The notes beneath the pieces are model-generated. The model searched no databases. It had not been told where the DNA came from and saw nothing but the letters and a program-made list of their open reading frames with translations. A stretch of 32,243 nucleotides of DNA, taken from a virus. Positions 1 to 32,243 of this stretch are shown here, one piece after another (within the stretch, counting starts at the first letter, position 1; each line of letters starts with the position of its first letter). The stretch spans positions 1 to 32,243 of the IMG/VR virus record IMGVR_UViG_3300033182_000187. One strand, given 5' to 3'. A program made the position numbers and the translations under genes.

Positions 1-2
1 AA

Positions 3-1325
3 TCGTTCACTCAGATTGTGATTCTTGGAAGCAGCACTTTTGTGCCTTTCATGCAACTGACCGCAACTAATCGTCGTGAGGTGATTGAGGACCTTCTTGA
101 TATTCGTATCTTCTCTTCGATGAACACCTTGATCAAGGAGAAGATTCGTACTCTAAAAGAAGATATCAAAGTTCTTGAATTGAAGAAAGAATCTTTGAAC
201 GATAAAGTTCAGATGCAAGAGAACTTTATTGATGAATTAGAAAAGAGGGGAAAGAAAAATATCAAGGACAAAGAATCTAAGATTGGAGAACTTCTTGTAG
301 AAGAAAATAATTGGATGGGGGACAATGAAGAAAAGAATAGACAACTAGTTGGACTTCAGGGAAAACTTGAAAGTTACACTGGTGCTACAGAAAAACTTCG
401 CACACTTGGAAATCTTAAGGGTAAGATCTCCAACAAAGTATCAAGTATTACTAAGGAGCATAAATTTTTCACACAAAATACGGTTTGTCCTACTTGTAAT
501 CAAGATATTGAGGAGACCTTTAGAATAAATAGGATTAAGGACGCTCAAGATAAAGCAAAGGAGTTGCAATCTGGTTATAAAGAACTGGAGGAAGCAATTA
601 ATAATGAAGAAGAACGAGAGCGTCAATTCTTATTCTTAAGTAAGGAGATTACTTCCCTAACGCATGGCATTTCTAAAAACAATACTCAGATCACTGGATG
701 TCAACGACAAATCAGAGATCTGGAATCGGAAATTCAAAGAATTACCGAGCAACTTGCAAACAGAAATATTGAACATGAGAAGTTAGCAACCTTTAAAGAA
801 AATCTACAAACTACATACGACGAATTAGCACAACGTAAGGACACGATTAACTATTACGATTTTTCGTATAGTTTGCTTAAAGACGGTGGAGTTAAGACAA
901 AGATCATCAAGAAGTACCTGCCTTTGATTAATCAACAGGTGAACCGTTATCTACAGATGATGGACTTCTATATTAACTTTACTCTTGATGAAGAGTTCAA
1001 CGAAACCGTCCAGTCCCCAATTCATGATAACTTTTCGTATTCTTCTTTCAGCGAGGGAGAGAAGATGAGAATCGACCTAGCACTCTTGTTCACCTGGAGA
1101 GAGGTGGCAAGGATGAAGAATTCTGTCAACACGAATCTACTCATCATGGATGAGGTGTTTGATAGTTCTCTTGATGGACTAGGAACAGAGGACTTTCTTA
1201 AGATTATTAGATTCGTTATCAAGGATGCAAATATCTTTGTCATATCTCATAAAGAATCCTTACATGATAAATTTGATAGTGTAATGCGATTTGAGAAGGT
1301 AAAAGGATTCAGCAGGATGATTTGA
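3..1325 (+). CDS. 46: Recombination endonuclease subunit gp46 (SbcC/Rad50-like), 5' partial
   Basis: This is the C-terminal part of the SMC-like ATPase that, with nuclease gp47, resects DNA ends for recombination-dependent replication. The reading frame is open to the left edge (first full codon at 3), so the start and Walker A motif lie outside the window. A GTG at 18 is internal: the residues before it continue the family motif around FVPFMQL. Long coiled coils flank a zinc-hook CPTC (Cys codons at 486 and 495). The C-terminal lobe has an ABC-type signature (FSEGEKMRIDLALLF) followed by Walker B (LLIMDEVFD). The stop overlaps the next gene's ATG in TGATG. The family call is firm. Confidence 0.95.
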   Translation, partial: SFTQIVILGSSTFVPFMQLTATNRREVIEDLLDIRIFSSMNTLIKEKIRTLKEDIKVLELKKESLNDKVQMQENFIDELEKRGKKNIKDKESKIGELLVEENNWMGDNEEKNRQLVGLQGKLESYTGATEKLRTLGNLKGKISNKVSSITKEHKFFTQNTVCPTCNQDIEETFRINRIKDAQDKAKELQSGYKELEEAINNEEERERQFLFLSKEITSLTHGISKNNTQITGCQRQIRDLESEIQRITEQLANRNIEHEKLATFKENLQTTYDELAQRKDTINYYDFSYSLLKDGGVKTKIIKKYLPLINQQVNRYLQMMDFYINFTLDEEFNETVQSPIHDNFSYSSFSEGEKMRIDLALLFTWREVARMKNSVNTNLLIMDEVFDSSLDGLGTEDFLKIIRFVIKDANIFVISHKESLHDKFDSVMRFEKVKGFSRMI

Positions 1326-1948
1326 TGCCTACGTTTGTACACAAGGATACCGGAAAGAAAGTATTTTTCGCACACATTCCTAGAACTGCTGGAAGATTTG
1401 TAGAAGCAAATCTAATGGCAAACGGATTTGAATGGGCAGAGAGTCACATGGACACAGGTCTTGGTGTCATGTCTGTTGTTCATGGATATGAGATTGCTCA
1501 CTATCATCGAGATCATTATCAGAAATATTTGGATGTGGAGAACATTCCACACTTCTCTATTGTTAGAAGTCCTATCACTAGATTTATTTCTGGATCTGTT
1601 TATTTAAAAAGAACATACGGTGATGATATTCAGTCAGTGATGGAAGACCCAGTAATGTTTGCATCTATGATACAAAATCTTCCTTTCAAGGAGGCATGGA
1701 ATTGGTATCGACCTCAGGTAGATTTTTTAACAAATCAAACTCACATATGGAAGTTTGAAGATCGTATTGGTGATGAGTTTGTGTCTTGGTTAAGTGGTAT
1801 TGTTGGTATTGATTTGAAGTTTGACAATGATGTTAAATATCCAAAATCTTCGGATGAGGGAAACAAATTAAAGATATCTCCTGCATTAGAGGTGAATATT
1901 AGGAATGCTTACTCAAAGGACTTTGAAGTATTGTATAGAAACATTTAA
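1325..1948 (+). CDS. Sulfotransferase-like protein
   Basis: This 207-residue protein resembles P-loop-like sulfotransferases (Sulfotransfer_2 type), which move sulfate from PAPS to a sugar or other hydroxyl. Residues 15-25 (FAHIPRTAGRF) match the 5'-phosphosulfate loop consensus HIPKTAGTS. Residues 81-89 (RSPITRFIS) match the 3'-phosphate motif, with Arg81 and Ser89 in the usual R-x7-S spacing. I chose the ATG at 1325, which overlaps the gp46 stop, over the TTG one codon upstream. It is co-transcribed with gp46 but has no obvious role in recombination, so it is probably an accessory gene. The substrate cannot be told. The motifs are visible; the activity is inferred. Confidence 0.65.
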   Translation: MPTFVHKDTGKKVFFAHIPRTAGRFVEANLMANGFEWAESHMDTGLGVMSVVHGYEIAHYHRDHYQKYLDVENIPHFSIVRSPITRFISGSVYLKRTYGDDIQSVMEDPVMFASMIQNLPFKEAWNWYRPQVDFLTNQTHIWKFEDRIGDEFVSWLSGIVGIDLKFDNDVKYPKSSDEGNKLKISPALEVNIRNAYSKDFEVLYRNI

Positions 1949-1961
1949 ATCATGTAAATTG

Positions 1962-1975
1962 TGAAGTAAACTTCA
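1962..1975. repeat. Perfect short inverted repeat
   Basis: TGAAGT-AA-ACTTCA is a perfect 6-bp inverted repeat with a 2-base centre, directly upstream of a putative promoter. The loop is too short and there is no T-run, so it is not a terminator. It could be a protein-binding site or chance. Confidence 0.3.
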
Positions 1976-1980
1976 TTAAG

Positions 1981-2010
1981 TTAGCATACCCTGACTAGAT
2001 AGTGTAGAAT
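1981..2010 (+). promoter_or_regulatory. Putative sigma70-like promoter
   Basis: TTAGCA (1981-1986) and TAGAAT (2005-2010) are 18 bases apart in the gap before the small Cys-rich gene. The -35 box matches 4 of 6 consensus bases and the -10 box 5 of 6. Downstream lies AAGGAGA followed by ATGTAA (2030-2035), a start codon followed directly by a stop. Confidence 0.4.
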
Positions 2011-2088
2011 GAATAAAGGAGACGCAACTATGTAACCAAAGATTCTTTGTTATGTCGTTATGTCCCCGAATGTATAATAGGAGACATT

Positions 2089-2271
2089 ATGCACAACATA
2101 CTTTCGCATAATCAATTAGCGGGTTGGAAGCAAAGCGTGAAACGTTTGACTCATACATTAGATCGAACAATGGACGAATCTGATCGGCTAAATGATTATT
2201 ATAATTGTCTTATTGAGTGTGACGACGATCAGGCGACTTGTAAACGAATCTGTAGGAGTATTCTTTCATAG
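2089..2271 (+). CDS. Small Cys-rich conserved phage protein
   Basis: A 60-residue protein of unknown function. The ATG at 2089 has AGGAG at 2079-2083, a good spacing, so I reject the longer TTG start at 2047. The C-terminal half has two CX3C pairs (CLIEC and CKRIC) separated by six residues, DDDQAT. This could hold a metal ion or two disulfides in a helical hairpin. The N-terminal half is basic and helical. It stands alone between a putative promoter and a terminator, as expected for an early single-gene unit. I recall similar small proteins in other cyanomyoviruses but cannot give a function. Confidence 0.75.
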   Translation: MHNILSHNQLAGWKQSVKRLTHTLDRTMDESDRLNDYYNCLIECDDDQATCKRICRSILS

Positions 2272-2306
2272 CACACCATAGACACTATAGAAACTGTCAC
2301 TGAGGG

Positions 2307-2330
2307 CCCTCACCGAAAGGTGGGGGTTTA
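2307..2330 (+). terminator. Rho-independent terminator with GAAA loop
   Basis: CCCTCACC, a GAAA tetraloop and GGTGGGGG form an 8-bp stem with one G-T pair, followed by only TTT. It separates the small Cys-rich gene from the vWA gene. The short T-run makes it moderate in strength. Confidence 0.6.
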
Positions 2331-2360
2331 GTATTATAGGTGCATACAAGAGAAATCACC

Positions 2361-4481
2361 ATGGCAGTCCAACACGAAATCAAATCTCAACTTGCCAAAC
2401 TGCTTGCCACCGAGGATTTGATCGTGGAGCACAAGCAGGTTCAAACTGCCTGCTTCAATGTTCATACCCGTGTTCTGACTCTTCCTATGTGGGAGAAAGC
2501 AAGCAACACTGTCTATGACCTGCTGGTGGGACATGAGGTTGGTCATGCACTCTTTACTCCTGATGAGAACTGGTTAGAAAAGGTTGCAGTCCCTCCCCAG
2601 TTTGTGAATGTGGTTGAGGATGCACGAATTGAAAAACTTATGAAACGCAAGTACATGGGACTTGCCAAAACGTTTTTCAAAGGTTACCAAGAACTAAATG
2701 CCGAAGATTTCTTCTCTATTGCTGACGAGTCTGTTTCTGATTTCAATCTTGCTGATCGTGCAAATCTATACTTTAAGGTCGGTAATTTTGTAGATATTTC
2801 TTTCGACTCTGAAGAACAAGTATTGATTCAGAAGATTGCAGATGTAGAGACCTTCGACGATGTGCTGAAGGTTGCAGAGGAGCTCTACTTGTTCTGTAAG
2901 AAAGAGAAAGAGGAAAAGGTTGATGACACTGAGATGCCACCTAATGAGATGGGTGGTGAGTCAGAGCAACCTGCTAGTGAGCAGCAAGATTCTCCTGGTG
3001 AGGGTTCTGGTGAGTCCATGACTCATGAAGAGATGCTTGAGGAAGCAGAACGTAGGGAGGCTGGTGCTCCTCTGAACGATGAACCAGAGGTTCATACTGC
3101 TGATGCTTTGGAATCAAATCTGCAGGATCTTGTGGAGGAAAACGGATGGGAGAATGTATATGTTGAGATTCCTAAGGTTGATCTGAAGTATATTATTGCT
3201 AAGAACGATGATATTCACAAAGAGATGGATGCATGGTTCAATCATCAAGAGAATCGTCTTGAATGTCTTTTTGATAAAGTTGATGAAGAGTTTCTCAAGT
3301 TCAAACGTAATGCCCAGAAAGAAGTCAACTATCTGGTGAAAGAGTTTGAGTGTCGCAAGGCAGCAGATTCCTATGCCCGTGCTACCACTGCTCGCACTGG
3401 TGTTCTTGATACTTCTAAACTGCATACCTACAAGTACAACGAAGATCTGTTCAAGAAAGTTTCTGTAATTCCTGATGGTAAGAATCATGGTCTTATCTTC
3501 GTTCTTGATTGGAGTGGATCTATGAGTAAAGTTATGCTTGACACAATCAAGCAGCTCTACAATCTGATCTGGTTCTGTAAGAAAGTCTCCATTCCTTTTG
3601 AGGTGTATGCTTTCACGAACGAGTGGAAGAAACCTGAGATCAACTATGAAACTCAGGAAATTGTCAAACCAGCAGACTGGACTTGTTCTTATGAAAAGAA
3701 AGAGAATCTCCTTGCTGTTCATGAACAGTTCTCTTTGATGAATCTTTTGACCAGCAAGACAAACGGTAAGCAACTGGAACATCAGATGATTAACATCTGG
3801 AGATGTGCAAAATGCTTTGGTAACTTCTACGGATCCTATTACTCTGTTCCTTCTCGTTTGGGTCTGTCTGGCACTCCTTTGAATGAAGCATTTGTGTGTC
3901 TTCATCAGATTCTCCCCCAGTTCCAGAAGGAGAACAAACTGCAGAAGGTTCAGTGTATTGTTCTGACTGATGGTGAGGCAAATCATCTTTCACGTCACGT
4001 TGAGGTGAAACGTCACTGGGAGAAGGAACCTTACATGGGAACTCGTCAATTGACTGGTGGTAATACTTTTCTCCGAGATCGCAAGACGGGCAATACCTAT
4101 CAGGTTCCTTTTGGTTGGCATGGATTCTCTGACCTGATGCTTCAGAACCTTCGTGACAACTTCCCGACTGTTAACTTTGTGGGTATCCGTGTTCTTGAGA
4201 GTCGTGATGCAAATGGATTCTTCAGGTTGTATTATGATCAGAATTCCCCTATCTTCCGTAAGTTGCAGAATGAGTGGAAGAAACAACGTAGTTGTACTAT
4301 CAAAACTTCTGGATATCATGCATACTTTGCGATGTCTGCAGCATCACTTTCTCAGGACTCTGACTTTGAAGTTGATGAAGGTGCAACTAAAGCAAAGATT
4401 AAATCCGCATTCATCAAATCTCTTAAGACCAAGAAACTAAATAAAAAAGTCCTGGGTGAGTTTGTGGAGTTGATTGCATGA
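2361..4481 (+). CDS. CobT-like vWA protein with HExxH metal motif
   Basis: A 706-residue protein. HEVGH at residues 58-62 is a zinc-metallopeptidase-type HExxH. A very acidic, Glu/Ser-rich linker spans about residues 180-235. The C-terminal von Willebrand A domain has a MIDAS motif DWSGS at 383-387. This layout resembles CobT, the vWA subunit of aerobic cobaltochelatase, and cyanophages often carry it next to a CobS-like AAA+ ATPase, as here (4741). Together they form a MoxR-type ATPase/vWA chaperone pair. The N-terminal HExxH is not a chelatase feature, so the pair may remodel or process another protein rather than insert cobalt. I chose ATG 2361; the GTG at 2340 only adds an odd seven-residue tail. 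Confidence 0.8.
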   Translation: MAVQHEIKSQLAKLLATEDLIVEHKQVQTACFNVHTRVLTLPMWEKASNTVYDLLVGHEVGHALFTPDENWLEKVAVPPQFVNVVEDARIEKLMKRKYMGLAKTFFKGYQELNAEDFFSIADESVSDFNLADRANLYFKVGNFVDISFDSEEQVLIQKIADVETFDDVLKVAEELYLFCKKEKEEKVDDTEMPPNEMGGESEQPASEQQDSPGEGSGESMTHEEMLEEAERREAGAPLNDEPEVHTADALESNLQDLVEENGWENVYVEIPKVDLKYIIAKNDDIHKEMDAWFNHQENRLECLFDKVDEEFLKFKRNAQKEVNYLVKEFECRKAADSYARATTARTGVLDTSKLHTYKYNEDLFKKVSVIPDGKNHGLIFVLDWSGSMSKVMLDTIKQLYNLIWFCKKVSIPFEVYAFTNEWKKPEINYETQEIVKPADWTCSYEKKENLLAVHEQFSLMNLLTSKTNGKQLEHQMINIWRCAKCFGNFYGSYYSVPSRLGLSGTPLNEAFVCLHQILPQFQKENKLQKVQCIVLTDGEANHLSRHVEVKRHWEKEPYMGTRQLTGGNTFLRDRKTGNTYQVPFGWHGFSDLMLQNLRDNFPTVNFVGIRVLESRDANGFFRLYYDQNSPIFRKLQNEWKKQRSCTIKTSGYHAYFAMSAASLSQDSDFEVDEGATKAKIKSAFIKSLKTKKLNKKVLGEFVELIA

Positions 4482-4669
4482 GTAAAAGAATGAAGAAGTA
4501 TCCTTGGCCACATTTTATTGATGAAGAAACTAAAACTGTATATACCTATGTTGCCAGTGGTTGGCCTACAGTGATGGTAGTTCCCAAAAAAGTAGAGGAG
4601 CATTTTCCTGGATATAAGTCCGCTCTCATCTCTCAGTGCCAGTACGAGAACCTGAAACGGACAACTTGA
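4478..4669 (+). CDS. Small hypothetical protein
   Basis: A 63-residue protein whose ATG overlaps the stop of the vWA gene (ATGA), suggesting translational coupling. The sequence is aromatic-rich, with YPWPHF near the start and a central GWPTVMVVP stretch, and has no signal peptide. It ends just before a strong terminator, so it closes the vWA transcription unit. I do not recognise the family. Being coupled to the vWA gene, it may act with it, but that is inference. Confidence 0.65.
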   Translation: MSKRMKKYPWPHFIDEETKTVYTYVASGWPTVMVVPKKVEEHFPGYKSALISQCQYENLKRTT

Positions 4670-4682
4670 TTACTGTCACAAT

Positions 4683-4706
4683 GGGGGGTTTGAGACCCCC
4701 CTTTTT
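4683..4706 (+). terminator. Strong rho-independent terminator
   Basis: GGGGGGT, loop TTGAG and ACCCCCC form a perfect 7-bp GC stem followed by TTTTT. It ends the vWA unit. The loop and first stem base also contain TTGAGA, the -35 candidate of the next promoter. Confidence 0.9.
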
Positions 4707-4716
4707 CGTTTATAAT
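4690..4716 (+). promoter_or_regulatory. Sigma70-like promoter overlapping a terminator
   Basis: TTGAGA (4690-4695) and TATAAT (4711-4716) are 15 bases apart, 24 bases upstream of the CobS-like ATG. The -10 is a perfect match and the -35 matches 5 of 6. The spacer is shorter than the usual 17. The -35 lies inside the terminator hairpin. Confidence 0.5.
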
Positions 4717-4740
4717 AACTTCAGTTCAAACAAACAACCA

Positions 4741-5853
4741 ATGGGTCTCTCCAAAGAAAGCATCATCAACTGCCTTCGTGAATCTTATGGTGAGTCAGTT
4801 ACTTCTGCAGAGATCAAAGCATTCTGCAACATGAATGACTTCAACTATCAGACCATCACCAACAAACTGACTGACTTCAAAGTTGGTCGTGGTAAGTGGA
4901 ATCTGGAAGTAACGAAAGAAACTGTAGAAGAACTGGAAACAACTTATAATGGACCTGCAGCACTGCCTGCAGTAGAGCAAAACCTTATCCCTCGTAAAGA
5001 TGATTCCTTCGTCCAGTTTGGCAATTTTGGTGATATTAAAAAGATTGTTAAGTCCGGTCTCTTCTACCCTACGTTTATCACGGGTCTCTCGGGCAATGGT
5101 AAAACGTTCTCTGTGGAGCAAGCGTGTGCCCAACTCGGACGAGAACTCATCCGAGTCAACATCACGGTAGAGACCGATGAAGACGATCTTATTGGTGGTT
5201 TCCGTCTTGTTAACGGAGAAACCGTTTGGCACAACGGACCCGTCATTGAAGCCCTGCAACGGGGTGCTGTGCTGCTCCTTGACGAGATCGACCTTGCCTC
5301 AAACAAAATCCTCTGTCTTCAATCTATTCTCGAAGGAAAAGGAGTTTTCCTCAAGAAGATTGGCAAATGGGTTACGCCCGCAGAAGGTTTCCAAGTATTC
5401 GCAACCGCAAATACCAAAGGTAAAGGTTCCGACGACGGACGATTCATTGGAACTAATGTGCTCAACGAAGCATTCCTTGAACGATTCCCTGTGACCTTTG
5501 AGCAGGAGTATCCTTCTGTTGCCACTGAACAAAAAATTCTTGGCAAGATTTGTAAGGATGAAGAGTTCTGCAAACGTCTTGCTGACTGGGCAGACATTAT
5601 CCGCAAGACCTTCTATGATGGTGGTATTGAGGAGATTATCTCTACCCGTCGTCTGGTTCACATCGTGAAGGCATACAGTATCTTCAACGACAAGGCAAAA
5701 GCAATTCAGGTTTGTGTTAATCGTTTCGATGATGAGACCAAGCAGGCATTCTTGGAACTGTATGATAAAGTCGATGCTGACTTCGTGATGCCTTCCCTTG
5801 ATGAGGATGAACTGAAAAAGTACAATCCTATTGACCAGTCGGAGGTTATTTGA
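4741..5853 (+). CDS. cobS: CobS-like MoxR-family AAA+ ATPase
   Basis: A 370-residue AAA+ ATPase of the CobS/MoxR group, a common T4-like cyanophage gene usually annotated as a cobaltochelatase subunit. Walker A is GLSGNGKT at 115-122 and Walker B is LLLDEID with Asp181 and Glu182. A sensor stretch TANTKGKGSDDGRF and the conserved NEAFLERFPV follow. The N-terminal 100 residues look like a small helical recognition domain. ATG 4741 is used because the longer frame from 4636 would start before the terminator and promoter. No clear ribosome site precedes it. Its likely partner is the vWA protein at 2361. Whether the pair truly serves cobalamin synthesis is unproven. Confidence 0.88.
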   Translation: MGLSKESIINCLRESYGESVTSAEIKAFCNMNDFNYQTITNKLTDFKVGRGKWNLEVTKETVEELETTYNGPAALPAVEQNLIPRKDDSFVQFGNFGDIKKIVKSGLFYPTFITGLSGNGKTFSVEQACAQLGRELIRVNITVETDEDDLIGGFRLVNGETVWHNGPVIEALQRGAVLLLDEIDLASNKILCLQSILEGKGVFLKKIGKWVTPAEGFQVFATANTKGKGSDDGRFIGTNVLNEAFLERFPVTFEQEYPSVATEQKILGKICKDEEFCKRLADWADIIRKTFYDGGIEEIISTRRLVHIVKAYSIFNDKAKAIQVCVNRFDDETKQAFLELYDKVDADFVMPSLDEDELKKYNPIDQSEVI

Positions 5854-5859
5854 TATAAT
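5831..5859 (+). promoter_or_regulatory. Strong sigma70-like promoter at the end of the CobS-like gene
   Basis: TTGACC (5831-5836), a 17-base spacer and TATAAT (5854-5859) give 11 of 12 consensus bases with ideal spacing. The expected start near 5866 lies just inside the next gene's first possible ATG (5861). It could therefore give a shorter product from ATG 5900, and it may drive the gp45-SpeD-gp44 unit. Confidence 0.6.
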
Positions 5860-5860
5860 T

Positions 5861-6463
5861 ATGGCTAACTCTTGGTCCTTTCTATCTGATGAATTGAACA
5901 TGACTGAACACTCTAAGTATTATTATGACTATGATCGAAATGATCCAAACAGAAAAGAACCTTACTATGATGGAGTAAACTCTGAAGGTCGATATCACCC
6001 CGATAATCCGAACCAAGCATTTTGGCATGAAGACGGTGTGGAGTTCGTCGGAAATCCATACTCATCGGATACAATTAATTTCACCTCTACATCTTATGGT
6101 GCTGCACAAGAAGTTCCAATGACTTTTCTTGGTGGTGAAGACACTTTGACTTTTAATCTTGATATGCCTAAAAACAATAAGTACAAATATAGTGAGGATA
6201 CGATCCTCAAAGAATTGCAAGATTATATTTCTGGCACATACAATGCTCACTACTCTGCTGGTGATGATAAAATTCAAACACTTGATCTGATTGAAGCATG
6301 TGGTGATGGTGAATCCTTCTGCCGCAGCAACATTCTCAAGTATGCCTCTCGATATGATAAGAAAGGCACTGCACGTCGTGACATTATGAAGATTTTGCAT
6401 TATGCTGTTCTTCTGATGCATTTCAACGATAAGAATGCACAACGTGAAACCTACCCTCAGTGA
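5861..6463 (+). CDS. Hypothetical protein upstream of the sliding clamp
   Basis: A 200-residue acidic, Tyr/Asn/Asp-rich protein of unknown function. The first 60 residues look disordered, with clusters such as YYYDYDRNDPN. The C-terminal 90 residues (from about LKELQDYISGTYNAHY to the end) look globular and helical. Two starts are possible: ATG 5861, just after the -10 box of a strong promoter, or ATG 5900 (MTEHSKYY), which fits a transcript starting near 5866. I give the longer form. The stop overlaps an ATG at 6463 (TGATG). Its place before gp45 suggests an early replication-linked gene, but nothing in the sequence shows a function. Confidence 0.7.
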   Translation: MANSWSFLSDELNMTEHSKYYYDYDRNDPNRKEPYYDGVNSEGRYHPDNPNQAFWHEDGVEFVGNPYSSDTINFTSTSYGAAQEVPMTFLGGEDTLTFNLDMPKNNKYKYSEDTILKELQDYISGTYNAHYSAGDDKIQTLDLIEACGDGESFCRSNILKYASRYDKKGTARRDIMKILHYAVLLMHFNDKNAQRETYPQ

Positions 6464-6480
6464 TGAAAATCCGCAACCCT

Positions 6481-7146
6481 ATGAAACTTTCTGATAAAAC
6501 TATTTCTGTCCTGAAGAACTTCTCTTCTATCAACCAGTCGATCTTGTTCAAAGAAGGCAGCAAACTTCGCACTATTAGTGTGATGAAAAATATCCTTGCG
6601 GAAGCAACTGTCACTGAAGAGTTCATGAAGGACTTTGGGATCTATGATCTCAACCAGTTTCTTAACGGTTTGAGCCTCCACTCAAATCCTGAACTTGATT
6701 TTGCTAACGACGGTTATGTTGTTATCCGTGAAGGTCGATCTCGATCAAAGTATTTCTTCGCAGATCCTAATGTAATTGTAACTCCTCCTGAAAAGGATAT
6801 TACTCTTCCGACTGAAGACATTTGCTTTGAGGTCAGCACTGATCAACTTGAGAAACTTCTTAAGGCATCTGCTGTTTATCAACTGCCCGACTTGTCTGCT
6901 GTTGGTGAAAATGGTGTGATCAAACTTGTCGTTCGTGACAAGAAAAATGATACGTCTAACGACTATGCTGTTGTTGTTGGTGAGACCGATCAAAATTTTA
7001 GTTTCAACTTCAAGGTAGAAAACATTAAAGTTCTCCCTGGAACTTATGAAGTGGTGGTGTCTCAGAAACTCCTTTCTCGTTTCACTTCTAAGAACCATGA
7101 CCTCACATACTACATCGCACTCGAACCCGACTCCACCTTCGGGTAA
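6481..7146 (+). CDS. 45: Sliding clamp gp45
   Basis: The DNA polymerase processivity clamp, which forms a trimeric ring loaded by gp44/gp62 and in T4 also activates late transcription with the late sigma factor. The start MKLSDKTISVLKNFSSINQSI lines up with T4 gp45 MKLSKDTTALLKNFATIN, so I chose ATG 6481. An ATG at 6463 would add six residues and is coupled to the upstream stop. The length of 221 residues is near T4's 228. It heads the conserved 45-44-62-regA-43 order, here interrupted by accessory genes. The presence of T4-type late promoters in the window fits its dual role. Confidence 0.92.
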   Translation: MKLSDKTISVLKNFSSINQSILFKEGSKLRTISVMKNILAEATVTEEFMKDFGIYDLNQFLNGLSLHSNPELDFANDGYVVIREGRSRSKYFFADPNVIVTPPEKDITLPTEDICFEVSTDQLEKLLKASAVYQLPDLSAVGENGVIKLVVRDKKNDTSNDYAVVVGETDQNFSFNFKVENIKVLPGTYEVVVSQKLLSRFTSKNHDLTYYIALEPDSTFG

Positions 7147-7237
7147 GAAGGATTATCAAGGACCCCTCTATGCTCCCTGGTGGAAAGTTGAAGAGGGAAA
7201 ACGTAAATTTCGTGAATGGTTGAAAAAGCAACAGTGA
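7097..7237 (+). CDS. Possible small protein overlapping the end of gp45
   Basis: The frame reads on from within gp45 to TGA 7237. The last 31 residues, beginning GKKDYQGPLYAPWW and ending REWLKKQQ, look like a real small basic protein. The only ATG that fits is 7097, inside gp45 in the +1 frame, giving 46 residues of which the first 15 are low-complexity. Its stop overlaps GTG 7234 of speD (GTGA). It could instead be reached by a +1 shift at the end of gp45, but no clear slippery site is seen. Function unknown. Confidence 0.4.
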   Translation: MTSHTTSHSNPTPPSGKKDYQGPLYAPWWKVEEGKRKFREWLKKQQ

Positions 7238-7569
7238 AACACATCCTTTTTACCCTTCGGGGTTGTCCGTTTGAACTCCTTGATGATGAAGAGTTCATTC
7301 GGATGCTTTTGTATAGAGCAACAAAAGAATGTAAATCTACTCTACTAAATCTGGCAACACACAAGTTTGATCCTCAAGGTGTAACTGGTGTTGCTATGCT
7401 TGCAGAGAGTCACATTTCCATTCATACTTGGCCAGAGAAAGGCATGGCAGTTTGTGATGTCTTTACTTGTGGGGATACCGCTATGCCAGAACTTGGTGTA
7501 GAATATATGAAAGAACAATTGAAGGCAACTGAAATTGTGTCTAATGAATTTGTTCGTCCTTTGGAATGA
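7216..7569 (+). CDS. speD: S-adenosylmethionine decarboxylase SpeD
   Basis: A pyruvoyl enzyme that decarboxylates S-adenosylmethionine to supply aminopropyl groups for spermidine; a well-known cyanophage auxiliary metabolic gene. The self-cleavage site is Glu64-Ser65 in LAESHISIHTWPE, where Ser65 becomes the pyruvoyl group. His70 and Cys85 (VFTCGD) match the conserved catalytic residues. The length of 117 residues is normal for the bacterial short class. The start is ATG 7216 or GTG 7234 (MKHILFTL); the latter resembles family starts and overlaps the preceding TGA. The stop overlaps gp44's ATG (ATGA). A possible aminopropyltransferase-like partner lies at 10031. Confidence 0.92.
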   Translation: MVEKATVKHILFTLRGCPFELLDDEEFIRMLLYRATKECKSTLLNLATHKFDPQGVTGVAMLAESHISIHTWPEKGMAVCDVFTCGDTAMPELGVEYMKEQLKATEIVSNEFVRPLE

Positions 7570-8516
7570 TTATGCGTGATGATTTTCTCTGGGTTGAAAA
7601 GTATCGACCCAAAACTATTGAAGATTGTATTTTACCAACAAATATTAAGAAGACCTTCTCTGACTTCCTAGATAAAGGAGAGATACCCAACATGCTGCTT
7701 GCCGGTCCTGCAGGATGTGGTAAAACTACCGTAGCAAAAGCACTATGTAACGAACTGGGGGTAGATGTCTATGTCATCAATGGATCCGATGAAGGACGAT
7801 TCCTGGATACTGTCCGAAACACTGCGAAGAACTTCGCTTCGACCGTCTCACTTCAAGCAACTGACAAACACAAAGTCATCATCATTGATGAGGCAGATAA
7901 CACAACCAACGATGTTCAACTCCTCTTACGGGCATTTACTGAGGAGTTTAGTGGCAACTGCAGATTCATCTTCACCTGCAATTTCAAAAACAAAATTATC
8001 GAACCACTCCACTCCAGGTGCGCGTGTATTGACTTTTCAACCAATTCCAAAAGTAAACCCCAACTCGCAGCAGCATTCTTCAAAAGAATCCAAGAAATCT
8101 TGGCTGCGGAAAGTGTTGAATATGATCAGAAGGTTCTCGTCGAACTAATCAACAAACATTTCCCTGATTGGAGACGTGTCCTTAATGAGTGTCAACGATA
8201 CTCTGCTGGAGGAAAGATTGACTCTGGTATTCTTGCAACCTTTAGTGATGTAAAAGTAAATGACTTGGTTAAAAAACTTAAGGAAAAGGACTTTCCTGAA
8301 GTACGTAAGTGGATCGTTAATAATCTGGACAATGATTATAATCTACTTCTTCGTCGCATTTATGACGCTTGCTACGAAACCCTTGTTCCTGGTTCTATTC
8401 CTGCTGCTGTCCTCGTTCTTGCTAAGTATCAATACCAGGGGGCGTTTGTAGCAGATCAGGAGATAAATATGCTTGCATGTCTTACAGAAATCATGGTGGA
8501 GTGTGAATTCAAATGA
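7566..8516 (+). CDS. 44: Clamp loader ATPase gp44
   Basis: The AAA+ subunit of the sliding clamp loader, which with gp62 opens gp45 and closes it on primed DNA. Walker A is GPAGCGKT at residues 47-54. Walker B is IIIDEAD with Asp108 and Glu109. The SRC arginine-finger motif typical of RFC small subunits follows in LHSRCACIDF. The length of 316 residues matches T4's 319. The ATG overlaps the speD stop, and the gp44 stop overlaps the next ATG. In T4, gp62 follows immediately; here four accessory genes lie between them. Confidence 0.95.
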   Translation: MIMRDDFLWVEKYRPKTIEDCILPTNIKKTFSDFLDKGEIPNMLLAGPAGCGKTTVAKALCNELGVDVYVINGSDEGRFLDTVRNTAKNFASTVSLQATDKHKVIIIDEADNTTNDVQLLLRAFTEEFSGNCRFIFTCNFKNKIIEPLHSRCACIDFSTNSKSKPQLAAAFFKRIQEILAAESVEYDQKVLVELINKHFPDWRRVLNECQRYSAGGKIDSGILATFSDVKVNDLVKKLKEKDFPEVRKWIVNNLDNDYNLLLRRIYDACYETLVPGSIPAAVLVLAKYQYQGAFVADQEINMLACLTEIMVECEFK

Positions 8517-8707
8517 AAACACCTAGGCAAAAGAAATCCAGAATGTATTACTATTTCTGGAGTGTAATGACTATTACTGTCTTCCTTGGCCAACTTTATG
8601 TTGGCACTGGATATCGTCTCTTGCATGGTAGTATGCAAGAATTACTTGATAAAGTTGATGGAGTGCTTCTCCATTCAACACCTGATAAAGGACCTAATTA
8701 TCTCTGA
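8513..8707 (+). CDS. Small single-pass membrane protein
   Basis: A 64-residue protein. A basic N-terminus (KTPRQKKSR) precedes a hydrophobic segment of about 20 residues (YYYFWSVMTITVFLGQLYVG), then a short polar tail. This predicts one membrane span with the N-terminus inside. The ATG overlaps the gp44 stop (ATGA), so it is translated with the clamp loader. Its own stop is part of TGATG, the start of a six-codon micro-ORF running into the hairpin at 8710. Function unknown. It could be a membrane-associated early protein. Confidence 0.65.
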   Translation: MKTPRQKKSRMYYYFWSVMTITVFLGQLYVGTGYRLLHGSMQELLDKVDGVLLHSTPDKGPNYL

Positions 8708-8709
8708 TG

Positions 8710-8745
8710 AAAATACTCCATTCCTAAATAGTAGTGGAGTATTTT
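8710..8745 (+). promoter_or_regulatory. Hairpin with late promoter in its loop, before a homing endonuclease
   Basis: A perfect 11-bp inverted repeat (arms 8710-8720 and 8735-8745) encloses a 14-base loop holding CTAAATA (8724-8730), a T4-type late element. The right arm carries GGAG (8736-8739), the only ribosome-site-like sequence before ATG 8753. Read-through RNA would fold and hide it; RNA starting in the loop would not. The TTTT at the end of the right arm could also give weak termination. Confidence 0.6.
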
Positions 8746-8752
8746 AAAGATT

Positions 8753-9166
8753 ATGGCTAGAGGAACTATCTACGAACATAGAGAACCAACAGAAGTAGAA
8801 CTTGCTTGGTTGTCTGGAATATGGGAGGGAGAAGGATCTTGGTCTTTTAAAAAGGGAAGGACGAGAACATACCCTAATGGAAAATCCTATACAGAAAAAG
8901 ATTACCTTATTATGTCTATGTGTATGACCGACCAAGACATTATGGAACGAGTTGGTGCTATAATGGATGGTAGGAAAGTCACTTATTCTGATGGTGGTCC
9001 TGTCCATAAAGCAGCAGGTGCAAAACCTGTTTATGTAATCAATCTTCAGGGTGCAGCTGCAACTCGGTGGACTGAACTTATGAAACCCTTTCTTGGCAAA
9101 AGACGCCAAGAAAAATATCAACTTATTATGGAGCAATTGAATGCCGTACAGTTTGAAGGCACTTAA
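8753..9166 (+). CDS. LAGLIDADG-type homing endonuclease, free-standing
   Basis: A 137-residue protein with one LAGLIDADG-like helix near the start: LAWLSGIWEGEGSW, in which EGEG supplies the acidic catalytic residue. A beta-rich middle follows, then a C-terminal half typical of the fold (KPVYVINLQG, then TRWTELMKPFLGKRRQEKYQ). Single-motif members act as homodimers. It is not inside an intron or intein, so it is a free-standing mobile gene between gp44 and gp62. It is preceded by a hairpin with a late promoter in the loop. Its 3' end overlaps the methyltransferase start by 26 bases. LAGLIDADG enzymes are uncommon in T4-like phages, where GIY-YIG and HNH types dominate. Cleavage activity is inferred. 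Confidence 0.7.
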   Translation: MARGTIYEHREPTEVELAWLSGIWEGEGSWSFKKGRTRTYPNGKSYTEKDYLIMSMCMTDQDIMERVGAIMDGRKVTYSDGGPVHKAAGAKPVYVINLQGAAATRWTELMKPFLGKRRQEKYQLIMEQLNAVQFEGT

Positions 9167-10034
9167 AACACCGATTCGTTACCCCGGTGGCAAATCCAAA
9201 GCCATCAAAACTCTGTCTGCTTGGTATCCCAAAGTAATCTCAGAGTACCGTGAGCCCTTTATTGGTGGGGGTTCTATTGCTATTGATGTGACCAAATCTA
9301 ATCCTGACGTTCCTGTCTGGATTAACGACCTGTACGTGCCCCTATACAACTTCTGGGTACAACTGCGTGATCGTGGTCAAGACCTTTCTGAGAGTGTCAG
9401 GGAGCAGAAAGAGAAGATGCTTGAGAGTGGCACCCAAGAGGAGAAGGACAAGTTTGCCAGGACACTGTTTGATCAGTATGCTGCTGAGATTGACACCTAT
9501 GATGATTTCCAGAAGGCAGTTGCTTTCTTCATCATGAACAAGTGTAGTTACTCTGGTCTGACTGAGAACAGCACTTTCTCACGTACTGCTGCCAATTCCA
9601 ACTTCTCTCTGGTTGGTGCAGATAAACTTGCTCAGTTCTCTCAACTGATTAAGCACTGGAAGATCACTAACATTGATTACTCTGAGGTAATGAATGCCGA
9701 TGGTCCTGAGAATACCTTTGTATTCCTTGATCCTCCTTATGACATCAAAGATTTCCTGTATGGAAAGAACCGTGAGATGCATAAATCATTTGATCATGAT
9801 GTATTTGCACAGAACGTATATAAGTGTCCTCATAAGTTCATGATTACTTACAACGTCAATGAACGTTTGGAAGAACTCTATAAGGACTATGAGTTGACCT
9901 ACTGGAAGTTGCGTTACTCTATGGCACATCGTGGTGACAAAGGCACTGATGATAATGTCAAGACGGAACTTCTGGTCACTAACTATTCTCTTACTCCTAA
10001 GACCCCACTAGAGGAGCAATTTGTTGAACAATGA
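9141..10034 (+). CDS. dam: D12-class DNA adenine methyltransferase (Dam-like)
   Basis: An N6-adenine DNA methyltransferase of the D12 (Dam) class. TPIRYPGGKSK at 10-20 is the family's N-terminal motif. FIGGGSIA at 40-47 is the SAM-binding FxGxG. DPPY at 197-200 is the catalytic motif. The length of 297 residues is normal. The likely role is to protect phage DNA or mark GATC-like sites, but the target cannot be read from the sequence. ATG 9141 overlaps the endonuclease gene; TTG 9153 (MKALKTPIRYPGGK) is another possible start. The stop overlaps the next ATG (ATGA). Confidence 0.92.
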   Translation: MPYSLKALKTPIRYPGGKSKAIKTLSAWYPKVISEYREPFIGGGSIAIDVTKSNPDVPVWINDLYVPLYNFWVQLRDRGQDLSESVREQKEKMLESGTQEEKDKFARTLFDQYAAEIDTYDDFQKAVAFFIMNKCSYSGLTENSTFSRTAANSNFSLVGADKLAQFSQLIKHWKITNIDYSEVMNADGPENTFVFLDPPYDIKDFLYGKNREMHKSFDHDVFAQNVYKCPHKFMITYNVNERLEELYKDYELTYWKLRYSMAHRGDKGTDDNVKTELLVTNYSLTPKTPLEEQFVEQ

Positions 10035-10705
10035 ACATTGATTTTCTAGATTACTTTTATTACAAAGAACCAAAAATTGTAGAGTATCATAAAGACAATA
10101 TTGATGTTGTCATAAGAGATGGTGAACTTGGTGAAAAAGAAGCCGTGCTTTATGTTGATGGTAATCAGTGGACTGCACATGAAATGCCATCAAAATCTTC
10201 AGCAACTCAAGTATTCTCTCATTATTGGTTCGCAAGAGGACATACTATCTGTACTGGACTTGGTTTTGGTGTTAGAGAAAATTGGTTACTCAATAAAAAA
10301 GAAGTAACTGAACTGACAATTCTTGAAAAAAACCAAGAGGTTATTGATTATCACTTAGAGAACAATCCACATATATTTCAATATGCGGAAGTTATTCCTG
10401 TCGATGCTAATGAGTATAAAGGAAAATGTGATGTTCTTCTTTTAGATCATTATGAAACTGAAACTTTCGATGAGATGGCAAGAATGTCATCTAAGATACT
10501 GAAAAACATAGAGTGTGAAGTTGCGTGGATGTGGCCAATGGAGGACATAATCTTTCAGAATCATCGAGAACACAATATGACTAAGTTGGAATATTACGAA
10601 CTCTTGAAAAAAGAATATGATCTCTCAAAATTCCCAAAAGTTACTCAAGAGTTATTGGACTTGTTTACATATACTTATCATTTCTCATATTTAAATCGTG
10701 ACTGA
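10031..10705 (+). CDS. Rossmann methyltransferase / spermidine-synthase-like protein
   Basis: A 224-residue protein with the layout of class I SAM-binding enzymes. Residues 72-81 (TICTGLGFGV) are a glycine motif after a beta strand. An acidic residue ends the next strand (LTILEKN, Glu99). Asp125 lies in VIPVDANEY, and DVLLLDHY at 134-141 fits the strand-4 acidic motif. This pattern also fits aminopropyltransferases of the spermidine synthase fold, which use the product of SpeD, encoded 2.5 kb upstream. The canonical GGGDG of spermidine synthase is absent, so the enzyme class is uncertain. It is coupled by ATGA to the dam gene and overlaps gp62 by 8 bases. Confidence 0.6.
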   Translation: MNIDFLDYFYYKEPKIVEYHKDNIDVVIRDGELGEKEAVLYVDGNQWTAHEMPSKSSATQVFSHYWFARGHTICTGLGFGVRENWLLNKKEVTELTILEKNQEVIDYHLENNPHIFQYAEVIPVDANEYKGKCDVLLLDHYETETFDEMARMSSKILKNIECEVAWMWPMEDIIFQNHREHNMTKLEYYELLKKEYDLSKFPKVTQELLDLFTYTYHFSYLNRD

Positions 10706-11069
10706 ACTTAAAGATTGGTTGAACTCTATCAACTTTACTAAAGAGGATCTTCGTGAAGACATTAGCTCTTACCCTCCATACATTGTTAATCGTTGTCTGT
10801 CTGGGCACCTTGATTGTGTCATGTTTGCTAATGAAATGAACTTGTATAACTTTCTTGATAAAGATATGCAATATTCTTTTTATCTAAATACTTTGAGGAA
10901 AAAGAAGAGATTCTCTCCCTGGCTCCGAAAGGATAAAGTCACGGATCTAGAATGTATCAAGAAGTATTATGGATACAGTAATGAAAAAGCATCTCAAGCT
11001 TTAAAAATCCTGACACAAGAACAAATCAACTTTATTAAACAACGACTTGACACTGGAGGAATGAAATGA
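10698..11069 (+). CDS. 62: Clamp loader small subunit gp62
   Basis: The non-ATPase clamp loader subunit that completes the gp44 ring. It is 123 residues, shorter than T4's 187, as seen in cyanophages. The sequence has the conserved YPPYIVNRCLSGHLDCVMFAN block and KKRFSPWLRK. The start is GTG 10698, overlapping the stop of the upstream gene. A good ribosome site (GGAGGA, 11055-11060) for RegA lies at its 3' end, and its stop overlaps RegA's ATG. Position between gp44 and RegA supports the call. Confidence 0.88.
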   Translation: MTELKDWLNSINFTKEDLREDISSYPPYIVNRCLSGHLDCVMFANEMNLYNFLDKDMQYSFYLNTLRKKKRFSPWLRKDKVTDLECIKKYYGYSNEKASQALKILTQEQINFIKQRLDTGGMK

Positions 11070-11503
11070 GTACTACGGTAGAACCTACGGTACAATGGTC
11101 TCAGGATCAAATGGTGGAAGTGCTTCTGAATGAACCAGATGACTTCCTAAAAGTCCGTGAAACTCTAACTCGCATTGGAGTCGCATCACGCAAAGAGAAG
11201 AAACTCTATCAATCTTGCCACATCTTGCATAAGCAAGGTAGATACTTTATCGTTCATTTTAAGGAACTGTTTGCCCTGGATGGTAAACATGCTAATCTTA
11301 CTATCAACGATGTACAGAGACGTAATAGAATCACACGTCTGTTGGAAGATTGGGGACTGATCAGTGTGGTTACTCCAGATTCTGTCGTAGATATTGCTCC
11401 TCTGAATCAGATCAAGGTGCTTGCATATAAGGATAAATCTGATTGGGTGCTAGAGCAGAAATACAATATTGGCAAGAAAGGAAAGACCCAGGAAACCGAA
11501 TAA
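11066..11503 (+). CDS. regA: Translational repressor RegA
   Basis: The RNA-binding repressor that in T4 shuts off early mRNAs by binding near their start codons, including those of the clamp genes. Residues from about 20 on align with T4 RegA: DDFLKVRETLTRIGVASRKEKKLYQSCHIL versus EDFLKVKETLTRMGIANNKDKVLYQSCHIL in T4 (shown in part), then YFIVHFKELFALDG and RLLEDWGLI. It is 145 residues against T4's 122, through extra residues at both ends. It sits between gp62 and gp43 as in T4, although Hsp20 and two small genes intervene before gp43. Confidence 0.93.
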   Translation: MSTTVEPTVQWSQDQMVEVLLNEPDDFLKVRETLTRIGVASRKEKKLYQSCHILHKQGRYFIVHFKELFALDGKHANLTINDVQRRNRITRLLEDWGLISVVTPDSVVDIAPLNQIKVLAYKDKSDWVLEQKYNIGKKGKTQETE

Positions 11504-11506
11504 ATA
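11499..11506 (+). promoter_or_regulatory. Late-promoter-like AATAAATA at the regA stop
   Basis: AATAAATA spans the regA stop codon (TAA 11501-11503). A terminator follows about 50 bases later, so any transcript would be short unless it reads through. It may be chance. Confidence 0.3.
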
Positions 11507-11553
11507 AACCTGCGATCTTTCGTGCGGTCGCTTCAAAAGTCGGAAACCCTTAT

Positions 11554-11587
11554 AAGGAGGTACGGTTACTACTGTATCTCCTTTTTT
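11554..11587 (+). terminator. Rho-independent terminator after regA
   Basis: AAGGAGGTAC and GTATCTCCTT form a 10-bp stem with one G-T pair and a 10-base loop, followed by TTTTTT. It ends the gp45-regA unit. Confidence 0.85.
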
Positions 11588-11597
11588 CGTGACGTGC

Positions 11598-11605
11598 TAT
11601 AAATA
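11598..11605 (+). promoter_or_regulatory. T4-type late promoter
   Basis: TATAAATA, the exact T4 late promoter consensus, lies between the regA terminator and Hsp20, 58 bases upstream of its ATG. It implies late expression by a gp55-type sigma factor with the gp45 clamp. Confidence 0.7.
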
Positions 11606-11662
11606 TATCGGATGCCTTCGGGGTCCACACAATCAAATCTCGCTTAACTAAGGAGAAGTACA

Positions 11663-12097
11663 ATGGGAAACCTCATGAAATATCATGCTGCGGATATACC
11701 TGCCTTGCTAGATCGCATAAATAAGAATAGTATTGGTATGGATGAATACTTTGGTAGGTTGTTTGATCTGCACGAAACGACCACCAACTATCCGCCATAT
11801 AACCTAGTGACAGTTAGCAACGTTGAATCTAGACTGGAACTAGCACTAGCAGGATTCAAGAAGAAGCAAGTAAATGTCTACACACAAGACGGAAAACTCT
11901 TTGTCGAGGGACAACGAGAAGATGGAGAAACTGGAACAGAATACGTCCATAGAGGAGTGGCTCAAAGATCTTTCACTAGATCATGGACCCTCAGTGACGA
12001 GACGGAAGTTAGATCAGTTAGCTTTGAGGATGGGTTGCTGACTATCACACTTGGTAGAATCGTCCCAGATCATCATAAGAGAAAGGATTGGTTCTGA
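11663..12097 (+). CDS. hsp20: Small heat shock protein Hsp20
   Basis: An alpha-crystallin-type holdase chaperone, common in T4-like cyanophages and thought to help virion assembly. The alpha-crystallin domain covers about residues 45-135, with the diagnostic QRSFTRSWTLSDETEVRSVS and the DGLLTITLG strand. The usual C-terminal I-x-I anchor is not evident in the short tail (IVPDHHKRKDWF), so oligomer assembly may differ. The start has AAGGAG at 11651-11656. It stands alone between a terminator plus late promoter and a further terminator, so it is a single-gene late unit of 144 residues. Confidence 0.92.
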   Translation: MGNLMKYHAADIPALLDRINKNSIGMDEYFGRLFDLHETTTNYPPYNLVTVSNVESRLELALAGFKKKQVNVYTQDGKLFVEGQREDGETGTEYVHRGVAQRSFTRSWTLSDETEVRSVSFEDGLLTITLGRIVPDHHKRKDWF

Positions 12098-12128
12098 AAT
12101 CCTGACTAATTTTTGCTGCCGTTGCTAC

Positions 12129-12156
12129 AAAAGTGTATCACTATGATACACTTTTT
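12129..12156. terminator. Bidirectional terminator after hsp20
   Basis: AAAAGTGTATCA, loop CTA and TGATACACTTTT form a perfect 12-bp inverted repeat with A-run and T-run flanks, so it can work on both strands. Confidence 0.88.
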
Positions 12157-12166
12157 GCTATATAAT
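12156..12166 (+). promoter_or_regulatory. Possible extended -10 promoter
   Basis: TGCTATATAAT directly follows the hsp20 terminator and contains TATAAT at 12161-12166. No -35 box was found at normal spacing. It is 22 bases upstream of a tiny ORF with a strong ribosome site. Confidence 0.35.
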
Positions 12167-12188
12167 TATGTACCATGGAGGACGACTT

Positions 12189-12272
12189 ATGAATCTCACA
12201 GCCGCCACTCTTACTATTGGCACTGCAATGACTCTTTTTTTCAATAGCACCCTTGGGAGCGCATTCCCCTAA
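12189..12272 (+). CDS. Possible 27-residue hydrophobic peptide
   Basis: ATG 12189 follows GGAGG (12177-12181) at ideal spacing, and the frame runs 27 codons to TAA. The product starts MNLTAATLTIGTAMTLFF and is hydrophobic for most of its length, enough for a membrane helix. It has its own -10-like box and lies between terminators. Such small ORFs can occur by chance; the ribosome site is the main support. In-frame TAA-TAG stops separate it from the next tiny ORF, which is in the same frame. Confidence 0.45.
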   Translation: MNLTAATLTIGTAMTLFFNSTLGSAFP

Positions 12273-12314
12273 TAGTCCCCCCAGTATAGAGTCCTTTTAT
12301 TTTACAACACCATA

Positions 12315-12389
12315 ATGGCACTATTCGCACTCTTCTCAGTTCTCGCAGCATCAGCAATCGGAGCATACAAACTAACACCCAAAACCTGA
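12315..12389 (+). CDS. Possible 24-residue hydrophobic peptide
   Basis: ATG 12315 opens a 24-codon frame, starting MALFALFSVLAASAIGAY and ending KLTPKT: a membrane helix with a basic tail. No ribosome site is seen just upstream, so support is weaker than for the peptide at 12189. A late-promoter-like AATAAATA overlaps its stop, and a terminator follows. It recalls the tiny membrane peptides of photosynthetic complexes in size and shape, but I cannot match it to any. Confidence 0.3.
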   Translation: MALFALFSVLAASAIGAYKLTPKT

Positions 12390-12396
12390 ATAAATA
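12389..12396 (+). promoter_or_regulatory. Late-promoter-like AATAAATA before a terminator
   Basis: AATAAATA lies 23 bases before a strong terminator hairpin. If used, it would give either a very short RNA or, with read-through, late expression of the gene at 12494. Confidence 0.3.
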
Positions 12397-12418
12397 AAAA
12401 CTGAATATCGTCGCCGCA

Positions 12419-12461
12419 AGGGGAGTTCCTGGCAAAATCCAGGTTGACTCCCCTCTTTTTT
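12419..12461 (+). terminator. Long two-step terminator hairpin
   Basis: AGGGGAGT (12419-12426) pairs with ACTCCCCT (12447-12454). Inside, CCTGG pairs with CCAGG around a CAAAAT loop. TTTTTT follows after one C. It insulates the next unit, whose promoter -35 lies in the hairpin's 3' half. Confidence 0.9.
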
Positions 12462-12472
12462 ATTGCTAGAAT
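12444..12472 (+). promoter_or_regulatory. Sigma70-like promoter overlapping a terminator
   Basis: TTGACT (12444-12449), 17 bases and TAGAAT (12467-12472): each box matches 5 of 6 consensus bases with ideal spacing. The -35 lies within the terminator's 3' arm. It probably drives the 12494-gp43 unit. Confidence 0.6.
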
Positions 12473-12493
12473 GTATGGAGGTTAAACTGAATT

Positions 12494-12874
12494 ATGGCAA
12501 TTAAACTTTTGCTTTTGAAGTCGGGTGAGGACATGATCGCCGACGTTAGAGAGATGTCATATGGTGAAGATGATTCCCGTAGAGTTGTTGGATATTATCT
12601 CAATAGACCATGTGTCATTAAGATGAGAGATCCTAATGAAATGCCGGATCTTCAAGATGGGAATACAAAGAGAGCAGGATTTGAAGTATCCCTTTTCCCA
12701 TGGATTCCACTGACTTCAGAAGAAACTATTCCAGTTCCTACTGATTGGGTAATCACCATTGTAGATCCTGTTGCTAAACTAAAAGAAATGTATGTAGAGG
12801 ACATTGTAAACTATGGAAAAAATAATCAAGGCAATTCTACTGACGAACAATCAGATTCTGATAAGTCAGATTGA
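12494..12874 (+). CDS. Conserved hypothetical protein, paralogue 1
   Basis: A 126-residue protein with GGAGGT (12478-12483) upstream of its ATG. The first 100 residues look like a small beta-barrel: KLLLLKSGEDMIADV, then LNRPCVIKMRD, then VSLFPWIPLTSEETIPVPTDWVITIVDP. The C-terminal tail is disordered (Ser/Asp/Gln). The same pattern of strands recurs in the next gene, so the two appear to be diverged tandem copies. The pair precedes DNA polymerase. The strand pattern faintly resembles Sm-like barrels, a guess from motif order only. Function unknown. Confidence 0.75.
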   Translation: MAIKLLLLKSGEDMIADVREMSYGEDDSRRVVGYYLNRPCVIKMRDPNEMPDLQDGNTKRAGFEVSLFPWIPLTSEETIPVPTDWVITIVDPVAKLKEMYVEDIVNYGKNNQGNSTDEQSDSDKSD

Positions 12875-13070
12875 TGAAGTAGGTGCAGACATTGGTCAAC
12901 CAGATTGTAAGTTGACCAATCCATTTGTTCTTCAAAAAGACGGAACACTAGAACCATGGTTAATTTCTGTGTCACGTCAAGACGTTTTTATGATTAGTTC
13001 TGATAAGATCCTTACGATCACAGAACCCATGCCCACCCTAGTTGAAAAATACGAAGATCTTACTAAGTAA
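12813..13070 (+). CDS. Conserved hypothetical protein, paralogue 2
   Basis: An 85-residue protein beginning inside the tail of the previous gene (62-base overlap, different frame). It follows the same layout: KAILLTNNQILISQIDEV, LTNPFVLQKDG, LEPWLISVS, then DKILTITEPMPTLVEKYEDL, matching paralogue 1's ITIVDPVAKLKEMYVEDI. It lacks the disordered tail. Its last base is the first base of gp43's ATG (TAATG). Function unknown; the tight link to gp43 hints at a replication-associated or regulatory role. Confidence 0.75.
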   Translation: MEKIIKAILLTNNQILISQIDEVGADIGQPDCKLTNPFVLQKDGTLEPWLISVSRQDVFMISSDKILTITEPMPTLVEKYEDLTK

Positions 13071-15565
13071 TGCGTTTCTACACTAATGTTCAATTGATTG
13101 GCAATCAGTTCCTCGTTCGGGGAGTTGATAATGGAAAAAGATATGAGCACAGGGATGAGTTTCTTCCTACCCTCTTTATCAAGTCGAAGAAAGAATCCAA
13201 ACATAAAACATTAAGTGGAGAATCAGTAGAACCAATTAAACCTGGTAGTGTTCGTGACTGCCGTGAGTTCTACAAGAAATATGATGAGGTTGATGGATTT
13301 GAAATTTATGGCAATGATCGATACATCTATCAATACATCTCTGAGAAGTATCCTGAGGATGAGATCAAGTTTGATATTAGTAAAATCAAATTGGTGACTC
13401 TTGATATTGAGACCACTGCTGAACAAGGATTCCCTGATGTTGAATCTGCAGTGGAGGAAATTCTTGCTATCACCATTCAAGATTACACTACGAAGCAGAT
13501 TATTACTTGGGGTGTCAAACCTTTCCTGAATAAGCAGAAGAACGTTACTTATCATCATTGCCCCACGGAGCATGAACTTCTGAGTAACTTTATCAACTAT
13601 TGGATGCAGGATGTTCCTGATGTCATCACTGGTTGGAATATTCAGTTGTTCGATATCCCGTACATCTGCAAACGACTCAATCGTGTGTTGGGTGAGAAGT
13701 TGATGAAACGTCTCTCTCCATGGGGTCTTGTAACCGAGAATGAAATATATGTGAAGGGTAGAAAGCAAGTTAGTTTTGATGTTGGTGGATTGACTCAACT
13801 TGATTATCTTGACTTGTATAAGAAGTTTACATACAAGGCACAAGAATCATATCGTCTTGACTACATAGCTGAGGTGGAGTTAGGTCAAAAGAAACTAGAC
13901 CACTCTGAGTTTGATACCTTTAAAGATTTCTATACTAAAGGTTGGCAGAAGTTTATTGAATATAACATCGTTGACGTAGAACTTGTTGACCGTCTGGAAG
14001 ACAAGATGAAACTGATTGAACTTGCATTGACCATGGCATATGATGCTAAGGTCAACTATGCAGATGTGTTCTATCAGGTCCGCATGTGGGACAATATCAT
14101 CTACAATTATCTGAAGAAACGGAATATTGTTATTCCACCAAAGATTAGGTCTGACAAAAACGAAAAGTACGCTGGTGCTTATGTCAAGGAACCGATTCCA
14201 GGAAAGTATGATTGGGTTGTCAGTTTTGACCTTAACAGCCTATATCCTCATCTCATTATGCAATACAATATCTCGCCAGAGACACTTTTGGAGGAGAAAC
14301 ATCCCACAGCAACAGTGGATAGAATTCTTAATGAAGAAATAAACTTTGAGTTGTATAAGGATAATGCTGTGTGTGCAAACGGTGCTATGTATCGTAAAGA
14401 CATTCGGGGGTTTTTGCCAGAACTCATGGAGAAGATGTATGGTGACCGTGTAATCTTCAAGAAGCGAATGCTTCAGGCAAAGCAACAATATGAAAAAACT
14501 CCTACTAAGGCACTGGAGAAAGAGATCGCCCGTTGCAACAATATCCAGATGGCTAAGAAGATCTCACTCAACTCTGCTTATGGTGCTATCGGTAATCAGT
14601 ATTTTAGGTACTATAAATTGGCCAATGCGGAGGCGATTACGCTTTCTGGTCAAGTCTCTATCCGTTGGATTGAGCAGAAGATGAATGATTATCTAAATAA
14701 ACTGTTGTCTACAACCGAAGAGGATTACGTAATTGCATCTGACACAGATTCAATTTATCTTAATCTTGGACCTCTTGTTGATAAATTTTTTAGTAATAAG
14801 TCTGGTGATAAAGCAAAGGTCGTTGAACTACTTGATATGGTATGTCGTGACAAGTTGGAACCGTACATCGACAAATGTTACAGCAACTTGGCGACGTATG
14901 TATCGGCGTATGATCAGAAAATGCAAATGAAACGTGAGAATATTGCTGATCGTGGCATTTGGACCGCGAAGAAGCGATATATTCTCAACGTATGGGATAG
15001 TGAGGGTGTTCGTTATGAAGATCCTAAACTCAAGATGATGGGTATTGAGGCAGTTAAATCATCAACTCCTGCTCCATGTAGGAAGATGATTAAGGATGCC
15101 TTGAAGTTGATGATGAGTGGCACTGAAGAAGATGTCATTCATTTTATTGATAAGTCCCGTGAGGAGTTTAAGAAGTTGCCACCTGAGCAAATTTCTTTTC
15201 CTCGTTCTGTTTCTGATGTTCAGAAGTATAAATCTTCTTCTGACATCTATGTTAAAGGAACACCTATTCATTGTCGTGGAGCATTATTGTTCAATCATTA
15301 CATCAAGAAGAACAAACTTGAAAGCAAATACTCTTTGATTCAGAACGGTGAGAAAATTAAATTCTGTTATCTGAAAAAACCAAACGTTATTCATGAGAAC
15401 ATTATCTCATTTATTCAGGACTTTCCACGCGAACTTAATCTTGACAAGTACATTGACTATGACCTACAATTTGAGAAGTCCTTTGTCGAACCACTGAAAG
15501 CAATTCTTGATGCTATCGGTTGGAATGTCGAAAAAACTGTAAACCTAGAACTATTTTTCTCCTAA
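13070..15565 (+). CDS. 43: DNA polymerase gp43, family B
   Basis: The replicative DNA polymerase with 3'-5' proofreading. The Exo I motif is DIET with Asp112 and Glu114. Polymerase motif A is FDLNSLYPHLI with Asp387. Motif B is KISLNSAYG from about Lys497. Motif C is DTDS with Asp558 and Asp560. The length of 831 residues is shorter than T4's 898 but typical of cyanophages, and the frame is intact, with no intein or intron. The N-terminal region resembles T4's (YEHRDEFLPTLF). It starts at ATG 13070, overlapping the upstream stop. Its stop overlaps the next gene. Confidence 0.97.
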   Translation: MRFYTNVQLIGNQFLVRGVDNGKRYEHRDEFLPTLFIKSKKESKHKTLSGESVEPIKPGSVRDCREFYKKYDEVDGFEIYGNDRYIYQYISEKYPEDEIKFDISKIKLVTLDIETTAEQGFPDVESAVEEILAITIQDYTTKQIITWGVKPFLNKQKNVTYHHCPTEHELLSNFINYWMQDVPDVITGWNIQLFDIPYICKRLNRVLGEKLMKRLSPWGLVTENEIYVKGRKQVSFDVGGLTQLDYLDLYKKFTYKAQESYRLDYIAEVELGQKKLDHSEFDTFKDFYTKGWQKFIEYNIVDVELVDRLEDKMKLIELALTMAYDAKVNYADVFYQVRMWDNIIYNYLKKRNIVIPPKIRSDKNEKYAGAYVKEPIPGKYDWVVSFDLNSLYPHLIMQYNISPETLLEEKHPTATVDRILNEEINFELYKDNAVCANGAMYRKDIRGFLPELMEKMYGDRVIFKKRMLQAKQQYEKTPTKALEKEIARCNNIQMAKKISLNSAYGAIGNQYFRYYKLANAEAITLSGQVSIRWIEQKMNDYLNKLLSTTEEDYVIASDTDSIYLNLGPLVDKFFSNKSGDKAKVVELLDMVCRDKLEPYIDKCYSNLATYVSAYDQKMQMKRENIADRGIWTAKKRYILNVWDSEGVRYEDPKLKMMGIEAVKSSTPAPCRKMIKDALKLMMSGTEEDVIHFIDKSREEFKKLPPEQISFPRSVSDVQKYKSSSDIYVKGTPIHCRGALLFNHYIKKNKLESKYSLIQNGEKIKFCYLKKPNVIHENIISFIQDFPRELNLDKYIDYDLQFEKSFVEPLKAILDAIGWNVEKTVNLELFFS

Positions 15566-15735
15566 TGGATCTGCCTATTAACGATAAAGAACTTGCCACT
15601 ATTGTCAGTGCTTTGCGACTGGGTGGTGATGCTGCTCTTTATCAAAAACTGAATACTATTAAAGAGATCCGTAAGGAGAATCCTGGTGGACCTTATAAAA
15701 AAATTGCCCGTGAACAATTTGGATTTGTACTATAA
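15565..15735 (+). CDS. Small hypothetical protein after gp43
   Basis: A 56-residue helical, Lys/Arg-rich protein starting at ATG 15565, which overlaps the gp43 stop (TAATG). A longer frame from 15520 lies inside gp43 and is not favoured. The stop overlaps the next ATG in the same way. The sequence (NDKELATIVSALRLGGDAAL, then GGPYKKIAREQFGFVL) has no motif I know. It is translationally coupled to the polymerase. Confidence 0.7.
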   Translation: MDLPINDKELATIVSALRLGGDAALYQKLNTIKEIRKENPGGPYKKIAREQFGFVL

Positions 15736-16193
15736 TGTTTTTTGATAAAATTAGTTTAGTTACTGGTGGGTTTGATCCCATTCATAGTGGACATATTAGA
15801 TATTTTGAGAGAGCAAAAGATCTTTCAGATTATCTTGTGGTTGGTGTAAACACTGACTATTGGTTAACCCGTAAGAAAGGACAATATTTTCAATCTTGGA
15901 AAGAACGTGCAGATATTGTACGTCATCTTAATATGGTTGATGCTGTTATTTCTTGGGATGATGGTGACGATAGTGCTTGTGGTGCTATTGAAAAGTGTCT
16001 TGATATTGCACAAACTGTAATATTTGCTAATGGTGGAGATCGTGCTAAGGGTAATACTCCAGAACTAGAACGGTTTAAAGATAATCCTAGAGTTGAGTTT
16101 GTTTGGAGTGTTGGTGGTGATGAAAAAATGAATAGTAGTTCGTGGATTCTCCATGGATATTTTGAACGTCAACGCAAATTATTGGGTATTTAA
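15735..16193 (+). CDS. Cytidylyltransferase-like nucleotidyltransferase
   Basis: A 152-residue single-domain enzyme of the HxGH nucleotidyltransferase family (glycerol-3-phosphate cytidylyltransferase, heptose-phosphate adenylyltransferase). VTGGFDPIHSGHIRYFERAK at 9-28 holds HSGH at 17-20, the nucleotide-binding signature. GGDRAKGNTPE and a SSSW stretch near the end fit the second and third family motifs. Such enzymes activate a phosphorylated sugar or alcohol as CDP- or ADP-derivatives. Its place between gp43 and UvsX is odd for cell-envelope metabolism, so it may be an auxiliary metabolic gene. The substrate is unknown. Confidence 0.8.
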   Translation: MFFDKISLVTGGFDPIHSGHIRYFERAKDLSDYLVVGVNTDYWLTRKKGQYFQSWKERADIVRHLNMVDAVISWDDGDDSACGAIEKCLDIAQTVIFANGGDRAKGNTPELERFKDNPRVEFVWSVGGDEKMNSSSWILHGYFERQRKLLGI

Positions 16194-16195
16194 TT

Positions 16196-17200
16196 ATGGA
16201 CTTCTTAAAAGAAATTGTAAAAGAGATCGGTGATGACTACACAAAACTAGCAGCAGACATCGATGAAACAGAACAATATGTTGATACAGGTTCGTACATT
16301 TTTAACGGACTTGTTTCAGGGTCTATATTTGGTGGTGTATCTGGGAATAAGATTACTGCCATTGCTGGGGAGTCTAGTACTGGAAAAACTTTTTTCTCCC
16401 TTGCTGTCGTCAAGAACTTCCTTGATGCTAACCCTGATGGTTATTGTCTATATTTTGACACTGAAGCCGCTGTTAACAAATCTCTTATCGCAAGTCGTGG
16501 GATTGACCTAGAAAGACTAGTTGTTATCAATGTTGTTACAATTGAAGAGTTTAGGTCAAAAGCACTGAAGGCAGTTGATATATACCTTAAGAAACCAGAG
16601 GACGAACGCAAACCTTGTATGTTTGTGCTAGACTCTCTGGGTATGCTGTCTACAGAGAAGGAGATCACTGACGCACTAAACGACAAACAAGTTCGTGACA
16701 TGACCAAATCTCAACTGGTCAAAGGTGCATTCAGAATGCTGACTCTGAAACTGGGACAAGCAAACATTCCTATGATCGTTACGAATCATACCTACGATGT
16801 CATTGGCGCTTATGTTCCTACAAAAGAAATGGGAGGAGGCAGTGGACTCAAGTACGCTGCATCTTCAATCATATATCTCAGCAAAAAGAAAGAAAAGGAT
16901 GGAACAGAAATCGTCGGAAATCTTATCAAGGCTAAGACTGCTAAGTCGCGTCTAAGTAAGGAGAACAAAGATGTTACGGTGCGTCTTTATTACGACGAGC
17001 GTGGTCTTGATCGATATTACGGTCTTCTTGAGTTGGGTGAGATTGGCGGACTTTGGAAGAACGTTGCTGGTCGATATGAGATAGACGGTAAGAAAGTCTA
17101 TGCCAAAGCAATCTATAAAGATCCAGAAACATACTTCACTCCAGAAGTGATGGAGAAACTGGATGAGATTGCTAAGGAAGAATTCAGTTATGGATCATGA
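16196..17200 (+). CDS. uvsX: RecA-like recombinase UvsX
   Basis: A strand-exchange recombinase that coats single-stranded DNA and drives recombination-dependent replication with gp46/47. Walker A is GESSTGKT at 58-65. A Walker B-type strand follows in CMFVLDSLGML. The DNA-binding region includes GGGSGLKYAASSIIYL. It is 334 residues, shorter than T4 UvsX (391) but similar to cyanophage versions. It starts two bases after the nucleotidyltransferase stop, and its own stop overlaps the dioxygenase ATG (ATGA). Confidence 0.95.
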   Translation: MDFLKEIVKEIGDDYTKLAADIDETEQYVDTGSYIFNGLVSGSIFGGVSGNKITAIAGESSTGKTFFSLAVVKNFLDANPDGYCLYFDTEAAVNKSLIASRGIDLERLVVINVVTIEEFRSKALKAVDIYLKKPEDERKPCMFVLDSLGMLSTEKEITDALNDKQVRDMTKSQLVKGAFRMLTLKLGQANIPMIVTNHTYDVIGAYVPTKEMGGGSGLKYAASSIIYLSKKKEKDGTEIVGNLIKAKTAKSRLSKENKDVTVRLYYDERGLDRYYGLLELGEIGGLWKNVAGRYEIDGKKVYAKAIYKDPETYFTPEVMEKLDEIAKEEFSYGS

Positions 17201-17739
17201 TTAAGGTTCTTAAAACTGGAATCAACGTATCTAAAGTCATCCAACAACTAAAGAAATATCCACAGGACTGGGACCACCAGAAAACTCTGGAAGGATCTCA
17301 GTCCTTACTTGATAGAGGATTTGATGACTTGCCAGTCAGTGCTCTACAGCTTATAATAGGTGGTGTCAAACACAAAGACGACTTTGTGGGAGACTCTGAG
17401 ATCAACATCAAAACCCCTGCCTACGCACATCATAGTGAGATCAGAAAGATTATCCGCAAGCATTTCAAGAACGCAGAGATTCATCGGTGCGGTTTTCTTT
17501 CACTTCCTGTAGATGAGATTGTAGGAGCACATATTGACGAGGGCACATACTACCTGAGCAGAAACAGGTATCACCTTTCTATACTTGGAAGGTATCAGTA
17601 TTTCTGCGGCAAAGAAACTGTCATTGTTGAACCAGGAACTCTTCTATGGTTCAATAACAAACTACCTCACGGCACCGTTAATATCGGTGACGAGACACGC
17701 ATCACATTTGTATTTGATATCCCTCATGGACAAAGTTGA
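17197..17739 (+). CDS. Aspartyl/asparaginyl beta-hydroxylase-like 2OG-Fe(II) dioxygenase
   Basis: A 180-residue double-stranded beta-helix oxygenase. Iron ligands are His112 and Asp114 (AHIDEG) and His158 (LPHGTVN). Arg168 (ETRITFVFD) is placed to bind 2-oxoglutarate. The stretch RYHLSILGRYQYF is typical of the aspartyl beta-hydroxylase family. The target could be a protein Asp/Asn or another small substrate. It is coupled to UvsX (ATGA) and overlaps gp41 by 14 bases, so it is tightly fixed in the replication operon. Iron-dependent oxygenases are frequent in cyanophages. Confidence 0.82.
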   Translation: MIKVLKTGINVSKVIQQLKKYPQDWDHQKTLEGSQSLLDRGFDDLPVSALQLIIGGVKHKDDFVGDSEINIKTPAYAHHSEIRKIIRKHFKNAEIHRCGFLSLPVDEIVGAHIDEGTYYLSRNRYHLSILGRYQYFCGKETVIVEPGTLLWFNNKLPHGTVNIGDETRITFVFDIPHGQS

Positions 17740-19102
17740 AATTCTGATTCTAAGAAATCTACTATACAATGAGGAGTATCTTCGTAAGGTTATTCCTTTT
17801 ATCAAAGCAGATTACTATGAAGATCCTCTTCAGAAAATTGTATTTGAAGAGATTGAGAAGTTTGTTCATGAATACAATCAACCTGCAACCAAAGAAGTTC
17901 TTTGTATTGAGGTAGAGAAACGTCAGGATATTAATGACACGACTTTCACTGAGATTACAAAACTGATTAGTTACTTGGAAGATGTTCCAACTGACTATGA
18001 TTGGTTGTGTGATACTACAGAGAAGTGGTGCCGAGATCGTGCCATTTATCTGGCACTGATGGAATCCATTGCACTTGCAGATGGAAAGGACAAAGATAAA
18101 GATAGGGGTGCTATCCCTAGTATTCTGTCAAATGCTTTGGCAGTTTCATTTGATACACATATCGGTCACGACTACCTGATTGATTATGAAGAAAGATACC
18201 AAGCATACCACAAAAAAGAAGATCTCATCCCGTTCGACCTTGAGTATTTCAACAAGATTACGAAAGGTGGTCTCCCGAACAAGACACTTAACATTGCTCT
18301 TGCTGGCACTGGTGTCGGTAAAAGTTTGTTTATGTGCCATGTGGCATCTTCCGCACTCTTGGGAGGGAAAAACGTATTATACATCACGCTTGAAATGGCT
18401 GAGGAGAAAATTGCAGAACGAATCGATGCTAATCTTCTCAATGTACCTATCCAGGAGATAACAGAACTTCCTAAGGTGATGTTTGAGGATAAGGTAACAA
18501 AACTTGCAAACAGAACTCAAGGATCCCTAATTATTAAAGAGTATCCGACAGCATCTGCACATGCAGGACACTTTAGGTCACTTCTTAATGAACTTGCACT
18601 TAAGAAGTCATTTAGACCTGATATTATTTCCGTTGATTACCTTAATATATGTGCTTCCGAACGGTATCGCGCAGGCAGCAATGTCAATTCATATACAGTT
18701 GTCAAGGCTATTGCTGAAGAACTTCGAGGACTTGCTTGCGAGGCAAACGTCCCTATCGTATCTGCCACCCAGACCACTCGTTCTGGTTATGGTAGCAGTG
18801 ATGTTGAGCTTACTGACACTAGTGAGTCCTTTGGTCTCCCTGCTACTGCTGATCTTATGTTTGCCCTTATTTCAACTGAAGATCTTGAGGGACTCGGGCA
18901 AATTATGGTGAAGCAGTTGAAGAATAGATATAACGATCCAACCATTCATAAACGTTTTGTGGTTGGTATCGACCGTGCCAAGATGCGTCTGTATGATTGT
19001 GAGCAGTCAGCACAAGATGACATTATTGACAGTGGTAAAGAAGAAGAGTATACTTATGAGGAAGCAAAACCAAAGAAATCATTTGATGGATTTAAATTCT
19101 AA
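17726..19102 (+). CDS. 41: Replicative DNA helicase gp41 (DnaB-like)
   Basis: The 5'-3' hexameric helicase that, with primase gp61, makes the primosome. Walker A is AGTGVGKS at 193-200. The Walker B strand is IISVDYLN with Asp304. ATQTTRSGYGSSD fits the later RecA-fold motifs. At 458 residues it is close to T4's 475. I use ATG 17726 (MDKVEILILRNLLYNEEYL); the longer frame from 17585 lies within the dioxygenase gene and does not look like helicase. No split intein is present, although gp41 is a known split-intein host in marine phage metagenomes. Confidence 0.95.
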   Translation: MDKVEILILRNLLYNEEYLRKVIPFIKADYYEDPLQKIVFEEIEKFVHEYNQPATKEVLCIEVEKRQDINDTTFTEITKLISYLEDVPTDYDWLCDTTEKWCRDRAIYLALMESIALADGKDKDKDRGAIPSILSNALAVSFDTHIGHDYLIDYEERYQAYHKKEDLIPFDLEYFNKITKGGLPNKTLNIALAGTGVGKSLFMCHVASSALLGGKNVLYITLEMAEEKIAERIDANLLNVPIQEITELPKVMFEDKVTKLANRTQGSLIIKEYPTASAHAGHFRSLLNELALKKSFRPDIISVDYLNICASERYRAGSNVNSYTVVKAIAEELRGLACEANVPIVSATQTTRSGYGSSDVELTDTSESFGLPATADLMFALISTEDLEGLGQIMVKQLKNRYNDPTIHKRFVVGIDRAKMRLYDCEQSAQDDIIDSGKEEEYTYEEAKPKKSFDGFKF

Positions 19103-19359
19103 TGTATTCCGTATTCAATCCTAGAGGAGAAAAGATTGCTGACTGTGGTATCCTTCGTGATGCTGTAAATCTTGTCGGTATGAGAAATGCTAGATGGGAT
19201 GGACATTACTATCAGTTCAAACCACACTATCAAACGGTTGATGTTCAATCAGTAGATTTCAAACTTCCATCAATCACAATTGAGGGACAAGAAATCCCCA
19301 TTCAACAAGAACTCCCTCAAAATTGCCAAGAACCATTTATTCCAGATTTTCATGACTAA
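19102..19359 (+). CDS. Hypothetical protein after gp41
   Basis: An 85-residue protein whose ATG overlaps the gp41 stop (TAATG). The N-terminal half looks globular: GEKIADCGILRDAVNLVGMR, then ARWDGHYYQFKP. The C-terminal half is Pro/Gln/Glu-rich and probably flexible. It overlaps the start of mazG by 8 bases. I do not recognise a family. Confidence 0.7.
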   Translation: MYSVFNPRGEKIADCGILRDAVNLVGMRNARWDGHYYQFKPHYQTVDVQSVDFKLPSITIEGQEIPIQQELPQNCQEPFIPDFHD

Positions 19360-19759
19360 AGTTGATACCGAAAAGTACGTTGAATTTGTAAAAGGAGTGA
19401 CCAGTGAACCTAGCCTTGACTATGGTGCCATGGGTTCTCGTCTTGCAGAACTTGAAGTAACTGGAACTAATACTTCTCAGTTGCTTACTGCAGCACTTGG
19501 TTTGACTGCAGAATCTGGTGAGTTTACTGAAGTTGTGAAAAAGATTATCTTTCAAGGTAAACCCTACAATGAGGATAATGTCTTTCACATGAAACGTGAA
19601 CTTGGTGACATCTGCTGGTACATTGCCCAAGCATGTATGGCACTTGACACATCCTTTGATGAGGTGCTAGAAATGAATGTGGACAAACTCAAAGCACGTT
19701 ATCCTGGTGGTGAGTTTGATGTTCACTATTCTGAAAACCGTAAGGAGGGAGACCTGTGA
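19352..19759 (+). CDS. mazG: MazG nucleotide pyrophosphohydrolase
   Basis: An all-alpha NTP pyrophosphohydrolase of 135 residues, a classic cyanophage auxiliary gene proposed to alter (p)ppGpp or clear unusual dNTPs. The metal-binding motif is seen as LTAESGEFTEVVKK followed by RELGDICWYIA (the ExxE...ExxD pattern). ATG 19352 is used; the frame upstream to 19280 overlaps the previous gene and is not MazG-like. The sequence ends near AAGGAGGGAG, the ribosome site of the next gene. Confidence 0.92.
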   Translation: MTKVDTEKYVEFVKGVTSEPSLDYGAMGSRLAELEVTGTNTSQLLTAALGLTAESGEFTEVVKKIIFQGKPYNEDNVFHMKRELGDICWYIAQACMALDTSFDEVLEMNVDKLKARYPGGEFDVHYSENRKEGDL

Positions 19760-19947
19760 GTTGCAACATTGATGTAAATCTAAAACTGAATGTTCATACG
19801 GCAGCACTCATTCGTGAGTCACTATTCCGTTATACTAGAGAAGACAGTTACGAATATCCTGCCCCTAGGGTTGTTGAGATTCGTGGTGTTATTCAACAAC
19901 TTGATGAGTTGATTGAAGCAAATCTTCCTGAAGATCACGATCACTGA
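19756..19947 (+). CDS. Small hypothetical protein after mazG
   Basis: A 63-residue protein starting at GTG 19756, overlapping the mazG stop (GTGA), with AAGGAGGGAG at 19743-19752. It is helical and acidic toward the end, which is ELIEANLPEDHDH. No motif is recognised. It is the last gene of the replication cluster before the tRNA. Confidence 0.65.
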   Translation: MSCNIDVNLKLNVHTAALIRESLFRYTREDSYEYPAPRVVEIRGVIQQLDELIEANLPEDHDH

Positions 19948-19962
19948 CCCTTCGGGGTTCAC

Positions 19963-20035
19963 GGGGTTATAGCTCAACTGGTAGAGCACCTGCTTTGCAA
20001 GCAGGGGGTTAGGGGTTCGAGTCCCCTTAACTCCA
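19963..20035 (+). tRNA. tRNA-Ala (anticodon TGC)
   Basis: A full 73-base cloverleaf. The acceptor stem is GGGGTTA/TAACTCC with one G-T pair. The D-arm region is AGCTCAACTGGTAGAGC. The anticodon arm is CCTGC-TTTGCAA-GCAGG with TGC at 19996-19998. The T-arm is AGGGG-TTCGAGT-CCCCT, and the discriminator is A. The 3' CCA is not encoded. It reads GCA codons, as in cyanobacterial tRNA-Ala(TGC). A small ACCC-TTCG-GGGT hairpin (19947-19958) lies just upstream and a late promoter starts at its 3' end, so it is at the border between early and late genes. Confidence 0.95.
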
Positions 20036-20041
20036 TAAATA
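20034..20041 (+). promoter_or_regulatory. T4-type late promoter overlapping the tRNA 3' end
   Basis: CATAAATA fits the NATAAATA late pattern, 21 bases before ATG 20062. Its first two bases are the last two of the tRNA. It marks the start of the late gene block. Confidence 0.55.
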
Positions 20042-20061
20042 AAAAATATTAAGAGTAACCA

Positions 20062-21774
20062 ATGGCATCCACAAGCCTAAATGAATCTCTAGCATGTGTT
20101 GCATTGGGGTATGTCACATATAAGAAAGATCATAGCCTTGAAGATTTTCATCGGATGATTACTCAAACTAGTGGTAACTTGTGGAATCAAGTTATATCTA
20201 GATGTGAACTTTCTGATAGAGCAATAAACACATATAGAAATGCTTTTTCTGATAAGAATGGATCTATGGATCCATGGATTTCTACATCATATAGAACTGC
20301 TGATCAAATAGTAAAATCACTTAAATTACAAAATCTTAGAGATTATAAATTTGCAAAAGTTGAAAAGGATAGAAGTAATAGAGCGTATCTTTTAAAACAA
20401 AGAGCAACATCTGCTATCAAAGCATACTCTAAAGAGGTGATGAAAGCACCTGGTATTCTTGCCACATTAAATGCTGATAAAGTAAACATCGGTGATATAA
20501 TGATTATTAAAAATAATTCTCAAATTTTCAATACTATTGAAGAGTTAGTAGAAAATACAGATGTTACTTCCTCTAAATTAAAAAAAGCAATACTTGAAAA
20601 TGAAAAAGAGTTTCTTACCATGGAAAGATATAGAAATCTAATGGTAGAAGCATGGAAAGATAATGAAATATATTCTGTTTCTCTGAAACAACTTGACGAA
20701 AAATCTGACAATATTCCAGTAAAAATTTCTAATCTACCATCTTCTCTTTCTAGAACAGTAAAGGAAAGAGAGCAAGATGAATTTGCAGCATATGTTTCAT
20801 ACTTGATTCGTATTGCAAAAAAAGGAACTACATATAAACAATTTGAAGATGCTGTTAATGAATTTGTAGATATCAAACCAGTAACATTTACTGCTCAAGA
20901 TAGATTACTTGTTTATTTTGATCTCGTTTACAAAAAGGAGGAGAGAAAAAAATATTATATCTTTACTAATTTTGGAACTGGTAATGCAATTCACTTTGTT
21001 CCAAAAGGATCTAAATCTGCAAGTGGTGAAGGTGGCATCACTGTAAATTATTTTTATACACTGGTCAAAAATTTTCCAAAGTTAAAAGTATTTTTTAAAG
21101 AATTAGCAGATGCTAGAATATATCACTTTGAACAAGCATGTAAGAAAAATAATTTAAACCCTAAAGATATAAACAGAGACCTTGGATCAAACTCTATGTA
21201 CTCTGGTAAGTACGATTCCTCTTTATATTTGGCAAAAAATTATGAAGATCTTGCTAATAAGATGTTTAATGGAAAAAATGCTTATGGATATCTAAGTAAA
21301 AATAATGCAGAATTGACTGCAAACGCACAAGCATTTTCTGATTTTTTTGATAGTTACACTGCATACTTATCTAAAACTCCAGGGTCTATGGGAAAGTTTC
21401 TTGGTATTGCAAAAAAATCTAAAATTGCAATGCAAGGTAAAATATCTAAAATTAAAAAAGACGTAGAGAAGGAAACAAAGAAAAAAGGATTCCTAACAAA
21501 AGAAGACAAGATAAAAGTCCTTGACAAATACAAAACACCGTTTGTTACAGAGTACAAAAAATCATATGCTCTGCTATGTAATGCAGAATTTGGATTCTTT
21601 TTTGCAGAGCATCAGGCAGATGTAGAGGAGATACTTAAGAAACAAGTGCTATTATCTTTCTATGCTGCAGCAAGTGGAAGAGGGTATATTATCTTTGATG
21701 GCAAGAGATTCTCTGAAGATGATATCTATGAAAAGAGTGTAGCACCTCCTCCATTCCTTAAGGTTGGAATGTAA
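20062..21774 (+). CDS. Large AT-rich protein of unknown function, possibly virion
   Basis: A 570-residue, Lys/Asn-rich soluble protein. I recognise no catalytic motif. Visible features are a conserved-looking N-terminus (TSLNESLACVALGYVTYK), GDIMIIKNN at about 150, a Lys-rich stretch at about 455-490 and a compact C-terminus (GFFFAEHQADVEEILKKQ, then YAAASGRGYIIFDG). Codon use differs from neighbours: Arg is mostly AGA and runs of A are common, so the gene looks more AT-rich than the replication genes. It is preceded by a late promoter and followed by virion-type genes, so a structural or packaged role is likely but inferred. Confidence 0.75.
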   Translation: MASTSLNESLACVALGYVTYKKDHSLEDFHRMITQTSGNLWNQVISRCELSDRAINTYRNAFSDKNGSMDPWISTSYRTADQIVKSLKLQNLRDYKFAKVEKDRSNRAYLLKQRATSAIKAYSKEVMKAPGILATLNADKVNIGDIMIIKNNSQIFNTIEELVENTDVTSSKLKKAILENEKEFLTMERYRNLMVEAWKDNEIYSVSLKQLDEKSDNIPVKISNLPSSLSRTVKEREQDEFAAYVSYLIRIAKKGTTYKQFEDAVNEFVDIKPVTFTAQDRLLVYFDLVYKKEERKKYYIFTNFGTGNAIHFVPKGSKSASGEGGITVNYFYTLVKNFPKLKVFFKELADARIYHFEQACKKNNLNPKDINRDLGSNSMYSGKYDSSLYLAKNYEDLANKMFNGKNAYGYLSKNNAELTANAQAFSDFFDSYTAYLSKTPGSMGKFLGIAKKSKIAMQGKISKIKKDVEKETKKKGFLTKEDKIKVLDKYKTPFVTEYKKSYALLCNAEFGFFFAEHQADVEEILKKQVLLSFYAAASGRGYIIFDGKRFSEDDIYEKSVAPPPFLKVGM

Positions 21775-21777
21775 TTT

Positions 21778-21785
21778 AATAAATA
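21778..21785 (+). promoter_or_regulatory. T4-type late promoter
   Basis: AATAAATA lies 24 bases before ATG 21809, in the short gap after the 570-residue gene. Confidence 0.5.
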
Positions 21786-21808
21786 ATGTATAAGGATTAT
21801 CCATATAA

Positions 21809-23038
21809 ATGAAAAGTTTCTTTCAGTTTTTGAATGAGGCTCAGTCGCAAGCATCAATGCAGGCGAAAAAACTGAACCTTGTAAGTGATGGTCACGGGGG
21901 TTGGTTGGACTCCCGTGGAAAATTTGTTGCGACTACTGAAGATGGCAAGTTAAAGTTTGTTGATAAGAAGAAAAAGAAAGCAGAAGATGACAAACCTGCA
22001 CAACCAAGAGCAGCAGCAAGACCAGAACCTAAAGCAGAACCTAAGAAGGCTGCACCTCAAACGACTGGAGCAAAGAAAGCAAAAGCAGGTGAGGGTGGAG
22101 AGGGTTCTGGAGAAACTACAGAAACTTTGACTGTTGCATTTGGTCGTTTCAATCCTCCAACTGTGGGTCATGGAAAACTGCTTTCTGCAGCACAGAAAGC
22201 AGCAGCAGGAGAAGACCTCAAAATTTATCCTTCACGATCACAAGATCCTAAGAAGAATCCACTGGATCCTGATATGAAGGTTGGATTCATGAAAAAGATG
22301 TTCCCTGAATATGAGGAGAACATTGTGAATGATAATGACATGAGAACAATTTTTAATGTTCTTACTACAGCAGACGAAGAAGGATATCGTAATGTCAATA
22401 TTGTTGTAGGTTCAGATCGTCAGGCAGAGTTTGAAAACCTGGCAACTAAGTACAATGGTGATCTTTATAACTTTGAAAACATTCGTGTTATCTCTGCTGG
22501 TGTAAGAGATGCAGATGCTGAGGGTGTTGAGGGTATGTCAGCATCCAAGATGAGGAAGGCAGTTGCTGATGGGGACTTTGCTGCTTTCCGTCGTGGTATT
22601 CCTAAAGAACTTGATGATGGTGATACTCAAGCATTGTTTGATGCAGTCAGATCTGGTATGGGAATCAAAGCAAAGAAAAAAGAAGTTGCTGAAATGTGGG
22701 AGATTGCACCTAAATGTGATCCAAGAGGATTAAGAGATAACTATGTTTCTGGTAATATCTTTAATATTGGTGATATTGTAGAAAACTTAAACACTGGATT
22801 GATTGGAAAGATTATTCGTAGAGGAACCAATCACTTAATTTGTGTGACGAGAGAGAACTATATGTTCAAATCTTGGATTCGTGATGTTGGTGAAGCAGTT
22901 GTAAACTATCCTGGTCCTTCTGGTGTATCTGGTCCAGAAAGAGAAGTCGGAACCGATTCACTCAGAAAATATACTGAGAGAATGACTGGAGTAGTTGGTA
23001 TCAAAAATTTAATAAATAAGTATAAGAAAAAGAAGTAG
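21809..23038 (+). CDS. Nucleotidyltransferase-domain protein with capsid-targeting-like N-terminus
   Basis: A 409-residue protein. The first 11 residues, MKSFFQFLNEA, closely match the capsid-targeting sequence of T4 internal proteins (MKTYQEFIAEA), which the prohead protease gp21 cuts after Glu10 at an L/I-x-E site; here that is LNE-A. Residues 25-50 (GHGGWLDSRGKFV and on) recur, as I recall, in cyanophage virion proteins. A Lys/Ala/Pro linker spans 52-105. The nucleotidyltransferase domain starts at about 107 with TVAFGRFNPPTVGHGK (TVGH at 118-121, a variant of HxGH) and has GMSASKMRKAV at about 243-253. A C-terminal domain follows from about 300. The likely role is an internal head protein; its enzyme activity is inferred. 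Confidence 0.75.
   Translation: MKSFFQFLNEAQSQASMQAKKLNLVSDGHGGWLDSRGKFVATTEDGKLKFVDKKKKKAEDDKPAQPRAAARPEPKAEPKKAAPQTTGAKKAKAGEGGEGSGETTETLTVAFGRFNPPTVGHGKLLSAAQKAAAGEDLKIYPSRSQDPKKNPLDPDMKVGFMKKMFPEYEENIVNDNDMRTIFNVLTTADEEGYRNVNIVVGSDRQAEFENLATKYNGDLYNFENIRVISAGVRDADAEGVEGMSASKMRKAVADGDFAAFRRGIPKELDDGDTQALFDAVRSGMGIKAKKKEVAEMWEIAPKCDPRGLRDNYVSGNIFNIGDIVENLNTGLIGKIIRRGTNHLICVTRENYMFKSWIRDVGEAVVNYPGPSGVSGPEREVGTDSLRKYTERMTGVVGIKNLINKYKKKK
23011..23018 (+). promoter_or_regulatory. T4-type late promoter inside the end of the preceding gene
   Basis: AATAAATA lies 31 bases before ATG 23049, within the last codons (Asn-Lys-Tyr) of the upstream gene. It fits the late block. Confidence 0.4.
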
Positions 23039-23048
23039 TAGTATCACC

Positions 23049-25304
23049 ATGTCTGGAATTGGTCCTAATCCTCTGAACGATATCTCAAGGGTATACTTAG
23101 AGAGTGTTGCAAAGAAAAAAGACGATACATATCTGGAACCAGATATGAAGAAACGTCAGGTTAATAATGAGAAGGCACGTAAAGAACTTGCTAAGGGTCC
23201 TCAAATGAAGAACCCTCACTTTGAAGAGAAGCAGCAGGGATGGGATGTTGTAAATTCTCTTTCGGATGCTTTCAAAGCAATGCATCAAGATACTGTTGAT
23301 GAAAAGTTTTCTATGGCCGCTGATCCTTCTAAACCAGAAGCTCCACGTCCTACCCGTAAGGCAGAAAACAAGAAAAGCATGAGCATGAGGTCCCGTGCTG
23401 TCAAAGCAATCGGCACTCAACGTCGTCAAGATAAAGAGACTGGTGTCACAGAACAAAATGAACTTGATGAGGCAAAGAAAAAACTTCCTTATGTAAAGAT
23501 GTACCGTAAAGCAGGTAATCTTGGACGTGACGGAAGTCCTGAGGCAATGGAACGTTCTAAGAAAATCACTGGTGTGATGAATAAGAATGCTGAAAGAGTT
23601 GCCGCTCATCGTGAAAAAGATGATGCTGCTAAAGAAGCAAAGAAATTGAGAAAGGAAGCACTTGATCCTGTCGGTAAGGAAGACGGTGACGTTAACAATG
23701 ATGGTAAGAAAGATGGCACCGATAAGTATCTTCTGAATCGTCGCAAGGCAATCGGTAAGGCGATTAAGAAGAAGATGACGGAGGAAAAAAAAATTCTTTC
23801 AGAGGAATGGGTAGCGAATAATGCTGCACAATACTTCTTTAATGAGGGTCTCAATGAAGAAGGTGTAGAAATTTTCATCGAAGAACTTGGACTCGAAGAG
23901 TTTGTATCTTTTGTAGAGGATCTGTCTGCTGACTTACTTACTGAAGCGAGAGCAGCAAGAAGAGCACGTAAAGGTGCAAAATCATATGATCAAGTAAAGG
24001 CAGAGATTGATGCCAAAGAGGCAGCAAAGAAAAAAGCATCTCCTGCAAAAGTTCAGTCTGCTACAGCAACTGCTAAGAAGCAACAACCTAAAAAGAGATC
24101 TGCATTAGACGGCATTGCAAGAACAGTTCTCAAGGGAATGGACCGTCACAAAAAAGCAATGGCAAGAGCAAAGAGTGACATTGAAACTACTAAGAAAATT
24201 GCTTCAAAGGTCGGTAAAGGAGCTAGAGAATTTGGTAAAGGTGTTGCTTCTGGTGTAAAAACTGCTGGCAAAACGGTAAGGGTTGCAAAGAAAGCAGTAT
24301 CTGAGCAATCTAATTGGAGAACAGATCTTTCTGAGGTCATGACTGATGATATTGATTCAAAACCCATCAAAGAAAAATCCGTCAAAAATAAAGTTACGAT
24401 CAATCCTAAACTTGGTGAATCTGTAGAGGAACTGGGTGGAGAGATCGTTGAGATGATTGAAGTTGATGAGTTTGCTTGTATCGTAGAGGAAGTAACTCAA
24501 GAACTGATTGCCGAAGGTTTTGATCCTGAGTATGTCATCCCTGCTATTGAAGAAGCAACGGTAACTTTTGGACATGATACCAAGAAAATGAAGGATGATG
24601 GTTCTCCAGTGGGATCAAAGAGAAGATTTCTCAAGAGAAAAGCAAAATCTTTGATGGGAAAGGCAGCATATAAGGCATACCATGCTGCAAGAGATGCGAA
24701 GAGAGCAATGACTCCTGCAGTTCAGAGAATGAAGACATCTGCAAAACGTGGTATCAGAAAGGCAGCACTTAAGGTTGCTGACAAACTGAAGGAAGAGAAT
24801 GTTGATGAAGCAGTGTATGGTGGCACTCCACCAGAGAAAAAAGACACCCGTATGATTGTCACTGCTGCTGACAAGAAAGGAAACACTCCTGCATATCAGA
24901 GATACAAAGCAGGTGACAAACGTTATAAGGCTGCTGATCACATGGGTGAGGAAATGTCTCCTCAAGAGGTTGCTCTTCAAAAAAGAAAAGCAAACATTGA
25001 CCAGATGATTGCTAAAAGAAGAAAACAGGAACTTGGTAAGGGAGTATCTCCTACCAAAACGATGGGTGAAGCAACTGAAGATTCTTTGAGAGATCGTCGC
25101 ATGGAACGTGGTGGTGTTGGTGGCAACCAACGTTATGACCGTGCTCCTAAAGCACCTAATACCAAGAAGTTTGGTACTGGTAAGACTGCTTTGCAAAAAG
25201 ATATGGAGAAGAAGTACGGTAAAGGTAAATCTGCCATGGATATTGTAAGAGCAGAAATTCGTGCTAAGCATGGCAAAGGTGCCATCATCGATAAGAAGAA
25301 GTAA
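23049..25304 (+). CDS. Lys/Glu-rich late protein, possible prohead core or internal protein
   Basis: A 751-residue, very charged and Lys/Ala/Glu-rich protein, mostly helical or disordered. It opens with PNPLNDISRVYLESVAKK, a start I associate with virion-type proteins in marine phages. A calcium-loop-like DVNNDGKKDGTD begins at Asp214 (D-x-N-x-D-G spacing as in EF-hand or dockerin loops). Several (L/I)-x-E sites for a gp21-type protease occur, such as LTE-A (Glu299), LGE-S and IAE-G. This composition suits a scaffold or DNA-binding internal protein that is cut during head maturation. Two acidic helical segments (about 265-297 and 458-500) resemble each other. The function is inferred from composition and context. 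Confidence 0.75.
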   Translation: MSGIGPNPLNDISRVYLESVAKKKDDTYLEPDMKKRQVNNEKARKELAKGPQMKNPHFEEKQQGWDVVNSLSDAFKAMHQDTVDEKFSMAADPSKPEAPRPTRKAENKKSMSMRSRAVKAIGTQRRQDKETGVTEQNELDEAKKKLPYVKMYRKAGNLGRDGSPEAMERSKKITGVMNKNAERVAAHREKDDAAKEAKKLRKEALDPVGKEDGDVNNDGKKDGTDKYLLNRRKAIGKAIKKKMTEEKKILSEEWVANNAAQYFFNEGLNEEGVEIFIEELGLEEFVSFVEDLSADLLTEARAARRARKGAKSYDQVKAEIDAKEAAKKKASPAKVQSATATAKKQQPKKRSALDGIARTVLKGMDRHKKAMARAKSDIETTKKIASKVGKGAREFGKGVASGVKTAGKTVRVAKKAVSEQSNWRTDLSEVMTDDIDSKPIKEKSVKNKVTINPKLGESVEELGGEIVEMIEVDEFACIVEEVTQELIAEGFDPEYVIPAIEEATVTFGHDTKKMKDDGSPVGSKRRFLKRKAKSLMGKAAYKAYHAARDAKRAMTPAVQRMKTSAKRGIRKAALKVADKLKEENVDEAVYGGTPPEKKDTRMIVTAADKKGNTPAYQRYKAGDKRYKAADHMGEEMSPQEVALQKRKANIDQMIAKRRKQELGKGVSPTKTMGEATEDSLRDRRMERGGVGGNQRYDRAPKAPNTKKFGTGKTALQKDMEKKYGKGKSAMDIVRAEIRAKHGKGAIIDKKK

Positions 25305-25305
25305 A

Positions 25306-25923
25306 ATGCCTGCCGTATCTAAAAAGCAGCAACGATTCTTCGGAATAGTTCGTGCCATCCAAAAAGGTGAGATGGCACCTACTACTCCTGAGACCGCCAA
25401 GGCAGCTGCTGACATGAAGAAGAGTGATGTAAAAGATTTTGCATCTACTAAGCACAAGAAACTTCCTGAGAAGAAAGTTGCAAAAGAAGCAGCAGAATTT
25501 TCTCAGAGAGATAAGATTATGAAGAAGGCAAAACCTCTCCACAAGCATCTCTATAAAAACCTTCATAAGAAGGACACATCTGGTGATGTGAACGAAACAT
25601 TCACCATTGATCCCAAAGCACATAGACAGCAGCAACGTGCCAAAAAGATTCGGGATAGAACTAAAACTGGTGATGAGGGTTCTGAAATTGCAAAGAAAAA
25701 GGTAAAAGGACCAGCACTTTTTGGAGAAACTGCTTACTATAAATCTAGTAGTAAGTATCAAAAGAAAGTTGCTGACTCAGAAAAACGTCATAAGGAACGA
25801 GACAAACGAATGAAGTTTGGTAAGTTTTATGACAGAGCAAAGGAAGCAAAGAACCGTCTTCGTCCTGGTGAAGTAAAACGTTATGATAAAAACTTAGGAA
25901 GGTATGTTTCTAACAAAGATTGA
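25306..25923 (+). CDS. Basic phage protein of the MPAVSKxQQRFFG family
   Basis: A 205-residue, highly basic protein. Its start, MPAVSKKQQRFFGIVRAIQK, matches a phage family often listed as DUF3008, whose role is unknown. The first 50 residues form the conserved part (to KSDVKDFASTKHKKLPEK). The rest is Lys/Arg-rich (QQQRAKKIRDRTK, then EKRHKERDKRMKFGKFYDRAK) and could bind DNA. ATG 25306 follows one base after the previous stop; the longer frame from 25261 is inside that gene. It belongs with the Lys-rich late proteins. Confidence 0.8.
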   Translation: MPAVSKKQQRFFGIVRAIQKGEMAPTTPETAKAAADMKKSDVKDFASTKHKKLPEKKVAKEAAEFSQRDKIMKKAKPLHKHLYKNLHKKDTSGDVNETFTIDPKAHRQQQRAKKIRDRTKTGDEGSEIAKKKVKGPALFGETAYYKSSSKYQKKVADSEKRHKERDKRMKFGKFYDRAKEAKNRLRPGEVKRYDKNLGRYVSNKD

Positions 25924-25952
25924 TATATAGAATATAATCTATTGAGGTCATC

Positions 25953-26156
25953 ATGCTTTCATTTCTTCTTCCATTAGCATCAAAAATCATTACTGATGCA
26001 GTCGCCAAGATTCCAGACAATGAGGAACTTGGAGAGAAACTCATTGACATCTGTTTAGTCATTTTAGACAAGGCAGTTAAACTCACCAAAACTGACATGG
26101 ACGACCAATTGTTAGAGGTCGTAACCAAGGCAATTAAGACCCGTGAGGGTGAGTAA
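25953..26156 (+). CDS. Small conserved hypothetical protein
   Basis: A 67-residue helical protein with GAGGT (25944-25948) before its ATG. The first 15 residues (MLSFLLPLASKIITD) are hydrophobic, but the helix soon turns polar, so it is amphipathic rather than a clear membrane span or signal peptide. Two further amphipathic helices follow (GEKLIDICLVILDKAVKLTK, then LLEVVTKAIK). It recalls holin-adjacent or virion-associated small proteins, but I cannot assign it. Confidence 0.7.
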   Translation: MLSFLLPLASKIITDAVAKIPDNEELGEKLIDICLVILDKAVKLTKTDMDDQLLEVVTKAIKTREGE

Positions 26157-26159
26157 TTT

Positions 26160-26167
26160 TATAAATA
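26160..26167 (+). promoter_or_regulatory. T4-type late promoter
   Basis: TATAAATA, an exact T4 late consensus, lies 34 bases before ATG 26201. It supports strong late expression of the following beta-rich gene. Confidence 0.7.
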
Positions 26168-26200
26168 TCTTATAGCAAATAAATTTATCGAGAGTAAGAC

Positions 26201-26758
26201 ATGGCACTCTGGGGCAAGAATGATAACATAACTGTCGCAACTGATGGTACTGTATCCTTAGATTATGATACTAAAGTGGTAACTGGAACTGGCACGACTT
26301 TTGGTGATGCCACTGTTGGTTCAGCTAAAACTGGTGATATAATTAGATTTGGCTTTAGAGATGCCACTGCTGGTGTTGGCACCTATTTCGGTGATGCTGT
26401 GATCGTTGGCATTGCTAGCACTACTCAACTTACCATTGGATCTACTGCTGGTCTTAGTGGTGTTGCTATTGCAAATACATCATTCACTATTGCAGAACTT
26501 CCTAAGTCGAGCATAGTTGATGCATCGTACAGTGAGAACACTGGTGTTGGTGGAACCACTGATAAGTTCATCTATGGTATTTCTACTAATGGTATGAGTG
26601 CGGCAGATGGAACTGCATTTGAGGTTCCTCATGCTGGTTGGGTTGGTATTCAAACTTACTTGGATCAACACGGAACACTGAGAGTCAAGAGTGAGGTTCT
26701 TGTTGCTATGTCTGGCATCACAACTGGTAACCGTCCTACCTTCCCTGATCAAAAATAA
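26201..26758 (+). CDS. Probable virion structural protein
   Basis: A 185-residue protein rich in Gly, Thr, Ser and Ala with low charge, as expected for an all-beta virion surface or tail protein. The start, MALWGKNDNITVATDGTVSL, and the TKVVTGTGTTFGDATVG stretch are typical of structural proteins I recall from marine T4-like phages. Short repeats such as GTGTTFGDATVG and GTYFGDAVIVG suggest internal duplication. It has its own exact late promoter and no overlap with neighbours. Which virion part it forms cannot be told. Confidence 0.75.
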   Translation: MALWGKNDNITVATDGTVSLDYDTKVVTGTGTTFGDATVGSAKTGDIIRFGFRDATAGVGTYFGDAVIVGIASTTQLTIGSTAGLSGVAIANTSFTIAELPKSSIVDASYSENTGVGGTTDKFIYGISTNGMSAADGTAFEVPHAGWVGIQTYLDQHGTLRVKSEVLVAMSGITTGNRPTFPDQK

Positions 26759-26768
26759 TAAATGATTT

Positions 26769-27161
26769 ATGCTTTTTAATGAATTGAATGAGGATAATTT
26801 TTTATTATTCGCTATAAAGAACTATCAAAATCCTCAGGCGGTAACAAAAGAGGATTTTGATAGGGACTTGAACCACTTCAAGTACATCAAAAGATTACTG
26901 AAACGATACAAGAATACGGGTCAACTCAAAACTCATCTTCTTTTAAATCATTTTATCATTCTTTATAATATTTTTGGAGAAGCAACAACACCAATGTTGT
27001 TTTTTAAAATTGAGAGTGATCTTTGGTCTTCCATGAAAAGTTTTATTATTTTTTTGGGAAAATTGCCAGAGTATCCTCACTCGTCAATACATGATATTCA
27101 GGTAGATATGCAGTGTTTGACAGAACTTTATAGGATCTATAATGAAAAAGAATCCTCTTGA
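26769..27161 (+). CDS. Conserved hypothetical phage protein
   Basis: A 130-residue mainly helical protein of a family common in T4-like and pelagic phages with no known function. Features include FNELNEDNFLLFAIKNY at the start, a basic FKYIKRLLKRYK helix and LLLNHFIILYNIFG. It overlaps the next gene by 20 bases, and GGATC precedes that gene's start. It starts the group of small genes leading to primase. Confidence 0.75.
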   Translation: MLFNELNEDNFLLFAIKNYQNPQAVTKEDFDRDLNHFKYIKRLLKRYKNTGQLKTHLLLNHFIILYNIFGEATTPMLFFKIESDLWSSMKSFIIFLGKLPEYPHSSIHDIQVDMQCLTELYRIYNEKESS

Positions 27162-27333
27162 TAAGATTATTCAGATGATTCGTGAGGATATTCCCACGAA
27201 TGCGATGGCACATGGGAAGATTGCAGGTTCTGTAGAGGCAGGAGATGACCCTCCTGTAAGGAAGAAAAAGAGATATATCTATCAAAAGGGTGTAAGAAAA
27301 CTCTGGAAACCTAACGATGGACGAAGAAGTTAA
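27142..27333 (+). CDS. Small basic conserved phage protein
   Basis: A 63-residue protein with an N-terminal helix (DKIIQMIREDIPTNA), a flexible GKIAGSVEAGDDPPV segment and a basic C-terminus (RKKKRYIYQKGVRKLW). The AGDDPP-then-basic pattern is one I associate with small proteins of marine T4-like phages next to the DUF-type gene upstream. It overlaps both neighbours (20 bases upstream, 17 downstream), so translation is coupled. Function unknown. Confidence 0.7.
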   Translation: MKKNPLDKIIQMIREDIPTNAMAHGKIAGSVEAGDDPPVRKKKRYIYQKGVRKLWKPNDGRRS

Positions 27334-27718
27334 GGTCGCAGTATTAGAGACGAGACTAGAAAACTTCGAGACCTTAGTCACAAGGTTGGACTCTGCTATT
27401 GAAAAAATTGCAGAGGTAAATAACAATGTGTCTAGGATGCTTGCTGTTCATGAGCAGAGAATTTCTAAACAAGAAGAGATCGACGAAATTTTGTTTGATA
27501 AAATCGACAAACTGCGTGATAAAATGGACAGCGATCATGACATCGTTAGTCAACGATTATCAGTATTGGAACGAAAACTTTGGATTGGCATCGGAGCATT
27601 GGGAGCAGTATTGATTTTCACGAATCCACAAGCAATTAAAATGGTTAAGCCCTTGTTATCCTCTGCTGAAAGTGCTATAGTGTCACCAGCAGTTGCCTTC
27701 GTGAATGGATCATATTGA
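27317..27718 (+). CDS. Coiled-coil protein with a C-terminal membrane span
   Basis: A 133-residue protein. Heptad-rich coiled coil covers about residues 5-88 (ETRLENFETLVTRLDSAIEK and on). A hydrophobic segment at about 89-105 (WIGIGALGAVLIFTNP) could span the membrane, followed by a short hydrophobic tail. This shape resembles phage hemolysin XhlA- or spanin-like small proteins, but the context is replication genes, so no function is claimed. It overlaps primase by 14 bases. Confidence 0.7.
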   Translation: MDEEVKVAVLETRLENFETLVTRLDSAIEKIAEVNNNVSRMLAVHEQRISKQEEIDEILFDKIDKLRDKMDSDHDIVSQRLSVLERKLWIGIGALGAVLIFTNPQAIKMVKPLLSSAESAIVSPAVAFVNGSY

Positions 27719-28673
27719 TTCCAAATTTATTGGACTTGTATCCCCTCGACTAGAAAAGTTTAAGAGAGTAAAGGCAAATTTGTACAACTTTCGTTGTCCG
27801 ATTTGTGGTGACTCAAAGAAAAACAAGAGCAAAACACGGGGATATATCTATGGAGTAAAGGAAAATACCAACTTCAAGTGCCATAATTGTGGTGCTTCGA
27901 TGTCTCTTAACAATTTTTTGAAGCAAGTTGACCCTGCTGTTCACAAACAGTATGTCATGGAGAAGTTCAAAGGTGGTTTTACTGGGAGAAATTTCGTTTC
28001 TGAGGAACCAGAATTTAAGTTTGAGGCACCTAAGTTTAAAAGAAAACTGAAACTGCCTAAGGCATCTGAACATCCTAGATCTGCTGGATATCTTACCGCA
28101 AGGAAACTTGATCCGTCTAAATTTTATTATGCCGAACACTTTAAAAAGTTTGTAAACAGTATTAAACCAACATTTGATGACACAAAGTACGATGAAGAGA
28201 GGATAATCATTCCACTTTATTATGAAAAGAACTTAATTGGTCTCCAGGGAAGATCTATAAATCCCAGCCCTGTTAAATACATTACCGTGATGCTTGATGA
28301 TGATGCACCAAAAATCTACGGATTGGATAACATCAGAAGAGATGCTCCAGTCTACGTTACAGAAGGACCTTTCGACAGCACGTTCATTTGCAATGCGATT
28401 GCTATGTGTGGAGCTGATGCTGATGTCAGTCGTTGGGGGATTAGCAATCCTGTTTGGATCTATGATAATGAACCCCGCAACAGAGAGATTACAAACAGAA
28501 TCTCTAAGACCATTGATTCTGGTCAGTCAGTAGTCATTTGGCCTGAGAGCATAGATGACAAAGACATAAATGATATGGTAATGTCTGGACTGGATGTGCA
28601 GTCCGTGATAGAATCAAACACATACTCTGGTTTAGAAGCAAAACTTAAATTTACCACCTGGAAGAAGATATGA
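27705..28673 (+). CDS. 61: DNA primase gp61
   Basis: The primase that makes RNA primers on the lagging strand with helicase gp41. A zinc ribbon is formed by Cys31, Cys34 (CPIC), Cys59 and Cys62 (CHNC). A TOPRIM-type core follows: YVTEGPFDSTF supplies the acidic residue, and IDDKDINDMV the later acidic group. The length of 322 residues is near T4's 342. The stop overlaps the ATG of nrdA-N (ATGA), tying primer synthesis to dNTP supply. Confidence 0.93.
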   Translation: MDHIDSKFIGLVSPRLEKFKRVKANLYNFRCPICGDSKKNKSKTRGYIYGVKENTNFKCHNCGASMSLNNFLKQVDPAVHKQYVMEKFKGGFTGRNFVSEEPEFKFEAPKFKRKLKLPKASEHPRSAGYLTARKLDPSKFYYAEHFKKFVNSIKPTFDDTKYDEERIIIPLYYEKNLIGLQGRSINPSPVKYITVMLDDDAPKIYGLDNIRRDAPVYVTEGPFDSTFICNAIAMCGADADVSRWGISNPVWIYDNEPRNREITNRISKTIDSGQSVVIWPESIDDKDINDMVMSGLDVQSVIESNTYSGLEAKLKFTTWKKI

Positions 28674-30343
28674 CGAACGGCACCAAGGTTAAAAAGAGAG
28701 ACGGAAGAATTGAACCTCTTGACCTAGAAAAGATGCATTTGATGGTTGAAGAGGCAACAAAGGGTCTTGCAGGGGTCTCTGCAAGTCAAGTTGAGATCCA
28801 GTCCGGTATTCAATTTTATGACGGAATTACCACTGGTGAGATTCAAGAAATTTTGATTCGTTCTGCTTCCGACCTCATTGATCTTGATCATCCCAACTAT
28901 CAGTTTGTGGCAGCACGTCTGCTTTTGTTCAGTCTCCGTAAGAGTCTCTATGGCAAGATGAGAGAACTTCCTCATCTTGAGGCACATATCATGGACTGTA
29001 CTAACATTGATGTTTATGATAAAGAAATCTTCCTTAAGTACTCAAAGGAGGAGATTGATAAAGCAAATGGATTCATCGATCATGATCGTGATTTTCTGTT
29101 TACCTATGCTGGTCTGAGGCAGGTTGTAGATAAATACCTAGTACAGGACAGAAGTGGTGGTGGAGTTTATGAAACTCCACAGTTCATGTACATCATGATT
29201 GCCCTGACAATCTTTGCAGAATATCCTAAAGAGACACGTCTCTCATATGTCAAAAGATACTACGACGCAATCTCCAGACACAGACTCAACATTCCCACAC
29301 CTATCATGGCGGGAGTGCGAACTCCACTTCGACAATTTGCTAGCTGTGTTCTTGTTGATGTTGATGACACCCTCGATAGTATCTTTAGCTCTGATATGGC
29401 AATTGGCAAATACGTTGCACAAAGGGCGGGAATCGGTATCAACGCAGGTAGAATCCGTGGCATCAACAGTAAAATCCGAGGGGGTGAAGTTCAGCACACT
29501 GGCGTTGTTCCGTTTCTCAAGAAGTTTGAATCAACTGTCAGATGCTGTACGCAAAATGGCATCAGAGGTGGATCAGCTACGGTTCACTTTCCAATCTGGC
29601 ACCAAGAAATAGAAGACATCATTGTTCTGAAGAACAACAAAGGTACAGAAGATAACAGGGTTCGCAAACTTGACTACTCAATCCAGATTTCAAAACTTTT
29701 CTACGAACGTTTCATCACTGATGGAGAGATTAGCCTCTTCTCACCGCATGACGTACCAGGTTTATATGACGCTTTTGGTACTGATAGGTTCGATGATTTA
29801 TATGTTGGTTTTGAACGAGATGAGTCTGTTCCAAGAAAAACTATTGGGGCACAGAAACTGATCCTTGATCTTCTGAAGGAGAGAGCAGAAACTGGTCGTC
29901 TCTATATCATGAACATCGACCACTGCAATTCACACTCGTCTTTCAAGGACAAGGTTAATATGAGTAATCTTTGTGTTTCTGGTGATACTAAAATCAAAAT
30001 TAGGGTTACGACTCATAAGGAAGTTGCTGGAAAACATACTAAAACTTACAAACTTCCTTTGGAAATTGAAATGAAACAACTTGAAGAACTTATTCAAGAA
30101 GGTCTTCCTTTAGAACTTGTTGAGGTTCTTTCTCGTGATATTGACACTGGTAATCAAGAAATTGATTACCACCAAATCACTGCATTTGCTCAAACATCAC
30201 CGAAAGCAAAAGTAATGAAAATTACTGATGAGGAAAGTGGTAAGAGTATTGTTGTTACTCCAGATCATAAAGTGTATACCAAAAATCGTGGATATGTGAT
30301 GGCAAAGCACCTCAAAGAAACTGACATTCTAGATATTATTTGA
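28670..30343 (+). CDS. nrdA: Ribonucleotide reductase alpha, N-terminal part fused to N-intein half (fractured gene)
   Basis: Class Ia ribonucleotide reductase large subunit, first piece, 557 residues. Residues 1-434 are NrdA. An ATP-cone regulatory domain covers about 1-95, and Cys226 (FASCVLV) corresponds to redox Cys225 of E. coli. The extein stops after MSNL, just before the position of the thiyl-radical Cys439. Residues 435-557 are an N-terminal intein half: it begins with Cys435 (CVSGDTKIKI, splicing block A) and has block B as VVTPDHKVYT (T-x-x-H), then NRGYVMAKHLKETD. The stop comes before any block F/G, which are supplied by the ORF at 31070. It resembles the NrdA-2 split intein type known from marine metagenomes. 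Confidence 0.92.
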   Translation: MTNGTKVKKRDGRIEPLDLEKMHLMVEEATKGLAGVSASQVEIQSGIQFYDGITTGEIQEILIRSASDLIDLDHPNYQFVAARLLLFSLRKSLYGKMRELPHLEAHIMDCTNIDVYDKEIFLKYSKEEIDKANGFIDHDRDFLFTYAGLRQVVDKYLVQDRSGGGVYETPQFMYIMIALTIFAEYPKETRLSYVKRYYDAISRHRLNIPTPIMAGVRTPLRQFASCVLVDVDDTLDSIFSSDMAIGKYVAQRAGIGINAGRIRGINSKIRGGEVQHTGVVPFLKKFESTVRCCTQNGIRGGSATVHFPIWHQEIEDIIVLKNNKGTEDNRVRKLDYSIQISKLFYERFITDGEISLFSPHDVPGLYDAFGTDRFDDLYVGFERDESVPRKTIGAQKLILDLLKERAETGRLYIMNIDHCNSHSSFKDKVNMSNLCVSGDTKIKIRVTTHKEVAGKHTKTYKLPLEIEMKQLEELIQEGLPLELVEVLSRDIDTGNQEIDYHQITAFAQTSPKAKVMKITDEESGKSIVVTPDHKVYTKNRGYVMAKHLKETDILDII

Positions 30344-30344
30344 T

Positions 30345-30402
30345 TTATAGGAAGTGTAATGTCTATATTTTATAAATAGTTATGAGATTACACTTCCTAT
30401 AA
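30345..30402 (+). promoter_or_regulatory. Perfect 16-bp hairpin with late promoter in the loop, covering a start codon
   Basis: The arms 30345-30360 and 30387-30402 are perfect reverse complements. The right arm ends on the A of the endonuclease ATG. The 26-base loop contains TATAAATA (30371-30378). RNA read through from nrdA would fold and block the start codon; RNA from the loop promoter, starting near 30384, would lack the left arm. A six-codon micro-ORF with its own AGGA (ATG 30359 to TAG 30379) runs from the left arm into the promoter. Confidence 0.75.
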
Positions 30403-31076
30403 TGAAAAAATATATTGTTTATAAAATTACTAATAAGAAAAACGGAAAATCTTACATAGGAAAAACTGAATATTCTTTAGAGCATCGTTGGAATCGTCAT
30501 CTATCATTAGCAAGAAATGGTTCTAAGTTTAGATTTCATTCTGCTATTAGAAAATATGGTGAAGATTGTTGGGACTTATCTGTAATTGAAACTTATCAAA
30601 CTGATGATGAAAACTTTATCAACGAAAAAGAAACACACTTCATTAAACTTTTTGAGAGTGATACTAAAAAAGGTTATAATGCTACTTCAGGTGGAACTGG
30701 TGGATGGATGCTTCCCAGATGCTCGCAGAAGGTTCAGGAAGAGTGGAGAAACAACATTTCCGTAAGAACTACTGGTTATAATAATCCAAACTATTCTGGA
30801 CTTACTGACGAACAACTTATAGAAATAGGAATAACGTTTGCCCAAAAATATGGATTTATTGGTGGAAGGCAAAGAATAGTTCAATTTGCTCTTAATGAAT
30901 TGAATGTTAAGTTCCCAAAACATTTTTCCAAAAACAGATTCGGAGGAAACCATCAAAACTTTTATAAATGTATTGAAGAACAAACTGGATTGGTGTATAA
31001 TCCTTATTACAGAGACGAAACTCAAAGAAAACTTGCCAAACAACTTTTAGAACAAAACAGGAGAAAAAAATGTTAA
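30402..31076 (+). CDS. GIY-YIG homing endonuclease, free-standing within fractured nrdA
   Basis: A 224-residue endonuclease. The GIY-YIG domain has IVY at 5-7, YIG at 18-20, the catalytic Arg29 in LEHRWNRH and the metal-binding Glu at 75 or 77 in INEKETHFI. GYNATSGGTGG ends the catalytic domain. The C-terminal half (LTDEQLIEIGITFAQKYGF and on) is a likely DNA-binding region. It sits exactly between the two nrdA halves but is not fused to either, and probably cuts nrdA alleles lacking the insertion. Its stop overlaps the start of nrdA-C (7 bases shared). Expression is probably late, from the promoter within the upstream hairpin. Confidence 0.88.
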   Translation: MKKYIVYKITNKKNGKSYIGKTEYSLEHRWNRHLSLARNGSKFRFHSAIRKYGEDCWDLSVIETYQTDDENFINEKETHFIKLFESDTKKGYNATSGGTGGWMLPRCSQKVQEEWRNNISVRTTGYNNPNYSGLTDEQLIEIGITFAQKYGFIGGRQRIVQFALNELNVKFPKHFSKNRFGGNHQNFYKCIEEQTGLVYNPYYRDETQRKLAKQLLEQNRRKKC

Positions 31077-32170
31077 AGATTGAATATCTTGAAGAAGAAA
31101 TCCCAGTTTATGATATTACCGTAGAAGGAACTCATAATTTCTTCGCAAATGATATTCTAGTTCATAATTGCCAGGAGATTACCCTGCCTACAGATCCTAT
31201 CAACCACATTGATGATGAGTTGGGTGAGATTGCACTGTGTATTCTTTCTGCGGTTAACGTAGGAAAGGTAAGATCTGATGAAGAACTTGAGGATCTTTGT
31301 GATCTTGCTGTTCGTGGTTTGGAAGAACTGATTGATTATCAGGAGTATCCTGTGGCAGCAGCAGAACGTGCTACAAAGGCACGTAGATCTCTTGGAGTTG
31401 GTTTTATTGGTTTGGCACACTATTTGGCAAAACTGGGATATAAGTATGACTCCCAAGAGGCATGGGATGCGGTCCATGGACTGTCTGAGTCCTTTCAATA
31501 TTACCTACTGAAATCTTCAAATCAAATTGCAAAAGAGAAAGGTTGGTGTGAAAACTTTGGTCGTACCAAGTATGCTGATGGAATTCTGCCAATCGATACA
31601 TACAAAAAGGATGTTGATGAAATTTCTAGTCAGGAGTTAGTACATGATTGGGAAGGTCTTAGAGCATCTATCTCCGAACACGGATTACGGCACTCAACAC
31701 TGTCTGCTCAGATGCCATCAGAGAGCAGTTCCGTTGTGTCAAACGCAACAAATGGAATCGAGCCACCTAGAGACTATCTGTCCATTAAAAAGAGCAAAAA
31801 GGGACCACTCAAACAGATTGTCCCTCAATATGGATCTCTTAAAAATAATTATACTCTCCTTTGGGATATGGAGTCCAATCGTGGTTATATTAATGTTGTT
31901 GCTGTGATGCAGAAGTTTTTTGATCAAGCAATTTCTGGTAACTGGAGTTACAATCCTGAGCAGTATCCTGATAATGAAGTTCCAGTGTCCACCATGGCAC
32001 AAGACTTTTTGACTACATATAAGTACGGGTGGAAGACATCTTACTACCAAAACACTCACGACATGAAGAGTGATGAAGAAGTCAAGGAGGAGACCAAAGA
32101 AAGTTTAGAAAGTCTGTTAACTCAATTAGAACAAGCCGAGGAGGGAGAGTGTGAATCCTGTGCAATTTAA
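31070..32170 (+). CDS. nrdA: Ribonucleotide reductase alpha, C-intein half fused to C-terminal part (fractured gene)
   Basis: Second piece of NrdA, 366 residues, with AGGAG (31059-31063) before the ATG. Residues 1-33 are the C-terminal intein half: block F as VYDITVEGTHNFFANDIL and block G as VHN-C, with Asn33 for cyclisation and Cys34 as the +1 nucleophile. From Cys34 on is NrdA: CQEITLPTDP holds the thiyl-radical Cys and the catalytic Glu (E. coli Cys439, Glu441). Cys57 in EIALCILS matches Cys462 with identical 23-residue spacing. TSYYQNT carries the radical-transfer tyrosines, and the tail ECESCAI has the redox cysteines. Joined to residues 1-434 of the first piece this gives 767 residues, a normal NrdA length. 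Confidence 0.92.
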   Translation: MLKIEYLEEEIPVYDITVEGTHNFFANDILVHNCQEITLPTDPINHIDDELGEIALCILSAVNVGKVRSDEELEDLCDLAVRGLEELIDYQEYPVAAAERATKARRSLGVGFIGLAHYLAKLGYKYDSQEAWDAVHGLSESFQYYLLKSSNQIAKEKGWCENFGRTKYADGILPIDTYKKDVDEISSQELVHDWEGLRASISEHGLRHSTLSAQMPSESSSVVSNATNGIEPPRDYLSIKKSKKGPLKQIVPQYGSLKNNYTLLWDMESNRGYINVVAVMQKFFDQAISGNWSYNPEQYPDNEVPVSTMAQDFLTTYKYGWKTSYYQNTHDMKSDEEVKEETKESLESLLTQLEQAEEGECESCAI

Positions 32171-32243
32171 GGTTTCATCTACTGATGAGGGAACCACAAA
32201 GGTTAAAGGAATGACCGTATTTAATACTGAACAAGTTAATACT
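32151..32243 (+). CDS. nrdB: Ribonucleotide reductase beta subunit NrdB, 3' partial
   Basis: Start of the small, radical-generating subunit of class Ia ribonucleotide reductase; the rest lies beyond the window. MTVFNTEQVNT from ATG 32211 matches the family start (T4: STVFNTNPVD). The same frame extends up to GTG 32151, which has AGGAGG (32139-32144) at ideal spacing inside nrdA, while ATG 32211 has AAAGGA directly against it. I therefore favour GTG 32151, which adds 20 residues. Only 31 codons are visible, so the call rests on this short match and on position after nrdA. Confidence 0.65.
   Translation, partial: MNPVQFKVSSTDEGTTKVKGMTVFNTEQVNT

What the first reader, a model, noticed from the sequence alone, without database searches (positions are those of the whole stretch)
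28670..32170. Fractured nrdA: split intein halves separated by a free-standing GIY-YIG homing endonuclease
Two ORFs carry complementary parts of class Ia NrdA. The first ends with an intein N-half (Cys1, TPDH block B); the second begins with a 33-residue intein C-half (blocks F and G, HN-Cys). A GIY-YIG ORF lies between, with its own start and stop. Fractured genes with split inteins (gp41-1, NrdA-2, NrdJ-1, IMPDH-1) are known from marine metagenomes, so the arrangement has precedent. The GIY-YIG partner in an isolate-like genomic context is noteworthy. Splicing would yield about 767 residues, a full-length NrdA.
Basis: partly seen in the sequence, partly recalled or inferred. Interest (0 to 1): 0.92.

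Follow-up and report, generated by a model that had tools for sequence, protein, structure and literature searches.

The report
Cyanophage nrdA split by homing endonuclease
A virus of marine cyanobacteria carries an essential DNA-building gene broken in two by a selfish DNA-cutting gene, with protein-splicing halves on either side that should rejoin the enzyme; the arrangement is known, but its relatives show stages by which such breaks may arise and decay.

Summary
The finding is real. Window 28670-32170 encodes class Ia NrdA as two chains: NrdA 1-434 plus a 123-aa intein N-half, and a 33-aa intein C-half plus the last 333 residues. An intact GIY-YIG homing endonuclease gene (HEG) lies between. 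The joined exteins give 767 residues, 690 identical to S-SM2 NrdA, no gap at the junction. The intein sits directly before the residue aligned with E. coli Cys439. This is a 'fractured gene', a kind already described, with a GIY-YIG example in print and one in an isolate's record: a new member of a known kind.

Apparently new is the allelic series. Of 62 distinct intein regions in capped scans (window included), 47 have the GIY-YIG split, 13 are contiguous in-frame mini-inteins, one (L189) is split with only a HEG scar, one is HNH-split. Near-identical inteins differ in HEG presence (L185/L161), and identical HEG DNA sits in different inteins and nrdA lineages (L015/L105). The HEG comes with an inverted repeat that has a T4-type late-promoter motif in its loop, and its 3' end holds the likely ribosome site and start codon of the NrdA C-half. 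Splicing, cleavage, homing and timing are inferred, not shown.

The parts
28670..29971 (+). NrdA N-extein, residues 1-434 of class Ia RNR alpha subunit
   Evidence: aligned without gap to S-SM2 NrdA
29972..30343 (+). intein N-half, 123 aa from Cys1 (blocks A, B), plus stop codon
   Evidence: intein_Nterm over cut-off, Intein_splicing below cut-off; Cys1 and TP[ED]H in 47 of 47 regions, window included
30347..30360 (+). left arm of 14-bp inverted repeat (probable control hairpin)
   Evidence: (z -6.3)
30371..30378 (+). TATAAATA, T4-type late promoter motif in the hairpin loop
   Evidence: 3 in the window, 1.15 expected, so not remarkable alone; ATAAATA invariant in 37 of 37 aligned sequences, window included, L191 left out; motif per PMC2984593
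30387..30400 (+). right arm of the hairpin, ending 1 nt before the HEG start codon
30402..31076 (+). free-standing GIY-YIG homing endonuclease gene, 224 aa
31059..31063 (+). AGGAG, probable ribosome-binding site of the NrdA C-half, inside the HEG's 3' end
   Evidence: read from sequence; 3' junctions of relatives
31070..31168 (+). intein C-half, 33 aa (blocks F, G, ending HN); its ATG overlaps the HEG stop by 7 nt
31169..32170 (+). NrdA C-extein, 333 aa; residue 1 is Cys aligned to E. coli NrdA residue 439

Best explanation
This is a fractured nrdA gene of a T4-like cyanophage. A class 1 mini-intein sits directly before the catalytic cysteine of NrdA. A free-standing GIY-YIG homing endonuclease gene has been inserted into the part of that intein where its contiguous relatives have a short linker, so the gene is now read as two proteins. 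Inferred: the intein halves find each other and splice in trans to give 767-residue NrdA, which should be obligatory because the +1 Cys is the enzyme's radical cysteine. Inferred: on early transcripts reading through from nrdA a 14-bp hairpin covers the HEG's initiation region, and the late promoter in the loop gives a hairpin-free HEG mRNA late in infection, as described for I-TevI, segB and mobE. The NrdA C-half is read from a ribosome site and ATG inside the HEG's 3' end, so losing the HEG imprecisely should disable nrdA. Inferred: the nuclease cuts HEG-free intein (or nrdA) DNA of co-infecting phages and the cassette is copied in. Shown: the cassette occurs in many different inteins and nrdA lineages, HEG-free and scar alleles exist, and the HEG is under purifying selection.
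For: Anatomy. Gapless joined extein. Insertion before C439. Intein motifs kept in 47 of 47. Contiguous mini-intein L171 folds as a Hint domain (pLDDT 92.2), best PDB match NrdJ-1, E 1.2e-11. HEG: closest solved relative is the I-TevI catalytic domain by sequence (E 2.4e-4) and fold (E 9.6e-4); Y7, G20, R29, E77 and N93 invariant in 22 of 22 aligned HEGs, matching I-TevI active-site positions (E75 from the 1mk0 alignment and title; the rest recalled). Mobility: L015/L105 HEG DNA 100% identical, intC 98%, but intN 65% and exteins 72-76%; identical tract from just after the intN stop into intC. exN rejects L105+L015+L017 as a clade, p 0.001, and L070+L026, p 2.4e-6. Presence/absence: 13 contiguous alleles; L185/L161 intN 363/369 and exN 1246/1302 identical, with and without HEG; at least 9 state changes on the exN tree. 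HEG median dN/dS 0.134. Hairpin. HEG/intC overlap of 7, 8 or 14 nt in 46 of 46 counted.
Against: No splicing, cleavage or expression data. The hairpin shows no covariation: 0 of 14 pairs changed on both sides, and all 500 shuffles pair as well, because the arms hardly vary. TATAAATA alone is not remarkable in the window: 10 of 100 shuffles hold as many. The HEG has no clear Shine-Dalgarno of its own. L191 has no such hairpin. intC is hardly more uniform among HEG+ than among HEG- inteins (0.917 against 0.902), so co-conversion of intC by homing is not shown in general. HEG presence is somewhat clustered on the exN tree (9 changes against 11.7 in shuffles; 11 and 20 of 500 as low), so descent as well as transfer shapes it. 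Only the catalytic part of the HEG model matches a solved structure (pTM 0.50), so the DNA-binding part is unidentified.
Confidence: 0.82

Rival explanations
1. The two NrdA chains work unspliced as a two-piece enzyme, as in phage Aeh1 where mobE splits nrdA; the intein halves are relics.
For: Aeh1 NrdA works in pieces (PMC3653736, passages). Relatives here (L037, L147, L165) carry a second break with short tails and no recognisable intein about 15 codons into the C-extein.
Against: All splicing motifs looked for are kept in 47 of 47; intC median dN/dS 0.018; the cysteine aligned with C439 lies directly behind the intein C-half, so an unspliced chain would keep 33 foreign residues at the radical site.
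Confidence: 0.06
2. The endonuclease targets intein-free nrdA, and intein plus HEG home together as one unit, rather than the HEG invading inteins.
For: Synonymous divergence is lower in intein and HEG (pS 0.33-0.45) than in exteins (about 0.66), so the intein as a whole also moves between nrdA lineages. Closely related exN carry different inteins (L011, L037, L105; tree distances 0.04-0.12, sequences).
Against: In L015/L105 the shared tract starts after the intN stop and leaves intN different; L185/L161 differ by the HEG inside the same intein. Both targets may be used.
Confidence: 0.35
3. The inverted repeat is a DNA operator or another element rather than a translational switch.
For: Arms almost invariant, no covariation; no Shine-Dalgarno for the HEG in the stem next to its ATG; I-TevI autorepresses by binding an operator at its late promoter (PMC2988022, passages).
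Against: Fold z-score -6.3, 0 of 200 shuffles as stable; position directly before the start codon as in I-TevI, segB and mobE.
Confidence: 0.25
4. Frameshift or assembly artefact.
For: Only that the record is an IMG/VR contig.
Against: 47 distinct regions with the same split and 46 of 46 counted with an ATG for the C-half overlapping the HEG stop; isolates with the same layout.
Confidence: 0.01

Closest known systems
Fractured genes with split inteins (Dassa et al. 2009, NAR 37:2560; paper not held, contents recalled; cited in PMC3653736 as reporting 7 nrdA and 2 nrdJ interrupted by inteins in GOS data)
   Same: Conserved phage gene broken by a split intein with a free-standing endonuclease gene between
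   Different: About half of those loci had Vsr-like endonucleases (recalled); here GIY-YIG. Whether that paper holds loci of this very family could not be checked. Contiguous, HEG+ and HEG-scar alleles at one site are set side by side here
AceL NrdHF split intein (PMC7891396, passages)
   Same: Phage-like metagenome contig, RNR gene in fractured organisation with an intervening GIY-YIG putative HEG
   Different: Class 3 intein in the beta-subunit gene, 98 + 48 aa; here class 1 in nrdA, 123 + 33 aa
Klebsiella phage KP13-7 nrdA (OP617745.1)
   Same: Cultured phage; intein N-half, GIY-YIG ORF (35% identical over residues 1-182) and intein C-half at the same site
   Different: Jumbo phage, nrdA in more pieces, these pieces annotated as hypothetical proteins
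Yersinia phage vB_YenM_TG1 nrdA (KP202158.1)
   Same: Cultured phage, same intein site, split intein
   Different: Endonuclease annotated as HNH in the slot (Pfam HNH only 12.6 bits, below cut-off)
NrdJ-1 split intein (PDB 8ubs)
   Same: Nearest solved intein by sequence and fold of contiguous relatives
   Different: From a class II RNR gene (recalled)
I-TevI, segB and Aeh1 mobE regulation (PMC2988022, passages)
   Same: Hairpin at the HEG start with a late promoter placed so that late mRNA lacks it
   Different: Here the cassette sits inside an intein, not an intron, intergenic space or plain gene break; no sequestered Shine-Dalgarno seen

Membership tests
Fractured gene with split intein | Conserved gene in two ORFs carrying complementary parts without gap or overlap | tested here: met
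   434 + 333 = 767 aa, 690 residues identical to 765-aa S-SM2 NrdA, no gap at junction
Fractured gene with split intein | Complementary intein halves at the break | tested here: met
   contiguous homologues show the fused form
Fractured gene with split intein | Free-standing endonuclease gene between the halves | tested here: met
   47 of 62 distinct regions of capped scans
Fractured gene with split intein | Trans-splicing | not testable with these tools
   no expression possible
Class 1 intein | Cys1, block B T..H, C-terminal HN, nucleophilic +1 residue | tested here: met
   47 of 47
Class 1 intein | Hint fold | tested here: met
   model of contiguous relative L171, pLDDT 92.2, NrdJ-1 E 1.2e-11; the window's two halves were not modelled together
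GIY-YIG homing endonuclease | GIY-YIG catalytic domain with active-site residues | tested here: met
   PF01541 46.5 bits; I-TevI match; invariant residues
GIY-YIG homing endonuclease | Site-specific cleavage of the HEG-free allele | not testable with these tools
   allele distribution is consistent
I-TevI/segB/mobE type of late control | Hairpin over the translation start with a late promoter inside | tested here: met
   anatomy only, transcription not measured
I-TevI/segB/mobE type of late control | Paired arms kept by compensatory change (my own criterion for RNA pairing) | tested here: inconclusive
   0 of 14 pairs with changes on both sides; arms nearly invariant, so weakly informative
I-TevI/segB/mobE type of late control | Shine-Dalgarno sequence before the HEG start, sequestered in the stem and freed in late mRNA | tested here: not met
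   no purine-rich site before the HEG ATG in the right arm or behind the promoter; the AGGAAG of the left arm lies 47 nt upstream of the ATG. So it works like these systems at most in part

The most novel reading that the evidence does not exclude
The HEG cassette (hairpin with late promoter, nuclease, and a ribosome site plus start codon for the downstream half) is a dedicated intein-splitting mobile element. It enters contiguous mini-inteins, turns them into split inteins without loss of the host enzyme, and can later decay to leave a permanently split intein (L189) or perhaps be re-fused (L078). Its C-terminal part, which shares a short stretch with HNH endonucleases in the same slot, would recognise the intein itself. 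Naturally split inteins without HEG would then be scars of such visits.
Probability: 0.45. Interest if true: 0.72.

Novelty: new member of a known kind. Interest (0 to 1): 0.55.

Why it matters
How naturally split inteins arise is a standing question. Here contiguous, HEG-split and HEG-scar alleles of one intein family at one site exist in phages sampled today; one contiguous/split pair is 96% identical in exN and 98% in intN, so gain, loss and splicing of each state can be tested directly. The family also gives dozens of new split inteins with a conserved 33-aa C-half and very variable N-halves, possible material for protein ligation. The break sits at the radical cysteine of an enzyme for DNA synthesis, which would explain why imprecise loss is not tolerated.

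Tried and rejected
Compensatory changes in the hairpin: I first thought L013/L015 and L105 showed an A-U to G-C exchange (my note 2 says so); the pair count showed a G-U pair next to a mismatch and no covariation. Dropped.

Leader peptides in the hairpin region: the window has short frames there, but their ATGs are not kept across relatives. Dropped.

HEG-driven homogenisation of intC: intC is nearly as similar among HEG-free as among HEG+ inteins. Kept only for single pairs such as L015/L105 and L022/L063.

First extein tree: built on exN plus exC, but exC of L161, L165, L147 and L148 holds other inserts, which made false long branches. Replaced by an exN-only quick tree of 56 of 62 rows; L227 and five rows with incomplete exN (L009, L031, L066, L084, L086) were left out. 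In one search the printed label of the second clade test names other loci; the rows really tested were L070 and L026.

Rfam at gathering thresholds over the window and 8 loci found only a tRNA, so no described group I intron was found for the extra inserts. Dassa 2009 is not held, so its contents are recalled.

Limits of the counts. Each IMG/VR scan keeps the best 80 loci (92, 103, 123, 261, 98 and 175 relatives were found; all 52 were kept), and queries were chosen to find split or contiguous forms, so 47:13 is not a frequency in nature. The 62 regions come plus the window and TG1; of the 81 loci from L227 on, one search printed L241, L243-L294 and L302 only. Rows dropped: 33 of 47 HEG+ loci entered (dN/dS), the rest for incomplete exteins or inserts and L144 for a misjudged start; the HEG- class is 10 of 13 (L173, L192, L211 left out as divergent). 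One search aligned 37 of 47 spacers: L191, which lacks the element, was left out, and 9 as near-copies. One search counted overlaps in 46 of 47 (L144 left out).
Full report
What is there. The window is an IMG/VR virus record of 32243 bases. Its best matches among phage records over 1-25000 are Synechococcus phages S-SM2 (65% covered, 82.8% identical) and Bellamy (51%, 83.7%), so it is a piece of a T4-like cyanophage. At 28670-32170, behind the primase gene and (by synteny with S-SM2) before nrdB, lie NrdA residues 1-434 with a 123-aa intein N-half, a 224-aa GIY-YIG ORF, and a 33-aa intein C-half with the remaining 333 NrdA residues. The joined exteins are 767 aa, 690 identical to the 765-aa S-SM2 NrdA, with no gap at the junction. 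Residue 1 of the C-extein aligns with residue 439 of E. coli NrdA, the radical cysteine (established knowledge, recalled). Base composition changes at the borders: G+C 0.42 in the exteins, 0.28-0.34 in intein and endonuclease gene.

The family. Of 227 loci held, 205 had both ends; these collapse to 62 distinct intein regions, the window's included. 47 are split by a GIY-YIG gene, 13 are contiguous open mini-inteins at the same site, one is the split gene of the cultured Yersinia phage TG1 with an endonuclease annotated as HNH, and one, L189, is split with no endonuclease gene in it. These numbers depend on the queries and caps. All splicing motifs looked for are kept in 47 of 47 split copies. 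A model of the contiguous relative L171 is a confident Hint fold (pLDDT 92.2) with NrdJ-1 as best match. Only 2 records (TG1 twice) of 50,697 phage records match the window's intein N-half at E 1e-5; a contiguous relative as query matched 17 records at E 1e-3, mostly distant or in other genes. So in these collections the close family is seen in uncultured phages.

The endonuclease gene as a cassette. Within the 33 HEG+ loci with complete exteins, median pairwise DNA identity is 0.90 for the endonuclease, 0.92 for intC, 0.70 for intN and 0.73-0.75 for the exteins. L015 and L105 have identical endonuclease DNA while intN is 65% and the exteins are 72-76% identical; the identical tract runs from just after the intN stop into intC. 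The exN data reject a clade of L105 with L015 and L017 (p 0.001) and of L070 with L026 (p 2.4e-6), which the endonuclease groups. Conversely L185 and L161 are 363/369 identical in intN and 1246/1302 in exN, yet one has the gene and the other not. On the exN tree endonuclease presence changes at least 9 times, all 9 forced by starred branches; shuffled labels need 11.7 on average, so presence is also partly inherited. On the intN tree it changes 10 times, 6 forced. Median dN/dS is 0.134 for the endonuclease, 0.018 for intC and 0.45 for intN (synonymous sites of the exteins are near saturation). Synonymous differences are fewer in intein and endonuclease (0.33-0.45) than in exteins (about 0.66), so the intein as a whole also seems mobile.

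Control elements. Between the intN stop and the endonuclease ATG lies a 14-bp inverted repeat (30347-30360 with 30387-30400) with TATAAATA in the loop (30371-30378). Folded as RNA the stretch has z -6.3, while the part behind the promoter folds no better than chance. In 37 aligned sequences ATAAATA is invariant and 97.8% of arm cells pair, against 37-53% when the arms are slid; but no pair changes on both sides, and shuffles of the nearly invariant columns pair as well. L191 lacks the element. The motif alone is not rare in the window (3 found, 1.15 expected). TATAAATA is the late promoter of T4, and NATAAATA that of cyanophage S-PM2 (PMC2984593, passages). For I-TevI, segB and Aeh1 mobE a hairpin hides the ribosome site on early mRNA and a late promoter yields mRNA without the hairpin (PMC2988022, passages). 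The present element has the same layout, but I see no Shine-Dalgarno of the endonuclease in it. At the other end AGGAG (31059-31063) and the ATG of the C-half lie within the endonuclease's 3' end; overlaps of 7, 8 or 14 nt occur in 46 of 46 counted. So the C-half appears to depend on endonuclease DNA for its start.

Scar and possible healing. L189 keeps the left hairpin arm TATAGGAAGTGTAATTTCT directly followed by AAGGAGAGAACAAAATG and intC: the endonuclease gene is gone from the intein, the split and the borrowed start remain. It is one case. The same contig has another GIY-YIG match elsewhere. L078 is contiguous but shares with HEG+ alleles the ELVI- and -LKIEYLEEE borders that the other close contiguous alleles lack; re-fusion after loss of the gene is possible but not shown. 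Two other inteins, probably in other RNR genes (21-28% identity to NrdA exteins), are split with no endonuclease gene (L251, L302).

Target. The same slot holds GIY-YIG-like genes 29-36% identical (L244, L246, L247, L252, L254; L244 is above the Pfam cut-off, L247 below, the others were not scanned) and HNH-like genes (L250 above the Pfam HNH cut-off, L248 just below, L243 = TG1 well below). The two nuclease kinds share a stretch of about 54 residues behind the catalytic domain (hhalign probability 93.5, E 2.3e-7, only three HNH-like rows). This hints that a DNA-binding part is kept while the cutter is exchanged, but the stretch is short and resembles a known mobile module type (NUMOD, recalled). 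Foldseek found no convincing PDB match for the C-terminal part.

What is known. The organisation was described as 'fractured genes' (Dassa 2009, not held, recalled; cited in PMC3653736 with 7 nrdA and 2 nrdJ, passages). A GIY-YIG example in an RNR gene is in print (AceL NrdHF, PMC7891396, passages). Searches of an open-access library for 'split intein' with GIY-YIG and NrdA found 1 paper, and with GIY-YIG alone 7; I read passages of three of these and none describes this nrdA series. The listings of searches gave no such title either; papers outside that library were not searched. Isolates with the layout exist. So membership in a known kind is clear; the value lies in the allelic series.

Shown and inferred. 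Shown by sequence: the split, the joined product, the distribution of alleles in the sample, the cassette borders, the scar. Inferred: trans-splicing, cutting, homing, and timing of expression.

Noticed in passing
L032:5211-7616: nrdA broken twice: besides the GIY-YIG split, what looks like a second split intein after MPSES with an unidentified ORF of about 350 aa between its halves.
   Followed up: partly
L037:4529-5576; also L161, L165, L147, L148: 5 of 13 contiguous mini-intein alleles have a second break about 15 codons into the C-extein, with short non-NrdA tails and no recognisable intein; L037 and L165 have one GIY-YIG-like ORF there, L147 several ORFs. Resembles the Aeh1 genes-in-pieces break.
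   Followed up: partly
L308 (Klebsiella phage KP13-7, OP617745.1 30877-36407): Cultured jumbo phage with nrdA in several pieces: GIY-YIG split intein at the same site and what looks like a second split intein after MPGE; pieces between nrdA_1 and nrdA_2 are annotated as hypothetical proteins.
   Followed up: partly
window 29996-30178 (intN, before TAFAQ) and the same region in relatives: Intein N-halves are extremely variable here (mean DNA identity 0.56 among HEG+) while the rest of the intein is 0.87-0.92; phages with closely related exN (L011, L037, L105) carry different versions. Cause unknown.
   Followed up: partly
L251:4001-4471 and L302:3779-4225: Split inteins, probably in other RNR genes, with no endonuclease gene and only a short spacer; possible further scars.
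   Followed up: no
L078:1960-2000: Contiguous intein whose linker resembles the borders of the endonuclease cassette; may be a re-fused split intein.
   Followed up: partly
contig of L189, G006:C1:17018-17218 (- strand): The contig with the scar allele has another GIY-YIG match over the Pfam cut-off (24.1 bits) away from the intein, upstream of nrdA.
   Followed up: no
L309 (Aeromonas phage Aes508, JN377894.1): Isolate with gp43 broken by a GIY-YIG gene, a group I intron and a split intein with a Vsr-like ORF, as annotated by the depositors.
   Followed up: no
window 19963-20035: tRNA gene (Rfam RF00005, 73.9 bits).
   Followed up: no

What the first reader, a model, noticed from the sequence alone, without database searches (positions are those of the whole stretch)
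30345..30402. Late promoter inside a hairpin that hides the start codon of the nrdA-associated endonuclease
A perfect 16-bp inverted repeat ends exactly on the first base of the endonuclease ATG, with TATAAATA in the loop. Early read-through RNA would fold and block translation; late RNA beginning in the loop would lack the 5' arm. The same logic is established for T4 I-TevI, but there it acts in an intron. Here it would separate reductase expression (early) from endonuclease expression (late) in one operon.
Basis: partly seen in the sequence, partly recalled or inferred. Interest (0 to 1): 0.85.

Follow-up and report, generated by a model that had tools for sequence, protein, structure and literature searches.

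The report
Late-promoter hairpin of an intein-split endonuclease
In a marine-type cyanophage, a DNA-cutting 'homing' gene that sits between the two halves of a protein-spliced ribonucleotide reductase gene is preceded by a hairpin that hides its start codon and carries a late promoter in its loop (a known phage design), and here the hairpin arms also copy the sequence next to the element's own insertion site, which suggests that the enzyme may shut off its own gene.

Summary
A perfect 16-bp inverted repeat ends on the A of the GIY-YIG endonuclease ATG, with TATAAATA in its loop. It is far beyond chance, and arms and promoter motif are strongly conserved in 39 distinct relatives. The switch (read-through RNA folds and hides the start; late RNA starts in the loop) is the best explanation, but it is not new outside introns. 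A review (PMC2988022) describes it for free-standing segB and for Aeh1 mobE, which itself splits nrdA. Unrelated homing genes nearby (nrdA-nrdB gap, after nrdB, HNH type in Yersinia phage TG1) carry their own, mostly unrelated, late-promoter hairpins. One further point appears undescribed. The arms are inverted near-copies of nrdA sequence 6 nt downstream of the intein insertion point (GAGATTACACTTCC, exact in several intein-free and intein-bearing alleles), resembling the I-TevI autorepression operator. The start has no Shine-Dalgarno sequence, so the start codon itself would be hidden. No expression data exist; timing, RNA folding and autorepression are inferred. Verdict: a new variant of a known kind.

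The parts
28670..30343 (+). nrdA N-extein (to 29971) fused to the N-terminal split-intein half IntN (29972-30340), then stop
   Evidence: Pfam Ribonuc_red_lgC + ATP-cone + Intein_splicing; junction located
30345..30363 (+). 5' arm of the hairpin (16 bp perfect to 30360); its reverse complement GACATTACACTTCC also resembles the nrdA sequence beside the insertion site; holds an SD-like AGGAAG
30371..30378 (+). T4-type late promoter motif TATAAATA in the loop (start site predicted near 30384)
   Evidence: ATAAATA invariant in 45 aligned relatives; cyanophage late motif NATAAATA (PMC2984593); TATA box about one helical turn upstream of the start site (PMC2988020)
30384..30402 (+). 3' arm of the hairpin, ending on the A of the ATG; GAGATTACACTTCC copies nrdA codons E-I-T-L-P beside the insertion site: candidate autorepression operator
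   Evidence: 15/19 identity to 31175-31193, best non-self match in the window; best register +6 in 46 of 48 distinct arm/site pairs
30402..31076 (+). free-standing GIY-YIG homing endonuclease gene between the intein halves (224 aa)
   Evidence: Pfam GIY-YIG 4.7e-12, PHROG homing endonuclease
31059..31064 (+). Shine-Dalgarno AGGAGA of the IntC/NrdA-C gene, inside the endonuclease coding region
   Evidence: sequence
31070..32170 (+). IntC (31070-31168) plus nrdA C-extein, beginning C-Q-E-I-T-L-P-T; overlaps the endonuclease stop by 7 nt
   Evidence: Pfam Intein_splicing 4.8e-08 and Ribonuc_red_lgC
31175..31193 (+). presumed homing-site sequence in the C-extein, 6 nt after the intein junction, copied in the hairpin arms

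Best explanation
The repeat is the control region of a homing cassette (hairpin plus GIY-YIG endonuclease gene) that lives between the two halves of a split intein in nrdA. (1) Transcripts that read through from nrdA fold the 16-bp stem, which buries the start codon and prevents endonuclease synthesis while both NrdA-intein halves are translated around it. (2) Once gp55-dependent late transcription begins, RNA polymerase starts from TATAAATA in the loop near 30384. That RNA lacks the 5' arm and is translated from an open, Shine-Dalgarno-less start. (3) Because both arms copy the nrdA sequence beside the insertion site, the endonuclease probably also binds them as operators flanking its late promoter and represses itself, as I-TevI does. 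Shown by sequence: the anatomy, conservation, family-wide recurrence and arm-to-site identity. Inferred: folding in vivo, late timing, translation without SD, autorepression. I put about 0.75 on steps 1-2 and about 0.5 on step 3.
For: Stem far beyond chance and ending on the ATG. The energy to open the start region is 20.8 kcal/mol in long RNA, against 4.9-5.7 in RNA starting at 30382-30386. The 19 other starts tested in the window need 4.9-16.7, so the long RNA is the most closed start and the late RNA among the most open. The heptamer is invariant and the arms are about 5-10 times more conserved than four-fold sites. The leader travels with the gene: upstream sequence diverges just 5' of the hairpin. 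L163 has the split intein without the endonuclease and keeps only the 5' arm as a scar. Independent late-promoter hairpins: 29 of 30 distinct leaders of a GIY-YIG gene in the nrdA-nrdB gap, 24 of 33 of one after nrdB (hairpin rate in shuffles 4/90 and 5/99), Yersinia phage TG1 HNH and Klebsiella phage KP13-7, and a second split intein in L145. A wrong-orientation control gave 2 distinct hairpins, against 51. Arms vs site: 46/48 pairs in the same register; 8-14 of 14 bases match in 35 distinct intein-free alleles, 14/14 in four. The T-to-A change at arm position 10 occurs only in two leaders whose site also has A (5 of 48 sites).
Against: No transcript, protein or binding data. Within this family covariation is weak: one or two pairs with double changes, not above shuffles, so pairing is supported more by conservation and by the sister families than by covariation here. 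No SD precedes the ATG, and the AGGAAG lies in the 5' arm, absent from late RNA. A TATAAATA at 26160 could make late read-through RNA that would also fold. The operator match is clear only for this family: KP13-7 matches 8 of 14 in the same register by eye, and TG1, Aeh1, L092 and L093 show none near the junction. Arms of the two sister families are also conserved, so sequence constraint beyond pairing is only mildly special here.
Confidence: 0.7

Rival explanations
1. DNA operator only: the inverted repeat is two binding sites for the endonuclease (homing-site mimics) around its late promoter, and the RNA hairpin is a by-product of their inverted arrangement.
For: Arms copy the site in register; arm sequence is highly conserved with few compensatory changes; I-TevI precedent (PMC2988022).
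Against: Sister homing genes keep long stems with different arm sequences, with or without compensatory changes, always near the ATG. The stem ends exactly at the start codon, as in Aeh1 mobE.
Confidence: 0.12
2. Relic: one arm is leftover nrdA exon sequence from an older insertion of the cassette, inverted and duplicated, kept only because the pair forms an RNA hairpin; no autorepression.
For: The 3' arm reads E-I-T-L-P in frame with the endonuclease start (sequence). Operator-like matches are absent in sister families.
Against: Similarity to the site persists although the gene differs at 28% of four-fold sites, and two leaders changed at the same position as their sites.
Confidence: 0.2
3. 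An mRNA processing or 3'-end stabilising hairpin for the nrdA-IntN message (or a terminator), not a translation switch.
For: It sits 1 nt after the IntN stop; Aeh1 mobE RNA is processed at an RNase E-like site (PMC2988022).
Against: No U-tract and no terminator-like site here. The HEG-less intein L163 lost the hairpin. Hairpins follow homing genes wherever these lie, also after nrdB.
Confidence: 0.08

Closest known systems
mobE of Aeromonas phage Aeh1 (Gibb & Edgell 2007, 2009, cited in PMC2988022)
   Same: Free-standing homing gene splitting nrdA; 13-bp hairpin abutting the ATG with a variant late box in the loop; known late promoter and RBS-sequestering hairpin (PMC2988022, PMC3014915).
   Different: HNH not GIY-YIG; no intein; unrelated stem sequence; GAGGG SD-like sequence in the stem; no copy of flanking nrdA sequence found.
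I-TevI (and I-TevII, I-TevIII) of T4
   Same: GIY-YIG (I-TevI); late promoter and hairpin block early translation; operator resembling the homing site (15/20) overlaps the late promoter (PMC2988022).
   Different: Inside group I introns; SD sequestered; a single operator rather than two inverted copies forming the stem.
Fractured genes with split inteins (Dassa et al. 2009; seven nrdA cases noted in PMC3653736)
   Same: nrdA broken into extein-IntN and IntC-extein.
   Different: I could not read Dassa et al. (not held); control of the inserted endonuclease gene is the new part here.
T4 segB, and T4 gene e (lysozyme)
   Same: Inhibitory RNA structure with a late promoter inside or next to it (PMC2988022, PMC3014915).
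   Different: Different location; no insertion-site mimicry known to me.

Membership tests
Hairpin-regulated late homing endonuclease genes (I-TevI / segB / mobE type) | Stable stem covering the translation start in read-through RNA | tested here: met
Hairpin-regulated late homing endonuclease genes (I-TevI / segB / mobE type) | Late promoter placed so that its RNA lacks the 5' arm | tested here: met
   By sequence only: NATAAATA in the loop of every P0001-family leader, apart from one contig truncated inside the leader; start site not mapped
Hairpin-regulated late homing endonuclease genes (I-TevI / segB / mobE type) | Sequestered Shine-Dalgarno about 8 nt before the AUG | tested here: not met
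   GATTACACTTCCTATA-ATG has none; the start codon itself is sequestered
Hairpin-regulated late homing endonuclease genes (I-TevI / segB / mobE type) | Early translation repressed, late translation active | not testable with these tools
   needs infection experiments
I-TevI-type autorepressor | Operator resembling the homing site at the late promoter | tested here: met
   15/19 in the window; 46/48 pairs in register; the homing site itself is presumed from the insertion point
I-TevI-type autorepressor | Protein binds the operator and represses | not testable with these tools
   needs purified protein
Fractured gene with split intein | IntN and IntC halves on separate ORFs, with intact intein-free alleles elsewhere | tested here: met
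GIY-YIG homing endonuclease | GIY-YIG domain above the Pfam cut-off | tested here: met
   46.5 bits against cut-off 22.6
Intrinsic terminator | GC stem followed by a T run | tested here: not met

The most novel reading that the evidence does not exclude
One 58-nt palindromic element works at three levels: a late promoter, an RNA switch that hides the start codon of read-through RNA, and a pair of inverted homing-site mimics through which the endonuclease represses its own promoter. Because the arms copy the target site, they are under pressure to stay similar to it.
Probability: 0.42. Interest if true: 0.7.

Novelty: new variant of a known kind. Interest (0 to 1): 0.55.

Why it matters
It shows that the late-promoter-in-a-hairpin design of T4 and Aeh1 homing genes recurs in uncultured cyanophage-type viruses, around several unrelated homing genes in one nrd cluster, and inside a split-intein gene, where silence during NrdA synthesis would leave trans-splicing undisturbed. 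The match between hairpin arms and insertion site gives a sequence-level prediction of the enzyme's binding site and of autorepression that can be tested in vitro. It also asks how a phage start without a Shine-Dalgarno sequence is used once unmasked.

Tried and rejected
Rfam: no match to 29900-31200 at E <= 1. Intrinsic terminator: no T run. Sigma-70 sites near the hairpin are at chance frequency. The first pair count used a mis-registered structure and was redone. A short upstream ORF overlapping the ATG (30382-30402) was considered as translational coupling and rejected: its ATG is lost in several relatives and it starts upstream of the predicted late start. The SD-like 5' arm as a hairpin-bridged SD (T4 gene 38 type) was rejected because it is itself paired. 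Operator-like matches for TG1, Aeh1, KP13-7, L092, L093 and the sister families gave nothing above controls. Exact-residue scans for KP13-7 relatives found none. DNA-level search of the element in named phages found none. Dassa 2009 and Gibb & Edgell 2009 are not held.

Full report
WHERE IT IS. The window is part of a T4-like cyanomyovirus. Its first half is collinear with Synechococcus phages S-SM2 and Bellamy at about 82-84% identity, and it encodes DNA polymerase, UvsX, helicase, primase and NrdA. nrdA is not simply next to an endonuclease gene; it is fractured. ORF 28670-30343 is the N-extein ending in MSNL plus the N half of a split intein. ORF 31070-32170 is the C half of the intein (ending HN) plus the C-extein CQEITLPT. 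Between them lies a 224-residue GIY-YIG homing endonuclease, 30402-31076. Intein-free alleles of the same junction exist in cultured and uncultured phages.

OBSERVATION. The inverted repeat, its coordinates, its end on the A of the ATG and TATAAATA in the loop are exactly as described. It is the longest inverted repeat in 32 kb. Twelve dinucleotide shuffles of the window reach 9-13 bp, against 16. Folding z-score is -5.8.

CONSERVATION. A protein search of IMG/VR returned 80 loci with relatives (103 in all). Those whose flank is held lie in the same nrdA split intein. All carry the hairpin with NATAAATA in the loop, apart from one contig truncated inside the leader. With later searches there are 39 distinct leaders. 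Among 45 aligned relatives, four-fold sites of the endonuclease differ by 28%, the ATAAATA heptamer by 0, the 5' and 3' arm cores by 3% and 5%, and the rest of the loop by 12%. Sequence upstream of the hairpin is unalignable, so the hairpin is the left edge of the cassette. L163 has the split intein without the endonuclease and retains only the 5' arm, as a deletion scar would. Covariation inside this family is weak, though L127 shows a full A-U to U-A exchange and L110 the half-way state. The hairpin of the distant KP13-7 homologue (36% protein identity) keeps the stem with two compensatory exchanges (my comparison).

THE SAME DESIGN RECURS. A scan of all fetched loci for NATAAATA inside a stem found 51 distinct hairpins, against 2 in the opposite orientation. 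Besides the P0001 family they precede: a GIY-YIG gene in the nrdA-nrdB gap (29 of 30 distinct leaders); a GIY-YIG gene after nrdB (24 of 33 leaders, with compensatory exchanges such as AACAAACTGAA/TTCAGTTTGTT, AAGAAACTGAA/TTCAGTTTCTT, AACAACCTGAA/TTCAGGTTGTT); a gene behind a second split intein in L145; and an HNH gene in the nrdA split intein of Yersinia phage TG1, where the stem also hides an SD. Two further nrdA split-intein homing genes, L092/L096 (GIY-YIG) and L093 (HNH), have hairpins at the start codon but no NATAAATA. Aeh1 mobE has a 13-bp stem abutting its ATG. Late-promoter hairpins are therefore a general property of homing genes in these nrd clusters, mostly with unrelated stem sequences. 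This agrees with the published rule for I-TevI, I-TevII, I-TevIII, segB and mobE (PMC2988022; PMC3014915).

MECHANISM, TRANSLATION. Opening the start region costs 20.8 kcal/mol in RNA beginning 160 nt upstream, and 4.9-5.7 in RNA beginning at 30382-30386. The 19 other starts tested need 4.9-16.7. Many of those starts have a visible SD; this one has none. The occluded element is thus the start codon region itself, unlike the T4 cases. The cyanophage late motif NATAAATA (PMC2984593) and the T4 box-to-start spacing of about one helical turn (PMC2988020) place the start near 30384. In this window NATAAATA is 12:0 biased to the coding strand, and several copies lie 28-65 nt before ORFs.

MECHANISM, DNA. 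The 3' arm GAGATTACACTTCCTATAA matches 31175-31193 in the C-extein at 15/19. This is the best non-self match in the window; 2 of 20,000 shuffled arms do as well against the 50-nt junction. Over 48 distinct arm/site pairs, 46 have their best register at +6 from the intein junction, and several sites are identical over 14 nt. In 35 distinct intein-free alleles the match is 8-14 of 14, with four exact. The 5' arm is the inverted copy. This parallels the I-TevI operator (15/20 identity to the homing site, overlapping the late promoter, bound and repressed but poorly cut; PMC2988022). I infer autorepression. The true homing site of this enzyme is presumed from the insertion point, not shown. The GIY-YIG enzyme and the HNH enzyme of L093 share a C-terminal domain (35% over 89 residues, E = 2e-10), which fits a shared DNA-binding module for this junction.

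LIMITS. Everything on timing, folding and binding is inferred. A TATAAATA at 26160 upstream of the operon could yield late read-through RNA. The operator-like match is confined to this family, and sister-family arms are also rather conserved, so an exon relic is not excluded. Dassa 2009 and the primary mobE papers were not readable here.

VERDICT. Real and very probably functional. The mechanism class is known, including in nrdA. New are the split-intein setting, its wide occurrence in uncultured cyanophage-type contigs, start-codon rather than SD occlusion, and the insertion-site mimicry of the arms.

Noticed in passing
L163:2940-3005: nrdA split intein without an endonuclease gene; the short gap between the halves keeps the 5' arm TATAGGAAGTGTAATTTCTA followed by an SD for IntC: a deletion scar of the cassette.
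   Followed up: partly
L090:2710-2756; L247-L326: A second GIY-YIG homing gene in the nrdA-nrdB gap with TATAAATA filling an 8-nt loop of a 15-17 bp stem; 29 of 30 distinct leaders have it.
   Followed up: yes
L072:7367-7425; L181:6001-6059; L327-L381: A third GIY-YIG homing gene after nrdB with hairpins up to 24 bp around (N)ATAAATA and compensatory changes.
   Followed up: partly
L145:3996-5129: A second split intein in the NrdA C part, followed by a different putative endonuclease (relatives in KP13-7 and Campylobacter phages) with its own late-promoter hairpin.
   Followed up: partly
L092:2190-2290 and L096:2190-2290: A different GIY-YIG gene in the nrdA split intein with a 17-19 bp hairpin at the start codon but no T4-type late motif; another promoter class may be used.
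   Followed up: no
L093:2054-3004 versus window:30402-31076: HNH and GIY-YIG enzymes at the same intein site share a C-terminal domain: apparent nuclease-domain exchange on a common DNA-binding module.
   Followed up: partly
L168:2911-3700 (524-kb contig): nrdA interrupted without an intein just after SNLC-EVLLPT, with a GIY-YIG gene and a NATAAATA motif near a short stem, resembling the Aeh1 mobE situation.
   Followed up: no
window:26822-26863: A perfect 14-bp inverted repeat with a 14-nt loop inside the DUF7207 gene.
   Followed up: no
window:12129-12155: A perfect 12-bp stem (AAAAGTGTATCA/TGATACACTTTT, 3-nt loop) after the hsp20-like gene, possibly a bidirectional terminator.
   Followed up: no
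window:30349-30363: The 5' arm is SD-like (AGGAAG or AGGGAG) in nearly all relatives while the endonuclease start has no SD; the reason is unclear.
   Followed up: no
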